The notes under the pieces: generated by a model
The model's input: only the letters and a program-made list of their open reading frames with translations
What the model was told of the DNA's origin: nothing
Database searches by the model: none
Translations under genes and position numbers: made by a program
DNA from: Cylicocyclus nassatus
Taxonomy: Eukaryota > Nematoda > Chromadorea > Rhabditida > Strongylidae
Direction of reading: 5' to 3'
Length of the DNA stretch: 64,000 bases
Assembly: GCA_958299035.1 (NCBI GenBank)
Contig: CATQJL010000001.1
Location: 4,402,399-4,466,398 of the forward strand
Part shown: piece after piece, positions 1-64,000 of the stretch
Layout of the letters: each line of letters opens with the position of its first letter
How positions within the stretch are numbered: the first letter of the stretch is position 1

Positions 1-1700
1 TCATAGTGCAAAGGAGCAAGCTGAGACAAAGTAGGGTGGTGCTTGCCTGTAACCTTGCCCTTGATCTGGTTATCATGGGATGTCTCGATTGCTCGGTTTC
101 ATCTGACGGCGGAGACACGTCTTCCTTCTTGAAATCCTTCGATTCGGGGCCTAATTCCATCTTGTGAACGAGGTTATCGGGGCGTGTGATAATTCGTTTT
201 GAAGGCAGACGTATTTCAACTGATCTTCGAAAATTGTCTTGGGATCCGACCACTTCTCCCATTTTCCACTGTCCTTTGTTCAAGAACTCGTCATGTATAA
301 GCACGTAGTCCCCCTTTTTTGGTGCATCATCTTCGTGCGATCTGGGCGTTTGGTGTTTGTCCTTGAAGTGTTCTCTCATAGCAGTAAGATATTCAGTTGT
401 CCACCTTTTCCAAAAGTTAGAAAGGAATTCGTTTGTACGACTCCAATCCGCCAACAACGTGGTGTGATTTGTTGGATTCGGTATCCAGTCTTCCTCGTGA
501 TTTTCGGGTTGACTGCTGCTAAGTAAGGCATACGGTCGAATGAAATTGATAGGACGCAACGGCAAATAGTTTGATTCGTCAACATAGTAGGTAAGTGGTC
601 TGGTGTTCACTATAGCCTCAGCTTCTTTGGCTATAGTCTTGATATCCTCAATGTTTAGTAGACTGTTTCCGATAGAAAATCTGTACGACTTCTTGAAAAT
701 ATCTATCATCTTTTCATACATACCTCCTTGCCATAGACTCAGGTTTGGGATGAACTTCATCTCATTTCGTCGTTTCGAGCAGTAGTCAATTAAGTCCATG
801 TTGGTCTGAGGCTCAGGGAGAGAAGCGAGACAGCGATTGATCGTTTTGAAAGATTGGGCATTGTCGCAGATAATCCAGGATGGGCATCCCATGGTGGCAA
901 AGAAGCGTCGTAGAATGTGCAAGATGATGTGCGCGGACATATCGAGGATGACATCTACGAATATAGCTCTACAATTGAAACATGTGAGCAAAATCATCCA
1001 ATAGTTTCCAGTTGACTGTTCTTGAGTTCTGTATGAAAGGAGTCCAAAGAAATCCATGCCGGTGTTTTGGAAGGGGTACTGAGGAGGTCTCACTCTCCTG
1101 TCAGGATGAACTGGGAAAGGTGGAAGAGCGAAGGGTTTTACTTGATATTTTTTGCACTTGAAGCAATCGCGGTGTATGATTTTTTTCACGACAGCCCTTC
1201 CTTGGGGAATCCATGCTCTTAAGCGGCAGAGTGTCAAAGTATGATTGACTCCGCAGTGATTGTTGACTTGATGAACGTGAAGCACAAAAAGCGAGGTAAT
1301 CCTATTCACGCGTGGCAAGAAGACTGGAGTAATTGCTTCCGAAGGCAAATTAGCGTAGTCTACTCGGCCTTTGCTTTTCCATAGCAGACTCTGAGAGCAT
1401 TGAAAAAGATGAAGTTGTTTCTTGTGTTCTTCGGATGGCGGAGTCATCGCCTGAGAAAGGCGAAATATGATGATTTCCACATTATTCAGACGCGCTACCC
1501 TTGAGTATCCAAATATTGTAGTCGCTCTTGGTACCTTAACCGTTATGAATTTCAGAACATAAGCAAGAGTGTTTACCAGCTTGTTCCATGTGCTGAAACG
1601 AGATGCATCTATGACCATATTATTCCATTTGTCATGATCACCATTTTTGTTGGATGAGAAGACACATATGCGAGGAGAATTGCACGAAAACGTTTGGGAC
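1..1700 (-). pseudogene. BEL/Pao integrase, open to the left edge
   Basis: From about 1,300 to the left edge I see no stop in the minus frame. The frame holds a zinc-binding N-terminus (HVHQVNNHCG near 1,250-1,290 and CFKC near 1,160), then a DDE core. D1 is in GMDFFG (about 1,043-1,060), D2 in CDNAQSF (about 850-868) and the glutamate in GGMYEKMI (about 704-726). The C-terminal tail has KKGDYVLI (about 315), KMGEVV (about 255) and IITRPDNLVHKMEL (about 150-190), the DUF5641 signature of BEL/Pao. The reading continues past the integrase into a hydrophobic stretch ending in LLCLSLLLCTM at the window edge. Everything upstream in the polyprotein is broken, so I class it as part of a dead element although this segment looks intact. 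Confidence 0.8.
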
Positions 1701-1749
1701 TTCTTTTCCTCCTTTGCGGTTTCTGTGTTGGTGCTTCCAAAGGTTTCCA

Positions 1750-2436
1750 TCAAGTTGGAAGCCACGATTCTGATTTCTGAAATTTTGGTCCGCTCCACCA
1801 CTGTTTGAACTTCGATAGCTCTTCAACCGAAGCTCCTCGTGTTCCTACATCAGCAGGATTGAGTTCACCGGGAATATGTCGCAAAATGACATCTACGGTG
1901 TTTTCGTGTATGATCCTTACACGATTTCGGAAGATGACGGGAAGATTCCTATTGCTTTTAGTCCAAGCTAGGGATACTATGCTGTCGGTCCAAAGATACT
2001 TTCTTGAAATGCAAATGTCGAGTTATTTCGTGATATATGTGAGAAGTTTTGCACCAATCATCAGCGCGGCCAGTTCTAGTCGTGGGATTGTAATGGATTG
2101 ATTGAGAGGAGCTAATCTGGATTTTGACATGAGCAGCGATATCTTTGTGGGTTTGTCAGTATGTCGTTGCACGATATAAGCAACCGCGCAATAGGCGTGA
2201 GCTGAGGCATCGGTAAACACGTGAACGTCGAAGTTCGCCGAAAAATCGTTCGGATCGATGATTAATCGTTGTACAATCAGCTCCGGTATTGTCCAGGAAG
2301 AAATTATTTAATGCCACTTGTCGTATTGCTTGTTAGGTAGGGTTTCATCCCAAGATAAGTCAATCTTCCAGAGTGATTGCAGGAAAAGCTTCGCAACGAG
2401 AAGGACCGGAGAAAATAATCCAGTCGGGTCGTAGAT
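1750..2436 (-). pseudogene. BEL/Pao RNase H and connection region
   Basis: After the RT stop, the frame continues with IYDPTGLFSP, then VFTDASAHAYCAVAYIV (about 2,175-2,225), the first-aspartate strand of a BEL RNase H. Further on come TDSIVSLAWTKS (about 1,945-1,985), a second acidic site, and RHIPGELNPADVGTRG (about 1,840-1,885), the typical BEL end of RNase H. A stop sits near 2,308 and another at 1,750-1,752. The domain would degrade template RNA during reverse transcription; these stops show it is relic coding DNA. Confidence 0.75.
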
Positions 2437-3302
2437 TTAAGCGATATGTTTCAAAACCTTTCTCTTGGTCCATACGAAGTCGCACTTAGGCGTTTCAGGC
2501 AACGAAATGATAAGTGTATCATTCTCTGTGTTCCAGCGTAGTCCGAGTAATTTCTGTATCTGTTGCACTTTACATCTTTCGTTTTGTTCGAAGAATTCGT
2601 TCAACTCCTTTGAGTTGCTTGCGTAAGCACGTAGATTCATCCCGGCTGCAAGAAATAATTTCTTTGATTCCCTGTAGAAGGTGACGCCGTCCTTGATTGT
2701 GTCTACTCCATGAAAGTTGTTGTCAACGTAGGTGTTTTGAAGAAGATGTCGAGCTATATCAGTGGTAGTCGAAGACAGATGGAAATGTATCGTACCGGCC
2801 AAGAGGAACGGGGAGCAAATAAGACCAAACATACGCGTGCGAAACGATATATGACTAGGTTTTCTGAGCTTATAGGCTTCAATGGGTCATCTAACCATAG
2901 AAAACGAGTATAGTCCCGCGAGTCTTCATGTAAGCCGACCATAAGGAAGGCCTTTTCTATGTCACTTGAAATCAAGATCCTGTATAGTCTGCTCCGAATG
3001 AGAATCCCAGTGAGATCTGGCAGTAGTACGGGTCCGCGATATAAGATGTCGTTAATACTGAGGTGTCCTTTCAGTTTGGCTGAACCATCGAATACGCATC
3101 TTATCTTTATGTTTTCACCTTCTTTCTTAACAACTCCATGATGTGATAGATAATGGCAAGAATTCATAAAATCATTGATTGGTATTCGCTCAATGATCTG
3201 TCTTTTGAGTTGGTCTTTGAAAGTCTCATGATATTTCTGAAGGTAAGGAACATTCTGTCGCAGCGATCTATCGCGCTGAGAGCACAAGCGCGAATACGAC
3301 AA
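2437..3302 (-). pseudogene. BEL/Pao reverse transcriptase region
   Basis: Two overlapping frames cover the RT. The first (3,302-2,754) has the lead-in helix YLQKYHETFKDQLK, the GVVKKEG block, and SSDIEKAF with the first catalytic aspartate. The second (2,832-2,437) has CSPFLLAGTIHFHL and the active-site strand. The active site reads YVDN (about 2,719-2,730) rather than YVDD, so one metal-binding aspartate is replaced by asparagine. The frame ends in a stop at 2,437 directly before the conserved IYDPTGLFSP block. With a frameshift, a missing catalytic residue and a nonsense codon, this RT is dead. Confidence 0.85.
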
Positions 3303-4518
3303 GAGAAAAATTGTTGGGTAGTTCGGCTGGATTCATCTTGAATGGTAACTTGACGACGTACCTTTTCTGCAATTCATCATAGTAGACGGTATCATTGAAG
3401 TGTTTGAGACACTGTTCATCATCTGGCTGAGAAGGGTCGTCTAATATCCCAACTGTTTCGAGTCTCCAAAATTTGTTAACCAACTCAACAAGTTCCTTGT
3501 GATTTGGAGGACTTGAGGCATCGCCTGTCTCAGTGGTGGAGTTGGCGGTAGTACAGGCGATATAGTTTTTTGCTTTGAAAGCTCTGCCTACAATCATATC
3601 TCCGATAGCTGTATGCAAAATTCGATAATTCTTTGAAAGAGTTCTGTAATGGAAGTCTTCTGACAATATGATGTCCCAGAAATAATCATTTCCGATGAGA
3701 ATGGACGGTTTGCAGACGGAAAGGGTGACATTACCGGTCGATCTATCCGGAATGTGAATGCGCTGAAGATTTCCAGTAAGCAGCGGTATAGATTTCACCT
3801 GAAGATGTTTCACTCCCTTTTCGGTGTACAGGCCGATTATGTGGTTACGGCACTCCAGTTCCAGTGATTCAACTTTGCCAAAGGTGGAAAGGCTAATATG
3901 TTCGGTTCCTGTAGTGGCCAACTGAAGCATAGTAGCAACTTCTTCAGTGATGTATGATTTATTGGAACCACTGTCCAGGAAGGCTGTTACAGTGGTTTGA
4001 TGCGAGCGATCATTTGGATTGAAGAGCGTTACAGTTGTGCACATCAGTGCGGTCTGAGTCGTTAGGTTTGTTACATTGTTGGTTGAGCAAGTAACAGGAG
4101 CTGGTATAGTAGGAACACCGATTTGTGTGTCAGTTAGTTGTTCAGTCGGATCCGTAGAAGAAGTAACCATCTCCTTTTTGGGCTCTTCTAAATGCACGAT
4201 GTGATTCTGCAGTCTCGATGATTGATTTGAAGAGAATATCACATTTTGGCGGCGCGACGATTGTGTGGGAGTGTGATTGTTGAGACCAGGCGATGTAGAA
4301 GCCGTGTGAAAGCGATTCGATCGAAAACACAATGAAGAATGGTGTTTTCTTGAGCAAAACATGCAGCGGTATTTAGACGTGCAATCTTTTGTATTGTGAG
4401 AAGTCGAAAGACAATTGAAACAAAGTTTCCGGCGTTTCACTTGATTGATACGCTCTTTCATTGGGGGGAAGGCATCGCATTCTATTGCTAAATGAGCGGT
4501 AAAGTCACAAATGGGCAC
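3268..4518 (-). pseudogene. BEL/Pao zinc knuckles and aspartic protease region
   Basis: An open stretch of about 416 codons. At its start there are Cys/His knuckles: CFNCLSTSHNTKDC (C-x2-C-x4-H-x4-C) and CMFCSRKHHSSLC. The N-terminal half of an additional knuckle lies in the preceding frame. About 190 codons in is AFLDSGSNKSYI, the D-S-G active-site triad of a retroviral-type aspartic protease (DUF1758 type), which would cleave the polyprotein. The end of the stretch, around LPFKMNPAELPNNFSLV, is the usual lead-in to the BEL reverse transcriptase, and the frame breaks near 3,290 before the RT continues. This is the longest intact part of the element. Confidence 0.85.
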
Positions 4519-5703
4519 TTACGGTATTTTTTCCGTTTGTTTGGTACCTTGCGTGGCCGAGGCGCTTTGCTGAGTGCTACATGGAATCCTTGAGCTGGAT
4601 TTCTTTGATGGGCAGGAGGATGTGCGTGATACTCCATTTCGAACAACGTAGAGTCCTTTCGAACAATGTCCGTCAGTAGGTGGAGCAATTCCGAAGGGGA
4701 GACATTGTGGTCATTTGAAGTGCGGTCATAGACCAGACTTCTCACTCGCAGAGGGAGTTTATTGAGAAGCAGTGCCCCAAGGGCAGTCTCAGAGGAGTCA
4801 TCGTGATTATTTGCAAACTGCCGGACGAGGGAAAACATTTGATTGTATAGGTTGGGTAGATGACGTCCCTCAGGATCGCAAGGTGGTAATTGCGCCAGTT
4901 TGGTGAAAAGTATATGCCGGACGGTTACCTTGTCATCGTAAAGTGTCTTCAGTATGTCCATGGCGATGTGATAGTTTTCGGCGGTCATGGAAAGTCTTTG
5001 GATGCATTGTTACGCTCTTCCGAGTAGACATGAATTCAAAAGTGAGAATTTCGTGGTGTCGTCAAGTTGAGTCTTATTGGCGACAAGGGTTGCAAAACGA
5101 GCACTGAATTCGGGGTAATCCAGTAAGTTGCCATCGAAGGTTGGCAGATCCAATTTTGTAAGTATTGAAGCATCTACAAAATTGAAGAGATGCATTTGGT
5201 GCGGAAACTGTTGCTCGAGTAACGCGTCGGTTTTGACGTCTGAGGTTGTCACCGGAATCGTCATCGTTGTCCGCGAGTGTCCCATCAGATTCGGAAGGTG
5301 GATGCAGTTCTCGTTTTACGTATTCAGCGTCGAGAACATTCAAGACACCATCAAACTGTTCGAGGTTGTTGACAGCGAGAGCGATATCTGTACGATAGTT
5401 TCCATACTTCGTAACGTAGTCTTCAAAGACCTTTTGCTCAAGTGGGTTGGAGTCTTGAAGTGTTGTCCAGTCATCATGGAGTTTGACAGTTTTATTGTAA
5501 GCCTTCAATAAGTTTGCTTTCGTAGATACGAGTTCAAAGCGGAAAGAATCCAAATCTTCATTGGTCAAATGGCTGAGAATAGGTTCAGATGGTTCGACTC
5601 GGTATTCTTTGAAGATATCAGCAGCGGCTGAACAGTATCGTTGCAGTTGTCTTTTGAAAAATCCGATTTGTCTTCGAAGAACTTCGCTGTCAGAAATTGG
5701 CAT
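4488..5703 (-). pseudogene. BEL/Pao gag region
   Basis: This is the Gag-like N-terminal part, starting at 5,703. It begins with a helical, charged region, followed by a block of the DUF1759 type (LPTFDGNLLDYPEF near 5,130-5,170) and a helical stretch around TAENYHIAMDIL (4,985-4,950). The protein would package the element's RNA. Two breaks are visible: a frame change near 5,260, where the first frame loses similarity and a second picks up, and a TAA stop at 5,010-5,012 inside the conserved block. A third frame change occurs near 4,510 inside the first zinc knuckle. ORF lengths and order fit BEL/Pao Gag, but the gene is not functional as it stands. Confidence 0.8.
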
Positions 5704-5939
5704 CTCTAGAGGCGGGTTGGGTTGGTCTCAGGAGTGTTGATGATTGGCGGATGAAGGTGGAGAGTTGGCGATTGGAATTCTTTCGGTTATGGTTTTGGTT
5801 GTCCAGTTAGTTCGGAAGAGTGCAGCCGCACGTGAAGAGTTAGCGCAGTGGAAACTGACGGTGGCCCTTGCTGAGTCCTCGTTCCTTGTGGTGAAAAGGG
5901 TGCAATCCGCACAAACGATGGAGCAGGTGTGGTTGAGTA

Positions 5940-5957
5940 TCCGCTCAGTGGTCGCCA
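5940..5957 (-). other. Primer-binding site of the BEL/Pao element
   Basis: Two bases after the LTR end, the minus strand reads TGGCGACCACTGAGCG. The leading TGG is the complement of a tRNA CCA tail, and TGGCGACC would fit an arginine-type tRNA 3' end. The tRNA identity is an inference that a search of the nematode tRNA set would settle. Confidence 0.5.
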
Positions 5958-5959
5958 AT

Positions 5960-6535
5960 TGAGCTGAATAGGCGAAGTGAAGGACGAAACGTTTATTGCA
6001 TAGAGCGATCAGCAAAAAACTGAATTCTCCCTCAACTTATATACCATGCATATTCGATGCCGAGGAATACAAATGAATCGTTAGTGGCCGAGGATGCCGG
6101 CCTGATTTTCTGTAGCTTTACAGAAACCCTGGGCCAATTACAAAATTCCAAAAATTTTGTGAATAAGGCGCACCACGATACCCCATCATGCTTGCTGGAA
6201 ATACGATCGAAAGTCTTTTTAGATGCTCCTCTCCTTTTGTGTACTATTACTCTTCCTCTAACCAAACTCAGGGTTACTGGGTATCACGTTAGACTGGAAC
6301 GCGCAGCAAACTCGGTTATCGCGGACCTCAGGTGCACTTTTGGTGGTGCTGTTTCTTGTGCAGAACGAATTGGGCAATGTTTTCTTAATAAAGGTACACT
6401 ACCGGTTACGGAGTTTCCTGCCGTATTATCACCTTTCAGATTTGGTCCATTTAAGCACCTACTAAGGAGATCAGAAAGGTACGCGTTAGCTCAAATATAA
6501 CTCAGAGTTGACTCAAGCTTCTGCGAGTTTCGACA
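5960..6535 (-). repeat. 5' LTR of the BEL/Pao element
   Basis: Read on the minus strand, this block holds a TATATAA box (about 6,037-6,043), an AATAAA signal (5,992-5,997) and a terminal CA directly before a primer-binding-like sequence. That is the promoter, polyadenylation signal and end expected of an LTR. The inner edge at 5,960 is set by TG..CA symmetry and the adjacent PBS. The outer edge is uncertain because the partner LTR is off the window; 6,535 is only a candidate. Confidence 0.6.
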
Positions 6536-6699
6536 GGTTTACTACCGACCCGATGTCTTGCCATCTTCTAGATTTCTCCTTTATGCTACAAATCTTGACC
6601 GGAGATTGGGTAGGCCGAAGCATTCTCCGCGACCCGTTTCGCGAAAGACTTCGAAGCGCATAGCGCCAGCATTTTGCCAGTTACAGATTAGAGGGAACT

Positions 6700-7075
6700 A
6701 GCTTGCTTACCCGGCTCCGCTCGGCCCTGTCAAAACACTGTGATAAAGGTCCCATTCCTATCCCTGTACAGCCTTTCCCTGTGCCCACTTCTACACTTCA
6801 TTTCCCGTTCCCTGTGTTGTATTCGGATCGCCATGCTCACTTATCTCCCTGTGCCAACTCCCAGCCCTGTAGCTCAAACTTTGCAAAAAATCGATAAAAT
6901 CGATATCAATCGATAACGAAAAGTAGCCTATGACACCCGCCGGGGCCCGAAGTGTATGTGTGCCAAGTTTGGTCCCGATCGGTTCAAAAATAAAAATTTC
7001 TATTCCGCACATACTTACAGACCTACATACATACAGACAGACAGACACACATTCAGCTTTACATGTAAGATAAAA
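6700..7075 (+). repeat. Interspersed repeat family A, copy 1
   Basis: A repeat with the landmarks CCGGCTCCGC, CTCAAACTTTGCAAAAAATC, CCGAAGTGTATGTGTGCCAA and an ACAGACAGACAGAC run near the 3' end. The same landmarks in the same order occur at 28,678-29,185, and part of the unit occurs inverted at 16,590-16,900. No coding capacity. The polarity (a microsatellite-like end before CATTCAGCTTTA) suggests a nonautonomous element, class unknown. Confidence 0.75.
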
Positions 7076-7421
7076 AGCATAGAGCTCCCTAAAAGGATGC
7101 GATCTACTGTTGTTGCGATGAGGCGCGAACACTTGCGGCGGTCGCCTTCACATTGATTTTGGCCTGAGGTCGTACCTGACTGCAGTTGCTAATCGCCACG
7201 TTAGTTGCACATCTGAATTAATTTTCAATTCTCGTAATGTCTCTTTAAAACACGATATCCTACTGTGATCCAATGAAATGAAAATAAAAATATTTTTTTA
7301 GCGTCAACGACAAATGCAACCGATACAATTAGAGTGTCGCAACAAACATTGAAAATGTTCGAAGGTAATCAATATTTTTTTTACATTTCAGAGGCTAGCG
7401 CGTCAAGTAAACGCTATAGTA

Positions 7422-7620
7422 CTTGGGCATACCTCGATTTCAGTTGTATGGCGACTGTCAAATCCAACACCTGTAGATTACAAACTCAAGTTGTATACAA
7501 CTTTCGCAGATCGATTAAATCTCCATCATTTGTTCATTTATAGTGTGCTTACGATAAGTTATGAACAGTTGGAGTACTGCCAAATTGCGTCGCGGCTAAT
7601 ATCGCGAGGTATGCCCGGGT
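7422..7620. mobile_element. Short MITE with GGGCATACC termini
   Basis: Inverted ends GGGCATACCTCGATTTCAG and TCGCGAGGTATGCCC bound about 200 bp without coding potential. The ends resemble those of the 18.1-18.6 kb elements, which carry TTA/TAA duplications, so this is likely the same PIF/Harbinger-like family in a more diverged state. Confidence 0.6.
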
Positions 7621-7647
7621 CATAAACTTTACGCCTGCACCCATATA

Positions 7648-8501
7648 TTAGGTTGGCACGAAAGTTCTTGCGTAATTCAAACAAAATTCAATAACTTTTC
7701 AAAGACTAAACCTAAATTCACAATCTTGTATGCTAAAAATATTAGAAGTCTTACGCTTCATGATAGATGTTTAAGCATAAGATTCCGTGAGCTGGACATC
7801 AAGAACAAAGCTCTCGAATATGGGGCTTCAAATTTTGCGATTTTGAGTTTGGTGCCAGAAAATCGCAGAGTGCCGCTAGCTAGCCGAAAAAAATCTGTAG
7901 AATTTACTTGCACAACAAAAGTCCATATGTTACTTTGGAAGGCTTTGATCTTGCACGGTGAAGCAAAAACAAAAAATTCGTGAAATAAGTCATGTTGCGG
8001 AAAAAATCCCCTCATGTCCGCAGTTTTCCGGCGAAAACACTTTTTTACAACCGAGAAAACGTCACAAGGCTCTAAATAGGCACTATGTCTGATTTCTGGT
8101 TGCAAGCTGTGTTTCTGTGGAAAAGTTAGAGCGATAAGGGGATTTGTCCTGTGAGATGAGAATTTTCACAAATTTTTTATTTTCGCGTTTCCATGCGAGA
8201 TCAAAGCCTGCTAAAACAACGTATGGACTTTAGCTGTGTAAGTAAATTCTACAGATTTTTTTCGGCTAGCTAGCGGCACTCTGCGATTTTCTGGCACTAA
8301 ACTCAAAATCGCAAAATTTGAAGCGCCATATTCGAGAGCTTCGTTCTTGATGTTCAGCTCACGGAATCTTACGCTTCAACATCCATCATGAAGCGTAAGA
8401 CTTCTAATATTTTTAGCATACAAGATTGTGAATTTAGGTTTAGTCTTTGAAAAGTCATTGAATTTTGTTTGAATTACGCAAGAACTTTCGTGCCAACCTA
8501 A
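7648..8501. mobile_element. Fold-back mariner-like MITE, TTAGGTTGGCACGAAAG family, copy 1
   Basis: The ends are TTAGGTTGGCACGAAAG and its complement. Inverted similarity continues inward for about 350 bp on each side, so the 854-bp element folds into a long hairpin with a short loop. Landmarks such as GCTAGCTAGCCGAAAAAAAT appear in both arms. The flanking bases are TA-rich, as expected of a Tc1/mariner-type insertion. No transposase frame. A second copy is at 45,506-46,336. Confidence 0.85.
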
Positions 8502-9042
8502 TATTTTATAAAAATACTCGTTCTCTTTATAATCGAAAAAGGGAATCATCTTGCATTTTTAAGACTTGAAGTCGATCTCCTTTTCATAGCATTCAAATTA
8601 TTCAGTGAATGACAAGCAATGTCTAAAGAAAGCGTAGGTGTGCCACACTGTGAATTGTTTCTGTACATTGTGTTTTACGAATCGTAGAAGGTCGCGGTAC
8701 GGCAATAAAAATTCAAGATTTCAAGGACTCAGTGTAAAAGTTGGTTGCTCCCCACTTTATCAAACAACAGCCACGTCCGTGCATACAAAATTCATTCTGG
8801 AATATTTACTTCCTACGTTAGTGATGTATAGCACTGATAGGTACCTTAAACGCCTCATTTCTTCACTGCCACAGGTGGCTGTTGCAGAGCGTTTTCGTTG
8901 CATCGTACTAGTCGCATTCAAAATGCTTTAAGGAACTGGGAGGACTTTATGAATATATCTGATCATTTGCTCGGCGATCTTCTTCTTTCGCGTTGACGAT
9001 CACAGGCATCCAACTTATTAAGCTCTCGTCCAATGGTTGTTG
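8502..9042. other. No supported gene
   Basis: AT-rich single-copy-looking DNA. A 97-codon plus-strand frame at 8,638-8,931 has no splice context or family match that I recognise, and I do not call it. Confidence 0.5.
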
Positions 9043-9180
9043 TCAAAGCGCATTAAACGACCGGGCCACCTTATCTTGCTCCTTTTGGCACATACCGCAG
9101 AGTTCTTGATATTCGATCGCTGACATAGGGTATAACTTCGTACTCATTCCCTTGCTTGCATGACTCGGTTTATTCCTAAC
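9043..9180 (-). CDS. Candidate terminal exon, unknown protein
   Basis: After a TTAG acceptor near 9,178 the minus strand reads about 43 codons to a TGA at 9,043. The peptide includes SHASKGMSTKLYPMSAIEY and ELCGMCQKEQDKVARSF and is compositionally protein-like, with a C-x2-C pair. It could be the last exon of a gene transcribed leftward, perhaps sharing a transcript with the exon at 9,884-10,107, but the phases were not matched. I do not recognise a family. It could also be a fragment carried by a repeat. Confidence 0.3.
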   Translation of the reverse strand, partial: VRNKPSHASKGMSTKLYPMSAIEYQELCGMCQKEQDKVARSFNAL

Positions 9181-9237
9181 ATCACTCCCGCAACAGCATC
9201 TTAAATGATGCTGACTGCGTGTGTAAATACCTAGAGC

Positions 9238-9571
9238 AGCAAAATATGAGGCGTCCCCTCTCAAATCTCTCCCCATGGAATGTACGAGCATATGGCTCTA
9301 AAGGAAAACGGGATGGAACGACAGCGGTGTGCGACAACTTTTCTCTTTCAGGCTTTCTTTTTCGATACAGATTCTGCACATCATTGGAAAGCTTTCTTCA
9401 TGTACTTTCTAACGGTGGTGAAATTAAGCTTTTATCTCATCTGTAAGATTTTCACCAGCATTTTGCACAGCCGCACTCAAAATATGAGGCGTCCCCTCTC
9501 AAACCTCTCCCCTCCCCATGGAATGTACGAGCATATGGCTCTAAAGGAAAACGGGATGGAGCGACAGCGGT
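9238..9571 (+). repeat. Two direct copies of a ~90-bp unit
   Basis: A unit beginning AAAATATGAGGCGTCCCCTC and ending GGGATGGARCGACAGCGG occurs at about 9,238-9,327 and again at about 9,478-9,571. The second copy carries a 6-bp CTCCCC duplication. The 150 bp between them is unrelated. Near identity over about 90 bp suggests a recent local duplication. Confidence 0.8.
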
Positions 9572-9883
9572 CTTGTTTTTACATCTCTCGTGAGGTTGGT
9601 CACCAGACTTAGTGAGAATTTTGCCTTCAGTCATCAAGCAGAATGCGTCAAATCTTGATGCTACCAGAAGCTTTCGTAACCAACAAAGCATGAATTGGCG
9701 GTACTCTTGTCATATGTACGTACGATCTAGACTATCTGATTATATATGCAGCAAATTTTCGCAAATCAACATGTGATATACAGCTATATTCTTCTAATAT
9801 GCAAACTTAAGTTCTCAACAAGTCTTGAGAGTTCGAATGGCACGTTTGACAAGCTATTGGACATTACTTCAGTATCCGTCCTT

Positions 9884-10107
9884 CTAGACGAAGGAGACGA
9901 ACTTGTTGGTCCCACTATTGTGGACAATATTTTTGGAAAAAGAACTCCGGTGCTTCGCAAAAATCTCGCGCAGACGATGCCTTTCAGCTAGCAAAAATTG
10001 ATAGAGGTGTTCTCGCTTTGAAGCTGTGGCTGCATGCAAATCTGCGTGGTTGTACAAAGATAGGAGTAACGAAATGTTGTTAAGCAAAAGATGTTGCACG
10101 ACAACTT
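9884..10107 (-). CDS. Candidate terminal exon, unknown protein
   Basis: After a GGTAG acceptor near 10,108 the minus strand is open for about 74 codons to a TAG at 9,884-9,886. The peptide looks like a real helical protein, for example HAATASKREHLYQFLLAERH followed by RLREIFAKHRSSF. No domain is recognised. The opposite strand is also open here, so the strand choice rests on amino-acid composition and the acceptor. Neighbouring minus-strand exon candidate: 9,043-9,180. Confidence 0.3.
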
Positions 10108-10218
10108 TATAGACCTACCATCCACTAAAAAGTTTTTGAAAAATCGAATTTTTATATAAACCCTCAAGTTTCGACTTGTGGTTCGTCGCAAATTTGCCTC
10201 TAAGGCCCATGCCTCTAA

Positions 10219-10421
10219 GGCCCCGGACAGACTTCACGCGATTTGATTGTCGCGACTGAATCGCGACGAGGCAACTGTTACAACATCATTCCATGCCGAA
10301 CAACTTGCATTTCCGTTGTGATACTTTTCCAGCCCGAAATTTTTGAATGTGAAATGAAAATGAATGGAAATGTCGGCGATTGAATCGCGACGATCAAATC
10401 GCGTGAAGTCTGTCCGGGGCC
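10219..10421. mobile_element. PIF/Harbinger-like MITE with TAA duplication, copy 1
   Basis: Inverted ends GGCCCCGGACAGACTTCACG and its complement are flanked on both sides by TAA (10,216-10,218 and 10,422-10,424). Subterminal CGCGATTTGATYGTCGCGA blocks are also inverted. A TAA duplication with GC-rich ends fits the PIF/Harbinger superfamily. A second, more diverged copy lies at 19,123-19,324. Confidence 0.8.
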
Positions 10422-10823
10422 TAACACATCATTTGTTCTCATCGGCAACATGCTTAGCACTGTTGGATTAGACAATCTGTACTTTAAAAGCTTTCTAAAC
10501 TTTGATTAAAGAAAAATGATTTCGAAAAAAGACAGTTGGCCGTCGGGGATCATCAGGGGATCATCTTGCTTGATGATACTTCTATAACTTTTCTCTCTTT
10601 GCATTTGGCGTACACAAACTCTCGCAATATGTGATCGTAATGTGTGCCACAGCTATGCATAAACTGTCCGATTTTTGGACGCGAGTTACAAGAACATTTC
10701 AGGTATTTTTCAAAAATTAGTGATTTACTAGAATTTTCGGGGATTTAGCGAAAATGATGCCATTTGCAACCTAGACCATGCACAACGACGCGGAATTTTG
10801 TATGAGTTGACTTAATTTATTTG

Positions 10824-11052
10824 CAGGGATCGGCACAAGCGGCTTACAAGCAAGCTGGATATCGTTTTCCGAACAAAAAGCAAAGGGGGTTTCGTTTTTG
10901 TGGCCGAAAATACACAAAATTTGCGACGTTTTTCGTTTTCTAGAGTTTTTTTTTTGAGATTCTGGTCTGGGGTCAAAGGGGACTTCGTAAATATTCGCAA
11001 AAGTCAACTTCGTTTTTGGCATTTTCATCTAGCCACCTCGTGCCGAGCCCTG
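10824..11052. mobile_element. hAT-like MITE, CAGGGCTCGGCAC family, copy 1
   Basis: Ends CAGGGATCGGCAC and GTGCCGAGCCCTG enclose 229 bp. The flanks TTTATTTG and CTTATTTA agree at 6 of 8 positions, consistent with an old 8-bp duplication. Shared internal landmarks with the other copies are AAGCTGGATATCGTTTT, GTGGCCGAAAA and GGGGACTTCGT. Noncoding. Confidence 0.75.
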
Positions 11053-11179
11053 CTTATTTAGCTCAGTAAAAAAATGCAACCAAAGACAAATCAAGATCTG
11101 GCGCCCTCACGATGAATTAGTCGCTGTGCGCAGGTCCTCTAGAGACAAGCGGATAAAAAGTCAGCATATCAAAATTTAC

Positions 11180-11270
11180 CGAGACTTTGCTTGACACATT
11201 GACGACCGCTTGGCACACATGGTGTGTCAAGGCTTGACACACCATGACTCTCATTGAATGGCTACTAAAA
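11180..11270. repeat. Short inverted repeat built on TTGACACA
   Basis: TTGACACATT, GGCACACATGGTGTGTCAAG and CTTGACACACCATG alternate in opposite orientations over about 90 bp. It may be the centre or tip of a fold-back element; no outer boundaries found. Confidence 0.4.
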
Positions 11271-11389
11271 TGTGTCAAACCAACTTCGGGAGTTTTCTTT
11301 CATGGTGGATTTAAATGCAACCTCTACTGTTTTTGCCACCACTCCAGTACTGTAGGTGTACTGTAGATGGAATTGTGCGTGATTTTATA

Positions 11390-11785
11390 AAAAAAAATGT
11401 TGGCTGGTCCAAGAAAGGCTTCGGTCGTCAGTCTGTCAATGGGGCAATCTGACGTGCTGAACGAATATCATATTCATTTGTTAAGTCGAAGCTTCTTTAT
11501 ACCGTCAAGCTGTGCAATTTTAGACAAAAATTCCTCATCATGCAAAGTCAGTGTCGTTTTCGTTATTTGTCGAATATGTCGAATAACCTCCTTACGCCGT
11601 TTCAGTCAAATCTGTAATTATTAGCTTTTCACCTTATCCCGTAAGCCTATCGTGATCCTCACTGGATGTCAGATGTAGCTTACATCATTACCTACATAGT
11701 AGCAAAATTTGGATGCGTCATAAACAAAGAGAGTAAAGTTATTGAAGAAGTTGCAAAACTTGGTTTCCAACTCAACAAAAGCGTT
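11390..11785. repeat. Partial mariner-like MITE relic
   Basis: Fragments such as ATGAATATGATATTCGT-like blocks and GTTGCAAAACTTGG resemble the interior and end of the elements at 12,920-13,694 and 47,531-48,288. No clear outer ends. It directly precedes the 11.9-kb gene. Confidence 0.4.
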
Positions 11786-11906
11786 CTTGGATTGTCAATC
11801 ACAGATCTTCATTGAAAAGCTACGTATCATCGTCACTCCTTCACAGAAACGAATTTGTGTTTTACTAGCAAAGATTCATTTGAAGAAAAATCTCAATTGA
11901 TATTAG

Positions 11907-12654
11907 TATTGTCTTAAAGACATATCCACCGAAGTGACGACGTTCAAAACTCAAAAGCCACGTGGCCCAGGAAAAGGAGACGAAGAAAGCGCAGGCACTG
12001 GGGAAGATAAAGGTGCTCCTGTAAAGTTGTGAGTTCAGAATCTGATAGAGAACTCTAGTAGCCGAAAGGGGAGGTCGCCCATTTGCAACAAACATCGCAT
12101 CTCTTGTACATGCAAGAACATGCTGCAGATGTTGGCGCGGATCCCTCTTTGGTGACATGCAGTTTCTACCCACAAAAAATTTTCTAAATTTTTTCAGCGC
12201 ATTCTACCTCTTGGTTTTGATTGCTGTGGGAGTCGTACTTCTTCTTTTGGTTCCACTGGCTATCGCTTGTGCATTTATAAGAAGAGGGCGAAGACAGGGC
12301 AAAACAAGAATGAATACTGCGAAACTCGGAAAATCAAGAGAATCGATGGAAATAAAAGCAAGAACCAAGCCTGCTATGTTGAGCGGATCGTTGGAGGAAA
12401 CAGGAATTGGAGGTGGAAAAGCAAGAGGATCACTAGAAATGGAAGCAGATAGATATAGCAAATCAAAAGAATCATCTGATGAGATGGGAACTGGAGCCAG
12501 AAAATCAAAGGAATCAATGGAAACGGAAGCGGATCGATTTAGCAGATCAAGAGAGTCGTCGGAAGAGACAGCAACCGGTGCTAGGAAATCAAAAGAACTG
12601 GTGGGGAAAACAGGTGCAGCACATATTGCCAAGATTTCAAGTTGGGGTATATGA
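11907..12654 (+). CDS. Single-pass membrane protein with repeated charged tail (two exons seen)
   Basis: Exons at 11,907-12,028 and 12,198-12,654 join in phase (donor GTGAGT, acceptor TTTTTTCAG) to give the last 192 residues. The first exon is extracellular-like and low in complexity (PRGPGKGDEESAGTGEDKG). The second opens with a transmembrane helix (about residues 42-64: YLLVLIAVGVVLLLLVPLAI), followed by a basic stop-transfer RRGRRQGK. The rest is a Ser/Lys/Glu tail made of roughly two 28-residue units with EADRxSxSxESS and TGARKSKE as repeated cores. Topology suggests a type I protein with a cytoplasmic tail rich in potential phosphorylation sites. Signal peptide and earlier exons were not found; upstream DNA is MITE-like. 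Function unknown. Confidence 0.6.
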
Positions 12655-12919
12655 AGAACATGGCATTTTGGAACATGGCATTTTGCATTTTTGTTGCGCA
12701 TCAATTCGATAACACTTAAAGATGTTGAATATATGCATAAAGAATTTGGGAAAAGCTCTATGAGTCGTAAAGTTTCAAGAATTGTTCTCAAAAATCATTT
12801 GTCATTCGTTGCCACAATACCTCTTTTGCAAGAAGTACATACATTGTATAATATTTAATCAACGCCTTGAGTACACTCAACTGAAAATTAGGTTGCCGCA
12901 CTTCGACTGCAAAAATTTA

Positions 12920-13694
12920 TTAGGTTGGCACATAAGTAATGCAACTTTTTATATAACTTTTCTCTATTTGAACGTAGCGCATTCATTTTTTGGCAAAATA
13001 AGGAATATGATGTAAGCTTCTAATGCACACATTTTTGCCGAATTTTACCATCTTATGTGAGGATTACGGTAGGTTTACGGTACTATGGGAAAAATTTTAG
13101 AATGCATCAGATTTTGCTGAAACTTGGCCTATAGGGCTTATTTGACATGCTGATCACAAAAATGAGATCCGTTTCGCATGAAAAGGCCTTGTTCGTGAGA
13201 TCAAAAAATGAATTTCATTTCAGCGACAAATGAATATGATAATCGTGTTTACCGCATAGGATTACCCTATAGTGCAAAGTTATAGCGAATTCTGACTTTT
13301 CGCAGCTTAGTTATTGACAAATTGCCTTCAAAATTTGACGCATTTGACTTGTTCAACTTCTCAAAGGCGCCCCACCTTAATTTGTGTTTAAATTTCATTT
13401 CTTTTACACTGATTCCAAAGGGCCAACTTCCAGCTACATGCTGCCTATAATTGCTTTTTCATATGTTTGAATCAGGTTTCGTAGGACTTCATGATTGCCA
13501 AAAAATCGTGAAACCTCAATTTTCAGCAGTTTTCGAAAAATATTTAGATTTTTTGTACTACGTTATCAAAAATCAAACGGTTTGCGCAGACTTGCAGCCT
13601 ACATCACAATCTACATGATGCCACAAAATGATATTGCTACATAAAATAGGAAAAAAGTTATGGGAAAAGTTGCAAAACTTATGTGCCAACCTAA
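12920..13694. mobile_element. Fold-back mariner-like MITE, TTAGGTTGGCACATAAGT family
   Basis: Terminal TTAGGTTGGCACATAAGTAATG at the left mirrors CTTATGTGCCAACCTAA at the right, with TA-rich flanks. Both sides continue with GCAACTTTT and ATAACTTTT blocks. Noncoding, 775 bp. Related by its first 12 bases to the 7.6 and 45.5 kb elements but with a different interior. Confidence 0.8.
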
Positions 13695-14310
13695 TAAATT
13701 CTGGCTTAGGTATTGGTAATGACTACTGCCTCTGCAGTGGTGGCACAATGTTTTTTGGAGTAGAGATATAGCAAAAGGTTATTCCAAGAAAGCGTGGCGT
13801 TAGCTGCTTTTCAAAAAGTTCTTTAAGCTTCTCAAGCATTGATCAACTCAAAATAAATGAAGAAAGAACGTTGCAATATCTCTTAGGATCTTTCGCAAGC
13901 CAACCGCAATTTACGAACTTGGTAGTTTGCCTCATTATCTAAAAATGTAGACAAAGACTAAATAGCTCATTTAGACAACATCCAAATTTTGGAACCAATC
14001 TGAGGGGAAGTGGTGCTTCTCCCAAAAACGGGTTTCATACAACTCGAACCACATAAGCAGCAAATTTCGCTACGCTTATCCCAACCCCTTAGGTTCGTCA
14101 CTGCTGCTTTAATGTACAAAGCGACCCAAACGATGTGCACACTGTTCTCTGTACACTTCAAAACTTTCTACGAGATATTGAAGCATCTTCAATAGTGTAA
14201 TCACATTTTTAAGGAGCAGAAAAAACAATTGTTACGGTTTACGTGACTTAACATATTGCAAAAAAAAGCATTATAGTGACATGCAAATTTCCTATTTAGA
14301 GTCAGTCACT
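13695..14310. other. No supported gene
   Basis: AT-rich DNA. Overlapping short frames on both strands at 13,967-14,195 have no splice sites or recognisable content. Confidence 0.5.
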
Positions 14311-14312
14311 CC

Positions 14313-14630
14313 GATTAACCGTACAAAAGTTTTTAACTTTTTGGTTTGCATTCTGAAAAAACATGTGGCTTTGAATGGCTCAACCCCATCGCTCCCGTAA
14401 TCTTGCAGTAATGCAGAGCGATCACACAGATGATCGCCGGGGGAGGCAATCTGCAAACTCGCGCTTTTTTGCAGGCGGTTAGCAAAATTTTGGGGAGTGG
14501 CAAAACCTTCAGCGAGCGGTACTTCCGTGTTCTCTCAGCGAGCACCAATACAAAATTGCAGGCGCTCATCGAATAATTTCTTTTAGCGAGCACGGGCCAA
14601 ACTTTCAGCAGGTGCTCGGACTCTTTTTAC
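14313..14630. repeat. Partial CGCTCAG-type MITE, copy C
   Basis: This block is a direct, about 80% similar copy of the left part of the element at 14,731: CGATCACACAGATGATCGCC, CTCGCGCTTTTTTGCAGGCG and TACTTCCGTGTTCTCTCAGCG match in order. The right end is missing. Shared upstream sequence (ACATGTGGC... versus ACAAGTGGC...) shows the duplication includes flanking DNA. Confidence 0.65.
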
Positions 14631-14730
14631 CCCAATTAACCTGGTACAAGAGTTTTTAACTTCATGGTTTACATTCTGAGGAAACAAGTGGCCCTAATGG
14701 CTCAACCCTATCGCTCCCATAGTCTTGCAG

Positions 14731-15314
14731 TAATGCAGAACGATCGCTCAGATAATCGCTGGGGCAGGCGGTCCGCAAACTCGCGCTTTTCTGCAAGCGG
14801 TCAGCAAAATTTTGGGGCGTGGCAAAACCTTCAGCAAGGGGTACTTCCGTGTTCTCTCAGCGGGCAGCAATACAAAATTTTCCGCAGGCGCTCGTCGAAT
14901 AATCCCTTTCAGCGAACGCGAGTTAAACTCAGCGGGCGCTCGGACACTTTTTACGCAGTTTCGGGCGTACGCCGAGCAAAGTAGTACTCTGCATAACAGA
15001 GGTGTCGTCGATGGTTCAATTACCCGAGTTTAGGGTACTTTCTTTCAGCGGAAGGTACCTACGTGCTGTGCGGTTCTCAGCAAAGCACTGTGCGGCCCTC
15101 AATGATTTTGCATATTTCGCGGAAAGTCCGCGAGAATGCGGCCACTGCGCCGCAACTATCCATAGGAAAACCGCGATTGTTCTCCGAGTGTCCCCCCGAA
15201 AATGGTCACAAATCTTCCAAATTTCTGCAAGCCCACCCCAAAAAAATCAGCCAACTGTTTTTCCGGTGCCCGCTCGCCAATCGCATGGCCGCCTGCCCCC
15301 GACGATTATCTGAG
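14731..15314. mobile_element. MITE with CGCTCAGATAATCG termini, copy A
   Basis: Left end CGCTCAGATAATCGCTGGGG and right end CCCCCGACGATTATCTGAGTG are inverted for about 28 bp. The 584-bp interior is GC-rich relative to its surroundings, with GCGGGC/GCGAGC motifs. Copy B lies inverted at 15,897-16,553, so the two form a 1.8-kb inverted pair around 15,315-15,896. Superfamily not determined. Confidence 0.75.
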
Positions 15315-15896
15315 TGATATAGTACTGATGTCTGCATAAATGAGAAGTGATTCAAATCAGACAAAACATTACCAAAGTTGCAATTTTTTATGAATAAGGA
15401 GGTAATGCTGAAGGTAATTGAGATGCGAAGTCCAGCATGTACCAAAATTAGATTTTCACACTCTGGTTTCGGGGCTTGAACTAGACCAGAAGTGTGGCCA
15501 ACCTGCCGCCCCTCATCAGTAGTTCACAGGAAGGCTTCCAAAAGTAATATGAAATAATAAGAAGAATGAGGAGTATTATGAAATAATTAAGTAATAAAAG
15601 AATGTGAGGATGAAAGTATGGAATGAAAGAGGGCGAAGTGTAAGACAAATAAGCATAAATGAGTGCTGACCCGTAAAGTCTCCTGGTTATTCCCGCCTGT
15701 GTACTGCCCGCTCCCCGCCCAGTAGATCAAGCATTCTACTATGTACTTTATGGAGTAAAGGAATGTGTAATGTACTGTCAAATCCATACTTCCTCATGAT
15801 ATGAGGTCTTTGGTGTAATGTGTGACATAAAGTTTTAATTACCTCGCGTGGTTCCCAATCATTCTGCACACATGCTTCACAAAGTTCCAAGATTCT
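15315..15896. other. Spacer between inverted MITE copies A and B
   Basis: AT-rich, no recognisable gene or repeat ends. It would form the loop if copies A and B paired. Confidence 0.5.
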
Positions 15897-16553
15897 ATAC
15901 GCTCAGATAATCGTCGGGGGCAGGCGGTTATGCGGATTTTGAGCAAGCGGGCATCGGAAAGATAGTTCGCTGTATTCTATATGTTCTCTGATCATGAAAC
16001 CTGGGCATTGTATTGAATTCATGAGATAATGTTTAAGCCACGCAGGTTTGAATAGTTATTATTGAATAGTTCACTGAATAGTTCGCTGATTTCTTGCTGT
16101 CCACTTGGAGAAATTTGCCAGTTTTCAGACGAACGCTCGGAGAACTATCGCGGTCTTTCTATGGATAGTTGCGGCCCAGTGGCCGCAATTTTGCATATTC
16201 TTGCGGACTTTCCGCAAGAATATGCAAAATTTTTGGGGCCGCAAGGTTTTTTGTTAACGACCGCACAGCCCGTAGTTACCTTCCGCTGAGAGAAAGTACC
16301 CCAAACTTGGGAAACAAAACCATCGATGATACCTCTGCCACCATACGCCCACTGCGTAAAAAGTTGTCCGAGAGCTTGCTAAAGTTTGGCCAGCGCTCGC
16401 TGAAAGAAATCATTTGCCGAGCACTTGCAGAAAATGCCGTATTGCTGCACGCCAGCAGAACATCAGACAGTAAAGGAAGTGCCGCTTGCTGAAGGTTTGG
16501 CCACGCCCCATAATTCTGCTGACCGCCTGCGCTTGGAGATTATCTGAGCGTAT
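15897..16553. mobile_element. MITE with CGCTCAGATAATCG termini, copy B (inverted relative to A)
   Basis: Begins CGCTCAGATAATCGTCGGGG and ends AGATTATCTGAGCG. Read on the minus strand it follows copy A: GGCGTGGCCAAACCTTCAGC, then CTTTCCGCGAGAAT-like and TTGCGGCC blocks. Inside, ATTTTGCATATTCTTGCGGA and its complement form a further near-perfect hairpin around 16,190-16,230. Confidence 0.75.
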
Positions 16554-16589
16554 GTTCCGCATAGAAACTTTTATTTCTGAATAGATCCG

Positions 16590-16915
16590 GACCAACCTTT
16601 GCACGCATACGCTTCGGGGCTGGCCGGGTGTTATAGGCTACTCTTCGTTATCGACTGATATCGATTTCATCGATTTTTTTGTGAAGTTTGACCTGCGGGG
16701 CTGGGAGTCGGTACAGAGGGGTAATCAAAAATGTTGATTACGAACACAATATTGGTCTCTGAAATTTTCCGTTACTTTTATGATTTTATCGATTTTTTTG
16801 CAAAGTTTGAGCTACGAGGCTGGGAGTTGGCACAGGGGGTAAAATTTGATTTTTTTGTGAAGTTTGACCTGCGGGGCTGTGAGTTGGTACAGAGGGGTAA
16901 TCAAGAATGGGGGTG
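16590..16915 (-). repeat. Interspersed repeat family A, copy 3 (inverted, rearranged)
   Basis: The minus strand carries AAACTTTGCAAAAAAATCG and TTGATTACCCCTCTGTACC blocks of family A. The unit GAAGTTTGACCTGCGGGGCTG followed by TACAGAGGGGTAATCAA occurs twice (about 16,682-16,728 and 16,858-16,903), so this copy contains an internal duplication. Confidence 0.6.
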
Positions 16916-17014
16916 CCTCCTTTGCCTTATTGGTCCGCGCTAGCATAGGAGGGCAACCCTAGGGTTGGGATTCTGCTCGGCTGCACCTGCGCGCAGGTCA
17001 CCTCAAATGTGGAT

Positions 17015-18026
17015 TTAACATGTTTCGGACCGCGAAATCGCGCGCGGCGAAAAATAGTGGTTTTCAGCCATTAGCCAACAAAGGGACCTTATTTACTAAA
17101 CTGTGTGCTGCATTTGTGATCAGCTTGTCAGATAAGTCTCATACCCAAAGTTCTGAGTGAATTCAAAGTGTTTAAATTTTGTCGCTTGATGTAACGGTGG
17201 TTCTTGGCTTTATAGTAGCCTGAGGCGGAGTAGCGCCTGTTGAAGTGTATTATACAGAACACATAGCTAATAAGCTTTACGAGTCAGACGACGTGCACGT
17301 GTTAGTGCAGTGGTAGAATGTTGAGGATTGAAGGCGTGGTAAAATAGTATCACAAACTTCTGGGCAATGATACACCCATATCACAGCAGGTCATGCTTAT
17401 GGCATGACCTTTACGGTGCTTAGCAGGAGTACAGTCGATATCAATTACGTACTCCCTTTCGCATGGGAACTACGCATGTGCAACGCAAGGGCACTGCGTG
17501 CGACCTCTAATCGATGAGGCCATTTTGAATGCGCGAGCCATACGCGCGCGAACGTGGCGCGGAGCTCATTGCGCCTACGGAAAAGGGAGCACGTGATTGA
17601 CAAGGACTGTAATGATATGGTTGCAAGGAAGGTGCCGATAAAGTCGGCACACTTGAGAAGGACTTCCATGCTTTCCTGAAAGATAGGAACAAGAACTCAG
17701 TTTTCAATAGTATCTAAAAGCATCTATGTTGTAAACGGTACACATCAGCGTTGAAACTGCGGTTTTTCTCTTTGACATCAAAACAAAGAACAGTTGCGAC
17801 GTCGCACGCGTCGTTCGCGTCGCACTTTTTTCCATCTGTTGTACGATTTGCGCCCATATCTCCTAAACAAATATCGGCGGCACAACCCTACAGAGTCATT
17901 TCAAAAGTAGAAGCTTAGGCCTTTGGCTTGATAACCTTGAACTAAAAGGAGACCTTTTTTAAATGTCAGAAGGGTCCCTCAAAGCAGTGTGCTGCACCAT
18001 GTGCAGCACCGGTCCGAAACGTGTTA
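17015..18026. mobile_element. Element with TTAACRYGTTTCGGACCG inverted ends
   Basis: Left TTAACATGTTTCGGACCG and right CGGTCCGAAACGTGTTAA match at 17 of 18 positions and bound 1,012 bp. Beyond the ends there is little inverted similarity, so this is a short-TIR element rather than a fold-back. Inside is a small hairpin (AGGTCATGCTTATGGCATGACCT near 17,391). No transposase frame seen. TTAA at both edges would suit a piggyBac-like insertion if the TTAA is flank. Confidence 0.65.
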
Positions 18027-18125
18027 ACCAATGCAATCAAAAACAGTGGAACTCGTCCCTGCATTCACACTACTGATCGAATTACATGAGATATTATCCA
18101 AAATCCCATTAACGATAAACTCTAA

Positions 18126-18563
18126 AGGGCCAGGCATACTTTACGCGATTTGGCAATATTCCAACTATCTATAACTCACTGCAAATACTTTTTAAATATC
18201 CAGAACATAGGGCATTTTATCAGTCCATGTAGGTTAGGCAAGGGACATACCTTACGCGATTTCAGTCGCCACGCGATCTGGCAATTTGCCATATGTCTTC
18301 AAATTAAATACTGGAAGATCTCAAATGCACAGCATGTATAACTTTCGTAGGTTGATAGAATGCCCCCTCTTCCGTACATTCAGAAACCCCGTAGGATGAG
18401 TTATGAACATTTGGAGTATTGCCAAATCGCGTGGCGACTGAAATCGCGTGAGGTATGCCCGAGACCTTATACACACTATGCAAGTGCAGTTTGTTGGTGT
18501 TGGAACTGAGGCTTCTGGCCAGATCCCGTCGCGACTAAAATCACGTGAAGTATGCCTGGCCCT
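18126..18563. mobile_element. PIF/Harbinger-like MITE with a second MITE inside
   Basis: Ends AGGGCCAGGCATACTTTACG and GTATGCCTGGCCCT are flanked by TAA on both sides (18,123-18,125 and 18,564-18,566). The interior holds CGCGATTTGGCAA and its inverted partner. A related element occupies 18,237-18,466. Confidence 0.75.
18237..18466. mobile_element. Nested MITE with TTA duplication
   Basis: Ends GGCAAGGGACATACCTTACG and GTATGCCCGAGACC with TTA on both sides (18,234-18,236 and 18,467-18,469). Subterminal TTTCAGTCGCCACGCGAT is inverted at 18,430. It sits inside a relative of itself. Confidence 0.7.
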
Positions 18564-18678
18564 TAAGGGAACCTGTTGTCATCCCAAAGACAAGCGTTAC
18601 CACTGCAAGCTACGATGGCATCCCTTTCACTGTGTCGTATCTCACGCGAGCAACCATTGTGCTTACAACGTGCGTTAA

Positions 18679-19034
18679 AGGCAGCGTCCAGGCAGATCTG
18701 GACCTATGGGGCTTTTACGTGGAAAGTACTTTTGGGGCCCTAACTAAGCCACTGCCCCACCGGCAGCTCAGGTAGTGCCCTAAGGGCTGAGATATTCCCC
18801 TCGAAACTGGACCCCGCGACCGTGTTTCGCATGGATTTATGGCGCAAAGCGTGGGTCCTGGCGCGAAACTGCCATGAATCCATGCGAATACGTTCGCGGG
18901 GGCCAGTTTCAAGGGGAATATCTCAGCCATTAGAGCACTACATGAGCTGCCGCTTGGGCAGTGCCTAAGTTAGGGCCCCAAAAGTACTTTCCACGTAAAA
19001 GCCCCATAGGTCCAGATCTGCCTGGACGCTGCCT
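18679..19034. mobile_element. TTAA-flanked MITE, AGGCAGCGT family, copy 1
   Basis: AGGCAGCGTCCAGGCAGATC and its complement are flanked on both sides by TTAA (18,675-18,678 and 19,035-19,038). Inverted similarity runs through GGGGCTTTTACGTGGAAAGT and GGGGCCCTAACT, so the whole element folds. TTAA duplication and AGGC ends suggest a piggyBac-like origin. Other members: 21,131-21,493, 48,508-48,774 and a truncated one at 50,398. Confidence 0.8.
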
Positions 19035-19122
19035 TTAATTTATATGGATGAGCGGGTCGCTGCTAATTTCAGCAGCGTGTATGGGTGCGCGGGCCGCCAG
19101 TAAAATTATGAGCCTATGTATA

Positions 19123-19324
19123 GGCCCCGGACAGTGTTCACGCGATTTGATCGTCGCGATTCAATCGCTGCGATTTCCATTCATTTCCATTTAACATTCA
19201 AAAATTTCGAGCTGGGAAAGTATCATAACCGAAATGCAGCTGGTCGACATGCAATGAACTCGTAACAGAAGTCTTGTCGCGAATGAATCGCGACGATCAA
19301 ATCGCGTGAACTCTGCTCGAAGCC
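19123..19324. mobile_element. PIF/Harbinger-like MITE, copy 2
   Basis: Same family as 10,219-10,421: GGCCCCGGACAGTGTTCACG at the left, GATCAAATCGCGTGAACTC at the right, and the interior ATTCAAAAATTTCGAGCTGG inverted relative to copy 1. The right end is degraded and the TAA duplication is not clear. Confidence 0.65.
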
Positions 19325-19572
19325 ATAAGCGTGCGAGCCACCATGCTACCGTCAGCATGGCATCAACTATGTGCGCGGGTCGCCAGCTCACACCTGTGGG
19401 CCGCTGCTGGGCCTGATGTAGATATGTAAGGTATAAGGTTGAGATATAAGTGCCGCGGCTCAACGGCGAAGCCCAGTTGGGCGACCGGGCCACTGCAACA
19501 ATTGTCTGAGCAAGTACCCTGGACGAATTCCAAGCAAAATCACAATTTCGAGTTTTCGTATGAAATATAGTG

Positions 19573-19618
19573 GGATAGTCTACAGTTTTTTATACTGTTG
19601 AAAAACTGTAGACTATCC
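19573..19618. repeat. Perfect 18-bp stem hairpin
   Basis: GGATAGTCTACAGTTTTT at 19,573-19,590 pairs perfectly with AAAAACTGTAGACTATCC at 19,601-19,618 around a 10-nt loop. It could be a tiny fold-back remnant, a hairpin terminator-like structure or a hairpin RNA; the stem is shorter than a typical miRNA precursor. Confidence 0.6.
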
Positions 19619-19686
19619 TACTACTACTACGGTTATTCGGAGTCTCTTCAGGGATATTGGGCGGATGTGTTCTTGCAACTTCGCTG

Positions 19687-19899
19687 TCATCCGGGTCCGT
19701 TGTTCTTTTGCGCGAGAAAATCAATCGTTCGCAATGCCGCGGCATCGCCCCGCCAGGTCGGCAGGGACGAGTTCCCGCATGCATGCTCGATCAGCTGATT
19801 AACGTCTGCTCGTCGTTCCAGTGCGTGCTGTTCCTTCCAAGTGTTGAAATACAAAACACCTTTGTACATGACGTTTTCGGCATCCTTTGCGAAAGTCTA
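19687..19899 (-). CDS. Candidate terminal exon, unknown protein
   Basis: After a GTAGCTAG acceptor near 19,900 the minus strand is open for 70 codons to a TGA. The composition is strongly protein-like: FNTWKEQHALERRADVNQL and LPTWRGDAAALRTIDFL. Local GC is well above the flanks, as in the other exons of this window. It may belong to one gene with the exon candidates at 20,402-20,532 and 20,690-20,887 on the same strand, but I could not match all phases. No family recognised. An alternative frame in the second half is also protein-like, so a frameshift or alternative splice is possible. Confidence 0.35.
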
Positions 19900-20401
19900 G
19901 CTACTTGCTAGATTTCGTACGTCCAATCGATTATACATTGCAGATAATTTTGCTTCATGACCTGCGAGGACGTGGCCCATCTTCTATGCGTTAATTTCAA
20001 TCAAGATGCGAAGTAAGTCATTCAACGAAGTTGCTAAATTTTTTCGCAGACCTTTCTTTTGTAAAATGGAAATTTATGGTCAAAGCACCTATAATTGTTC
20101 ACTTTCTTCTGTGTTAGCACTGTGAGAGTTTTCTTTAGTCAACAGATTTGTTTCGAACAAGCTTGAAGAAGGTGGGATATGTGTTGAAAATCCTTTGCAT
20201 AATCTCAGTGAGATGTCGCCGCCTCTTTTCAGATTTTGTTTGATTCCAAATTTTGCTCAAAAATAAACGCACACAATGGCATCGTCTCCACAAAATGGGT
20301 TCGATGAGACTTTGATGCAAGCAACTTCTTGAAATCGGCTACAAAAAGTCAGTTGAAGCGAGAGATCGCTACCGCTGCCTAGTAATGCTGAAAAGCCTCA
20401 C

Positions 20402-20532
20402 TTTTTTGTGCATGTAGGGTTTCCGCTCCCATATTCTCTGGAGTCCAGCTTTGGATTTTGTTATAGAGTGCTTTTGCGCTTCTTCCCGCTGAAGGGATTT
20501 TCTTGCTTCGCATCTCGCCTTTTGCAACGAGG
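20402..20532 (-). CDS. Candidate internal exon, unknown protein
   Basis: Minus strand, between an AAG acceptor at 20,533 and a GTGAGG donor at 20,401. It encodes about 43 residues including VAKGEMRSKKIPSAGRSAKA and YNKIQSWTPENMGAETLHAQ. Both splice sites are plausible and the frame is open throughout. No domain recognised; likely the middle of the gene suggested for 19,687-20,887. Confidence 0.35.
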
Positions 20533-20689
20533 CTTAGGCATTCACATAACTAAGAGGCCACAGTTTTTCTGGTTAGTGGCTTTTATCACTTGCGCAGGTT
20601 TATGACCTGTGTCGTGGCAATGTATTGCCATGGAAATCGAGACGTCACCTAGTTTCACATAAGATGTTTGCAAACTAAGTTTTTCTCTA

Positions 20690-20887
20690 CGCGAGATTAG
20701 GAAAGAGTAATGGTGCTGACAGATGAATTGAAGAAACCTCTTTTACAATTTGTTTTCTAGTCTTTTCTGTTGTCCGCATCAGCCTACGTTTTCTTTTTTT
20801 AATGATTTTTCGTCCTAGGTCCTTAGCTGTGGGCCATTCCAACGGATATATTCTGTACAGAACTACAGATGTTTTGGAAGCTTCCAT
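20690..20887 (-). CDS. Candidate first exon, very basic protein
   Basis: A CCACTAG acceptor stands one base before an ATG at 20,887, a layout typical of a nematode 5' or trans-spliced exon. The peptide starts MEASKTSVVLYRIYPLEWPT and then turns very basic (GRKIIKKRKRRLMRTTEKTR), which could be a nuclear or nucleolar localisation region. GTAAAA or GTTTCT after about 48-52 codons could be the donor, so the full frame to 20,690 need not all be exon. Unknown function. Confidence 0.35.
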
Positions 20888-21090
20888 TCTAGTGGATAAT
20901 GCTGACTCTTCCCCAGGTTAGTCCTTCACCATGCTTATACGCAGATTTCGCAGTTTACTGGCTTCTCAGGCCATGCAAAGTGCCATACTTTCGCTACAGT
21001 CTTTCCTTCCATACATCCAAACTTTCATGGGAGTGAGGGAATGACGTAGTAAACGGTTCTCTGATAACATATTGTAGTATGTAGGGTCAC

Positions 21091-21606
21091 GATTCGTGTA
21101 GAGACAGTTGCGGACTTTCCCTAATTTTTAAGGCAGCGTCTTGGTAGAATGACACTTCTGGGATATTTATCAATCTCGGTTCCCCTGGATGCGCTAAGTC
21201 CAAGGCGTGCTTTGCAGCTCCAAAGACATCAATAACCCGCTTTTCCAGACGTGAAAAATGCTATCTGGGCGGACCGCGTATACCTGCATTCTAGAGCGCG
21301 ATCGGCTCATGGGTACGGTGGATACGGTATCTCCCACTCACGAGCCAATTGCGCTCTAGAGGGCAGACATACGCGGTCCGCCCAAATAGCACTTTTCACT
21401 TCACGTCCGCAAAAGCGGGTTATTGATATTTTTTGAAGCTGCAAAGCACAGTCTTGGACTTAGCTCATCCGGGTGGACTCCGAGCCGCTGCCTTCAAGGA
21501 TGAACTTGTCGAACCTCCGCGTACAACACTGTTTTTCGTTCTGTCTTGCTAACAAAAACTGCCACGCTTTGAGTTGGCAAAACGCCGCCTCTACACGAAT
21601 CGTGGA
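21091..21606. mobile_element. MITE with CACGATTCGTGTAGAG ends, hosting a TTAA MITE
   Basis: CACGATTCGTGTAGAG near 21,091-21,110 is repeated inverted as CTCTACACGAATCGTG near 21,590-21,606. The termini are themselves partly palindromic. The TTAA-type element at 21,131-21,493 occupies most of the interior. Confidence 0.6.
21131..21493. mobile_element. TTAA-type MITE, AGGCAGCGT family, copy 2
   Basis: AGGCAGCGTCTTGG at the left and CCGAGCCGCTGCCT at the right. Arms from about 21,155 and 21,470 pair almost fully (GGACTTAGC..., GGGTTATTGATAT, GCGGACCGCGTATRCCTG and its partner), giving a stem of about 130 bp with the tip near 21,315. Flanks TTTA and TCAA are decayed relative to TTAA. Confidence 0.7.
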
Positions 21607-21776
21607 GCCGATGATACAATATCAAGTGGAAATCAGCTGTAAATTGTGGTCGTTTTTGATCAGTGATTATCAGAGTAGCTTAACTATCTGCAATCCCTAT
21701 ACAGTCCAATGTAGCGATTTATAATATCTCTAGAAAGTTCGCAGATGGAATAGGCTCTAGGAGTCGCTTTACTTAG

Positions 21777-23350
21777 AGTTTATCACCATCATCTGCTCTA
21801 ACCGGGAAAATTCCAGCCATTCACGATGCGATCATCGTTGAAAGACTGTTCAATTCGTCACTCGTCGTTATCGTCTCGCAAAAGGAGCCGCGCGTTATCT
21901 GCATATATCATTTCAAAAGCAAGAATATGATATGTGTCTATAAATTCATCAAATCAGTGCTCAACGTCAAATTGAATCGCGATGTGAGTGCTCTGTTGAC
22001 TGTTCACTATCTGATCAGATCATTTGTACGAATTTCAGCGAGTTGTTGTTTGTCTTGAGGATAGCATACACATTTATGTTCTGAAGGACATGAAGGTATG
22101 TTGCTTTTGTTCTCATACCCTACTTTACTTGTTTTTCTGTTTGTGAAATAAAGTTTTCGGTTCTAATTCTTGCAGCATATAATGTTTGCAGACTTTATTA
22201 AATTTTTAGCTGCTGCACACGATCCTGGACACACCACTCAATCGTCTCGGACTGATCGATCTTTCGCCAGCAGGAAGTTCGTTGATTGCTTATCCAGCAA
22301 GTGCAGAAGCTGGAAGTGTAGGTTTCGTACTTATTTATCCTTTCTAACTTTTGCGAATGCAATTATTGGTGAGCATCTTGCTGTCACTTAATCAAATTTC
22401 GTTTTCTCTGGTTGGTTTCGGCCTTGCTTAGCAAATTGAAAATTGAATTGCCCAGATCAACCTAACATTCGGCGAAAGTTTGGAGCAGAGGGTGTCGTTT
22501 AGTTCACAAGTAGCACCTCCGTTTCGTGAGTTATTCAGAGATTCAGTTTGGTTTGTAAGCTGAGCTACATTCTTTGCGACGTGCTGATTAGAGATTTTGA
22601 TTTGCTGCATAGATCGATGTAGGTTTTGGTTTGATCAACTTTCTGCGGAATCTACAGTTGATTATTTCAATGGTAACGAGCTCATCCTCCCCCCCCCCCC
22701 CCCCCGCCAACGGTTGGATTTTATTGTAAGCATTCTTCTACACAGAATTTCGAAAAAAAACCGGGTCTCTGTTATGCATACGAAGCGGCTCTATCACTCG
22801 TGATAGTCGGAACCTTTTATGCTTCTCGTATTTCGCATCCTACTTTTGGAATTTTTTGTGAAAGCAGAATTCTTTCTGCCTTATAGTGCCTGTACGAGCG
22901 TTGTGCAGCTACCAGATCGATGGAACCCGTAATGCTCTTCTTTCTAGGTACATATTTTTGATTGTATGAACTTATCAGCAGTCAATACATTCACGGCACA
23001 TGACGGCCCTCTTGCATGCTTGAAGTTCAATTCTGATGGTAGGTATTCCTTTCTTGCTTTGATTTATTTAGTTCTTCCATGAACCAAGTATTTTGTGTGT
23101 TTTTCGTACATTTCTAGGTACTATGATCGCAACGGCAAGTACAAAAGGCACTGTTATCCGCGTATACAGTGTGCCACAAGGAACAAGGCTGTTTGAGTTT
23201 CGAAGAGGAATGTCAAGGTGAAGCTTATATAGCTTATTGTTTCGAAGTGCAATTGAGAGTGTCAGAAAGCAATAGCTTACTTTAACTCTTTTTCGTTTCA
23301 TCGTATATGTTATTGAATCTCTTGGTACTTCGAAACGATTCCTTTCTTTG

Positions 23351-23381
<31 letters not shown>

Positions 23382-24626
23382 CGAAATCTAGATGCGTCAC
23401 AATTTACTCGCTTGCCTTTTCTGCCGACTCAACTTACTTGTGCTCATCGAGTAATACTGAGACAGTGCATGTGTTCAAACTGGAGAAACCAGATGATCAG
23501 GAAAAGAAACAGTATGTTATGCTTCATTTTGACCATTTCATTTCCCTTTTCATTATTTTTTTCTTGTTTTCAGTCATCTAGTGTAAAATTGCTTTCTGAC
23601 TTTAAGGGAGCCATCTTCCGAATCCTCTAGTGGATGGTTTGGATACTTAACACAAGCAGCATCGAGTTATCTTCCTGCGCAAGTGAATGAGCTAATGACG
23701 GTAGAGAGAAGTTTTGCACATGCTATACTCCCTGGATCAGACAAGAAGAATGTGGCAGCAATGCTCACGTTAGTTTTTTTTTTCATTGTGCTGCCCTTCT
23801 ATAATTTTTTGACCCTATTTTAGGATCAGTGGTCAACCCCACCTTCTTGTTGCAACAACAGATGGATTTCTGTATTGTTATCGTGTGCTGAGTTCCGGTG
23901 GCGAATGTGATCTAGTCAAAATGCATCGTATAGGTGCGAATGCTACAGATGCCAACAGAGGAGATTCTAGTAAAGTTTATATCTATAGCATTCGGTGGAC
24001 GCGCCGGGGTTTTCATTTCTAGTGCTCTACCCATGTTTTTTCTTAGTTTGTATATTTTTATACAGATTTAAGAGCTGTGACTGGTTCCAAAATTTTTGCA
24101 AACAGCTGTTGCACAGGTAGAGCTCAGATCATTTTCGCTTCTTACGCCGCGCTCGAGTACTGTGGGGTTGATTTATTCCATATCTTCATGTATTCAAGAT
24201 TCAGACCCCACAATCTTCATTTATCTGAAATTCAGGCCTCACTATCTCAATGTTTTGAAATAATAGTGCAAAGAATGTTTTTCGATGTTATACGAACGCA
24301 AGGCTTTGATTTGAATCTCGCCCTTGACAGTGTAGGGTACTGCATTCTTTCTGTTGTACTGGTCCACACTAACTGCTCTCAGTAAATTGCATGAGATTAT
24401 TATCTGTTTCTGCCTGTTTCTAAGCATATCCCAAGGACCCGTACTGTGTGTTTAGTCTATAGGTCTTTATAAAGTTAAGATTTCAATTTTTTGGCTATAA
24501 AATGTTTTTTACGCAACATAATTCAGTTATCTTTCAGGTCGGCAAAAACCAGCCGAGTCTAGTTCCCGAGTGCCAGATGCTAACGATCCAGAAGAGTTCC
24601 CTCCCATTTGTCATACAACCGGCTAA
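21777..24626 (+). CDS. atg-18: ATG-18 / WIPI1-2 autophagy PROPPIN, N-terminal exon not found
   Basis: Nine exons join in phase: 21,777-21,983, 22,039-22,095, 22,210-22,317, 22,948-23,038, 23,118-23,217, 23,392-23,511, 23,607-23,768, 23,824-23,933, 24,538-24,626; together 347 residues. PROPPINs are seven-bladed beta-propellers that bind PI3P on the forming autophagosome and recruit the conjugation machinery. Diagnostic blocks: [40 protein letters not shown]-like [25 protein letters not shown], the lipid-binding LFEFRRG in exon 5, and [20 protein letters not shown] in exon 6, followed by the WIPI1/2-specific [14 protein letters not shown] and this last block favour ATG-18 over EPG-6. About 45 residues of blade 1 are missing upstream; a MITE cluster fills that space. 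Exon 8 could instead run on past 23,933 into [12 protein letters not shown]. Confidence 0.92.
22689..22706. repeat. Poly-C tract (18)
   Basis: Eighteen consecutive C within intron 3 of the atg-18 gene. Potential G-quadruplex on the template strand. Confidence 0.95.
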
Positions 24627-24757
24627 GTGATCTTTTTTACATACATTCCCGTGAACAGTTTTGATCATTTTGATAGTTTTGTTTGGCTTTTGTACTTCTT
24701 TTGTAATGTCGGCTGGTTCCCACTACTAGGCTAAATACTTTTTCGCCTCCTTTTGGA
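24627..24757. other. 3' flank of atg-18
   Basis: AT-rich downstream DNA, probably the 3' UTR. No canonical AATAAA stands out. Confidence 0.4.
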
Positions 24758-25650
24758 TTAATATTGCACTTTTGGTGTGCCTTCTTTACCACAGCGTCCG
24801 ATGCTTTTTGTTAGCAATACTATTTTTCCAACATATGTAACGTGCACCTGGAGCTTTGGCGGTTGACTAGGATGAAATACTTCCATGCATGAAAGATTAG
24901 CTTTTGTAACTTTTGAAAACGATACCGTGATTGAGAGGTAGTCTTTGAGTGTAGGTAAAAAAGGCGATTTTTGAACAATGGTTAGGTCTGCTGAGAGAGG
25001 AACAGGCTTTGTGTTTTCTGACGTCCAGATCACCACAGTGCCTTTTTTGAGTTTGTATGCTCTAATATCTCATACAATGACTTACAGAAGTTGATTTTGA
25101 GATAAAAATTCCATTCTCGCGATGACTGATCGCTCTACCATTATCAATGAACTCCCACGTGCCAAACAATTGACAGCTGATGCGCAAAAGTTGAAATGAT
25201 ATGGCGCATTTTTCAAGAGTTCTCTTTTTGCTCCATCGTCATTCTCGGCTTGCCCTCAAGGAACGAAGCCAGTCCTTTGCTTTTGAAGATTACTTCCCTT
25301 AGGCAATGATAGTCTTAGACTCATACAGACTGAAAGGCTACTTCGCAACCGTTTTTCATCAGAGCTCATCATCGAAGCTTAGAGTGTAGTCACCTGCTAC
25401 GATTTTTTTTGATTTTGTACATAGCTGAATGGCTTCTGTAGAGTCTTGCTAAACATGTTGTAATATCAGAATCTGGCTTTTCTAGATAGGTGGGTGAATT
25501 ACGTTTAATTTTTTATCAGCTCTTAGGAGCGTCGTTTTCCTTCTGCCTGTCTCTGATCTACGAAGTATTTAGGCAGGCTGGCAGTCCCATAGTAGTTTTA
25601 CCGAAGTATTAGCTCTTTTCTTCTCCATGCTTAGGTTCACAATTGTCATG
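24758..25650 (-). pseudogene. Relic of a non-LTR retrotransposon endonuclease
   Basis: Read leftward, short blocks in shifting frames resemble an apurinic-like endonuclease of the Jockey/CR1 type: KLNVIHPPI (a YHPP-like strand near 25,500), then AIQLCTKSKKIVAGDYTL (the conserved GDFN strand, near 25,390-25,440), then downstream fragments ending in a 92-codon frame at 25,036-24,758. Stops and frameshifts are frequent. No RT domain remains. Class assignment is tentative. Confidence 0.35.
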
Positions 25651-26225
25651 GTTTTTACTATGTCCCACTGCTTGCAAGTTTTATTTGCTTGAACTTGAGT
25701 AGTTGTCTGTATTCTTGGTCCTTCTCTCTTGCAGTGAATTTTATGGAACGTTTGAATTCATTTAACTTGTACATATTTCATCATTGTACCGTGTGCTTTT
25801 CCCCGACGATAAAGTGAATAACTGATATACAAGGCGGTCGCTTTCTGATGAAACTTATTTTCTTTGAAACATCGCATTTTTTGAAAAATTCGTTATAGAA
25901 AGCGTTATGATATGTGATTTCTGCAATTGACTCTGCTAATATCTGAGAAAAGCAGGGGGCTATTCAAAGTTACAGTAATCGTTTGATAAAGGATCGGTAA
26001 TAACGACAGATCAGTTGCGCTATCCGACCCAATTTGTCCGCCCACGCTGATCTTCGATCCGTGCTATTCCTGTTTCATAGCACTATGGATTTTCCTAGAA
26101 TCTTATCACTATCGATATGGTGTCAAAGCGCATGTTTTTCTTACTACTAATTCCCGTGATGATCATCAGCACTCAGGAACGGTTTCGGAGCATTTTATTA
26201 GAAGTAAGTCGTTTTTTACTTTCTA
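25651..26225. other. No supported gene
   Basis: AT-rich intergenic DNA without recognisable repeats or exon-like frames. Confidence 0.5.
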
Positions 26226-28190
26226 TTAAGTTGTTACATAAGTCTTGTTTTAATTTTTTACGACGATAAGTCGTAAACTCCATGATTTTAATGTGACTCC
26301 AGGGTATTATTCGATAGGGCAAAGCAAGATTTATAAGGTGGTGTGCAAAAAATAGCACCAACTTTGACCCACCTAAGTTTGCATCCGGAATGTGATCGCA
26401 CTGAAATCTTAAAAATTAGGAAATTTTTTATCTCCGTTGAAAAAATTACTACGCATTTCCAAATTGTTCAAGATTGCACACCACACCAGACACTCATATG
26501 TACCGTTGCTGTATTTGTTCCTCATCTAGAAATCGAGAAAACTAAAATTTTCTTGTTTTCACAGAAACGAAGCTGTGCTGTTTCCACTCATGTAATTGTT
26601 TACCACAAACCTTCAAAATATTAGGTCATTCCGAAAGTAATTTCGCTTTTTTAAATGGGCGCCACATTTGATGGAACAAAAATCTCTAGGAAATCTTGGA
26701 TGCATTCGATGCAGCATTTCATTCTCTCTAAAGGTTATGAAACCGTTGCAAAACAATCAACGAGCTTTCAGAAAATAACCAAAATCTGCGACCCATGCTT
26801 TTTGAGATGGTCAAGTTTCACGATTTTTTAAAACTTTCATATCAATCCTCAGAAGGAGTTCAAGTAACAATTCAATAGAGTAAACCTTATAGGATATAGT
26901 ACTACTTTTTTCTCCTTTCCATGGCTTGTCATACATTTTTAACAGAATTTTAACTGATGCTACTGATGTCCATACTTGAGCAGCTAAATCCTCGTAGTCC
27001 ATCAAAAGAAGAGCAGCTCGCGCACTATTCGATGCAGCACTTTCTCCTCTTTCTAATAGGTGTTTTTTGTTTCCAATTCATTTAGTTTCCGGGGAGAAAT
27101 CATCATAACTCATTTTTTAGCGAGCCCCAGGCTGTACCCGAAAAACTCGAAATTTGATATTTCATACCCGTAAACCCTCACTTGCTTTATAAAATTAATG
27201 CTAACTCACAGTACCATCTTGGTAGTCTTAAGTTCCGAAAACTTAAGATGTTTGATGCGATTGTGGCTGAGGTGGGCCTGCCAAAATCCAATAGTTCTGT
27301 TAGAAAATCTAAAAAAATATTACGGCGTGCTGCAAGGAAGACGAAAAAGTAGCACTTTTTCTATGAGCTTTGCTCTATCGAATCCTTGCTTGATCTCCTT
27401 CCGAGGATTGATATGAAAGTTTTAAAAAATTATGAAACTTGACTATCTCAAAAAGCATAGGTCGCAGATTTTGGTTATTTTCTGAAAGGTCATTGAATAT
27501 GCTGCAATAATTTTATAACCCTTAAAAAGAGGACGAAATTCTGCATCGAATGCCTCCAAGATCTTTTAGGAACCCTTGTTCCATCACATATGGCGTCCGT
27601 TTGAAAAAAGCGAAATTACTTTCGGAATGACCTAATATAAAAATGAATTTTCAGCTTCACAAGCTTTAGTTTTCAAAAAGTGCCTAATTTAGGCACTGAA
27701 CACCAGAGTGAGAAAAGCTTAGTTTAGTATTTTTTATTCGGTAGTTTTTCGAAAACTAAGGTTTGTGGAAAGCTAGAAATTTACGGCTACACTTCTAAGG
27801 GCTTGTACCATACAACTACATGAATAGACACAGCATAGCTTCGTTTTTGTAAAATAAGAAAATTTTCGTTTTCTTGATTTTTAGATGAGGCAAAAATACG
27901 GCAACGGCATATGAGTGTCTGATGTGGTGTGCAATCAGTGTGAGCAAGTTGGAAATCCCTAGGATTTTTTCAACAAAGACATGAATTTTCCCCAATTTTT
28001 TGAGCCTTCAGTACGACTCTTTTGGATGCAAACTAACTGCGGGTCGAATCTGGTGTGAACTTTTACATACGATCACGTAGAGCTTGCTTTGCTCTATCCA
28101 ACGGTACCCTGGAGCCCTATTGAATTCATAAAGTGTACGACTTATCGTCGTAAGAAGTTGAAGTGGAACAAGACTTATGTAACAACCAAA
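26226..28190. mobile_element. Fold-back mariner-like MITE (TTGTTACATAAGTCTTG ends) with another MITE in its loop
   Basis: TTAAGTTGTTACATAAGTCTTG at the left mirrors CAAGACTTATGTAACAACC at the right. The arms (26,226-26,620 and 27,636-28,190) pair over most of their length: for example GATTGCACACCACACCAGACAC versus GTGTCTGATGTGGTGTGCAATC, and the TTGCTTTGCTCTA motif near both ends. The loop is occupied exactly by the next entry. Confidence 0.8.
26621..27635. mobile_element. Fold-back mariner-like MITE, TTAGGTCATTCCGAAAGT family, nested
   Basis: TTAGGTCATTCCGAAAGTAA and its complement end a 1,015-bp hairpin with long arms: CGACCCATGCTTTTTGAGATG versus CTCAAAAAGCATAGGTCGCAG, and CAACTCATCAA-like blocks inside. 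TA on both flanks. It sits in the loop of the larger fold-back. Its terminus matches the mariner relic at 31,349 and the pair at 37,163/39,214. Confidence 0.85.
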
Positions 28191-28677
28191 TAGTTTTCCA
28201 ACCAATGTTGACAAAAAACGAATCCTACAATTTGAACTACACGAAGCAGCTGGGTTTCGGCACTAGCTGATCATTACCGTCCTATTTTATTGTCCTAAAA
28301 ATTCGAAGTTGACCATTCTATACTGTTTAGAAAAATTAGGCGGCAAGCGATTGCGGTTTTTGTTCAGGTACAATGAACTTACTACTATCACAATGGAAAA
28401 ACGTCAAGGTTTTTTTTATCTTTTGGAGGAGAAAAATTGAAAATTCAAAAATCAGCTTTTGCTTTTTCTGAAAGCCGAAAAAGCCGCTTTCTAGAGTTCT
28501 GGTCGCAAAATTCTCAATTTTCTCGCAAAATTTTTTGAAGAATCCAGGCTTTATTGCGCTGCCCAACCGACCAATAATGAGCAATAAGATGAGCTGTTCA
28601 CCACATCCTGTTTCACGTTAGGCCAATCAATCCCTTCTCACACTAGAAATTTCGGAAAAAAATCTTTCTCATATTGA
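28191..28677. other. No supported gene
   Basis: AT-rich DNA with poly-A/T runs; nothing recognisable. Confidence 0.5.
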
Positions 28678-29185
28678 CTACTAGCTGGCTTACCGGGCTC
28701 CGCCCGGCTCTGTCAATACACTTTGATGAAGTTCCATTCCCGTTCCTGTGCAAAATTTCCTTGTGCCCACTTCTACATGCAATTCCCTATTCCCCTTGTG
28801 TTAGTAATCAGCATGCTCACTTACCCCCTTCTGCCAATTCCCAGCCCCGTAGCTCAAACTTTGCGAGAAAATCGATAAAATCGCTATAAGTAGTGTATAA
28901 TTTTGAAAACTGATATTGTATTTCGTAATCAGCATACTCGATTACCCCCTGTGCAACTCCCAGCCCTATAGATCAAACTTTACAAAAAATCGATAAAAAT
29001 TGATGAATTCGATATCGATCGATGACGAAAAGTAGCCTTTGACACCCGCTCGGCCCCGAAGTGTATGTGTGCCAAGTTTGGTCCGGATCGGTTCAAAAAT
29101 AAAAATTTCTATTCGGAATATATGTACAGGCATACAAACATACATACAAACAGACAAACAGACATTCAGCTTTATATATAAGATG
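28678..29185 (+). repeat. Interspersed repeat family A, copy 2
   Basis: Same order of landmarks as copy 1 at 6.7 kb: CTTACCGGGCTCCGCCCGGC, AGCTCAAACTTTGCGAGAAA, TGACACCCGC, AAGTGTATGTGTGCCAAGTT, ACAAACAGACAAACAGAC, CATTCAGCTTTATATATAAG. It contains a tandem duplication of the AATCGATAAAAT block (about 28,860 and 28,985). Confidence 0.75.
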
Positions 29186-29660
29186 ATTATACAGGTATGT
29201 ATTATATTGCGGAAAATTTGTTGTTTGCAGTAGTTTTTATTGCTTTCAAATAATGGTTGTGGGAGAGATTATCTTTTTTAGAATTGAATTTTGCGAAAAC
29301 GGCATCAATCATGAACCAGTCTAATATATCGGGGGTATACGTAGCGGACTTTCTTGGTTTGATCTAATAAATATGAATTTGATGGTCCAACGGCGCAATC
29401 ATCCTAACGTATTAGGGTAGTCGGAAAGCAATGAGACATCGAGAATATTTGCAGCTCGAGAAAGAGAAATCACAAAACGCCCAGCTTATAACGTATCATT
29501 CTTGTTCAAGAGAGTCTGTCTAAGGCCATCCGATGTATACTAATTGTTATAACTGCTGAAACACGAAGTTACACAATGCGAGTAATTGTAAGGGGTTTGT
29601 GCAGTATCTCAGACAATCAAAGGCTATCAGCAGCCACAAAGCCACCGCCAAAACCCACCA
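29186..29660. other. No supported gene
   Basis: Near 29,403 ATTAGGGTAGTCGGAAAG resembles a degraded mariner-type terminus without a visible partner. Otherwise empty. Confidence 0.4.
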
Positions 29661-29661
29661 A

Positions 29662-29856
29662 TAGCGCCGTGGCCGTGTCGCCTCGCTTTCTCTTCCTTCT
29701 GAGAACCATGTCAGAACTGGCAGCGAACGGGCTGCTATAACCATCGCTTTCGCTTCGCGCTGAAGACTTTATAGCAGCCCGCTCGCTGCCAGTTCTGACA
29801 TGGTTCTCAGCGGGAAGCGAAAGCGAGGCAATAAGGCCACGGCGCTTTGCTCAGGC
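29662..29856. mobile_element. Small palindromic MITE
   Basis: GAACCATGTCAGAACTGGCA at 29,702 pairs with TGCCAGTTCTGACATGGTTC at 29,788. Outward, TCGCTTTC and GCGCCGTGGCC blocks also pair with GAAAGCGA and GGCCACGGCGC. Stem of about 85 bp with a tip near 29,755. GC-rich, noncoding. Confidence 0.75.
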
Positions 29857-30120
29857 ATTCGCGCCGTGCGAGCGGTCCTCTTTAAGGGCTAGCGTACAAG
29901 CGGTCGACATAATTCTAAAGCTTCCTTGCGTGCGCCAAACAGCTGGAGCGCCGTTCTAGCGGCAGACAATGTTATCGTGCAAACGGCCAGCAATACATTA
30001 GCTCAAGGGAGCGGCCAGCAATGCGTCCGTCTTATCGAAAAAATGTTCATAACTTCTTTCTCAGAAATGCTCTGCTAATAGTAGGGAAGCAAAATTGAAA
30101 CCAGTGTTTCAAGCTCTCAC

Positions 30121-30467
30121 CAATGATATACAGTTTGCGGTGATTGGCCACTTCGACATCGTCACCCTCCCTAGTTAGAAGAGCTCGATATGTTGATGGG
30201 AAAAGTAGAAAATCGCATATATTTACAGGCTGCATGCGCATTGTCAGTTCCAGTACTTGGCTACCTAATAAATCATTATTTGCAGAGAGCATGCCGGCGA
30301 CGACCAACTCTCAGGTTTTGCCGAGATTTCGCACCCTTGCTGGAAGCAACGACAATACCTGTAGACTCGATAAGTGAAACCTCAACTTTATCAGGTCTAA
30401 ATGCTAATTGTAAGCAGTTTATCAAGTCTAAGTAACACAGTAACACTGTGGCCATGCTGAACATCAC
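30121..30467 (-). CDS. Candidate two-exon gene start, unknown protein
   Basis: Exon 30,467-30,305 starts at ATG with a hydrophobic leader (MMFSMATVLLCYLDLINCLQ) that could be a signal peptide, then VEVSLIESTGIVVASSKGAK. A 40-nt intron (GTCGTC..TTATTAG) leads in phase to exon 30,264-30,121, containing SQVLELTMRMQPVNICDFLL and LTREGDDVEVANHRKLYII, which ends at a GTGAGA donor. The intron is near the lower size limit and its donor is weak. No downstream exon was found before the 29.7-kb MITE. Family not recognised; a secreted or membrane protein is the simplest reading. Confidence 0.35.
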
Positions 30468-30764
30468 GCTACGATATCATGTGCAAGCATACATAGGCAA
30501 TCTCTTTGAATTTTCAACGATGGGTTTCACAACATTGAGTCGGTCGCATATTCGGTCTAGTTTTTAGAGCATGATTTTGAAGTAACTGCCTTTCTCAGTT
30601 TTTTTTAACACGACTGCACAAGCATTTTTATTTTGTTCTTGTACTGCGGAGAGTGAGCTAGCGTGGCGAGAACAAGTATAGACGGTTATGCTAAAAATGT
30701 TTAATGGACTCGTTACCTCATGCCTTTGACGCAACAAACCATTTATTACCCTAAAATCTTGCAG

Positions 30765-30985
30765 ATTAGTCCGCTTTTTTGACACGAAAAATCAATGAAA
30801 ATGCACCCTCGCACCACCAAGAATCTTGCAGATAAGTCCTCCCTTAAATAAGTCCGCTTACAGATAAGTTCGGACTTATCTGACAGTCTTCGGACTTATC
30901 TGACAAGATTTCAGGGCAGTTATAATGGAAAGAAAGCGGACTTATCTGTAGACGGACTTATCTGATGGGAGGACTTATCTGTGGT
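30765..30985. repeat. Palindromic cluster of CAGATAAGTCC motifs
   Basis: In 220 bp the motif CAGATAAGTCC or its complement GGACTTATCTG occurs at least seven times, plus two one-base variants (AAATAAGTCCGC, GATTAGTCCGC). The left motifs point one way and the right ones the other: CAGATAAGTCCTCCC at 30,829 mirrors GGGAGGACTTATCTG at 30,968. Each contains a WGATAA core, the binding site of GATA factors in nematode gut and epidermis. It may be a MITE terminus or a regulatory array. Confidence 0.7.
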
Positions 30986-31348
30986 AGCAAAAATTGTGTT
31001 TATCTGATGTCTGCCCGCTAGAAGATCCCGTAAAGTACAAGAAGAGCAGTACTTCACTGATATTCGATGCATCTTCCTCTTTCCAGCGTTGTATTGTGGA
31101 TGCGGTTCTTCGTGTGCTGCGATAAGCGCCGTTAAGTTTTGATAGAGTTTTGAGGGAACTTTGTTAGGAGGCAGAAAGAGCACACCTTCTGCATATCAAA
31201 GCAGTTTTTTATTTGGATCCTTCAGAATTTCTTCTAAATCTAATTTTTTTCAGAATTTTCCAAATGATGATGAAAGTCTTGAGAAATGAAACAATTGCAA
31301 AACACAACTTCGGAGCACTAAGGTTCCATAATTTGATTTTTTACTATT

Positions 31349-32200
31349 AGATCATTCGGAAAGTTTCTTCGTTTTTTGTTACTCAAAGTTTCTGCTATTA
31401 GCTTGGTAAAACGTATCAGGACAGGCCAGTGGCGTACCCAGGATTTCCGCTCGGGGGGGGGGGGCGCGACAAATTTTTTTCAAATGACCGTGCGTGGCGT
31501 TAGCCACGCACTCCAAAAAAATATTAGGGGTGTTTTTCAAAATTTTTGCGGATCCCCAACCCCTAAAGTCTGGAAAAAGGGGGCGTGGCGTCAGCCACGC
31601 CCCCGAAAAAAATTTTTTTACAAAGCTAATTTGAATTTTTAAAAATTTTAAAAATTATTTTATTTATTTACAAGTATAAACAAGTCACTTGCACATTTTT
31701 ATAACCCATATAAGTAACTTTCAAAAATTTGGCGATCCATTCTCGGGGGGGGGGGGGCGCCCCCCCCCCTCGGTACGCCACTGGGACAGGCATATAAAAT
31801 CAAGTAGGTGCAACCCTTAGTTTCTATCGATATCTTATATTTTTTATCAAGCGCCTCTACCAAAGTCTCTATCAATTCAAAGAAGACTTGTGGAGGCAAG
31901 ATTCTTGACTCATCGCACTTTACGAGTTCAAACTTGGGCACAAGGCAGCCACATGGCGCCAATATGTGCATGGCATTTGCCGAAACCGCACTCAATCGAG
32001 GGACAGTGCATTGGTTGAGCCAATTCAAATGTGGAGAAGTGACCATTGGTGGATGCCGCGGTGCGGACGTCATTCCCGTGATTTAGAAGGACAGCAACTG
32101 GAAGCTGTGGATGAAGATCTTACGTCTAGCTGTGCTAAATCTTGCCAGGTCTAGGAATATCTACTGGCACAGTTTGGAGCCACCTCCTTGAATCGCAAGG
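31349..32200 (+). pseudogene. Mariner-type transposon relic with transposase N-terminus, split by a hAT MITE
   Basis: TTAGATCATTCGGAAAGTTT at 31,349 is a terminus of the TTAGGTCATTCGGAAAGT family. Beyond the hAT insertion, frames at about 31,890-32,160 resemble the paired helix-turn-helix DNA-binding half of a mariner/SETMAR transposase: SSNLGTR, then ALNRGTVHWLSQFKCGEVTI and, in another frame, LEGQQLEAVDED. Frameshifts separate the blocks and the catalytic DDD domain is not visible. This suggests the autonomous parent of the TTAGGTCATTC MITEs was a mariner. Confidence 0.5.
31427..31783. mobile_element. hAT-like MITE, CAGTGGCGTACC family, exact 8-bp duplication
   Basis: The 357-bp element begins CAGTGGCGTACCCAGG and ends CTCGGTACGCCACTG. 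GGACAGGC lies directly on both sides (31,419-31,426 and 31,784-31,791), a perfect 8-bp target duplication diagnostic of hAT. Inside are two small palindromes, GCGTGGCGTTAGCCACGC and GGGCGTGGCGTCAGCCACGCCC, and G-runs near both ends. Two more copies: 54,526-54,890 and 63,859 to the edge. Confidence 0.9.
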
Positions 32201-33315
32201 TTAGAAACTCGAGAACGGATTCCTATAAGCTATCGGAGTCATAAAGGAAAGCGCTCCAGCGGGGTCTGCTTGCCTTCTTTACTTCAGAAAACAGTTCTTT
32301 TTTGGACAGAGTCGTAACTTGTGACAACAAGATGACCGTCTTTGATATGGAAAAGTATCAATCTTAACAATTGAGGATAACTTCCAAACATAGCTGCGCA
32401 AAGAAGAGAGTGAATTAAGCTTCTCTACAAATTACATTACCATCTATCATTTCTTTCAAGAACATCTATTATGTGGTATCAAGCAGAAACAGCTGTATGG
32501 CACATCTATCCAAATTATGTGAGACTTTTGTCTATGTTGGCCTGTCTCTAGCAAATCTATGAGCATCAGGTTATGCATCTGATATCAAGGCTCATAAGTT
32601 CGTTCAAAGATAAGGAAAATGTAAGGGGATACGTAAACTCCACTGGAAAGGAATCTAGTAACACATCATTGGAAGAAACTGCGCCATACGCGCAATTGCA
32701 AAGCTTTATGCAAGCCCTAGGTCCCGGCACGCACCTGATGGCGCGCACGCGACCGCCCGCGCAGCCGGTCAAGTAGATTTAGATGGCGCCGGAAAGGGTT
32801 CAAAAAGGCACACCCGCGGTGGTGTAAATGCACAACGGGGCAGTCGTCAACGAATATCCTTTATATGTACTTGTTTATCATTTTGTGTTTTACGAGGTCA
32901 GAATGGACCGAATAAATCATGGTTTGAAAAGAATATTTTGTTAAAAAAACTTGCCAGAACATGAATTACTGAAAGATTTGCCCTAATCTGCTGGTTATCG
33001 AAGCTCCCAATCTCAAAATCTCCCTCAAATTTTATTATTTTCCAAATAAGACGTGGTAAAAATGGAGGGTTCATGCTTCGGCGCTTGTGCGCTTCCAAAC
33101 TTTTGCACGAGAAACATAATTGCTGGAGAGAGAAAAAGAAGCTGTTTTAATACCGCGAATGGGGTTCCAGAGAGCTTTGAAGAATCTTTATAGCGACCTA
33201 TACTTCCTGAGGTTTCATTTTACAAATTTCTTTCCTTTCTTCCTCCCGCTGTTTCCTTCTCTTCCTCACACTTACGAGCACTTCTCAAGTGGGGTTTATC
33301 CCGTTATCAATTTAG
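32201..33315. other. Mostly empty; one unexplained 67-codon frame
   Basis: At 32,573-32,776 the plus strand is open from an ATG: MHLISRLISSFKDKENVRGY, then a GC-rich end with QALGPGTHLMARTRPPAQP. It has no good splice context. Its proximity to the mariner relic suggests mobile-element origin, but it could be a 5' exon of the gene at 33.3 kb. The rest is AT-rich. Confidence 0.3.
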
Positions 33316-35006
33316 CTGCAGAAACATTGTTGGAAGACAACATTGCTCGTCCTAAGATGTCACTGCAAGACTTCGGAAATTCTACCCGCGTTGATGAACA
33401 TGAAGGCAGTCTCTTGCGACTTCCAAAACCCGTACGAACACAAGAGGAGGTATTTCAATTATAGCATTGGCTGTTCATGGTTTTTTTCGGAGTGGGGGGG
33501 GGGGGGGGAAGGGGGGAGGGAGGGAAATTCGCGAGGAGTTTTCTCAAGTGAAATGGCACGTTCGATGCCCTACGAAAGTCTTTTGGGAGGGAAGTGGAAA
33601 TTTTTAAAATTCTGAAAAATTTAATTTAAGAAAAACAGGTCGTGCATAGGTTGATGATTTCCCTGCCCTCCTCCTACCGCCCAACCTCGAAAATGACTCG
33701 CAAACTTTGTGGAAACTGTCCATACAGATTTGCAAGCAATTTGTTTCTAATGTCCAATCAGAACTATTTTTGTGAAATATTGCGTAGATTTTCTGCCGCT
33801 TTGCCTTTTGCCTATCTCTCCCCCCCCCCCCCCCCCCAAAAAAAAAAAAAGAATAAAAATCTTAGAGTCCGCCATTGCTAGTAAGCTGCTAAATATTAGG
33901 CATGTCCTCATTCAGCCTGTTACTGTCATGTCAAAAGCTAAGACAGAACCCTCAATCACACATCAAACTCAGGGAGTCAATGCCACGATCGGAAGCAATA
34001 AAGAAGATGAAGTCAGATTACAAATAAAAAGAGATGTTGATTTTTTATTTGGTAGTTCTAGAAATCGGTGCTAGTTTTTGTGAGTGAATACTGTGTAGTG
34101 GAACGAGAACGTTTTGTAAGAATCTGTCACGGAAACGTTAAGGAAGACCAGGTGAGATAAAAGAAGAGCTCAACAATTTATTACAGATTACTGTTGTCTA
34201 TTTAGATAGCATTCTGTAAGTCTTATCCACCAGCATGTACCTCTACGTCGGACGTCATTCCAGTACTCACATACTGTCAGAGGTAAAGTTTCTTTTGATA
34301 ATGAGTGTTAATTTTTCGAAAACTTTTCTTGAACCAATTTTGTTTATATGAAAGCATAAATTTTTAAGAGTAATATCTCAATAAAAAATTGAGTCGATAT
34401 AACTCAAAGTAACGGATTCTCAAAAGCGCTAACTAAAGGGTAGTTTCACCTGTACGTTGCTTGAATTTGTTACATACAATGTTTTTTCGTTTTGATTTCC
34501 ATACTTGTTTCAGAGCCAACTGACTGTCTAAGCAACGAATGACAACCTTTCTATTTCAGTTACTGTTTCAGTTACCTTTCTTTTTTCAGTTACTACAGGC
34601 ATTATCCGAAGTTCTGTAGTGGTTCGAAGATTGAGAATGATGTACTGCAATTTTGCTTTGCATTTGAGCAGTTTTGCTTACCTGAACTCACACCTGCGAT
34701 CGAGGAACCGGTATTTTATTTTTGTTCATTGAAATACATCCCGTAATTCAGCCCCTCTATTCTCTGTAATCAGTTTTCTTCAAAATTCACAAGCTCAACC
34801 ATTTTGAGCCTTACATCTTTTTGCTGTTCCTGAGTCACCTGTTTTAGACTACAACACCTCGGCCAACAGTCCGAAAATGTGCAGAAGTTTTGCCGGAGGC
34901 TCGCAAAGTTTGCAATCCCTTCCCGAAATCACACGACACATTCAACTTCTTGCGGTGTAAAAATTTTCTTACTAATTGTAAAGCGTATGTCGATTGGGTC
35001 TCATAA
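33316..35006 (+). CDS. Five-exon cysteine-rich (probably secreted) protein gene, 5' end missing
   Basis: Exons 33,316-33,449, 33,916-34,051, 34,210-34,282, 34,599-34,710 and 34,848-35,006 have good acceptors and donors and join in a single frame of 203 residues ending in TAA. The first two exons are polar and linker-like (LEDNIARPKMSLQDFGNSTR; SKAKTEPSITHQTQGVNATI). The last three carry about ten cysteines in pairs and small spacings: FCKSYPPAC, YCQRHYPKFC, FCFAFEQFC, KCAEVLPEARKVC, RCKNFLTNC. This looks like a disulfide-bonded extracellular domain, with an N-glycosylation-like NST and NAT upstream. A signal peptide exon should lie 5'. I cannot name the family. Exon 1 may be preceded by a poly-pyrimidine region at 33,210-33,270. 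Confidence 0.65.
33494..33508. repeat. Poly-G tract (15)
   Basis: Fifteen consecutive G followed by more G-runs, within intron 1 of the cysteine-rich gene. Confidence 0.95.
33820..33850. repeat. Poly-C (18) followed by poly-A (13)
   Basis: Eighteen C then thirteen A, in the same intron as the poly-G tract at 33,494. Confidence 0.95.
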
Positions 35007-35403
35007 ATTTGCACATTATTTTGTGGAAGAAAAGTATAAATTTCTAGGCCTCATTGTAAATGCTTTGGTGTCTTGTTTTCTCAACACTGACTCCTGAGAA
35101 TGCATAAAAACCTGCAGGTTTTGGAAAAATTCGCGAAAATCATTATGCAGTGGGGTTCATCAGGTTCATCAAATTATGAAATTATGAAAATTGCTGAGCA
35201 TCATCGCATGACTTCTGCTACCTTCAAAACCTTCAGCTGTTGTGTTTAAGTAAGGGAGAATATAAGAATAACAAAATCACTAACGTGGAAAGGATGAAGA
35301 AAAAAACGACCGAAATTTTGAAGGCAAAATTCACAGCTACACCTGAGTTTATGCTGATGGCGGGCCGTAGCTAAATAGCTTCCTAACCAAACTCACAGAT
35401 ACA

Positions 35404-35644
35404 GTTGTTTTCAATACGTATTGGTTTTTTCTACCGTATGCCTTTCAGCCTCAACATGACGTGGATTGGTGTGGATTGGTGTGGATTGGTATGGATTGGT
35501 GAGGCGCCGCATCGCTTCGGGCTTGCGCCGCGTTGCTTCTCTCGGCGGCGCCGCACCAATCCACACCAATCCACACCAATCCACGTCATGTTGAGGCTGA
35601 AAGGCATACGGTAGAAAAAACCAATACGTATTGAAAACGACTGT
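35404..35644. mobile_element. Perfect-arm palindrome with GTGGATTGGT minisatellite in both arms
   Basis: ACAGTTGTTTTCAATACGTA at the left mirrors TACGTATTGAAAACGACTGT at the right. Arms of about 110 bp pair almost base for base, including GCCTCAACATGACGTGGATT. GTGGATTGGT is repeated about four times on the left and three on the right. The tip (about 35,506-35,547) is GC-rich (GGCGCCGC). Probably a MITE; it abuts the larger hairpin at 35,703. Confidence 0.8.
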
Positions 35645-35735
35645 ATGTCCAATTGCCTGAACGCTGCCCGGAAACATAGTAGATCGCCGCGGGGTAGAGG
35701 ACTACAATACCGCTCACATTTTTTGAAAAATATAC

Positions 35736-35822
35736 GCGAATGTATGGACATGTATGGACATGTACGGACATGTCCATACATGTACGGACATGTCCATACA
35801 TGTATGGACATGTCCATACATC
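35736..35822. repeat. ATGTATGGACATG minisatellite
   Basis: About seven units of TGTATGGACA/TGTACGGACA in alternating orientation, so the tract is itself partly palindromic. It is shorter in the right hairpin arm (40,368-40,398), showing the arms now differ mainly by repeat length. Confidence 0.85.
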
Positions 35823-37243
35823 AGCGTCGCGTGGCCATATCTCGCTTCAGAGTGGACGGATTCTGAATTCAAAGCCACCATTCGATTCAGCTCAGCGCGG
35901 AGAATCTTCTGATATATTGGAAGTGGGGGTACGATGTCTTCGATATTCCGTTTCCAGTTTTTTCAATTTGTTCTGCGGAGGTCCTTTCGCGAATATGTGA
36001 AGCAAAGCCTACCCAACATAGAAGACTTTACAGAGTACTATTCGATTATACTGTTCTTGTAGAATATTGTGCGCTAGAAAATAGGCTCAGACTTCTTTCC
36101 AAAGGAGATAGAAGCGTTGGTGAATTTTAGAAAAATCACGCGTTTTTGAATTCTACTCGCCATAACTTCTTTCGAAATGAGTATATTTTGAATCCGAGAG
36201 CAGAGCCTTGCTCAGCTCATCAAGGCGAATCTTTTTGTATACAGCATGTTCTTGATATATCAATTTCTTGAATCTTTCTGAGGACGTCTTTTCGCGAAGG
36301 TGTAAAGCAGCGAGCATTGTCCCGAGTAAATTCCAGCAAGGATCTTTCGATAGCACTTTTTCTGTAGATTATGATGTGCTAAATAGTAGCCGCAGGTTTC
36401 TTTTCAAAGAAAACAGAACGGCTGGTGAATTGTGGAAAAATCTTGTCGTCCCAAATTCTACTCGCCATAGCCGCAGGATACGAAGCTATCTTGCTAAGCA
36501 GATGTGAGTTTCGAAATCAGCAGGTCGGATAACCTCTGTGAGCAAGTTTTCCGATATGTTCGGGTTATTCCATTTTTTCTCGTTTTACGCTCCAGAAGCT
36601 CGCCGATGGATTTTGGTCAAAATGTTGATGCTCCTGAATTGTAAGGAAACTTCGCTCATAGAGGTTTTCAAACACGCTCTTTACGAAAATCGTGGTCTTC
36701 GAGGATTACAGGGTCTTTTTGGAGAGATAGGATGAGGTGACTGTAACTTCATCACGAAAGTACGTAACTTTGGCTGCACTTCTCGTCTGTCAGAAACCTT
36801 GCCTGCGTGCTTTTCTCAGTCAAAGTTACTAGGAACTGTGCTATCGAATGGTGCATTACTCAGGCTCCAGTCTGTGAAATTCGCCGAGTTACGAGCCTAC
36901 GAAAACACGTCCTCATGAATTTTGCCCAAAATGTAAAGATCGCATATCTCGTCGAAATTCCTCCGTGAGCGCTTGTATGACGCTCGTTGCAGATATTATG
37001 TTCGCTTCGTCGAACGACTCCCACTGCACTGAATATGGTGCTTGCGTCTGCTTCAGCTGCTCAATTGAATATCAAAGCTATTTCGTGGTTGGAGCCCAAA
37101 GCACCAAATCTAACACAATAAGATCCATTAAAAATGTGAAAGGATTTGATAAGCGCGTTGTATTAGGTCATTCGGAAAGTTTTTTCCCTTTTGCGCCTTT
37201 GATGTTGATACCGTATTTTAAGAGGGTGCCAGGGGGCTGATAA

Positions 37244-37806
37244 GGGTTGTTTCATACTGCCGCACTGACTGCAGCAGTCTGCAGCTGACTGCACTGACCG
37301 CTGCAGACTGCTGTAGACTGCAGCAGACTGCAGCAGACTGCAGCTGACTGCACTGACCGCAACGACCGCACAGACGCTGCATGCTTTCGTAAAAGAGAAA
37401 ACATTTGCGATTATGTCAAAACACCGTGATTTACGCCTAGAAAGTTCCTAGGTTCTAACTTACTCTTTTGAATCAAATTTTGGCGATTGTTTTTCATTGG
37501 TATGCCTATATTTGTTCCGATTTCCCTTTATTGCATATACCTGTTTTACTTTCGTTCATATTGTCTTTTGGATCTAGGCATATATTGTTGTTGATCGTTT
37601 GGGCTACAACTATTTATCCTCTCTACCTTTACGGAAGAATACAGCGATCTGTGTGGCCCTTGGGGTCAGTGCGGTCATGCAGTCTGCTGCAGTCTGCTGC
37701 AGTCAGCTGCAGTCAGCTGCGGTCAGTGCGGTCAGTTGCAGTCAGCTGCGGTCTGCTGCAGTCTGCTGCAGTCTGCTGCAGTCAGTGCGGCAGTCTGAAA
37801 CAACCC
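37244..37806. mobile_element. PIF/Harbinger-like MITE built from CTGCAGCAGA repeats
   Basis: GGGTTGTTTCATACTGCCGC at the left mirrors GCGGCAGTCTGAAACAACCC at the right, with TAA on both sides (37,241-37,243 and 37,807-37,809). Both subterminal regions are tandem arrays of about 10-bp units (CTGCAGCAGA, CTGCAGCTGA, CTGCACTGAC), in opposite orientation, so the arms pair. The 260-bp centre is AT-rich. TAA duplication and GGGTTG-type ends suit PIF/Harbinger. Confidence 0.8.
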
Positions 37807-38928
37807 TAAGGGTTGCCATATATGGATCTGTAGAGGAAGTCTTCTAGTTTCTGGGATCCCACCAAAATTGCAGAAGACGTTTTGTGGGGAAGTTTACGAG
37901 GCTCTAAATCCGACATACGAAAACACGATTTTCGAATAATTGTATTCTCTAAGCTTGAATTCGAGCGTAAGACCGTTGAGGAAACCATCATTGTGCGTAA
38001 TGCATTTGCCAAGACCACGCTTTCTTGAGGTAGGTTCAAGTTTACTTCAGAAAGTTCAGATCTAGAGAAGTGAAAGCTAATATTTTGCAGTGTTCTGGAA
38101 GGTGTTTCTGCCACATAAACGAGCATCTCAGAGGGTCCTTTGGAACAAATCGCAATTGTAGCTGCGTAGAATTATCAGCAGGCCCTGAAGTGTCATATAA
38201 CCCTATTAGGAGCCATCTTCGCTAAAGCTGCAATACCGAAAAATTTCACCGACATGTACCCTACAAACTGTCGCACTTTCAGATTGAGGGCGCGTTGACT
38301 CTGCTTTCGTCGCTCATAATTTTATGTAGCCATCCTTTGCCGGCCTGGGTTATTAATTACAACAAAAAATTGGCCAAGTGCGGCTATAAGAAGCGACAAT
38401 GTGGTAAATCATTTGGAATAAGCATTGAAAACATGATCAGAACAATCTGTCATTCCAAAAGGTTGATGCACTCAAAATTAATGTAATCCTGCTGGTCTTG
38501 TACGCTACAAACTTGCTAAAATGCGATTGTACTGTAAGAGCAGAGTAGTGTGATGTCGCTCTGAAGACTGTTTGTCAAAATTTCAAAAACTGAGCACTTG
38601 CACGTATAAGCTATGAGAGATGCCATCCACGCCCATGACTCCGCCAAACCACATGTAAGAAAAGTGGCTCTCACAAAAGGGGTTGACTGCGCACCGAGGT
38701 TCCTGTTTATTTTTCAAACTCTATAGACCTTCCTTTACCAGTTACCAGTTTTTCCAATTCCTCGGTGCCTATTAAAAAATATTAGGACCTAATAGAGATT
38801 GACTAAGCAAAAACGCCTTTTCAGGCTTTAGTGATTCCTCTGAGATCATTTCGCAAGAGAAAAGCACAAGAGCACTATAAGAGTGTAACCAGAAATTTGC
38901 TGAACACAATGCAGTTTACAGTCTGCCC

Positions 38929-39125
38929 CAATCCTAACCAGGCCAAAATTGGCTTGGCGGGAGTGCGCGTCGCGAGGGTTTCGCGCCACTTCTGCGTCTA
39001 GCTAGTCTGCTCTCTCCTCAATCTCTTCGCTCTCCGCGACAGCGCGCGTATGCAGCGCAAGCCCCTAGCGCTGCGAGCGCACAAATTCAGCCGACGGTTC
39101 GGCCTGATCCCGATTGGGACAGGCT
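38929..39125. mobile_element. Small MITE with CAGYCTGYCCCAATC ends
   Basis: CAGTCTGCCCCAATCCTAACCAGGC at the left mirrors GCCTGATCCCGATTGGGACAGGCTG at the right. 197 bp, GC-rich, noncoding. Target duplication unclear. Confidence 0.65.
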
Positions 39126-40434
39126 GTATTTAATGGAAAAAGGTTGAATCAGAAAAAATTGTTCTCGTTTGAATTTGGAGGTGCAAAAACGAAAAGACTT
39201 TCCGAATGACCTAATACAAGCACGGAGGAATTTCGACGAGATATGCGTTCTTTACATTTTGGGCAAAATTCATGAGGACGTGCTTTCGTAGGCTCGTAAC
39301 TCGGCGAATTTCACAGACTGGAGCCTGAGTAATGCACCATTCGATAGCACAGTTCCTAGTAACTTTGACTGAGAAAAGCACGCAGGCAAGGTTTCTGACA
39401 GACGAGAAGTGCAGCCAAAGTTACGTACTTTCGTGATGAAGTTACAGTCACCTCATCGTATCTCTCCAAAAAGACCCTGTAATCCTCGAAGACCACGATT
39501 TTCGTAAAGAGCGTGTTTGAAAACCTCTATGAGCGAAGTTTCCTTACAATTCAGGAGCATCAACATTTTGACCAAAATCCATCGGCGAGCTTCTGGAGCG
39601 TAAAACGAGAAAAAATGGAATAACCCGAACATATCGGAAAACTTGCCCACAGAGGTTATCCGACCTGCTGATTTCGAAACTCACATCTGCTTAGCAAGAT
39701 AGCTTCGTATCCTGCGGCTATGGCGAGTAGAATTTGGGACGACAAGATTTTTCCACAATTCACCAGCCGTTCTGTTTTCTTTGAAAAGAAACCTGCGGCT
39801 ACTATTTAGCACATCATAATCTACAGAAAAAGTGCTATCGAAAGATCCTTGCTGGAATTTACTCGGGACAATGCTCGCTGCTTTACACCTTCGCGAAAAG
39901 ACGTCCTCAGAAAGATTCAAGAAATTGATATATCAAGAACATGCTGTATACAAAAAGATTCGCCTTGATGAGCTGAGCAAGGCTCTGCTCTCGGATTCAA
40001 AATATACTCATTTCGAAAGAAGTTATGGCGAGTAGAATTCAAAAACGCGTGATTTTTCTAAAATTCACCAACGCTTCTATCTCCTTTGGAAAGAAGTCTG
40101 AGCCTATTTTCTAGCGCACAATATTCTACAAGAACAGTATAATCGAATAGTACTCTGTAAAGTCTTCTATGTTGAGTAGGCTTTGCTTCACATATTCGCG
40201 AAAGGACCTCCGCAGAACAAATTGAAAAAACTGGAAACGGAATATCGAAGACATCGTACCCCCACTTCCAATATATCAGAAGATTCTCCGCGCCGAGCTG
40301 AATCGAATGGTGGCTTTGGATTCAGAATCCGTCCACTCTGAAGCGAGATATGGCCACGCGACGCTGATGTATGGACATGTCCATACATGTCCATACATTC
40401 GCGTCTACTTTTCAAAAAATGTGAGCGTATTGTA

Positions 40435-40820
40435 TATGTCGCCGAAAGGGAGCGGCTCCCGTGGTCATTTACTACAAATACGCACGCTTGCACAAGCCGG
40501 AAGTGCGTTTTCGCAGGAAGTCCGCGCGGGACCCTCGCACATTCGGCGACATATAGTTCTCAACCCGTCGCGGCGGTGATTACGGTAGTCGATGCGCGTG
40601 TTGCCGCAATTGCCTTCGGACTCTGCTGCGGACGTGAAGAGCGGCAACACATTTTGATGCTTTGTCTGTCTCTCGCTCTGATTACTTACTACTTTGTAGT
40701 AGAAATGATCTCAGCCGCGATTATGCTTTTAAGTCCTGAGGTTAAGATACAGTCGCGCATCGGCAGTACGGAACGGAACTTCGTCTCGTGTTTTTTTAGT
40801 TTCTTATTTAGATAATAATA
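40435..40820 (+). other. Unexplained open frame next to the hairpin
   Basis: A 142-codon frame (40,387-40,815) starts inside the hairpin arm, so its beginning is not genuine. Its second half encodes a hydrophobic segment (about 40,650-40,740: HILMLCLSLALITYYFVVEM) in a GC-richer context. I see no splice sites or family match. A TCGCCGAA/TTCGGCGA inverted pair at 40,438 and 40,548 suggests a small MITE instead. Confidence 0.25.
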
Positions 40821-42300
40821 AGTCTAAATTTACAATAGTATATTAACTTCTTCATTCAATTTTGCTTCTCGCGCTAGGTCCACAGTAGGCTGGTATGTTG
40901 TCAATATAGGGCGAGATAGGCCTCGGAAAACATGGACCTAGCTACTATAGCCATCACATAATCCACGACCATCAATTCGTTTAGCTTTTTCCAAGTACGT
41001 TGTTAGCATGCAAAAATATTTTTTGAAGAAAATTATGAATGACTCCTACTGAATTCTAGTCTTGGACGGTCACAACAGCCACCATTTGTTAGACTATTGC
41101 TTGCCGCTTACAATGCAATGTACAGAAATCGGGTAGTGTCCATTCTGTTGAGAATACGAAGCACTAAGTGCCTCGTAAGCAGAAATTCGGCCTTTGAGCC
41201 TAAATGGCTGACAGGCAAAATATGGACTTGCCGTGTCAGCTATTTAGCCACCTAGAACTCATTTTAAACTCCGCCTAAGGGAAGGAAAGAAACGGAGTCA
41301 GGTTGTTTAGTGTTCTCGCAAAATATTCTAAACATCTTCAATTTTGGCTATGGTTACACTTTAAAATTGTTATCATTTCAATTTTATTACTAGTTTAGTG
41401 GCAAATAAAAGAGCAGCTCTGAATGTGTTTATCTAAAATAATAGAATCAGTTTCCCTACTGCATCTTTTGGAGAAAGCAACCAGGTAAAGACCCCTCAAT
41501 TTTCGTACTTTCCAAATTAACAAATGTTTACAAACAACACGGACAGTTAGCTAGAACTCAACATTGCTTCTTACATAATAAATAATAACATCTCGCACTG
41601 TGTTGTGTATTCTCAGTTCTTATTTGAATGTCAGTGCATTTTCCAAAAAACTTCGTATGTTGCTTTGCGCATGTATTAGGCTGTCCCATAATTTTTTTCC
41701 GATCTCAACATCAAAATAAATACGACTCGACAGCGAGAGCACCTACAACGGTACAAATACAGGTCGTACTTATCAATGCATAGAGTATACAATCACGTGT
41801 GTGGGAGAAACCCAAGCGCAGTGCAGGCGGAGTTCGCCAATTTACCCCATTGAATTTTAAGAAATTTCATCTTAAATTAAGAGGGTAATACGGGAAGTGT
41901 AGGATGAAATGTCTGATGTATCAGCTATTTGTTCGAGTAAATTGGGGATCTATAGGATGTTTTGGAACGGAGAGTTGATTCAAGTCACATTGTTTTTGAG
42001 TACTATCCGAGTTTGGCTATAAACTTTACGTGGAGTACTATTTGGGCGGATGCTTGGTGAACATTTTATAGATCTTGCTTTGCTCCAACGTATGCTAACC
42101 CAAAGCTCAATAAAGGAGTAAAACAGAGAGACTGCAGTTTTTGTAAAATCGGAAAAATGGTGCAACACCCTACAAATAATTAATCTCATTCTCTTCAGTG
42201 TCATATGAGCGCGTGTAACTCACTACTCTTCGTAGAAATTTGACCTGTAAATCATAAATTGAATCTTCCTTTATCAGAGAATAAACTTTGTTTTTCTTGA
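40821..42300. other. No supported gene; one mariner-like terminus
   Basis: At 41,687 TTAGGCTGTCCCATAATTTT resembles a Tc1/mariner terminus. Around 42,030-42,110 the TTGCTTTGCTCCAACG block shared with the 26-28 kb and 48.4 kb elements appears. This is probably a diverged fold-back relic without an identified right end. The rest is AT-rich. Confidence 0.4.
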
Positions 42301-42317
42301 GTGATTGATTATTTCGA

Positions 42318-42498
42318 TGTCATCTGCAATCATGAAGTCAATAACATCCTTAATTAGCGCAGGAGTTAAGTGCTTTATGGAGCTTCCACTTCTAATTGAC
42401 ATCAGTTCAGTCCCTTTTTACCTCGCTTGCTCCACCATTTTGCTTTTTATCATTTCATGTGTAACAAATATGTACATAGCCGTTCCGCTTGTCGCAAG
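42318..42498 (+). CDS. Candidate membrane-protein exon
   Basis: From an ATG at 42,318 the plus strand is open for about 60 codons to a GTAAGA donor at 42,499. The peptide contains a hydrophobic helix (SSVPFYLACSTILLFIISCV). The layout would suit the first exon of a nematode multi-pass receptor. The next 0.8 kb is taken by a hAT MITE, and no second exon was found. Weak evidence. Confidence 0.25.
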
Positions 42499-42608
42499 GT
42501 AAGACTCGAAGCGTATTTAAAATGGAAGCGAGGACACCACTGTCCAATACTATGTGCAGGAATACCGCACCTAGAATGTGCCAGTACATCCTTTTTCTCA
42601 GATCAGCA

Positions 42609-43353
42609 CAGGGCCCTGCACAGATCGTCTGGAAGCGGGCTGGACTTCGTTTTTGAAGCAAACAGCAAAGGGGATATCGTTTTTGACGAGTCGGAACCGA
42701 GCACCAAGAATAAGCGCCATTCAGTCGAACACAAGCTTTTCGGACAGGTTATCACACGACTGACGTGCTCTATCGTGTTGGCAAAAATTGGCGCGATTTG
42801 AAAGCCAGGCTAAAATAAACAAATTGCTTGTTTACAGCGCACACAAAAGCATATGACACCGAAATTGAACTGTATGCATAAAAAATTATTTGCGAAAGTA
42901 TTATGTAAAAAGATTTGAAAACTTATGTGAAGTAATACCTTTTCCAAAATTAGATCGTCTCCAGAACCAGACGATCTGAGATCGTCTGGAGCATATATTT
43001 TCGTCACTTCACATAAGTTTCGGATCTTTTTAGCATGGAGGATTCCCCGGTCAAAAATCTATCCCTGAGCATGAAAACATTTTCATATAATTACCTTTCC
43101 TTTGTTTTTTGCCATCATTTGTTCACGCTTTGTTAAATATCGCCCTCTAATGCCAAAGTCTTGTGCATGCGTAGTATTCAGCTCCAATTTAGATTTTCAC
43201 TCTTATCTTACGTCTTTTCTTTCAGACTAGTAAATCTTTCTTGTTTTCATCGTCTCCTAAGCAGTTAGGTCAAAGGGGACTTCGTAAAACTTCCGAAAGT
43301 CAGGGGAGACTTCGTTTTCAGAAATCCTAGAAACCGACTCGTGCCGGGCCCTG
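42609..43353. mobile_element. hAT-like MITE, CAGGGCTCGGCAC family, copy 2, with internal insertion
   Basis: Ends CAGGGCCCTGCAC and GTGCCGGGCCCTG are flanked by GATCAGCA on both sides (42,601-42,608 and 43,354-43,361), a perfect 8-bp duplication. GGACTTCGTTTTTGAAGCAA and GTCAAAGGGGACTTCGTAAA match the other copies. The middle 0.5 kb is foreign and contains a GATCGTCTGGAGC hairpin near 42,953-42,993. Confidence 0.85.
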
Positions 43354-43500
43354 GATCAGCACTTCGATAGATTCTCTGCTGAGCCACGAATGTGATTTCT
43401 TTTATTTCTCTAAGCCGTACATATTGTTAATGACATTTAGAACAATACTAGCATTAATTAGGTACTCAATGATTGATGTGAGACTCTTGTTGTAGCTGGC

Positions 43501-44939
43501 TCAAGATATCCATTGTGCGCAGCCCTTATCTCCATCCACTATTTTGTAGTTACACGCAATTTCTTGTGTAGTACAGCCTTGCTGCTCAGTGCAGACAGTG
43601 ATGGGAAAGCTCCGAACAAAGCACACATAAAGCACTTTCTCTGATTTCCCGTACACCTGAAATGGAAGACAAAGATTCTAAAGAAATCATAGCTTTGCTG
43701 CATTCTAATGTTCAGAGATGTACATGAAACAAAAATAATATAATCTCAAAACTTAAGACCAATAGCGTATACATCCTAGGAAGATATACTAGGCCATACT
43801 TATAAGAGGCATGAATGTATACTAAGCCTACGCGGAATCAGTGGGATCAACTCTGACTAACGACCTGAGCTAAACATGCCCTCTTTCCTTCGGATCGGTA
43901 GATTGTTTGAAATTTTTCGGAGAGCTGTAGCATCATTGATGGGTACCGGCTGTCCCATGAATGGTTTGAAGGTTGGCGTGTATTCATATTTACTAACTGT
44001 TTATGAGATGAATTGTGCTCAACCCTCCCTGAAATGCTGAAACGCTGTTTCTTTATTCCTTACCTTATCCACAAGCACAAAGGTCTCGGTATTAATGCTA
44101 CTGCGCAAGAATCCTCGCCTGCTGCATTTCTGCGCACTTATCAAGCAGTTCCTTTGCGACCGATATAAATTCAGCATACCGAGGCCCGTATGCACAGTTT
44201 CCCTGCCCCGAGGGAACGTTCCTTGTTGTAAGACGGGGGGGGGGGGGAACATCGGTACGATTTCTTACAATGGAGAGGCGCTTCCCTAGTCACGGCACTT
44301 CCATGCATATGACTTTAGCAAGCTTATCTAACCTAGAAAAAACGTCATGCTCCTTACCGAATTTAGTGCTTCTGCTATTTGATCGACGATATCAGCTGTT
44401 TCGTTGGCAAAAGTCATTTCCGATCTTCTGCAAAGATAGAGTCTTTAGCTTACAGAACAGTCAAGAATGGCATCCAACCTCATAATCCACTGGCCATCGT
44501 CAATGTTCGCATTTCTTACGCGCGGACAACAGAATTTCTGTAAAAGAAAGAATAGATAAGATTCTATGTTAGATAGCACCTTGTCTAAGCGCAGTCTCTC
44601 TTAAGTATTATGCCACAAAATGCGGCGAAATTTTGAAACACTAACCAGGTAAGATTCATATGTACTATTGACCGCTGATAACACATCCCAATTTACTACA
44701 TCCTCGTTCCTTGCTTTGTCTAATGTTTCGCAATATTCAGGGTCTTTTTGTGTTTCGGAAACTGGTGCGTCCTCAAATAATTTGTTAGTAACGCAACGAA
44801 GACGTTCTACTAGTTCAAACCTACAGTGCAAGGATAGGATAGGATAGGCGTTACCTGAAATGATATGATAATGGTGTAAGTTTATGGAGATAACGCTAAA
44901 AAAACTTACAGTCAGGATAAGCAGGTAGAAGGCATACAT
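43501..44939 (-). CDS. Cysteine-rich secreted protein gene, exon structure partly unresolved
   Basis: The first exon 44,939-44,910 encodes a hydrophobic leader (MYAFYLLILT), ending at GTAAGT. Exon 2 (44,854-44,646) carries HCRFELVERLRCVTNKLF and YCETLDKARNEDVVNWDVLS, ending at GTTAGT. An exon from 44,537 reads KFCCPRVRN. Exon 44,202-44,064 joins in phase to the last exon 43,656-43,501, which has VCFVRSFPITVCTEQQGCTT and EIACNYKIVDGDKGCAQWIS before a TGA. Cysteine spacing and the leader indicate a small secreted, disulfide-bonded protein. Problems: exon 2 is out of frame with exon 1 unless a pentanucleotide repeat differs by one unit, and apparent gaps of 25-26 nt near 44,330 and 44,440 are too short for introns. 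It may be a recent pseudogene. Family unknown. Confidence 0.5.
44235..44247. repeat. Poly-G tract (13)
   Basis: Thirteen G between exons of the minus-strand cysteine-rich gene. Confidence 0.95.
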
Positions 44940-45050
44940 TTTCGCTTGTGATATGTATTCAGGCGGCTTTTTATACGAGAAACTGCCATTACTACAGTAT
45001 TTTATGAACTTTCGAATCTCATAAAGTACAAAGTTAGTGTTGTCAATCAT

Positions 45051-45505
45051 ATTATGTTACCCTGGAACGATGCCGTTTGATTTAGTGTCACATATAATTA
45101 TTAAACTAACCTAGAGCCTTAGTATGTAATTATCATTGAGAACATGGAAATTGTACTCAAGCTTTATAAAGTGCGTGCTACCTGTGAGCTAATTGCTACA
45201 TGGAGAATATGAATTTACTTACATCTAGGCCTTCGGGCTTCGTCTATATAATCAAGGAAAAAAATTAGCGCGTGGGATTTCTAATCGCACTCAGCTATAT
45301 TTCATTCTTGAAATATCAATAAAGAAAAGGAAATTTCAACGTTTCTTTCCTTCGTCTTCCATGCCGCCGAATTCAAAAGAAATACTAACCCTCTTTGGTG
45401 GGTGTTGTGTGATGTGTGAATGAGAAATACCAGCGATTTTTCATACCTTTGAAATTTCTAACTCGTTCCTTATTGCGAAGAAGATATTATAAGATATGGA
45501 ACATA
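45051..45505. other. Upstream flank of the cysteine-rich gene
   Basis: AT-rich, presumably promoter-side DNA. No clear motif. Confidence 0.4.
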
Positions 45506-46336
45506 TTAGGTTGGCACGAAAGTTATTGCGTAATTCAAACAAAATTCAATAACTTTTCAAAGACTAAACCTAAATTCACAATCTTGTATGCTAAAATTAT
45601 TAGAAGCCTTACGCTTCATGATGAACGTTTAAGCCTAAGATTCCTGAGCTGGACCTCAAGAACGAAGCTCTCGAATATGGGGCTTCAAATTTTGCGTTTT
45701 TGAGTTTGGTGACAGAAAATCGCAGAGTGCCGCTAGCTAGCCGAAAAAAATCGTAGAATTTACTTACACAGCAAAAGTCCATACGTTATTCTAGCAGGCT
45801 TTGATCTCGCATGGAAACGCGAAAACAAAAAAGTCGTGAAATATGTCATTTTGCGGAAAAAAGCCCCTCATGTCTGCAGTTTTCCGGCGAAAACTTTTTT
45901 TTACAATCGGGAAGACTCGCAAGGCTCTAAATAGGCACTAAGTCTATTCTGGTTGCAAACTGTGTTTCTGTGGAAAAATTAGAGCGATAAGGGGATTTGT
46001 CCTGAAATGAGAAATTTCACAAATTTCCATGCGAGATCAAAGCCTGCTGAATAACGTATGGACTTTTGCTGTGTAAGTAAATTCTAAAGATTTTTTTCGG
46101 CTAGCTAGCGGCGCTCTGCGATTTTCTGGCACCAAACTCAAAATCGCAAAATTTGAAGCCCCATATTCGAGAGCTTCGTTCTTGATGTCCAGCTCACGGA
46201 ATCTTATGCTTAAACGTCCATCATGAAGCTTAAGGCTTTTAATATTTTTAACATACAAGATTGTGAATTTAGGTTTAGTCTTTGAAAAGTTATTGAATTT
46301 TGTTTGAATTACGCAATAACTTTCGTGCCAACCTAA
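45506..46336. mobile_element. Fold-back mariner-like MITE, TTAGGTTGGCACGAAAG family, copy 2
   Basis: Same termini and interior as 7,648-8,501, including GCTAGCTAGCCGAAAAAAAT in both arms and the central GGTTGCAAACTGTGTTTCTG. It is shorter by about 20 bp through small indels. TA-rich flanks. Confidence 0.85.
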
Positions 46337-47192
46337 TATCATTTGTTGAAGCAAAGCAGTCTTTACAAGATAAATTTGTCGCATAAAGCAATCTACGTGA
46401 AGTTTGAAAAAATCTAAAAATTTTTAAGTAATTGAAAATCACAACTCCTTTTAGAAACATCCTGCAAACCTTCAATTTGGTCACACATATAGCACCCACA
46501 TCAGGCATTCAATGGGTTTAGCGGATTTTTTTAAGACTGGAAATAAATAAATAGAAAAGGACCAAAAATAAAAAATGCCGTTTCTTTTGGAGAGGGTGAG
46601 AAGGTTTATGTTAATTCTGTTATGTCTGACTAGCCCTAGTATATAGAGTCAATGTCAGGATTCCACAGTTGCCTATGCTGAAGCGCGTCAATTTCCAGTT
46701 CCTCATTTTCTAGCCAGGAGATTAGTGCAGTACATATGAATGACTGACGTGATAAGTGATTTTCTTGAGCAAGTTGGAGATTTGTATGATTTTTGAGCAA
46801 AAGTTCGACTTTTGGATGCTTGAGAAATTTTGTTTGAACTTTGCGCGTGTAACAACATGAATAATTACATTCCTTATGTCAAGGTAAGATAGCTTTTGAA
46901 TCGTCTTTGGTGTTTTTATGGAGAGATGAAGGAAAGAACCTGGCGTCTTTAACACCCATCGCCGCATGTGCCAGCATAATGCGTTGTCGAAAAAGCAACT
47001 GAGTGCGTGTGGGTCCGGCCTTTAACAAGTCAGTGCTTCTATTCACAGATTACTCTGGTACCATTTACAAGTCTTGGAGCGTGGAAATCTGCTCCATTGT
47101 TATCATGGTCAATAGAATCCGGAGTTCATCCCGCATATCTCGACTGGTCGGTCAGGCAGGGACTTCTTGCACGAGCTCTTCGATGTTGTTCC
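46337..47192. other. No supported gene
   Basis: AT-rich DNA; open frames on the minus strand at 46,722-46,967 have no splice context. A GC-richer stretch at 47,000-47,190 precedes the hAT relic. Confidence 0.4.
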
Positions 47193-47381
47193 CTGGACTC
47201 GGCACATGTGGCTTATACGCAAGCTGGATATCGTTTTTGGGACAAAAAGCAGAAGCGGTTTCGTTTTTGTGGCCGAAAAGACACAAATTTTGCGACGTTT
47301 TTTTAGTCGACGTTTCGTTTTTGGAGATTTTTTACGGATTATGGTCTAGGGTTCAACTAGCCACCACGGACCGAGTGCTGG
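47193..47381. mobile_element. hAT-like MITE, CAGGGCTCGGCAC family, copy 3 (relic)
   Basis: CTGGACTCGGCACATGTGGC at the left, AAGCTGGATATCGTTTTTGG and GTGGCCGAAAAGACACAAAT inside, ACGGACCGAGTGCTGG at the right. Flanks TTGTTCC and TTGTACC suggest a decayed duplication. Confidence 0.65.
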
Positions 47382-47530
47382 TTGTACCCTTAATCTTGGA
47401 AGCGGAAGAGCAAAATTGAAGCCATTTTTGGAGTGCCGGTTCTGCTAAACAGGTCCTCATAGGTTCATTGAAAACTCAATATTGAGAAAAAGACACTTGG
47501 ATATTATGTAAATGTATTGTTGGGTATATA

Positions 47531-48288
47531 TTAGGCGTAAACTAAGTTTTGCAACTGGTTTCATAACTTCACTCTCTCCCAACATGAGCATCCAAATTTT
47601 GCCATTGTGTAGGTTACTACATAACCTACAAGTGCAGCTGCTATTCTACCAAATTCTGACGTCACAATGACGGTTACGGTAGGTATATGGTATGAAGGGG
47701 AAGAATTCAAAGCTTGACGGATTTGGCTGAAACTTGGCATAGGGGGGGGGGGGTTACCCGACATGCTGATCACGGAAACGATAGTGAAATTGCGTGATAA
47801 GGGCTTTTTTGTAGGGTTACTGTAGGTGTACGATATGGGGTCTCACCCTAAACAAGGAAAGAGGCGTTGATTTAACAAATGAATGTGATATTCGCGTTTG
47901 GCAGGTCAAATATCCTTACTATTAGTCATTGACAGTCGTCCCCAGCAGCTCTTGCGTACATCGACTCGTTCGATTTTGTGAGGACGCCAAATTTCGACAT
48001 GCCCCTAAATCTTGTTTCTTTCTCACTAGGCCAAAGGAGTCAACCTCCAGCAATAATTTGTAGACGAATCCGGATTAGTGCGCATGGTCTAAGCTGCTAA
48101 AGGCTTCATTTTAGCAAAACCCCAAAAATTCTCAAATTTCACTAGTTTTTGAAAAATGCGTGAAACTTTTCTATTTCGTGTTCAGAATTTTAGCACATTA
48201 CTTTCTACATAAAGCCAAAGTATGAGTGCGCCATATCCAAAGAGAGTGAAGTTATGAAACCAGTTGCAAAACTTAGTTTACAGCCTAA
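47531..48288. mobile_element. Fold-back mariner-like MITE, TTAGGCTGTAAACTAAGTT family
   Basis: TTAGGCGTAAACTAAGTTTT at the left mirrors AAAACTTAGTTTACAGCCTAA at the right, with GCAACTGGTTTCATAACTTC blocks next to both ends. A poly-G run of 12 lies at 47,742-47,753. Interior blocks resemble 12,920-13,694 and 11,390-11,785. Confidence 0.8.
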
Positions 48289-48385
48289 TAAAAAGTTTTG
48301 AAATGCTATTTGGAAAAAAAACTCACTGTTAAAGGCAAATGAAGGCTGACTATGAACACCGCAAAAATTACTACCATTACTATAA

Positions 48386-49378
48386 TTAAGTTGTCCTAAA
48401 AGTAGACTTCTTGTAAATAATCAAGCTGTTCTTGTTTTCCTGGCAGACTTAGGGTACCATTCGGTAGAGCGAAGCAAGCGCTACAAAATGAGCACCAAAG
48501 TGCTTAAAGGCAGCGTACACCCAAAATCTAAGTTGCCTAATTTTCTAGATTTTTCTACACCGTGTATATACTGGGCCCAGAAGAAGACCAACTGCGTTGG
48601 TCCGGTCTCCCAATGTTGCTTCTGAGCGGGGAAAACCCCCCTCAATTTTCTTTCACGCCGCCCCTTTTCTTTCGCTCCGCCTCCTCCGGACGAATCCATA
48701 ACAGCGTAAGCTGCAATTGCAGTTGCAGTTGCTGTTGCAACATCTGTTGCATTTGTCTTGAGTGTACGCTGCCTTTAAGTCGTAACCGCGATAAAATTTG
48801 ACGCCAAAAAATTAAAATTCTTCAAACCTTAGAAACCGGATCCCCTTCCAAAAAATTCTAAAGACCATCAACTTGATTACACAGTGTGCCAAATAGCATT
48901 TGGTAAATCTTTTTCAGGCCCAAAATTAAGAAATAAACATAGCCCAAAAATGCAAAAATGTCGCCTTTTTCGGGTTTTTTTATGTTAGACTTGATAATTC
49001 TCGATTACCGGGGTACATACAGATCTAAAATTTTGAGTTTAGATGGGGCCGAGTTTGCCATTCGCAAATGAAACTTTTGACTGTTTTCTCGCTTTCGCTG
49101 TTCATAGAAAAAATCCAGTGAATGCATTTTTAAGTGCTACCACTTGTTTACTATATGACAACCAAATTGGAGGTCCACAGGATGAATCGCCGCAAAAATC
49201 TAATTTACAAGTGATAAAAATTTTTCGATCAAAATTTTACCTAGATCACGGCTTAGGCGGATTTTTAGGAGTCAATCTGTAGAGCTTGTTTTGCTTCACC
49301 GCATGGTATTCTATGTCTGCCAGGGAAACAAAAACAGCTTGACTATCCAAAAAGGGGTTTACTTTTAGGGCAACCTTA
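48386..49378. mobile_element. Fold-back MITE (TTAAGTTGTCCTAAAAGTA ends) hosting a TTAA MITE
   Basis: TTAAGTTGTCCTAAAAGTAG and TTTACTTTTAGGGCAACCTTA are inverted. The arms continue to pair through CAAGCTGTTYTTGTTTYCCT and GGTAGAGCGAAGCAAGC. The arm lengths are unequal because of the insertion at 48,508-48,774. Confidence 0.75.
48508..48774. mobile_element. TTAA-flanked MITE, AGGCAGCGT family, copy 3
   Basis: AGGCAGCGTACACCC and GAGTGTACGCTGCCT with TTAA on both sides (48,504-48,507 and 48,775-48,778). The interior is unlike copies 1 and 2 except for the ends; it includes a GTTGCAGTTGC-type repeat. Confidence 0.8.
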
Positions 49379-49513
49379 TATATACATGATAACAGCAAGG
49401 TTTGCTGTAAACATCTTTTCAGTCAGTTTGAGCAAATCAGTTTTGAATTCTGCACTGGAGCACATCATGATCATATACCTAGTCGCAGAATATGCAGAAT
49501 TACAAAGATCATA

Positions 49514-50388
49514 TTAGGTCGTCCTGAAAGTTTTGTCGCTTTTTTTCATCGCTCTGCAAAACTCACAGAACACCGATCCATGAACGACCTAGGCATCATT
49601 CTATTCAGATTCTTATCCTCTTTCTTACAGCTATGTTTGTTTTCTGATCTACCTCGTCTTTGTGATGTTATCACCATGGCTTTTTGAGACCTCAGCAGTA
49701 GCGCCAAATTTTTCCTGAATTTTCAAGACTTTTATACTGATATTTTCGAAGAGTGCTGATTACTGTTATGTAGAGCAAACCTTTGGCTACATTGTACCAA
49801 TTTTAGATTACGTGGTCCACGTTTATTAAGTCCTTTGATTGTTTATTTAATTAAAACCGCAGCTTTTTGATTACGTTTACCACGTAAAAGTGCCGAAAAT
49901 CCCAAAAAGCTGATTTTTGAAGCAAATCAAACTTGGTTATGTCATAAATGATGTTTAATAGCAATCAAGCTTGAATTCGCGGAAACCCTAAAAGTTTTCT
50001 TGCTTTTGCTGCGGCTGCGTGTTTCGTGACTTTGCTAAAAATGAAAGCCTCCGAAGAAATAGTTTTTTGGAGCTAAAAACAGCAGATTAGGAGAACCCAA
50101 AAATATTAATTTGTAGTCCGAGAACTGCTATATCTGCTATATCTCAAGCCTTTCCGAAGCTTTAGAATGAAATTTTCAAAAATTAGCCTAACTTTGAGCA
50201 GGTAAAATTGACGGGTGTAGTGTTTTGGCAATTATCAAAAAAAGCGTGCAAGATTGTGGTCCGAAAATGTATCCTAAGAAAGGGGAGGAAAAGATGCATC
50301 GAATGCACCTTGAAACTCGTTCATATCTTTACTGTGCGTGGTTTTATAGTGGTTTGAAAAAACCGACAAAACTTTCGGGACAACCTAA
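49514..50388. mobile_element. Mariner-like MITE, TTAGGTYGTCCYGAAAGTTTTGTCG family
   Basis: TTAGGTCGTCCTGAAAGTTT and AAACTTTCGGGACAACCTAA are inverted, followed on each side by TGTCGSTTTTTT. The 875-bp interior has no transposase frame and only weak fold-back. Confidence 0.75.
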
Positions 50389-50397
50389 TTTATTTAA

Positions 50398-50833
50398 AGG
50401 CAGCGTCCAGGCAAGATCCATCCACCCAGATTAGCATATAGTTGTAGAAAGGGGCCCATGAGTATCCGATCTGCGTTGGTCTAATCCTTTGACGTGCCCT
50501 CTAAAAGGAGATACGGGCCTGTGACGTATCACAAGCCGCCCTTCGTATCACAAACCACCCCTGAGGACGAGTGCTTACGCAGGTGTGCGGTTGCATTGCA
50601 GTTGCATTGCAGTTGCACTGCACACTGCAATGCAACTGCATCCGTGCAGTTGCAGCTCCTCCCGCTGGTATGACGATGGGGACGAACAAATGAAACTCGT
50701 CCGCTCCTTGAAGAGAGGGTCCCCAAGAACTGGTTTTTTGGGAGTTTTGAACAATTTGGACTTTACAACTGTAATCAGAGCCACGGAAAGGCCCCAGAAT
50801 GGCAGAAACATGAGAGGCGAAATTTTGCCCGGA
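50398..50833. repeat. Truncated TTAA-type MITE, copy 4
   Basis: TTAA then AGGCAGCGTCCAGGC at 50,394-50,412, matching the left end of copy 1. No right end is found before the RTE element. A TTGCATTGCAGTTGCA repeat palindrome lies at 50,590-50,660, like the GTTGCAGTTGC tract of copy 3. Confidence 0.55.
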
Positions 50834-51064
50834 CCGAATGATGAGGGTCCCATTACTCATCTGTCGCACGTCCTTCTTCCTGGACTTCGTTTCTTGCAGA
50901 GCGATAATGTGGTACTTGATGTGCTCTGCAACGTCGAGAAGAGCGTGGAGGTCGGCGCAAATGCCGACCTCCCGCTCTTCTCGACGTTGCAGAGCACATC
51001 AAGTACCACATTATCGCTCTGCAAGAAACGAAGTCCAGGAAGAAGGACATGCGACAGATGAGCA

Positions 51065-51679
51065 ATGGGACGGACCCTCATCATTCGTGGTAAAAAAGTT
51101 CCATCACGAAGCGTGGGAGGCGTCGGCTTTGTCGTCCACCCATCTATCGTCCATCTTGTCGATTCGCACGAGATCCTATCATCTCGACTAGGCATCCTAC
51201 AACTACACCCTCCACGTCAGAAGACCATCAGCATCATCAACTGCTACTCGCCAACATCAGCAGCTGACGACTCAGAACTAGATGCTTTCTACGAAGATGT
51301 GGAGGAGGTCGTCCGCAACGAGAAGTCCTTTCATAAGTTTATTGTGGGCGACTTCAACGCGAAAATCGAGATGCCACTGGAAAACGAATATAGGATCGGG
51401 AAGTTTGGATATGGGCTCCGGAACGAAAACGGTAACGGTCTTGTTGGGCTTCTTTCCGCCGCACGACTTTTCCATGGAAATTCCATTTTCATGAAGACAG
51501 AACATTGCCGGTGGACTTGGGAATCGCCCAACGGAACGACTCATGCGGAGATCGAACACATTCTCATCAACCGAAGGTGGAGCTTGCTCGATGTCTCAGT
51601 AGTTCCATTTTTCTGCATTGGCTCCGATCACCGCCTCCTTCGAGCGAAGGTACGATTCAGTCGAAGGCTGGAAAAGTAG
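51065..51679 (+). pseudogene. RTE endonuclease domain
   Basis: An open stretch of 204 codons with the features of an apurinic-like endonuclease that nicks target DNA for priming: [18 protein letters not shown], the metal-binding VGDFNAK (about 51,340-51,365), and the catalytic [10 protein letters not shown] (about 51,620-51,650). The N-terminal catalytic strand (LQETK) lies upstream in another frame at about 51,010. The domain is followed by a broken linker to the RT. Confidence 0.85.
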
Positions 51680-52133
51680 GTCTGCCAACAGTGCCGCAAG
51701 AAGGAAGAATGTCGCTTATGACGGTGACAGGCTGGAGGAGCTCATATCAAGTTGTGACTGGCCCATCGAAGAGGAACCAACGTACGACTACGACAGGCTT
51801 CTGAAAGGATTGCGAGCTTGCGGAGAGTGCGCCTCAGTGACTTCCGAGAAGAACGTGGAACGCATGTCGAAGACCACCAAGGAAATGCTCGAAAGAAGAA
51901 GATTTTTGAGGCAGGATCCGAATGCCACCCATCTCGAGCAACTGATAACCAACGCCAGTTGCAGCTTGGAGCCAGCTTTGTAGGAGGATCTCAGGAAGTA
52001 CAGGCAAGCCAAGATACTGGAAGCAGCCGAAGGAAGATGAAGTCTCAAGAAGTGCCGAAGAGACCTCTGTGAATATCACGTACCGCTGGTTGCGCTATTA
52101 AACGAAGACGGGATTCCGACTTCTCCCCGATAG

Positions 52134-53249
52134 ATGGAATCTATCGCGAAGAACTTCTATACCAACCTCTTCCGCTCATCAGCACCCGTGCCGATGCCCG
52201 TTGTTCCCACTGGAGAAGTACCACCAAGAATTCCACCTGCTGAAGTGCGCACAGCGGTTCAGACCATGAAGACGTCCACGGCTCCAGGACCAGACCATCT
52301 TTTCGTCGAACTTTTGCGAGCTGCAGGACAACGTCTACACGAGATTCTCGCGTCGCACCTAACATCTTACCTTCAGAAAGAAAGGACTCCCGACCAGTGG
52401 TGAACATCAAGAACCGTCCTCATTTTCAAGAATGGTGAACGGGAAGACCTTCGGAACTACCGTCCAATATGCCTGCTGAGTGCTGTACAAGATTTTCACG
52501 AAGATTATCCTCGCTCGATATCTAGGACACTGGATGAAGCCCAACCCCCAGAACAAGCTGGATTTCGCAAAGGATTCAGCTGCATGGGCCACATCCAGAC
52601 GGTTTCGAGGGTTATAGAAGTGTGCTAGGAATACCGACTGCCTCTCGTCCTAATCTTTGTCGACTACGAGAAAGCCTTTAACAGCGTCGAAACCAACGCC
52701 ATGTCTGCGCTAGTCGATCAAGGAGTGGATCCAGCTTACGTGAGGACGTTAGCCGATTGTTAAGGACTGTACAACGACGATGCAGCTGTTCCATCGCCCC
52801 CGACTATTCCATTTGGGAAGGGGGTCCAACAAGGCGACACAATTTCGCCGAAGCTATTCACCGCGGCCTTGCAGTGAGTGATGAAGTCACTGTAATGAAA
52901 CGAGAGAGGCATACGAGTTGCTGGAAGATTCCTGTTGAACCTTCGTTTTGCGGACGACATCGTTCTCTTTTCGAGCACTATCACTGAAGCAGAGACGATG
53001 CTGAAGGAACTGAACGAAGTAGGGAAGAAGATCGGATTGCGAATCAATCGGAAGAAGACTCAGTTCATGAAGAACGCTCTTTGCGAAGATGCAGAAATGG
53101 AAATGGAAGGCAACCCTATCACGGGGACGTCTTCTTACGTGTATCTCGGACGTTTGATGAACGTGGAGAATGACTTGAGGGAAGAACTTCACAGGAGAAG
53201 AAGAGCAGCCTGGGCCGCCTTCGGGTCTCTGAAGGAAGCCGCCAACTGA
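52134..53249 (+). pseudogene. RTE reverse transcriptase domain
   Basis: Ordered RT blocks in shifting frames: TAPGPDHLFVELLRA (about 52,280), LRNYRPICLL (about 52,450), QAGFRKGFS (about 52,555), FVDYEKAF (about 52,660) with the first catalytic aspartate, and LRFADDIVLFSS (about 52,940) with the FADD active site. The final part (52,935-53,249) is open for 104 codons. Stops at the DQW site and elsewhere inactivate it. Confidence 0.85.
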
Positions 53250-53259
53250 CGGACCCGGA

Positions 53260-53752
53260 GCTTCGTGTCCACCTGTTCGACTCAGCCGTTCTCCCGGCGC
53301 TCTGTTACGCAGCTGAGACTTGGGCTGACACCGTGGCCACTTCGAAAGCTTCAAGGACCACCCACGGCGCGCTGCAGCGTAGTCTTCTGAAGATGACGCG
53401 ACACAAACAACATCCCGTCGGACTTCGCAGTACGGATATGAGGAGAATGTCCCGTCTTCGTGACCCAGCGGATTACGTTGCGAAAGCGAAGCATCGATGG
53501 GCCGGTCACATTATGAGAAGAACAGACGACAGATGGACACTAAGAACATCGGAGTGGGTTCCTCGCGAAGCAAAACGTCCTCGAGGAAGACCTCCAACGA
53601 GATGGGCAGACGTGTTTGTGGAACGGATGGACCAGCTGAGAAATCAGCTAGATACGATTTTTGCACCTGGAACCCGTGGACGCAGCCACCTACGTCAGCC
53701 AAGAAGATCGTGGATGTCTGAAGCGAGGACAGGGAGAAATGGAAACTTCTGA
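53260..53752 (+). pseudogene. RTE C-terminal domain
   Basis: Continuation in another frame: ALCYAAETWAD (about 53,298), then RLRDPADYVAKAKHRWAGHI (about 53,455-53,510) and PRGRPPTRWADVF (about 53,580-53,620). This is the thumb-distal region common to nematode RTE proteins. It ends with no clear terminal stop homologous to full-length copies. Confidence 0.8.
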
Positions 53753-53943
53753 GCTGGAGCCCGCACGTCACGTGAAGCCGGGCCATCTAAGTATCTAATA
53801 AGTATTATTCATGACTTATAATAAGCGGCTTAATCTGAAGTTGTGTGGAGTTTGTCCGTTACGAAATTACAGTGAGGAATGATTTACGATACTAAACATC
53901 ATGTGAGGTTAAGATAGCGAGTATGGTTCATTTTTAACTACAG

Positions 53944-54199
53944 CTCACGTTGCAATAAACCGAACAATGATTTGAGAGACAAGCTCTCAGAAAGTGAGTT
54001 TACCACGGTTCACGATGCCAGTGCGAACCTCTGCGAAGCAGAGGTGAAGCACTGGTTTGAATATAAAAAAAGAGATGTGTATGGCGTGAATTATGTGGTG
54101 CAAGCAAAGGGATTGCTAGCGCAAGAATTTATCAACAGGTTCAAAAAAACCATGAAAATATGCCGTGATGGCAGAATGATGAGACGATGTACAAATTAA
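53944..54199 (+). CDS. Candidate terminal exon, unknown (possibly secreted) protein
   Basis: A TTTTTAACTACAG acceptor at 53,943 is followed by 84 open codons and a TAA. The peptide has RCNKPNNDLRDKLSESEF, ANLCEAEVKHWFEYKKRDV and IC followed by a basic end with RRC. The frame is well formed and four cysteines are present. Upstream exons are not seen; the RTE element lies immediately 5', so the gene may have been interrupted. Family not recognised. Confidence 0.4.
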
Positions 54200-54525
54200 A
54201 CGAAAAAGAAAACTCGAGAGAATACCCTACTGTTCCGTGTCAAGACGAGAAAACCATCGAAAAACAGTATTCCATATGATGCCGTCGTCGGAGGCCTAGA
54301 AGTAGTCAGTCACTCTAATCTACGTTTCCTCCGACAAACAGTCTTCCACATGCGTATTCGATGTGGAAGACTGTGCTTGTTTTGAACGTCCTTTGTGGAG
54401 GTAAAAAACTTGGAAGAAGAGTGTTACTCATTTATGTGTTACCAATGTAGCAGTGTGACTGCTGGGAACTTCTGACTCGAGTAAAAAATGAGCAGCATTT
54501 ATACTACGAGGCTGCCTATATATCT

Positions 54526-54890
54526 GCAGACGTGGCGTACCCAGGATTTCGGCTCGGGGGGAAGGGGGGACGACAAAAAATTTTTCTAATGAAGGTGCGT
54601 GGCGTTAGCCACGCACTCCGAAAATTTTTTTGGGGTGCTTCTCAAAATTTTTGTGGGTCCCCAACCCCTAAAATCTGGAAAAAGAGGGCGTGGCGTCAGC
54701 CACGCCCCCGAAAAAATTTTTTTATAGGGCTAAAATGAATTTTTAAAAAATTTTGAAAATTATTTTAGTTATTTACAAGTGCAGACAAGTCATTTGCACA
54801 ATTTTGTAACCCATGTAAGTAACTTTCAAAAATTTCGCGATCCGTTCTTGGGGGGGGGGGGGGCGCCCCACCCCCTCGGTACGCCACTGC
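54526..54890. mobile_element. hAT-like MITE, CAGTGGCGTACC family, copy 2
   Basis: GTGGCGTACCCAGGATTTCG at the left and CTCGGTACGCCACTG at the right; the interior is about 90% similar to 31,427-31,783, including both GTGGCGTYAGCCAC palindromes and terminal G-runs. The left tip has a small insertion (CAGACGTGG), and the 8-bp duplication is not clear. Confidence 0.85.
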
Positions 54891-55009
54891 TGACATTTTA
54901 TAGATAACACAAAGGCAGATACGGCATTAGATCACTTGTGATGAATACAGCAGAAGACAAAATAATTGGCGCGTAGCGACTCTTTGCGTGCCCAGATCAT
55001 ATCTCTGTA

Positions 55010-55465
55010 TCTCTATATATATGGAACAGAAAATCTGTGTTTGTGTGTTTGTGCACGTTCCTAATAGTCATGAAAGGTGAGCGGTGAAGCTTATTTTGAC
55101 CTGCTGGTCATTATGGTAAGGACGATAGGAAGCGAACCCAAGAGGAGTCGCATCGAAAGAAGGGTAAATTTCGACACATGAGGGATCAAAGTATGATGGA
55201 GTGGCTCCAAACCGAGGTGGAACTCGGGGTGTCAGCTTGTTTATATAAAGCAGAAAATCTGTGTGTTTGTGTGTCTGTGCATTCCCATAGTCATAAAGGA
55301 TGAGCGGTGAATCTCATTTTGACCTGGTGATCATCAAGATATGGTAAGGATGGTTGGAATATAAGACGAATCGGAATCAAAAGAAGGGTAAGCTTCGCTA
55401 CATGAGAGATGAAGCACGATCGAATGGCTTCAAAACGGGGTGGTATCTGGGATGCCGCTCGTTAC
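55010..55465 (+). repeat. Tandem duplication of a ~225-bp unit
   Basis: Unit 1 (about 55,010-55,235) and unit 2 (about 55,236-55,465) share, in order, CAGAAAATCTGTGTKTGTGT, ATAGTCATRAAAGGTGAGCG-like, ATTTTGACCTG, GAAAGAAGGGTAARYTTCG and ACATGAGRGATSAAG. Identity about 75%, so the duplication is old. Confidence 0.7.
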
Positions 55466-55575
55466 CTGATAATTTTCGATAAAGATGTATTTGCTCCTTC
55501 TTTCTTACAAGTAGAAAAAGCATGCAAGAGTAAAAAAAGATCGCGTATCCATAATGTCGTTGTAGTAGCGCAAAC

Positions 55576-55757
55576 CAGGGCTCGACACAGCTCGCACCGG
55601 GTCAAGCTGGATATCGTTTTTGTGACCGAAAATTGTGACTTTTTAGGATTTTTTACACTTAGGATTTAGGGTCAAAGATGATTTCGTACGAAATTTTCGA
55701 GATCAAAGGGGGACTTCGTTTTGAAATTTTTCTAGTGTCAGCTCGTGCCGAGCCTTG
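55576..55757. mobile_element. hAT-like MITE, CAGGGCTCGGCAC family, copy 4
   Basis: CAGGGCTCGACACAGCTCGC and GCTCGTGCCGAGCCTTG with flanks GCGCAAAC and GCGCAAAT, an 8-bp duplication with one change. Interior AAGCTGGATATCGTTTTTGT and GGGGGACTTCGTTTT as in other copies. Confidence 0.8.
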
Positions 55758-58700
55758 GCGCAAATTTAGAAGGTATTGCAATTGAATAAACACTTGCTAA
55801 ACAAGGATGACTGTGCGTCAAACTTTAACTGGCTCACGCCCAATTTTTTTCAGTGTTTCTTTTGAAAGCAATACAAACATCTAGTTTGCGTTCGAGCGTT
55901 GGGCAAGTGTTGTGTTACTTTGTCGCGAATGCACTTGAGTTCAAGTACTAGGGCTATTGATTGTAGCTTTCTCAGCACTAATAGCTTTCTTCTGACACTG
56001 AAAACAGGGGATCATCTTAACATACTTTTTACAAATTGAAGCACTTTTGCTCGCCGTGTATAGCCGAAGCTGTTTTTGCTGTGATTTTCGCGTTTTCGAT
56101 GTTTGGCAGTTTTTCACATCACGAGACATGCTTGTTTTCAGTCAAAAACAAGCTTTTTCGGTCACTGCTAGGTTTCATTCATTCGAAAAGTTCATTGATT
56201 GTTCGGATCGTGCAGTCAGCAGTTTTAATCTAAAGGTTTTTTTCATAGCAGCCATATATCACTCAAGTTTATAGCTTCATTTATGCTCGCCTCGCATAGT
56301 GATAAATTCCTGCCAAGGTTATCAGGAATTAGGGCAAAAATCTATAGAACCTACAAAAGTAATTACATAAATATATCAGAGGTAATGTTTACTTGTTAAG
56401 AGGTTCCTAGCTCAGACCTTCTAGAAAAGGTATTTTCTAATTCATGCTTGTTTATTCAAGTTGCAGCTGATTTTGTACTCCAGAGAAATGACAATATTTT
56501 TTGCTTTTCAAGGCTTCAGGTTCGCCTTGGTTACCACATAATATCACATTTAGCCGCTAAATTACTTTCATTTAGCATGGATCATGAAGCAATGCAGTTG
56601 TTTTTACTTCCTAATGATCAAATATTTTTTAATACTTTTTAAATTCGAAATTCTGCAAGAAAAAGTATTGCAAAAGTACCGCCACGTTCCCTTCTTCATA
56701 ATTTCGAGATTATAGGCCAGAAAAATACTCCAGAAGCATTCCAAAATTTTCTGGACGGCTGCTGAATTCACCCCACTGAAATGGGAGGAAATTTGTCCTC
56801 CTCCTCGTACTCCTCCTCCTCCTCCTCCTGCTCCCCCCCCCCCCCCTGCGAAAGAAATTTCTCGGACTTATACTGCTACATCATCGGACTATGATGGCAG
56901 AAAAACGAACACAATTTCTTGAAACTTCTTTTCTACAACATTTCAGAAATTTCTGGAACTTTTGAACCCATTGGCTATTATTGTGCTGACTACTGCTGAC
57001 TACTGGCCCATTACTTTATTCTAGACAGAAACTCGTATGTGTTGAACTTTTCCTGTTTATTCATACCAGTTAAGCAAAAACACATCAGAATCTTGGATTT
57101 ACCCCCTTTACACTAACTCGATTTTTTCGAATTCACAGGCTGAGTTTCATTTGAAAACTACGAACAGCAAACACTGAATGCTGAGCAATGCATGCATGAC
57201 TGGATTAAGAATGATTGTAATATATAGAGCGGGTCTGGTAAAAAAAATTGTTGGCTGCGTGAGATTGTCAAAGTCAGACAATGCGCATTATGTCAATAAT
57301 GCAGAGGCATTATTCAAGCGGAACTAGAGAAAAAAATGCTTTTATCTGGAGATATAAGAGAGTATCATATTTTCTGAAATCAAATCCATCTGTTTTCTCA
57401 TCTTCTTGCCACCAATCATCTTTTATGCGCTCGCAGTGAACTCATTATGTATGTGAGCGCATTCTACTACTTTGCTCACGGCTGTGCTTCAGTGGCTTCT
57501 CACAACAAATGTCCCCCCCCCCCCCATAGCGGGTTGAAGGGGAATCCTCCTTTCCAAAAATGGTCGCAAAATTTATTTGCGAGCTAAACATGTCCTACTA
57601 AATCGTGTAAATAAGTTTTTTTCTTTTGTTGCCGAAAAAAATTAGCTTTGCAAAAAAAAAATTCCATAAAATGCATGGCTTTCTGGCCCTTCCCACTTCC
57701 TCCGAAATTTCTGCCACTGTTGTCACTTCTACTTTCTACTAATTCAGTTGACCCTTTTCTGCAATGAAAACTCGAACACGCATTGCGTGTCGAGAACACT
57801 CAAATTTACGATTTGTTTACTGTTTATTTAGATTTTTCCCAGACTTGTGAATGAATTTTTTTAGTCGCAGATTCTATTTTCGTAGGCTCTAATGGAGGTG
57901 AAGTGGCTGTTTTCGCCATCACTGCTAAGTGTTATGCTACATTCAATACTTCCATGCGCTTAAGCTACGCAATCTGTCCGTTTCTCAAGCTCACTTGAAA
58001 TTTAATTTTTTTAATAAACATAATCGCTCGGACCATTACATCACTTACCTGTTGTTATCTGGATACCTCTTCATTCGACCCATAGAACACTCATATCTCA
58101 TAAATTCATAAAAATAAGGCAATATATCATTTCAAAAAAGCAAAAAGAAATCCCTCCTTCAGTGCTGCTTATTTAACTTGTTAGCTTTTCTCTCTAATGA
58201 AAGCAATAGAGTTTTGCACGATAGATTTTGCTAATATTGAGAGTCTCACATGTCAGAGGAAACGAGATAAATTATACGCAGGGGATGCGATTTCTAGTTT
58301 TTCTGCCCTAGGAGCTTAGCTAGGAAATTGACGATGCAAACTTTATTAGGCAGAATCGAATTTAGCTGCGTAATCCGTAGCTTTGCCCTTTGATGATGCG
58401 AAAAAGTTTATTTTACTTTACTGTTAAGACTTTTTACTTTCTCTGCATTTCCAGTACGTAATATACGTCCACCTTCTTAGAAATCGTATTATAAATGTAT
58501 TAGTCTCACATCAATCACAATTTTCCAATCACTGCGTCGTATTCCCTATTTTTTTGCTAATGATTCATGACAGCCATTCGGCAGGGCCTGCTCGGCATCC
58601 TCTGGATTCTTTCCTCTCCTAAGTTAATTGCATTTTCTGTGTGATGTTTAGGACATTTCTCGAATAATACATGAGGAGGTATCTGTCCGGAGACCAAAGT

Positions 58701-58953
58701 TTTTAAACGTAGATGTCTTTTTTATAACAATTTTTTGGAGTGATAGGTTTTCGATTATAACACTGAATGACTTATCATGAAATCATAAACCTTCTCGATT
58801 GGGATTTTTGATTTTCTTACCAGTTGACTGAGTTTCTTTGGGTGCGGTTTCTACAAAATGGCTTTTTGCTTTTAACCCGTCATTCAATTCCTCATTCCTG
58901 TTTCGTTAACTGAATTTTCCTCATTTATTTACTCGTACCTCGTTCCCTACAAA
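55758..58953. other. 3.2 kb without a supported gene
   Basis: AT-rich intergenic DNA. It contains a CTC-rich microsatellite running into 14 C (56,795-56,846) and a 13-C tract (57,513-57,525). Frames at 56,036-56,274 and 57,929-58,111 lack splice context. Nothing else is recognised. Confidence 0.5.
56795..56846. repeat. CTC microsatellite followed by poly-C (14)
   Basis: (CTC)n interrupted by GTA and CTG, then fourteen C. Confidence 0.95.
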
Positions 58954-59200
58954 CAGGGCTCGGCACGAGGTGTCTAGTTGAAAATGCAAAAAACGAAGTC
59001 CCCCTTGACTTTTGCGAATTTAGACGAAGTCCCCTTTGAGTCTAAATCACAATCTCCTTAAAATCTCCAAAAACGAAGCGGCGTCGACCAAAAAAGCGTC
59101 GCAAAGTTTGTGTCTTTTCGGCCACAAAAAGCGAACCCCCTTTGCTTTTTGTCCCAAAAACGATAAAGGCTTGCTTGTACGCCACCTGTGCCGAGCCCCG
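58954..59200. mobile_element. hAT-like MITE, CAGGGCTCGGCAC family, copy 5
   Basis: CAGGGCTCGGCACGAGG and GTGCCGAGCCCCG with a perfect CCTACAAA duplication on both sides (58,946-58,953 and 59,201-59,208). Orientation is opposite to copies 1, 3 and 4. The best-preserved copy in the window. Confidence 0.9.
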
Positions 59201-59705
59201 CCTACAAATCTAAGTATCTTATCGAAACTTATCTGAACAAATTTGAACAAATTGCAAATTCAACTCACTGCCGTTCGCTGACTCCACATAAGCAAATTTT
59301 TACAGATTTTTGCCGCTACAAACTTTGGCGAAATCATTTGAGAAGTGTACAACTTTTAAGGGAGACCTAAGTTGGGTTTGAAAATTTCCATGATTTTGGT
59401 GATGGGTTTGAAAATTCCATGAATTCGTTGATGTTTTTTATTTGGCAAAGTACCAGGTCTATCTGAATGTTCTTATTGATCGTTATTGAATGGGAATTAG
59501 GCATGTAGCCGTATCTCTATGTTTTGCTACACTTTTCTTTGTCTCTTATTTCTATTTGAACGCACTCAATGTTCGCCTTTGGAAGGAAGCTTAGATAGCA
59601 TGTAGTCAAATTTCTTTTCTTCTATTTCAATTTTCCATTTCTCTCCTCTGATCATACATCACCATCGTCTATTTACGCATTTGCTTTGAAATCTGATACG
59701 ATACA

Positions 59706-59897
59706 GGGCCTCTGCTATCATTCGCCTCAGCATGTGACCCTTCGTCGGGTGGGTCGGATGGTCACTTGCTTGGCACTCGTACCTCCCAGCTGGCCGTCAC
59801 AACCCACGGTGTCTGGGGCCCAGACAGCAGGTGTTCCGCTCAATTGCTGCTCTCTTACCATTCAGTTCATCTCAGCGAATTAGCATCGGGCTGGTCC
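59706..59897 (+). other. Candidate exon of an unrecognised gene
   Basis: A GATACAG acceptor is followed by a GC-rich, open stretch in one plus frame, with SSGGSDGHLLGTRTSQLAVT and THGVWGPDSRCSAQLLLSYH. The composition is unlike the AT-rich flanks and like the other exons of the window. No good donor; the frame runs on into pyrimidine-rich sequence. Confidence 0.25.
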
Positions 59898-59899
59898 AG

Positions 59900-61848
59900 A
59901 AAACCCTTTCTTAAGCGATTTTTTCATCCCAATTTCTTTTCTTTTGCAAGCGAGGTTTTGATTTGCTTTTTTGATGGTTTGTTTTTGTTTCGTGCTTCTT
60001 TTCATCCTTCTCAAAATTGCAACGATTTTCCTCAAAAAAAAAACTGTACAATCTGTATTCATCAATGTTTCACACTTTTCAAGTCTGAGGGGTCATCACA
60101 CCTCGTATGAACGTTGAAATAATTTTTTTCATCTGCAACTCAAAATATTTGAAGAGAAAAATTTGGAAAGCATAAGATGTTTAAGAAAACTTCCCAAATT
60201 ACAGAAAATGTGAGAGGCAGAGCGATCTGTTCACAGCAGTCGTATACTGATTATATTTCGCAGAAATTCAACAAATTAATAAAAATCTCTTTACAGGATT
60301 TTACCCATTTCCCTGTCATTCCTTCACTCTTATCTTTTTTATTATGATTCTATCTTGATAAAACTAGAGCTAATTTTTATTGTCTCAAAAAAACTTGTTG
60401 CAGGTTTTTTAAACCCTTGAATTTGGCATTTGAATCCATAAGCTCATTGTCTTACTGCGATATTCTCAAAACAGAAGGCGCTTTTTCTCAACTAAGAAAG
60501 TCTTTTCCCGTTATAGAAACCGGTTTGTCCGTTTTAGTGCACTGCTCCTTTACGATTATGGCATTGCTCGCCACCCCGTATGTCCCTGGAAATTCTATTC
60601 TCAATAATCTTTCGTCATGGCTATATGGTGGAACGTAAACTCTAAAAAGATTCTGCAGGTTTTTGTAAAACATGCCTATTTTGAGTAAAATTCACGTCAT
60701 CCATCTTCTGGTTTCCAGACTTTTGATTTTTGCCTATCAGCAGAAATATCAGCAATACTGAGAGATCACTAATATCAGCTGTTAGCATTTGTCATCGATC
60801 CATTTTCTCTTCTCTTTCTAGGCTATGACACAATACGAATATCATTTTAATGTGATTTAAATCGCTATCGTTCTACTTAATTGCTTTTAGTAACGTATCG
60901 TTTAGAATTTTTACAATGTAACTCGAAAATTGGATTTGTTTCAAAGGTTTTCGATGTTGAACCTCTCTTTCTTTATAGCCATTGATCAATCATTCTGTTT
61001 ACGTTAGAATGTCCTCCTTCCTTCCTCTAGATTCTTTCTTGAATTCCCTTCTCAACGTTTGCGATTTTTCTGAACATATGCTCACGTATTTTTTCGTGAG
61101 TATGGAATTCTTACTTTCTTTTCATTTGGTTGTCTTTTTGTTTGCTGAGAATGGGGTAGCGGATGAGAAATTGCATGAAATTTTGTCAGCACTTTTCATT
61201 TTATCCATTAGATATTTATCTCACTCCTTCCTTAAGTTGATTTAAAAGCCTTTTCCAGAACACTTCGTAGTTAGAGCATCTTTTTATTTTTAACAGATGT
61301 TCTTTTCACGGTGGGTAAAGTTACCTTGAGAATAAAATTCACCTTGAAACACCCTTACATTCTCTTTTTTTCATTTGTAACTTTTTGCTCTCCTACTCAT
61401 TTATGCATGGCGTTTTTGATGAATCAACGAAAGCTACAAGATTTTGCGATTCTGTACAGTTCCTCCCCTCCCTCCCCCACCCCCCACTTCCCCTTCAGCG
61501 TTTGCTCTATAATTTCGCCTTGGCCTCCATTACGGATAAGAGATGCATGTCATTTATGCCTTCTGGTAGACGGCTGTTATTCTCCTATGGCGCTTGTCAT
61601 TTCAGGCTAGGCTAATAAGGTCCTCAAGGGGGAAGACAATGGGGATACGAAGATTTGAAGGAGAGTCTTGGAAAAATCAGGATTTGTCAGGCTTAAAAAT
61701 TTTTTTTCGACTTTAGAACGAAGATTTTCATTTTTGTCGTGGACTTTCTTGTTAGCTTTATCATGCATCATCGATAACAATTTCCTAGAATCGCAATTTT
61801 GTGTAAGCGTGCCTTGGATTTTCCATTTGCAACAAATTTTCCTTCTCT
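59900..61848. other. No supported gene
   Basis: AT- and T-rich DNA with many chance frames. Probably the promoter side of the cystatin gene. No motif singled out. Confidence 0.5.
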
Positions 61849-61854
61849 CCAGGA
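61849..61854 (+). promoter_or_regulatory. Likely trans-splice acceptor before the cystatin-domain gene
   Basis: A pyrimidine tract TTTTCCTTCTCTCCAG ends 2 nt before the start codon at 61,855. In nematodes such a position is typical of spliced-leader addition. A cis intron in a short 5' UTR is the alternative. Confidence 0.5.
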
Positions 61855-63640
61855 ATGATTCCATGGGTAGTTTTGCTTATTCCTCAAATTCTAGCTGGCA
61901 CTATACATGAGCCAGAGAAGCCAGACCCATTGACGGAGGTGCACCAGGTAAACATCGTCAGCCTCTTTCTAAGAGTTTTCTGCGTGTTTACGATTTTTTT
62001 CCCTAGGATCTGGCACGAAAAGCCGTCGAAGATTTGAATGCTCGATCGAATGATTTGTATCGTTGGGATGTTTACTCGATTGATCAAGTACATCAACAGA
62101 TGTACAATGGAATACAGTATCAAATACAATTGACCCTGGTGCAAACTGACTGCAGAAAGACGGTAAGTGCACAGAAAATTCACAAGATACAGTGGTAGAA
62201 ACGATTTCGTGCATTTTTGCAATTTCTTCTTGAAGACAATGTATTGATGTATGCTGTTTGCAATTTTCTGTTAAATCGAATCAGCACGATCAAAGTACAT
62301 GTAACTGTAATTTTTTGCAATTTTAGATAGAAATAGAAAGTTTAGAAATATGAGAAGAAAATATGTGGGAGACAATTTTATTTATTTCTTCTCCTCAAAA
62401 ACTATTTTCTTTGAACGATACTTTGATTATAAAACAGAATTCAAAAAGCATACAATTTGTTGCCGTTTATAAAATTTTGGTTTTTACTAGTAAATTCAAT
62501 GATTTGAGTTGGTTTTTCTCAAATTTCAAATTCATCAATCGCTTGGAAATGATCCAATTGCTTGGAAATGATCCAAATGGACTTGAACCTTTCTAAATAT
62601 TCCGAATAGGCGGATTAATTTGTGGAAGCAATTTTAACTTTGCAAATTCATCTGTGCATGTCAAATGAGAATTTTGGCAATCAATATCTGCACAAAAATC
62701 TAATTAATCTTGTAGCAGCATTTTCCAGATGTAAAATTTTTTTGCATAGATCTTGTCAAGAAGATATTTTGCCAGTCGATGTGTGCGAAACTCATAAATC
62801 TCTTCTTCTTAGCGTGACTAATTTTCCCAGAGGTCCAAACTGTTGAATAGCGGCTTCTTTGAAGCTTTGATGCTAAATATCTTTGGAAATCGTTCTGCCT
62901 CTTGATCAAGAATTTATCACCCAGAAAGCTTGCGCGATTAATTTGGGATGCAGTTCCCACAGGGACGATTATGTTCTCGTAATCTTTGGGATTGGGAGTG
63001 AGAGCAGAGTAGGGGCTAGATTTGAGGGAATCGGGACTATTTTATTCTCGAAAGGATCATTGGCGTCTTAACTTTTAATTTTTTTCTCAAAGCTGATGAT
63101 TGGCCTATTGCTATGATGTAATGCATGTTTATGGCTTAGGAATGTCTAGAGTAATTGTCATTGTCAGCTCTAACAACAGAGTGACAATCGTTCAATCAAA
63201 GAACATACGTTCTTCTTCTCACCAGTCATCGCTTATCTTTTCAATTTTCAGGGTAGGCAGCTGTCTCGAACAGACTGTAAACATACGGATCGACTGAAGG
63301 TTGGTGCTTTTACTTTGTTTACCGCCAGTTGCCTGCGGTTACGACTGCTGATGAATGCGTCGTCGAGTAAGGGATTAGTTCACAGCTTCGTCAAAAACTG
63401 AGCACAAACATCATTGAGCCTTTCTTCTTTTTCGGAAGTTTCCGTCAGGGCGAAAATTCGAGATATAGCTTCTAATAGAGGGGGGAAGAGGAGAAAATGA
63501 GGATGAGGGCGAAGGTAATAATGGCAATTTTTATTTAGAAATGCACAGCCGAAGGAGAGCATCGAGCCTGGGAAAACTACGAAAAGATCGAAATGAAGCA
63601 TTGCGAAGAACCATATCGAAGGACGAAGCGGCAGACTAAG
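61855..63640 (+). CDS. Cystatin-domain secreted protein (cystatin or start of a cathepsin F-like protease)
   Basis: Exons 61,855-61,947, 62,007-62,162, 63,252-63,299 and 63,539-63,640 join in phase 0 to 133 codons without a stop. Residues 1-16 are a signal peptide (MIPWVVLLIPQILAGT). The body is a cystatin fold: helix DLARKAVEDLNARSNDLYRW, then the first inhibitory loop QMYNG where cystatins have QxVxG, then IQYQIQLTLVQTDC, a short exon with TDCKHTDRLK, and RAWENYEKIEMKHC where the second loop normally has PW. Cystatins inhibit papain-like cysteine proteases; in nematodes this domain also precedes the protease in cathepsin F. After RRTKRQTK the frame may be spliced onward past the window, which would fit the latter. 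The third exon (48 nt) is the least certain. Confidence 0.7.
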
Positions 63641-63858
63641 TCAGTTTGGGTGATAAAAAAAATAATTTGTGGGCTTTTTTTGTTCGGATAGGATTCTAGA
63701 ATCTACGCTGAGTAAACCATGAATTCTTCCGTATTTATAGTTAGTTAGCTTTTGACGCTGTGAGCGAAATGGTGCTGTTTGATAATTTTTCAAGTAGCAA
63801 TGACTATTTAGGTGAAACTTCTGAGCAACTGGAATTATTTTCCATTTTTATTAGAGAG
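63641..63858. other. Probable intron of the cystatin-domain gene
   Basis: AT-rich; possible donors GTCAGT (63,639), GTTTGG (63,644) or GTGATA (63,650). The hAT MITE at 63,859 would lie inside this intron. Confidence 0.4.
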
Positions 63859-64000
63859 CAGTGATGACCCGAGAATGGGTCTCAGAACTTTTGGAAGTAA
63901 TTTATATGGGTTACGAAAATGTGCAAGTGAAGTTATATACTTGAAAGTAATTGCAGTAATTTAGATTTTCAACTCAAATTAGCCTTGTTAAAACTTTTTT
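63859..64000. mobile_element. hAT-like MITE, CAGTGGCGTACC family, copy 3, cut by the right edge
   Basis: Starts CAGTGATGACCCGAGAATGG and continues with AGTAATTTATATGGGTTAC and AATGTGCAAGTGAAGTTATA, the reverse complement of the right third of 31,427-31,783. Diverged (about 80%). Confidence 0.75.

Follow-up and report, generated by a model that had tools for sequence, protein, structure and literature searches.

A 64-kb stretch of DNA (the window, meaning the whole stretch analysed) from Cylicocyclus nassatus, a cyathostomin (strongylid) nematode of the horse gut, contains a large DNA hairpin, which raises the question of what such a structure is and how it was built. The hairpin is real, and in our assessment it is quite probably a non-autonomous fold-back (long-TIR) DNA transposon of about 2.67 kb that inserted at a TA and was later struck by other insertions.

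Architecture of the hairpin

The components of the structure are as follows.

35703..35704: left candidate target-site duplication, TA, at which the inverted homology ends
35705..36977, + strand: left arm, a long TIR of 1,273 bp, 99.26% identical to the right arm
35740..35821, + strand: left-arm minisatellite, subterminal, with about 4 copies of ATGTACGGACATGTCCATAC at a period of 10/20 bp (TRF and arm alignment)
36978..37162: original hairpin loop, 185 nt including the TA at 37161-37162, a left-hand sequence unmatched in the right arm
37163..39214, + strand: nested non-autonomous element, 2,052 bp, with mariner-type inverted ends of 36 nt at 88.9% and TA at 37161-37162 and 39215-39216
37243..37807: fold-back inside the mariner-type element, arms 89.8% identical, with period-10 minisatellites (repeat measurement, tandem repeats)
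38917..39128: MITE-like stretch inside the mariner-type element, inverted ends of 31 nt at 77.4% (inverted-repeat measurement)
39215..40432, - strand: right arm, a long TIR of 1,218 bp (repeat finding and arm alignment)
40433..40434: right candidate target-site duplication, TA (flank inspection)
40433..40555: palindromic MITE-like element, 123 bp, arms 73.6% identical, TA on both sides, abutting the right end of the fold-back

The alignment of the two arms spans 1,218 columns with nine substitutions (six transitions and three transversions) and three indels, of 1 bp, of 50 bp in the minisatellite, and of 4 bp at the inner edge. The resulting identity lies above the floor of 95% set beforehand and bears out the near-identical, reverse-complementary long arms of a preliminary description of this DNA, whose one mismatch in 300 bp compares with an arm-wide average of 2.2 per 300. 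The longest exact run shared by the arms is 527 nt, and ten first-order Markov shuffles of the window yielded exact inverted matches of at most 16-18 nt. A repeat finder paired 35798-36967 with 39221-40390 (1170 nt, 99%), along with the outer pieces 35711-35771 and 40367-40427. The minisatellite of the right arm (about 40367-40398) is 50 bp shorter than the left-arm array, so the copy-number difference claimed earlier is upheld. The inner bounds of the arms are 36977 and 39215 rather than 36967 and 39221, and the 195 bp that had been taken for an arm difference on the inner left side belong to the loop.

The 99% inverted homology ends at TA on both outer sides (flanks GGAC-TA-CAATAC... and ...GTATTG-TA), and the arm ends read CAATAC(C)GCTCACATTTTTTG, with one extra base at the left end. 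TA flanks both outer ends, and TA is itself palindromic; its presence at the edge of a palindrome, observed in a single copy of the element, is weak evidence for a target duplication. The spacer between the arms measures 2,237 nt, of which 2,052 bp belong to a separate inserted element. Because this insert has inverted ends and flanking TAs of its own, the single unit of 4.7 kb originally proposed gives way to a 2.7-kb fold-back carrying a nested 2-kb element. Without the insert, the fold-back is 2,674 bp long and is dominated by its arms of 1.2-1.3 kb around the short loop, which, together with a period-10/20-bp array in the TIRs that is longer on the left, is the architecture of its class. 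The insert has the TA on both sides and the inverted ends of about 30 nt that characterize mariner-type elements, and its 20-nt end occurs at four further sites in the window (with at most three mismatches), where 100 shuffles gave 0 on average. Minus its two nested stretches, it amounts to 1,275 bp.

The coding content was searched in stop-free pieces. For ten pieces, which are part of the arm ORFs and in some cases reach beyond the arm, Pfam returned nothing above the cut-off, in agreement with the earlier statement that the arms carry no recognisable transposase, and the absence of a DDE/D transposase is expected of the outer element if it is non-autonomous. Likewise, no mariner transposase, nor any other Pfam match above the cut-off, was obtained from 24 pieces of the insert (all 23 listed of at least 28 aa in 37808-38916, plus 37459-37806). 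The sub-threshold matches of arm and insert pieces include no transposase: DUF1758 (E 0.0025; 37809-38171, minus strand), perhaps a remnant of BEL/Pao, DUF5690 (0.027), OrgC (0.056), DUF2195 (0.071), E3_binding (0.13), Ig_ILCR1 (0.14), PG_binding_5 (0.18), and DUF5851 (0.22). A host-gene scan of 10 window ORFs yielded one match above the cut-off, DUF1758 in ORF 3271-4518, and none in the six scanned ORFs between 31.7 and 47.4 kb; Rfam matches and tRNAs in the window both numbered 0.

Since no transposase was found, the mobility of the outer element is something we infer. Its most likely route would be a cut-and-paste move into a TA site, with a transposase supplied in trans by another copy and binding the element's ends and perhaps its subterminal 10/20-bp repeats too. 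In a later step, the element with mariner-type ends entered a TA at the border between loop and right arm, the two smaller inverted-repeat elements having joined it before or after its arrival, and the 123-bp MITE-like element seems to have landed in the right TA of the fold-back.

Age of the arms and competing explanations

The fold-back element is probably young, and a recent origin is plausible because arm divergence is low (0.74%). The mutation rate of C. elegans is 2.7e-9 per site per generation, at which this divergence would correspond to about 1.4 million generations, only if no conversion took place. The preliminary description had offered recent duplication or conversion; the former fits the divergence, and the latter, in the form of an old fold-back whose arms were homogenised by gene conversion and whose 0.74% would be undatable, is possible but rather doubtful, and compatible with the transposon reading. 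Four further elements lie in or at the fold-back (37163-39214, 37243-37807, 38917-39128, and 40433-40555), which is many for a young structure unless some came ready-nested, and the insert may indeed have arrived carrying its nested elements. Among 14 further inverted-repeat stretches of the window, nine are 82-94% alike, which would suit an older age. The arm differences are mildly clustered, leaving a clean run of 527 columns, but this clustering is without significance (P = 0.06 under random placement). Moreover, in the nematode element Tm1, TIR pairs average 93.15%, yet 5 of 61 elements stand at 100% (PMC3169594), so an arm identity of 99% needs no conversion.

A transposon could be dispensed with altogether if the arms arose by a one-off inverted segmental duplication (e.g., replication-fork template switching) followed by a mariner-type insertion. 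We consider this unlikely: no transposase domain occurs in the pieces tried, and the TAs at the edges could be chance, but the structure combines sharp TA-flanked ends with a short loop and a tandem repeat near its ends, the way fold-back elements do, and the same 64 kb contain 14 further inverted-repeat stretches. The failure to see a second copy, in the window or in collections with little nematode DNA, would also agree with a single event. No second arm copy was found within the window, where the right end itself was the sole match to the end pattern (the left end has the extra base), so that the outer fold-back is known from one copy only. In collections expected to hold little nematode DNA, 0 matches were returned for the arm end and for the mariner-type end against viral contigs, for one arm ORF against a protein database, and for the left arm against plasmids; the same ORF gave 16 pattern matches in viral contigs and another arm ORF 386 in genome contigs, with 0 confirmed in either case. 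Assemblies are known to be prone to trouble at long inverted repeats, and a chimeric fold-back read or mis-joined haplotypes might in principle have produced such a locus; this is extremely improbable, as the arms differ by nine substitutions and three indels including minisatellite length, 2.2 kb of orderly nested sequence separate them, their flanks differ, and a protein identical to a window-encoded one sits on a 107.7-Mb contig. Finally, a near-perfect 1.2-kb inverted repeat would form long dsRNA if read through, which might feed RNAi as the preliminary description proposed, and the locus might be a putative dsRNA/siRNA source kept by selection for silencing; there is very little likelihood of this, the structure being already accounted for by the transposon reading.

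Neighbourhood and target sites

Given the 14 further inverted-repeat stretches in 64 kb, the neighbourhood is rich in such elements. The preliminary view that the other fold-backs are clearly diverged holds for 12 of them (arm identity 73.6% to 95.7%) and fails for two that are near-identical but short, namely 35399-35646 (98.0%, 102 columns) and 50835-51087 (98.3%, 119 columns).

The fold-back itself seems to sit in the middle of a short quasi-palindrome. Once both it and the 123-bp element are removed, the flanks are symmetric around TA at 9 of 11 positions, a value attained by 0.1% of window TA sites (P 0.001; post hoc, one of 8 sites), whereas with the 123-bp element retained only 3 of 11 positions are symmetric, as at 57% of TA sites. 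A gapped flank-palindrome score over 60 nt per side is less striking (P = 0.03), and the arms could alternatively extend outwards, in diverged form, as the flank palindrome, which would shift the boundary. Among the eight site/flank combinations measured, the element at 12914-13700 has a target palindrome of 7/11 (P 0.012), and six others, including both TATTAGGTCATTC-family insertions, show no palindrome excess (P 0.31 to 0.82). A mariner-type element with TATTAGGTCATTC ends occupies the loop of this hairpin, and another element with these ends lies, independently, in the loop of about 190 nt of the hairpin 26209-28221. It is conceivable, with only a slim chance of being right, that TA-inserting elements prefer exposed hairpin loops, cruciform extrusion being the signal, and thereby generate nested 'Russian-doll' palindromes.

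The locus is a clean strongylid (cyathostomin) example of a fold-back element with long arms and illustrates the growth of a hairpin through nesting. If other copies exist, they would offer natural tests of dsRNA silencing of long inverted repeats and of transposon targeting to hairpin loops.

Relationship to known elements

The earlier suggestion was that the element type may be undescribed. DNA transposons of the fold-back/long-TIR kind have been described already, and it is this particular family that may be undescribed; Cylicocyclus is unmentioned in the 20 best of 493 papers matched to strongylid and Cylicocyclus transposon literature. A preprint on C. nassatus, reported to describe the assembly, is cited in PMC10682056. 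By description, the hairpin resembles in architecture Tc4, the fold-back Tc element of Caenorhabditis elegans, whose long inverted arms are nearly perfect and enclose a short loop, and which has non-autonomous forms beside autonomous copies with a DDD transposase; Tc4 arms are about 0.77 kb long, compared with 1.2-1.3 kb here. Tc4 targets the sequence CTNAG, with TNA duplicated (PMC11071193), which does not fit the flanks of the fold-back, where only TA agrees.

For the nested insert, a comparison is provided by bandit of the hookworm Ancylostoma caninum, a mariner-like element that duplicates TA and has inverted ends of 32 nt (PMC2041818). At 1,285 bp, bandit is close to the insert without its nested stretches, and the likeness is one of size, TA, and inverted-end length, the insert being without a transposase match in its 24 pieces.

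Among elements dominated by long TIRs, as here, are the 2-TIR copies of Galileo (P superfamily, Drosophila). Its non-autonomous copies consist of little else than TIRs, which reach about 1.25 kb and contain tandem repeats that vary in number between the two TIRs of an element (PMC3573991); the tandem unit is about 210 bp, versus 10/20 bp in the present element. Its duplications are 7 bp, per a passage on chimeric copies (PMC3573991), and inspection of the flanks revealed no 7-bp duplication, with TA instead. In root-knot nematodes, the account of Tm1, a Mutator/Foldback element, reports mostly 9-bp target duplications and the end motifs CCTACCC / CGGTTAA (PMC3169594); on inspection, the flanks here have no direct match of 8-10 bp, and neither motif is present at the ends. 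The same account describes composite TIRs with a variable copy number of a short motif, as well as non-autonomous forms (PMC3169594), and Tm1 and the fold-back of C. nassatus thus share a TIR repeat of varying copy number, both in nematodes.

Arms, loop and extent of the outer fold-back

The outer fold-back is a hairpin with genuine arms, whose match goes far beyond what chance would give: their alignment of 1,218 columns contains nine substitutions and three indels (1, 50 and 4 bp), giving 99.26% identity, and the longest exact run in this alignment covers 527 columns, against a longest exact inverted match of 16-18 nt in Markov shuffles of the window (n = 10). A TA lies immediately outside the outer end of each arm, and the 185-nt loop continues the left arm, its counterpart being absent from the right side. 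The arms and the two elements associated with them are as follows.

35705-36977, left arm of the outer fold-back by alignment, 1,273 bp
39215-40432, right arm of the outer fold-back by alignment, 1,218 bp
37163-39214, insert of 2,052 bp, starting at the loop/right-arm border, TA on both sides
40433-40555, palindromic element of 123 bp, directly within the right-end TA of the outer fold-back

Both arms share a subterminal minisatellite with a period of 10/20 bp, the left copy being 50 bp longer, and none of ten stop-free pieces taken from the arm, or extending beyond it, matched a Pfam family above cut-off. The preliminary description thus holds for the near-identity of the arms (claimed at about one mismatch in 300 bp, with about 95% as its lower limit), their unequal minisatellites and the lack of a recognisable transposase. 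Its 4.7-kb hairpin, however, stands only as to the arms, since without the insert and one TA the outer element measures 2,674 bp (1,273-bp arm, loop and 1,218-bp arm). An assembly artefact could in principle produce such a hairpin, but the differences between the arms and the orderly nesting speak against it. No second copy was found within the 64-kb window or in sequence collections with very little nematode DNA. Across the window, TRF detects five period-10 arrays, given as six rows (regions 35461-35584, 35740-35821 and 37267-37797); they are confined to three fold-backs and have unrelated units.

The insert and other repeats of the window

The inverted ends of the insert (TTAGGTCATTCGGAAAG...) span 36 nt at 88.9%, and its 20-nt end including TA occurs six times in the window with at most three mismatches (both insert ends, both ends of 26619-27637, 31345 and, diverged, 49512), compared with none in 100 shuffles. 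Among the inverted-repeat stretches measured, five two-ended elements have TTAGG ends, including the insert; the other four are listed below, the first three having TTAGGTTGGCAC... ends with TA on both sides, followed by the hairpin that holds the fourth.

7645-8504, fold-back, arms 90.1% alike, 90.6% identical to 45503-46339
45503-46339, fold-back, arms 94.0% alike
12914-13700, two-ended element
26619-27637, fold-back, arms 84.4% alike, mariner-type ends as in the insert
26209-28221, second nested hairpin with 26619-27637 in its loop (~190 nt), arms 26209-26599 and 27812-28221, 82.0% over 384 columns

The name mariner-type draws on the TA, the length, the TTAGG start, which we take to be a mariner trait, and the window elements beginning TTAGGTTGGCAC; it is a provisional, unproved assignment. 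Removal of two nested inverted-repeat stretches (37243-37807 and 38917-39128) leaves 1,275 bp, close to the 1,285 bp given in PMC2041818 for bandit, a hookworm mariner-like element. Scanning 24 stop-free pieces of the insert (37459-37806 and, for 37808-38916, each of the 23 listed pieces of at least 28 aa) revealed no transposase. A weak DUF1758 match at 37809-38171 (-), E 0.0025 and below cut-off, is perhaps a captured scrap. Elements with such mariner-type ends are located in a hairpin loop twice in the window, i.e., two of the five (26619-27637 and the insert), a pattern noticed post hoc in too few cases; neither insertion displays base-level target symmetry (3/11 and 4/11 positions).

Fold-backs occupy 18% of the window, which also holds retroelement remains at 2437-5727 (-), presumably BEL/Pao-like, with a DUF1758 peptidase domain above cut-off in ORF 3271-4518 (-), and retrotransposon remains at 50525-53752 (+), presumably RTE-like. 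In the latter, ORF 51062-51676 (205 aa) matches endonuclease-domain proteins; it shows 100% identity along its full length with a protein of Cylicocyclus nassatus (family Strongylidae; host, the horse) that lies on a 107.7-Mb contig, and the other named matches among the best 120 of 370 are from nematodes, e.g., Necator, Heligmosomoides, Angiostrongylus, Haemonchus and Strongylus. This places the window in C. nassatus or a very close relative.

Candidate target site and age

The outer fold-back is best read as a non-autonomous long-TIR DNA transposon, which would have inserted at TA and been mobilised in trans. Once it and the 123-bp element are removed, the flanks (35680-35704 and 40554-40580) make up a short quasi-palindrome with TA at its centre, GAGGAC-TA-GTTCTC, symmetric at 9/11 positions, a level attained by 0.1% of the window's TA sites, although the palindrome was spotted post hoc at one of eight sites measured. 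Symmetry is only 3/11 with the 123-bp element retained, and a gapped score over 60 nt per side is less striking (P = 0.03). The symmetry supports the TA as the boundary and suggests that the fold-back landed in the middle of a short palindrome; alternatively, the arms may extend further outwards in diverged form.

The 0.74% arm divergence suggests that the outer fold-back is young. Gene conversion between arms, although rather unlikely, is kept alongside the transposon reading because both can be true. Arm differences are mildly clustered (P = 0.06), and the fold-back already holds the insert, with two elements inside, and the 123-bp neighbour, which counts against youth; had the insert already contained its nested elements on arrival, just two events would have to be accommodated.

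Comparison with known fold-back transposons

Galileo offers a documented parallel to the outer fold-back, as PMC3573991 describes transposase-less copies that consist almost entirely of TIRs, these reaching about 1.25 kb and carrying tandem repeats that differ from one TIR of a copy to the other. Tm1 of root-knot nematodes is a further parallel: its TIR pairs are 93.15% identical on average, and 5/61 elements reach 100% (PMC3169594). Tc4 provides a nematode fold-back precedent, but its TNA duplication (PMC11071193) does not suit the flanks here. On the best reading of these analogies, the outer fold-back, a member of none of the three by the tests applied, probably works like Galileo, Tm1 and Tc4.
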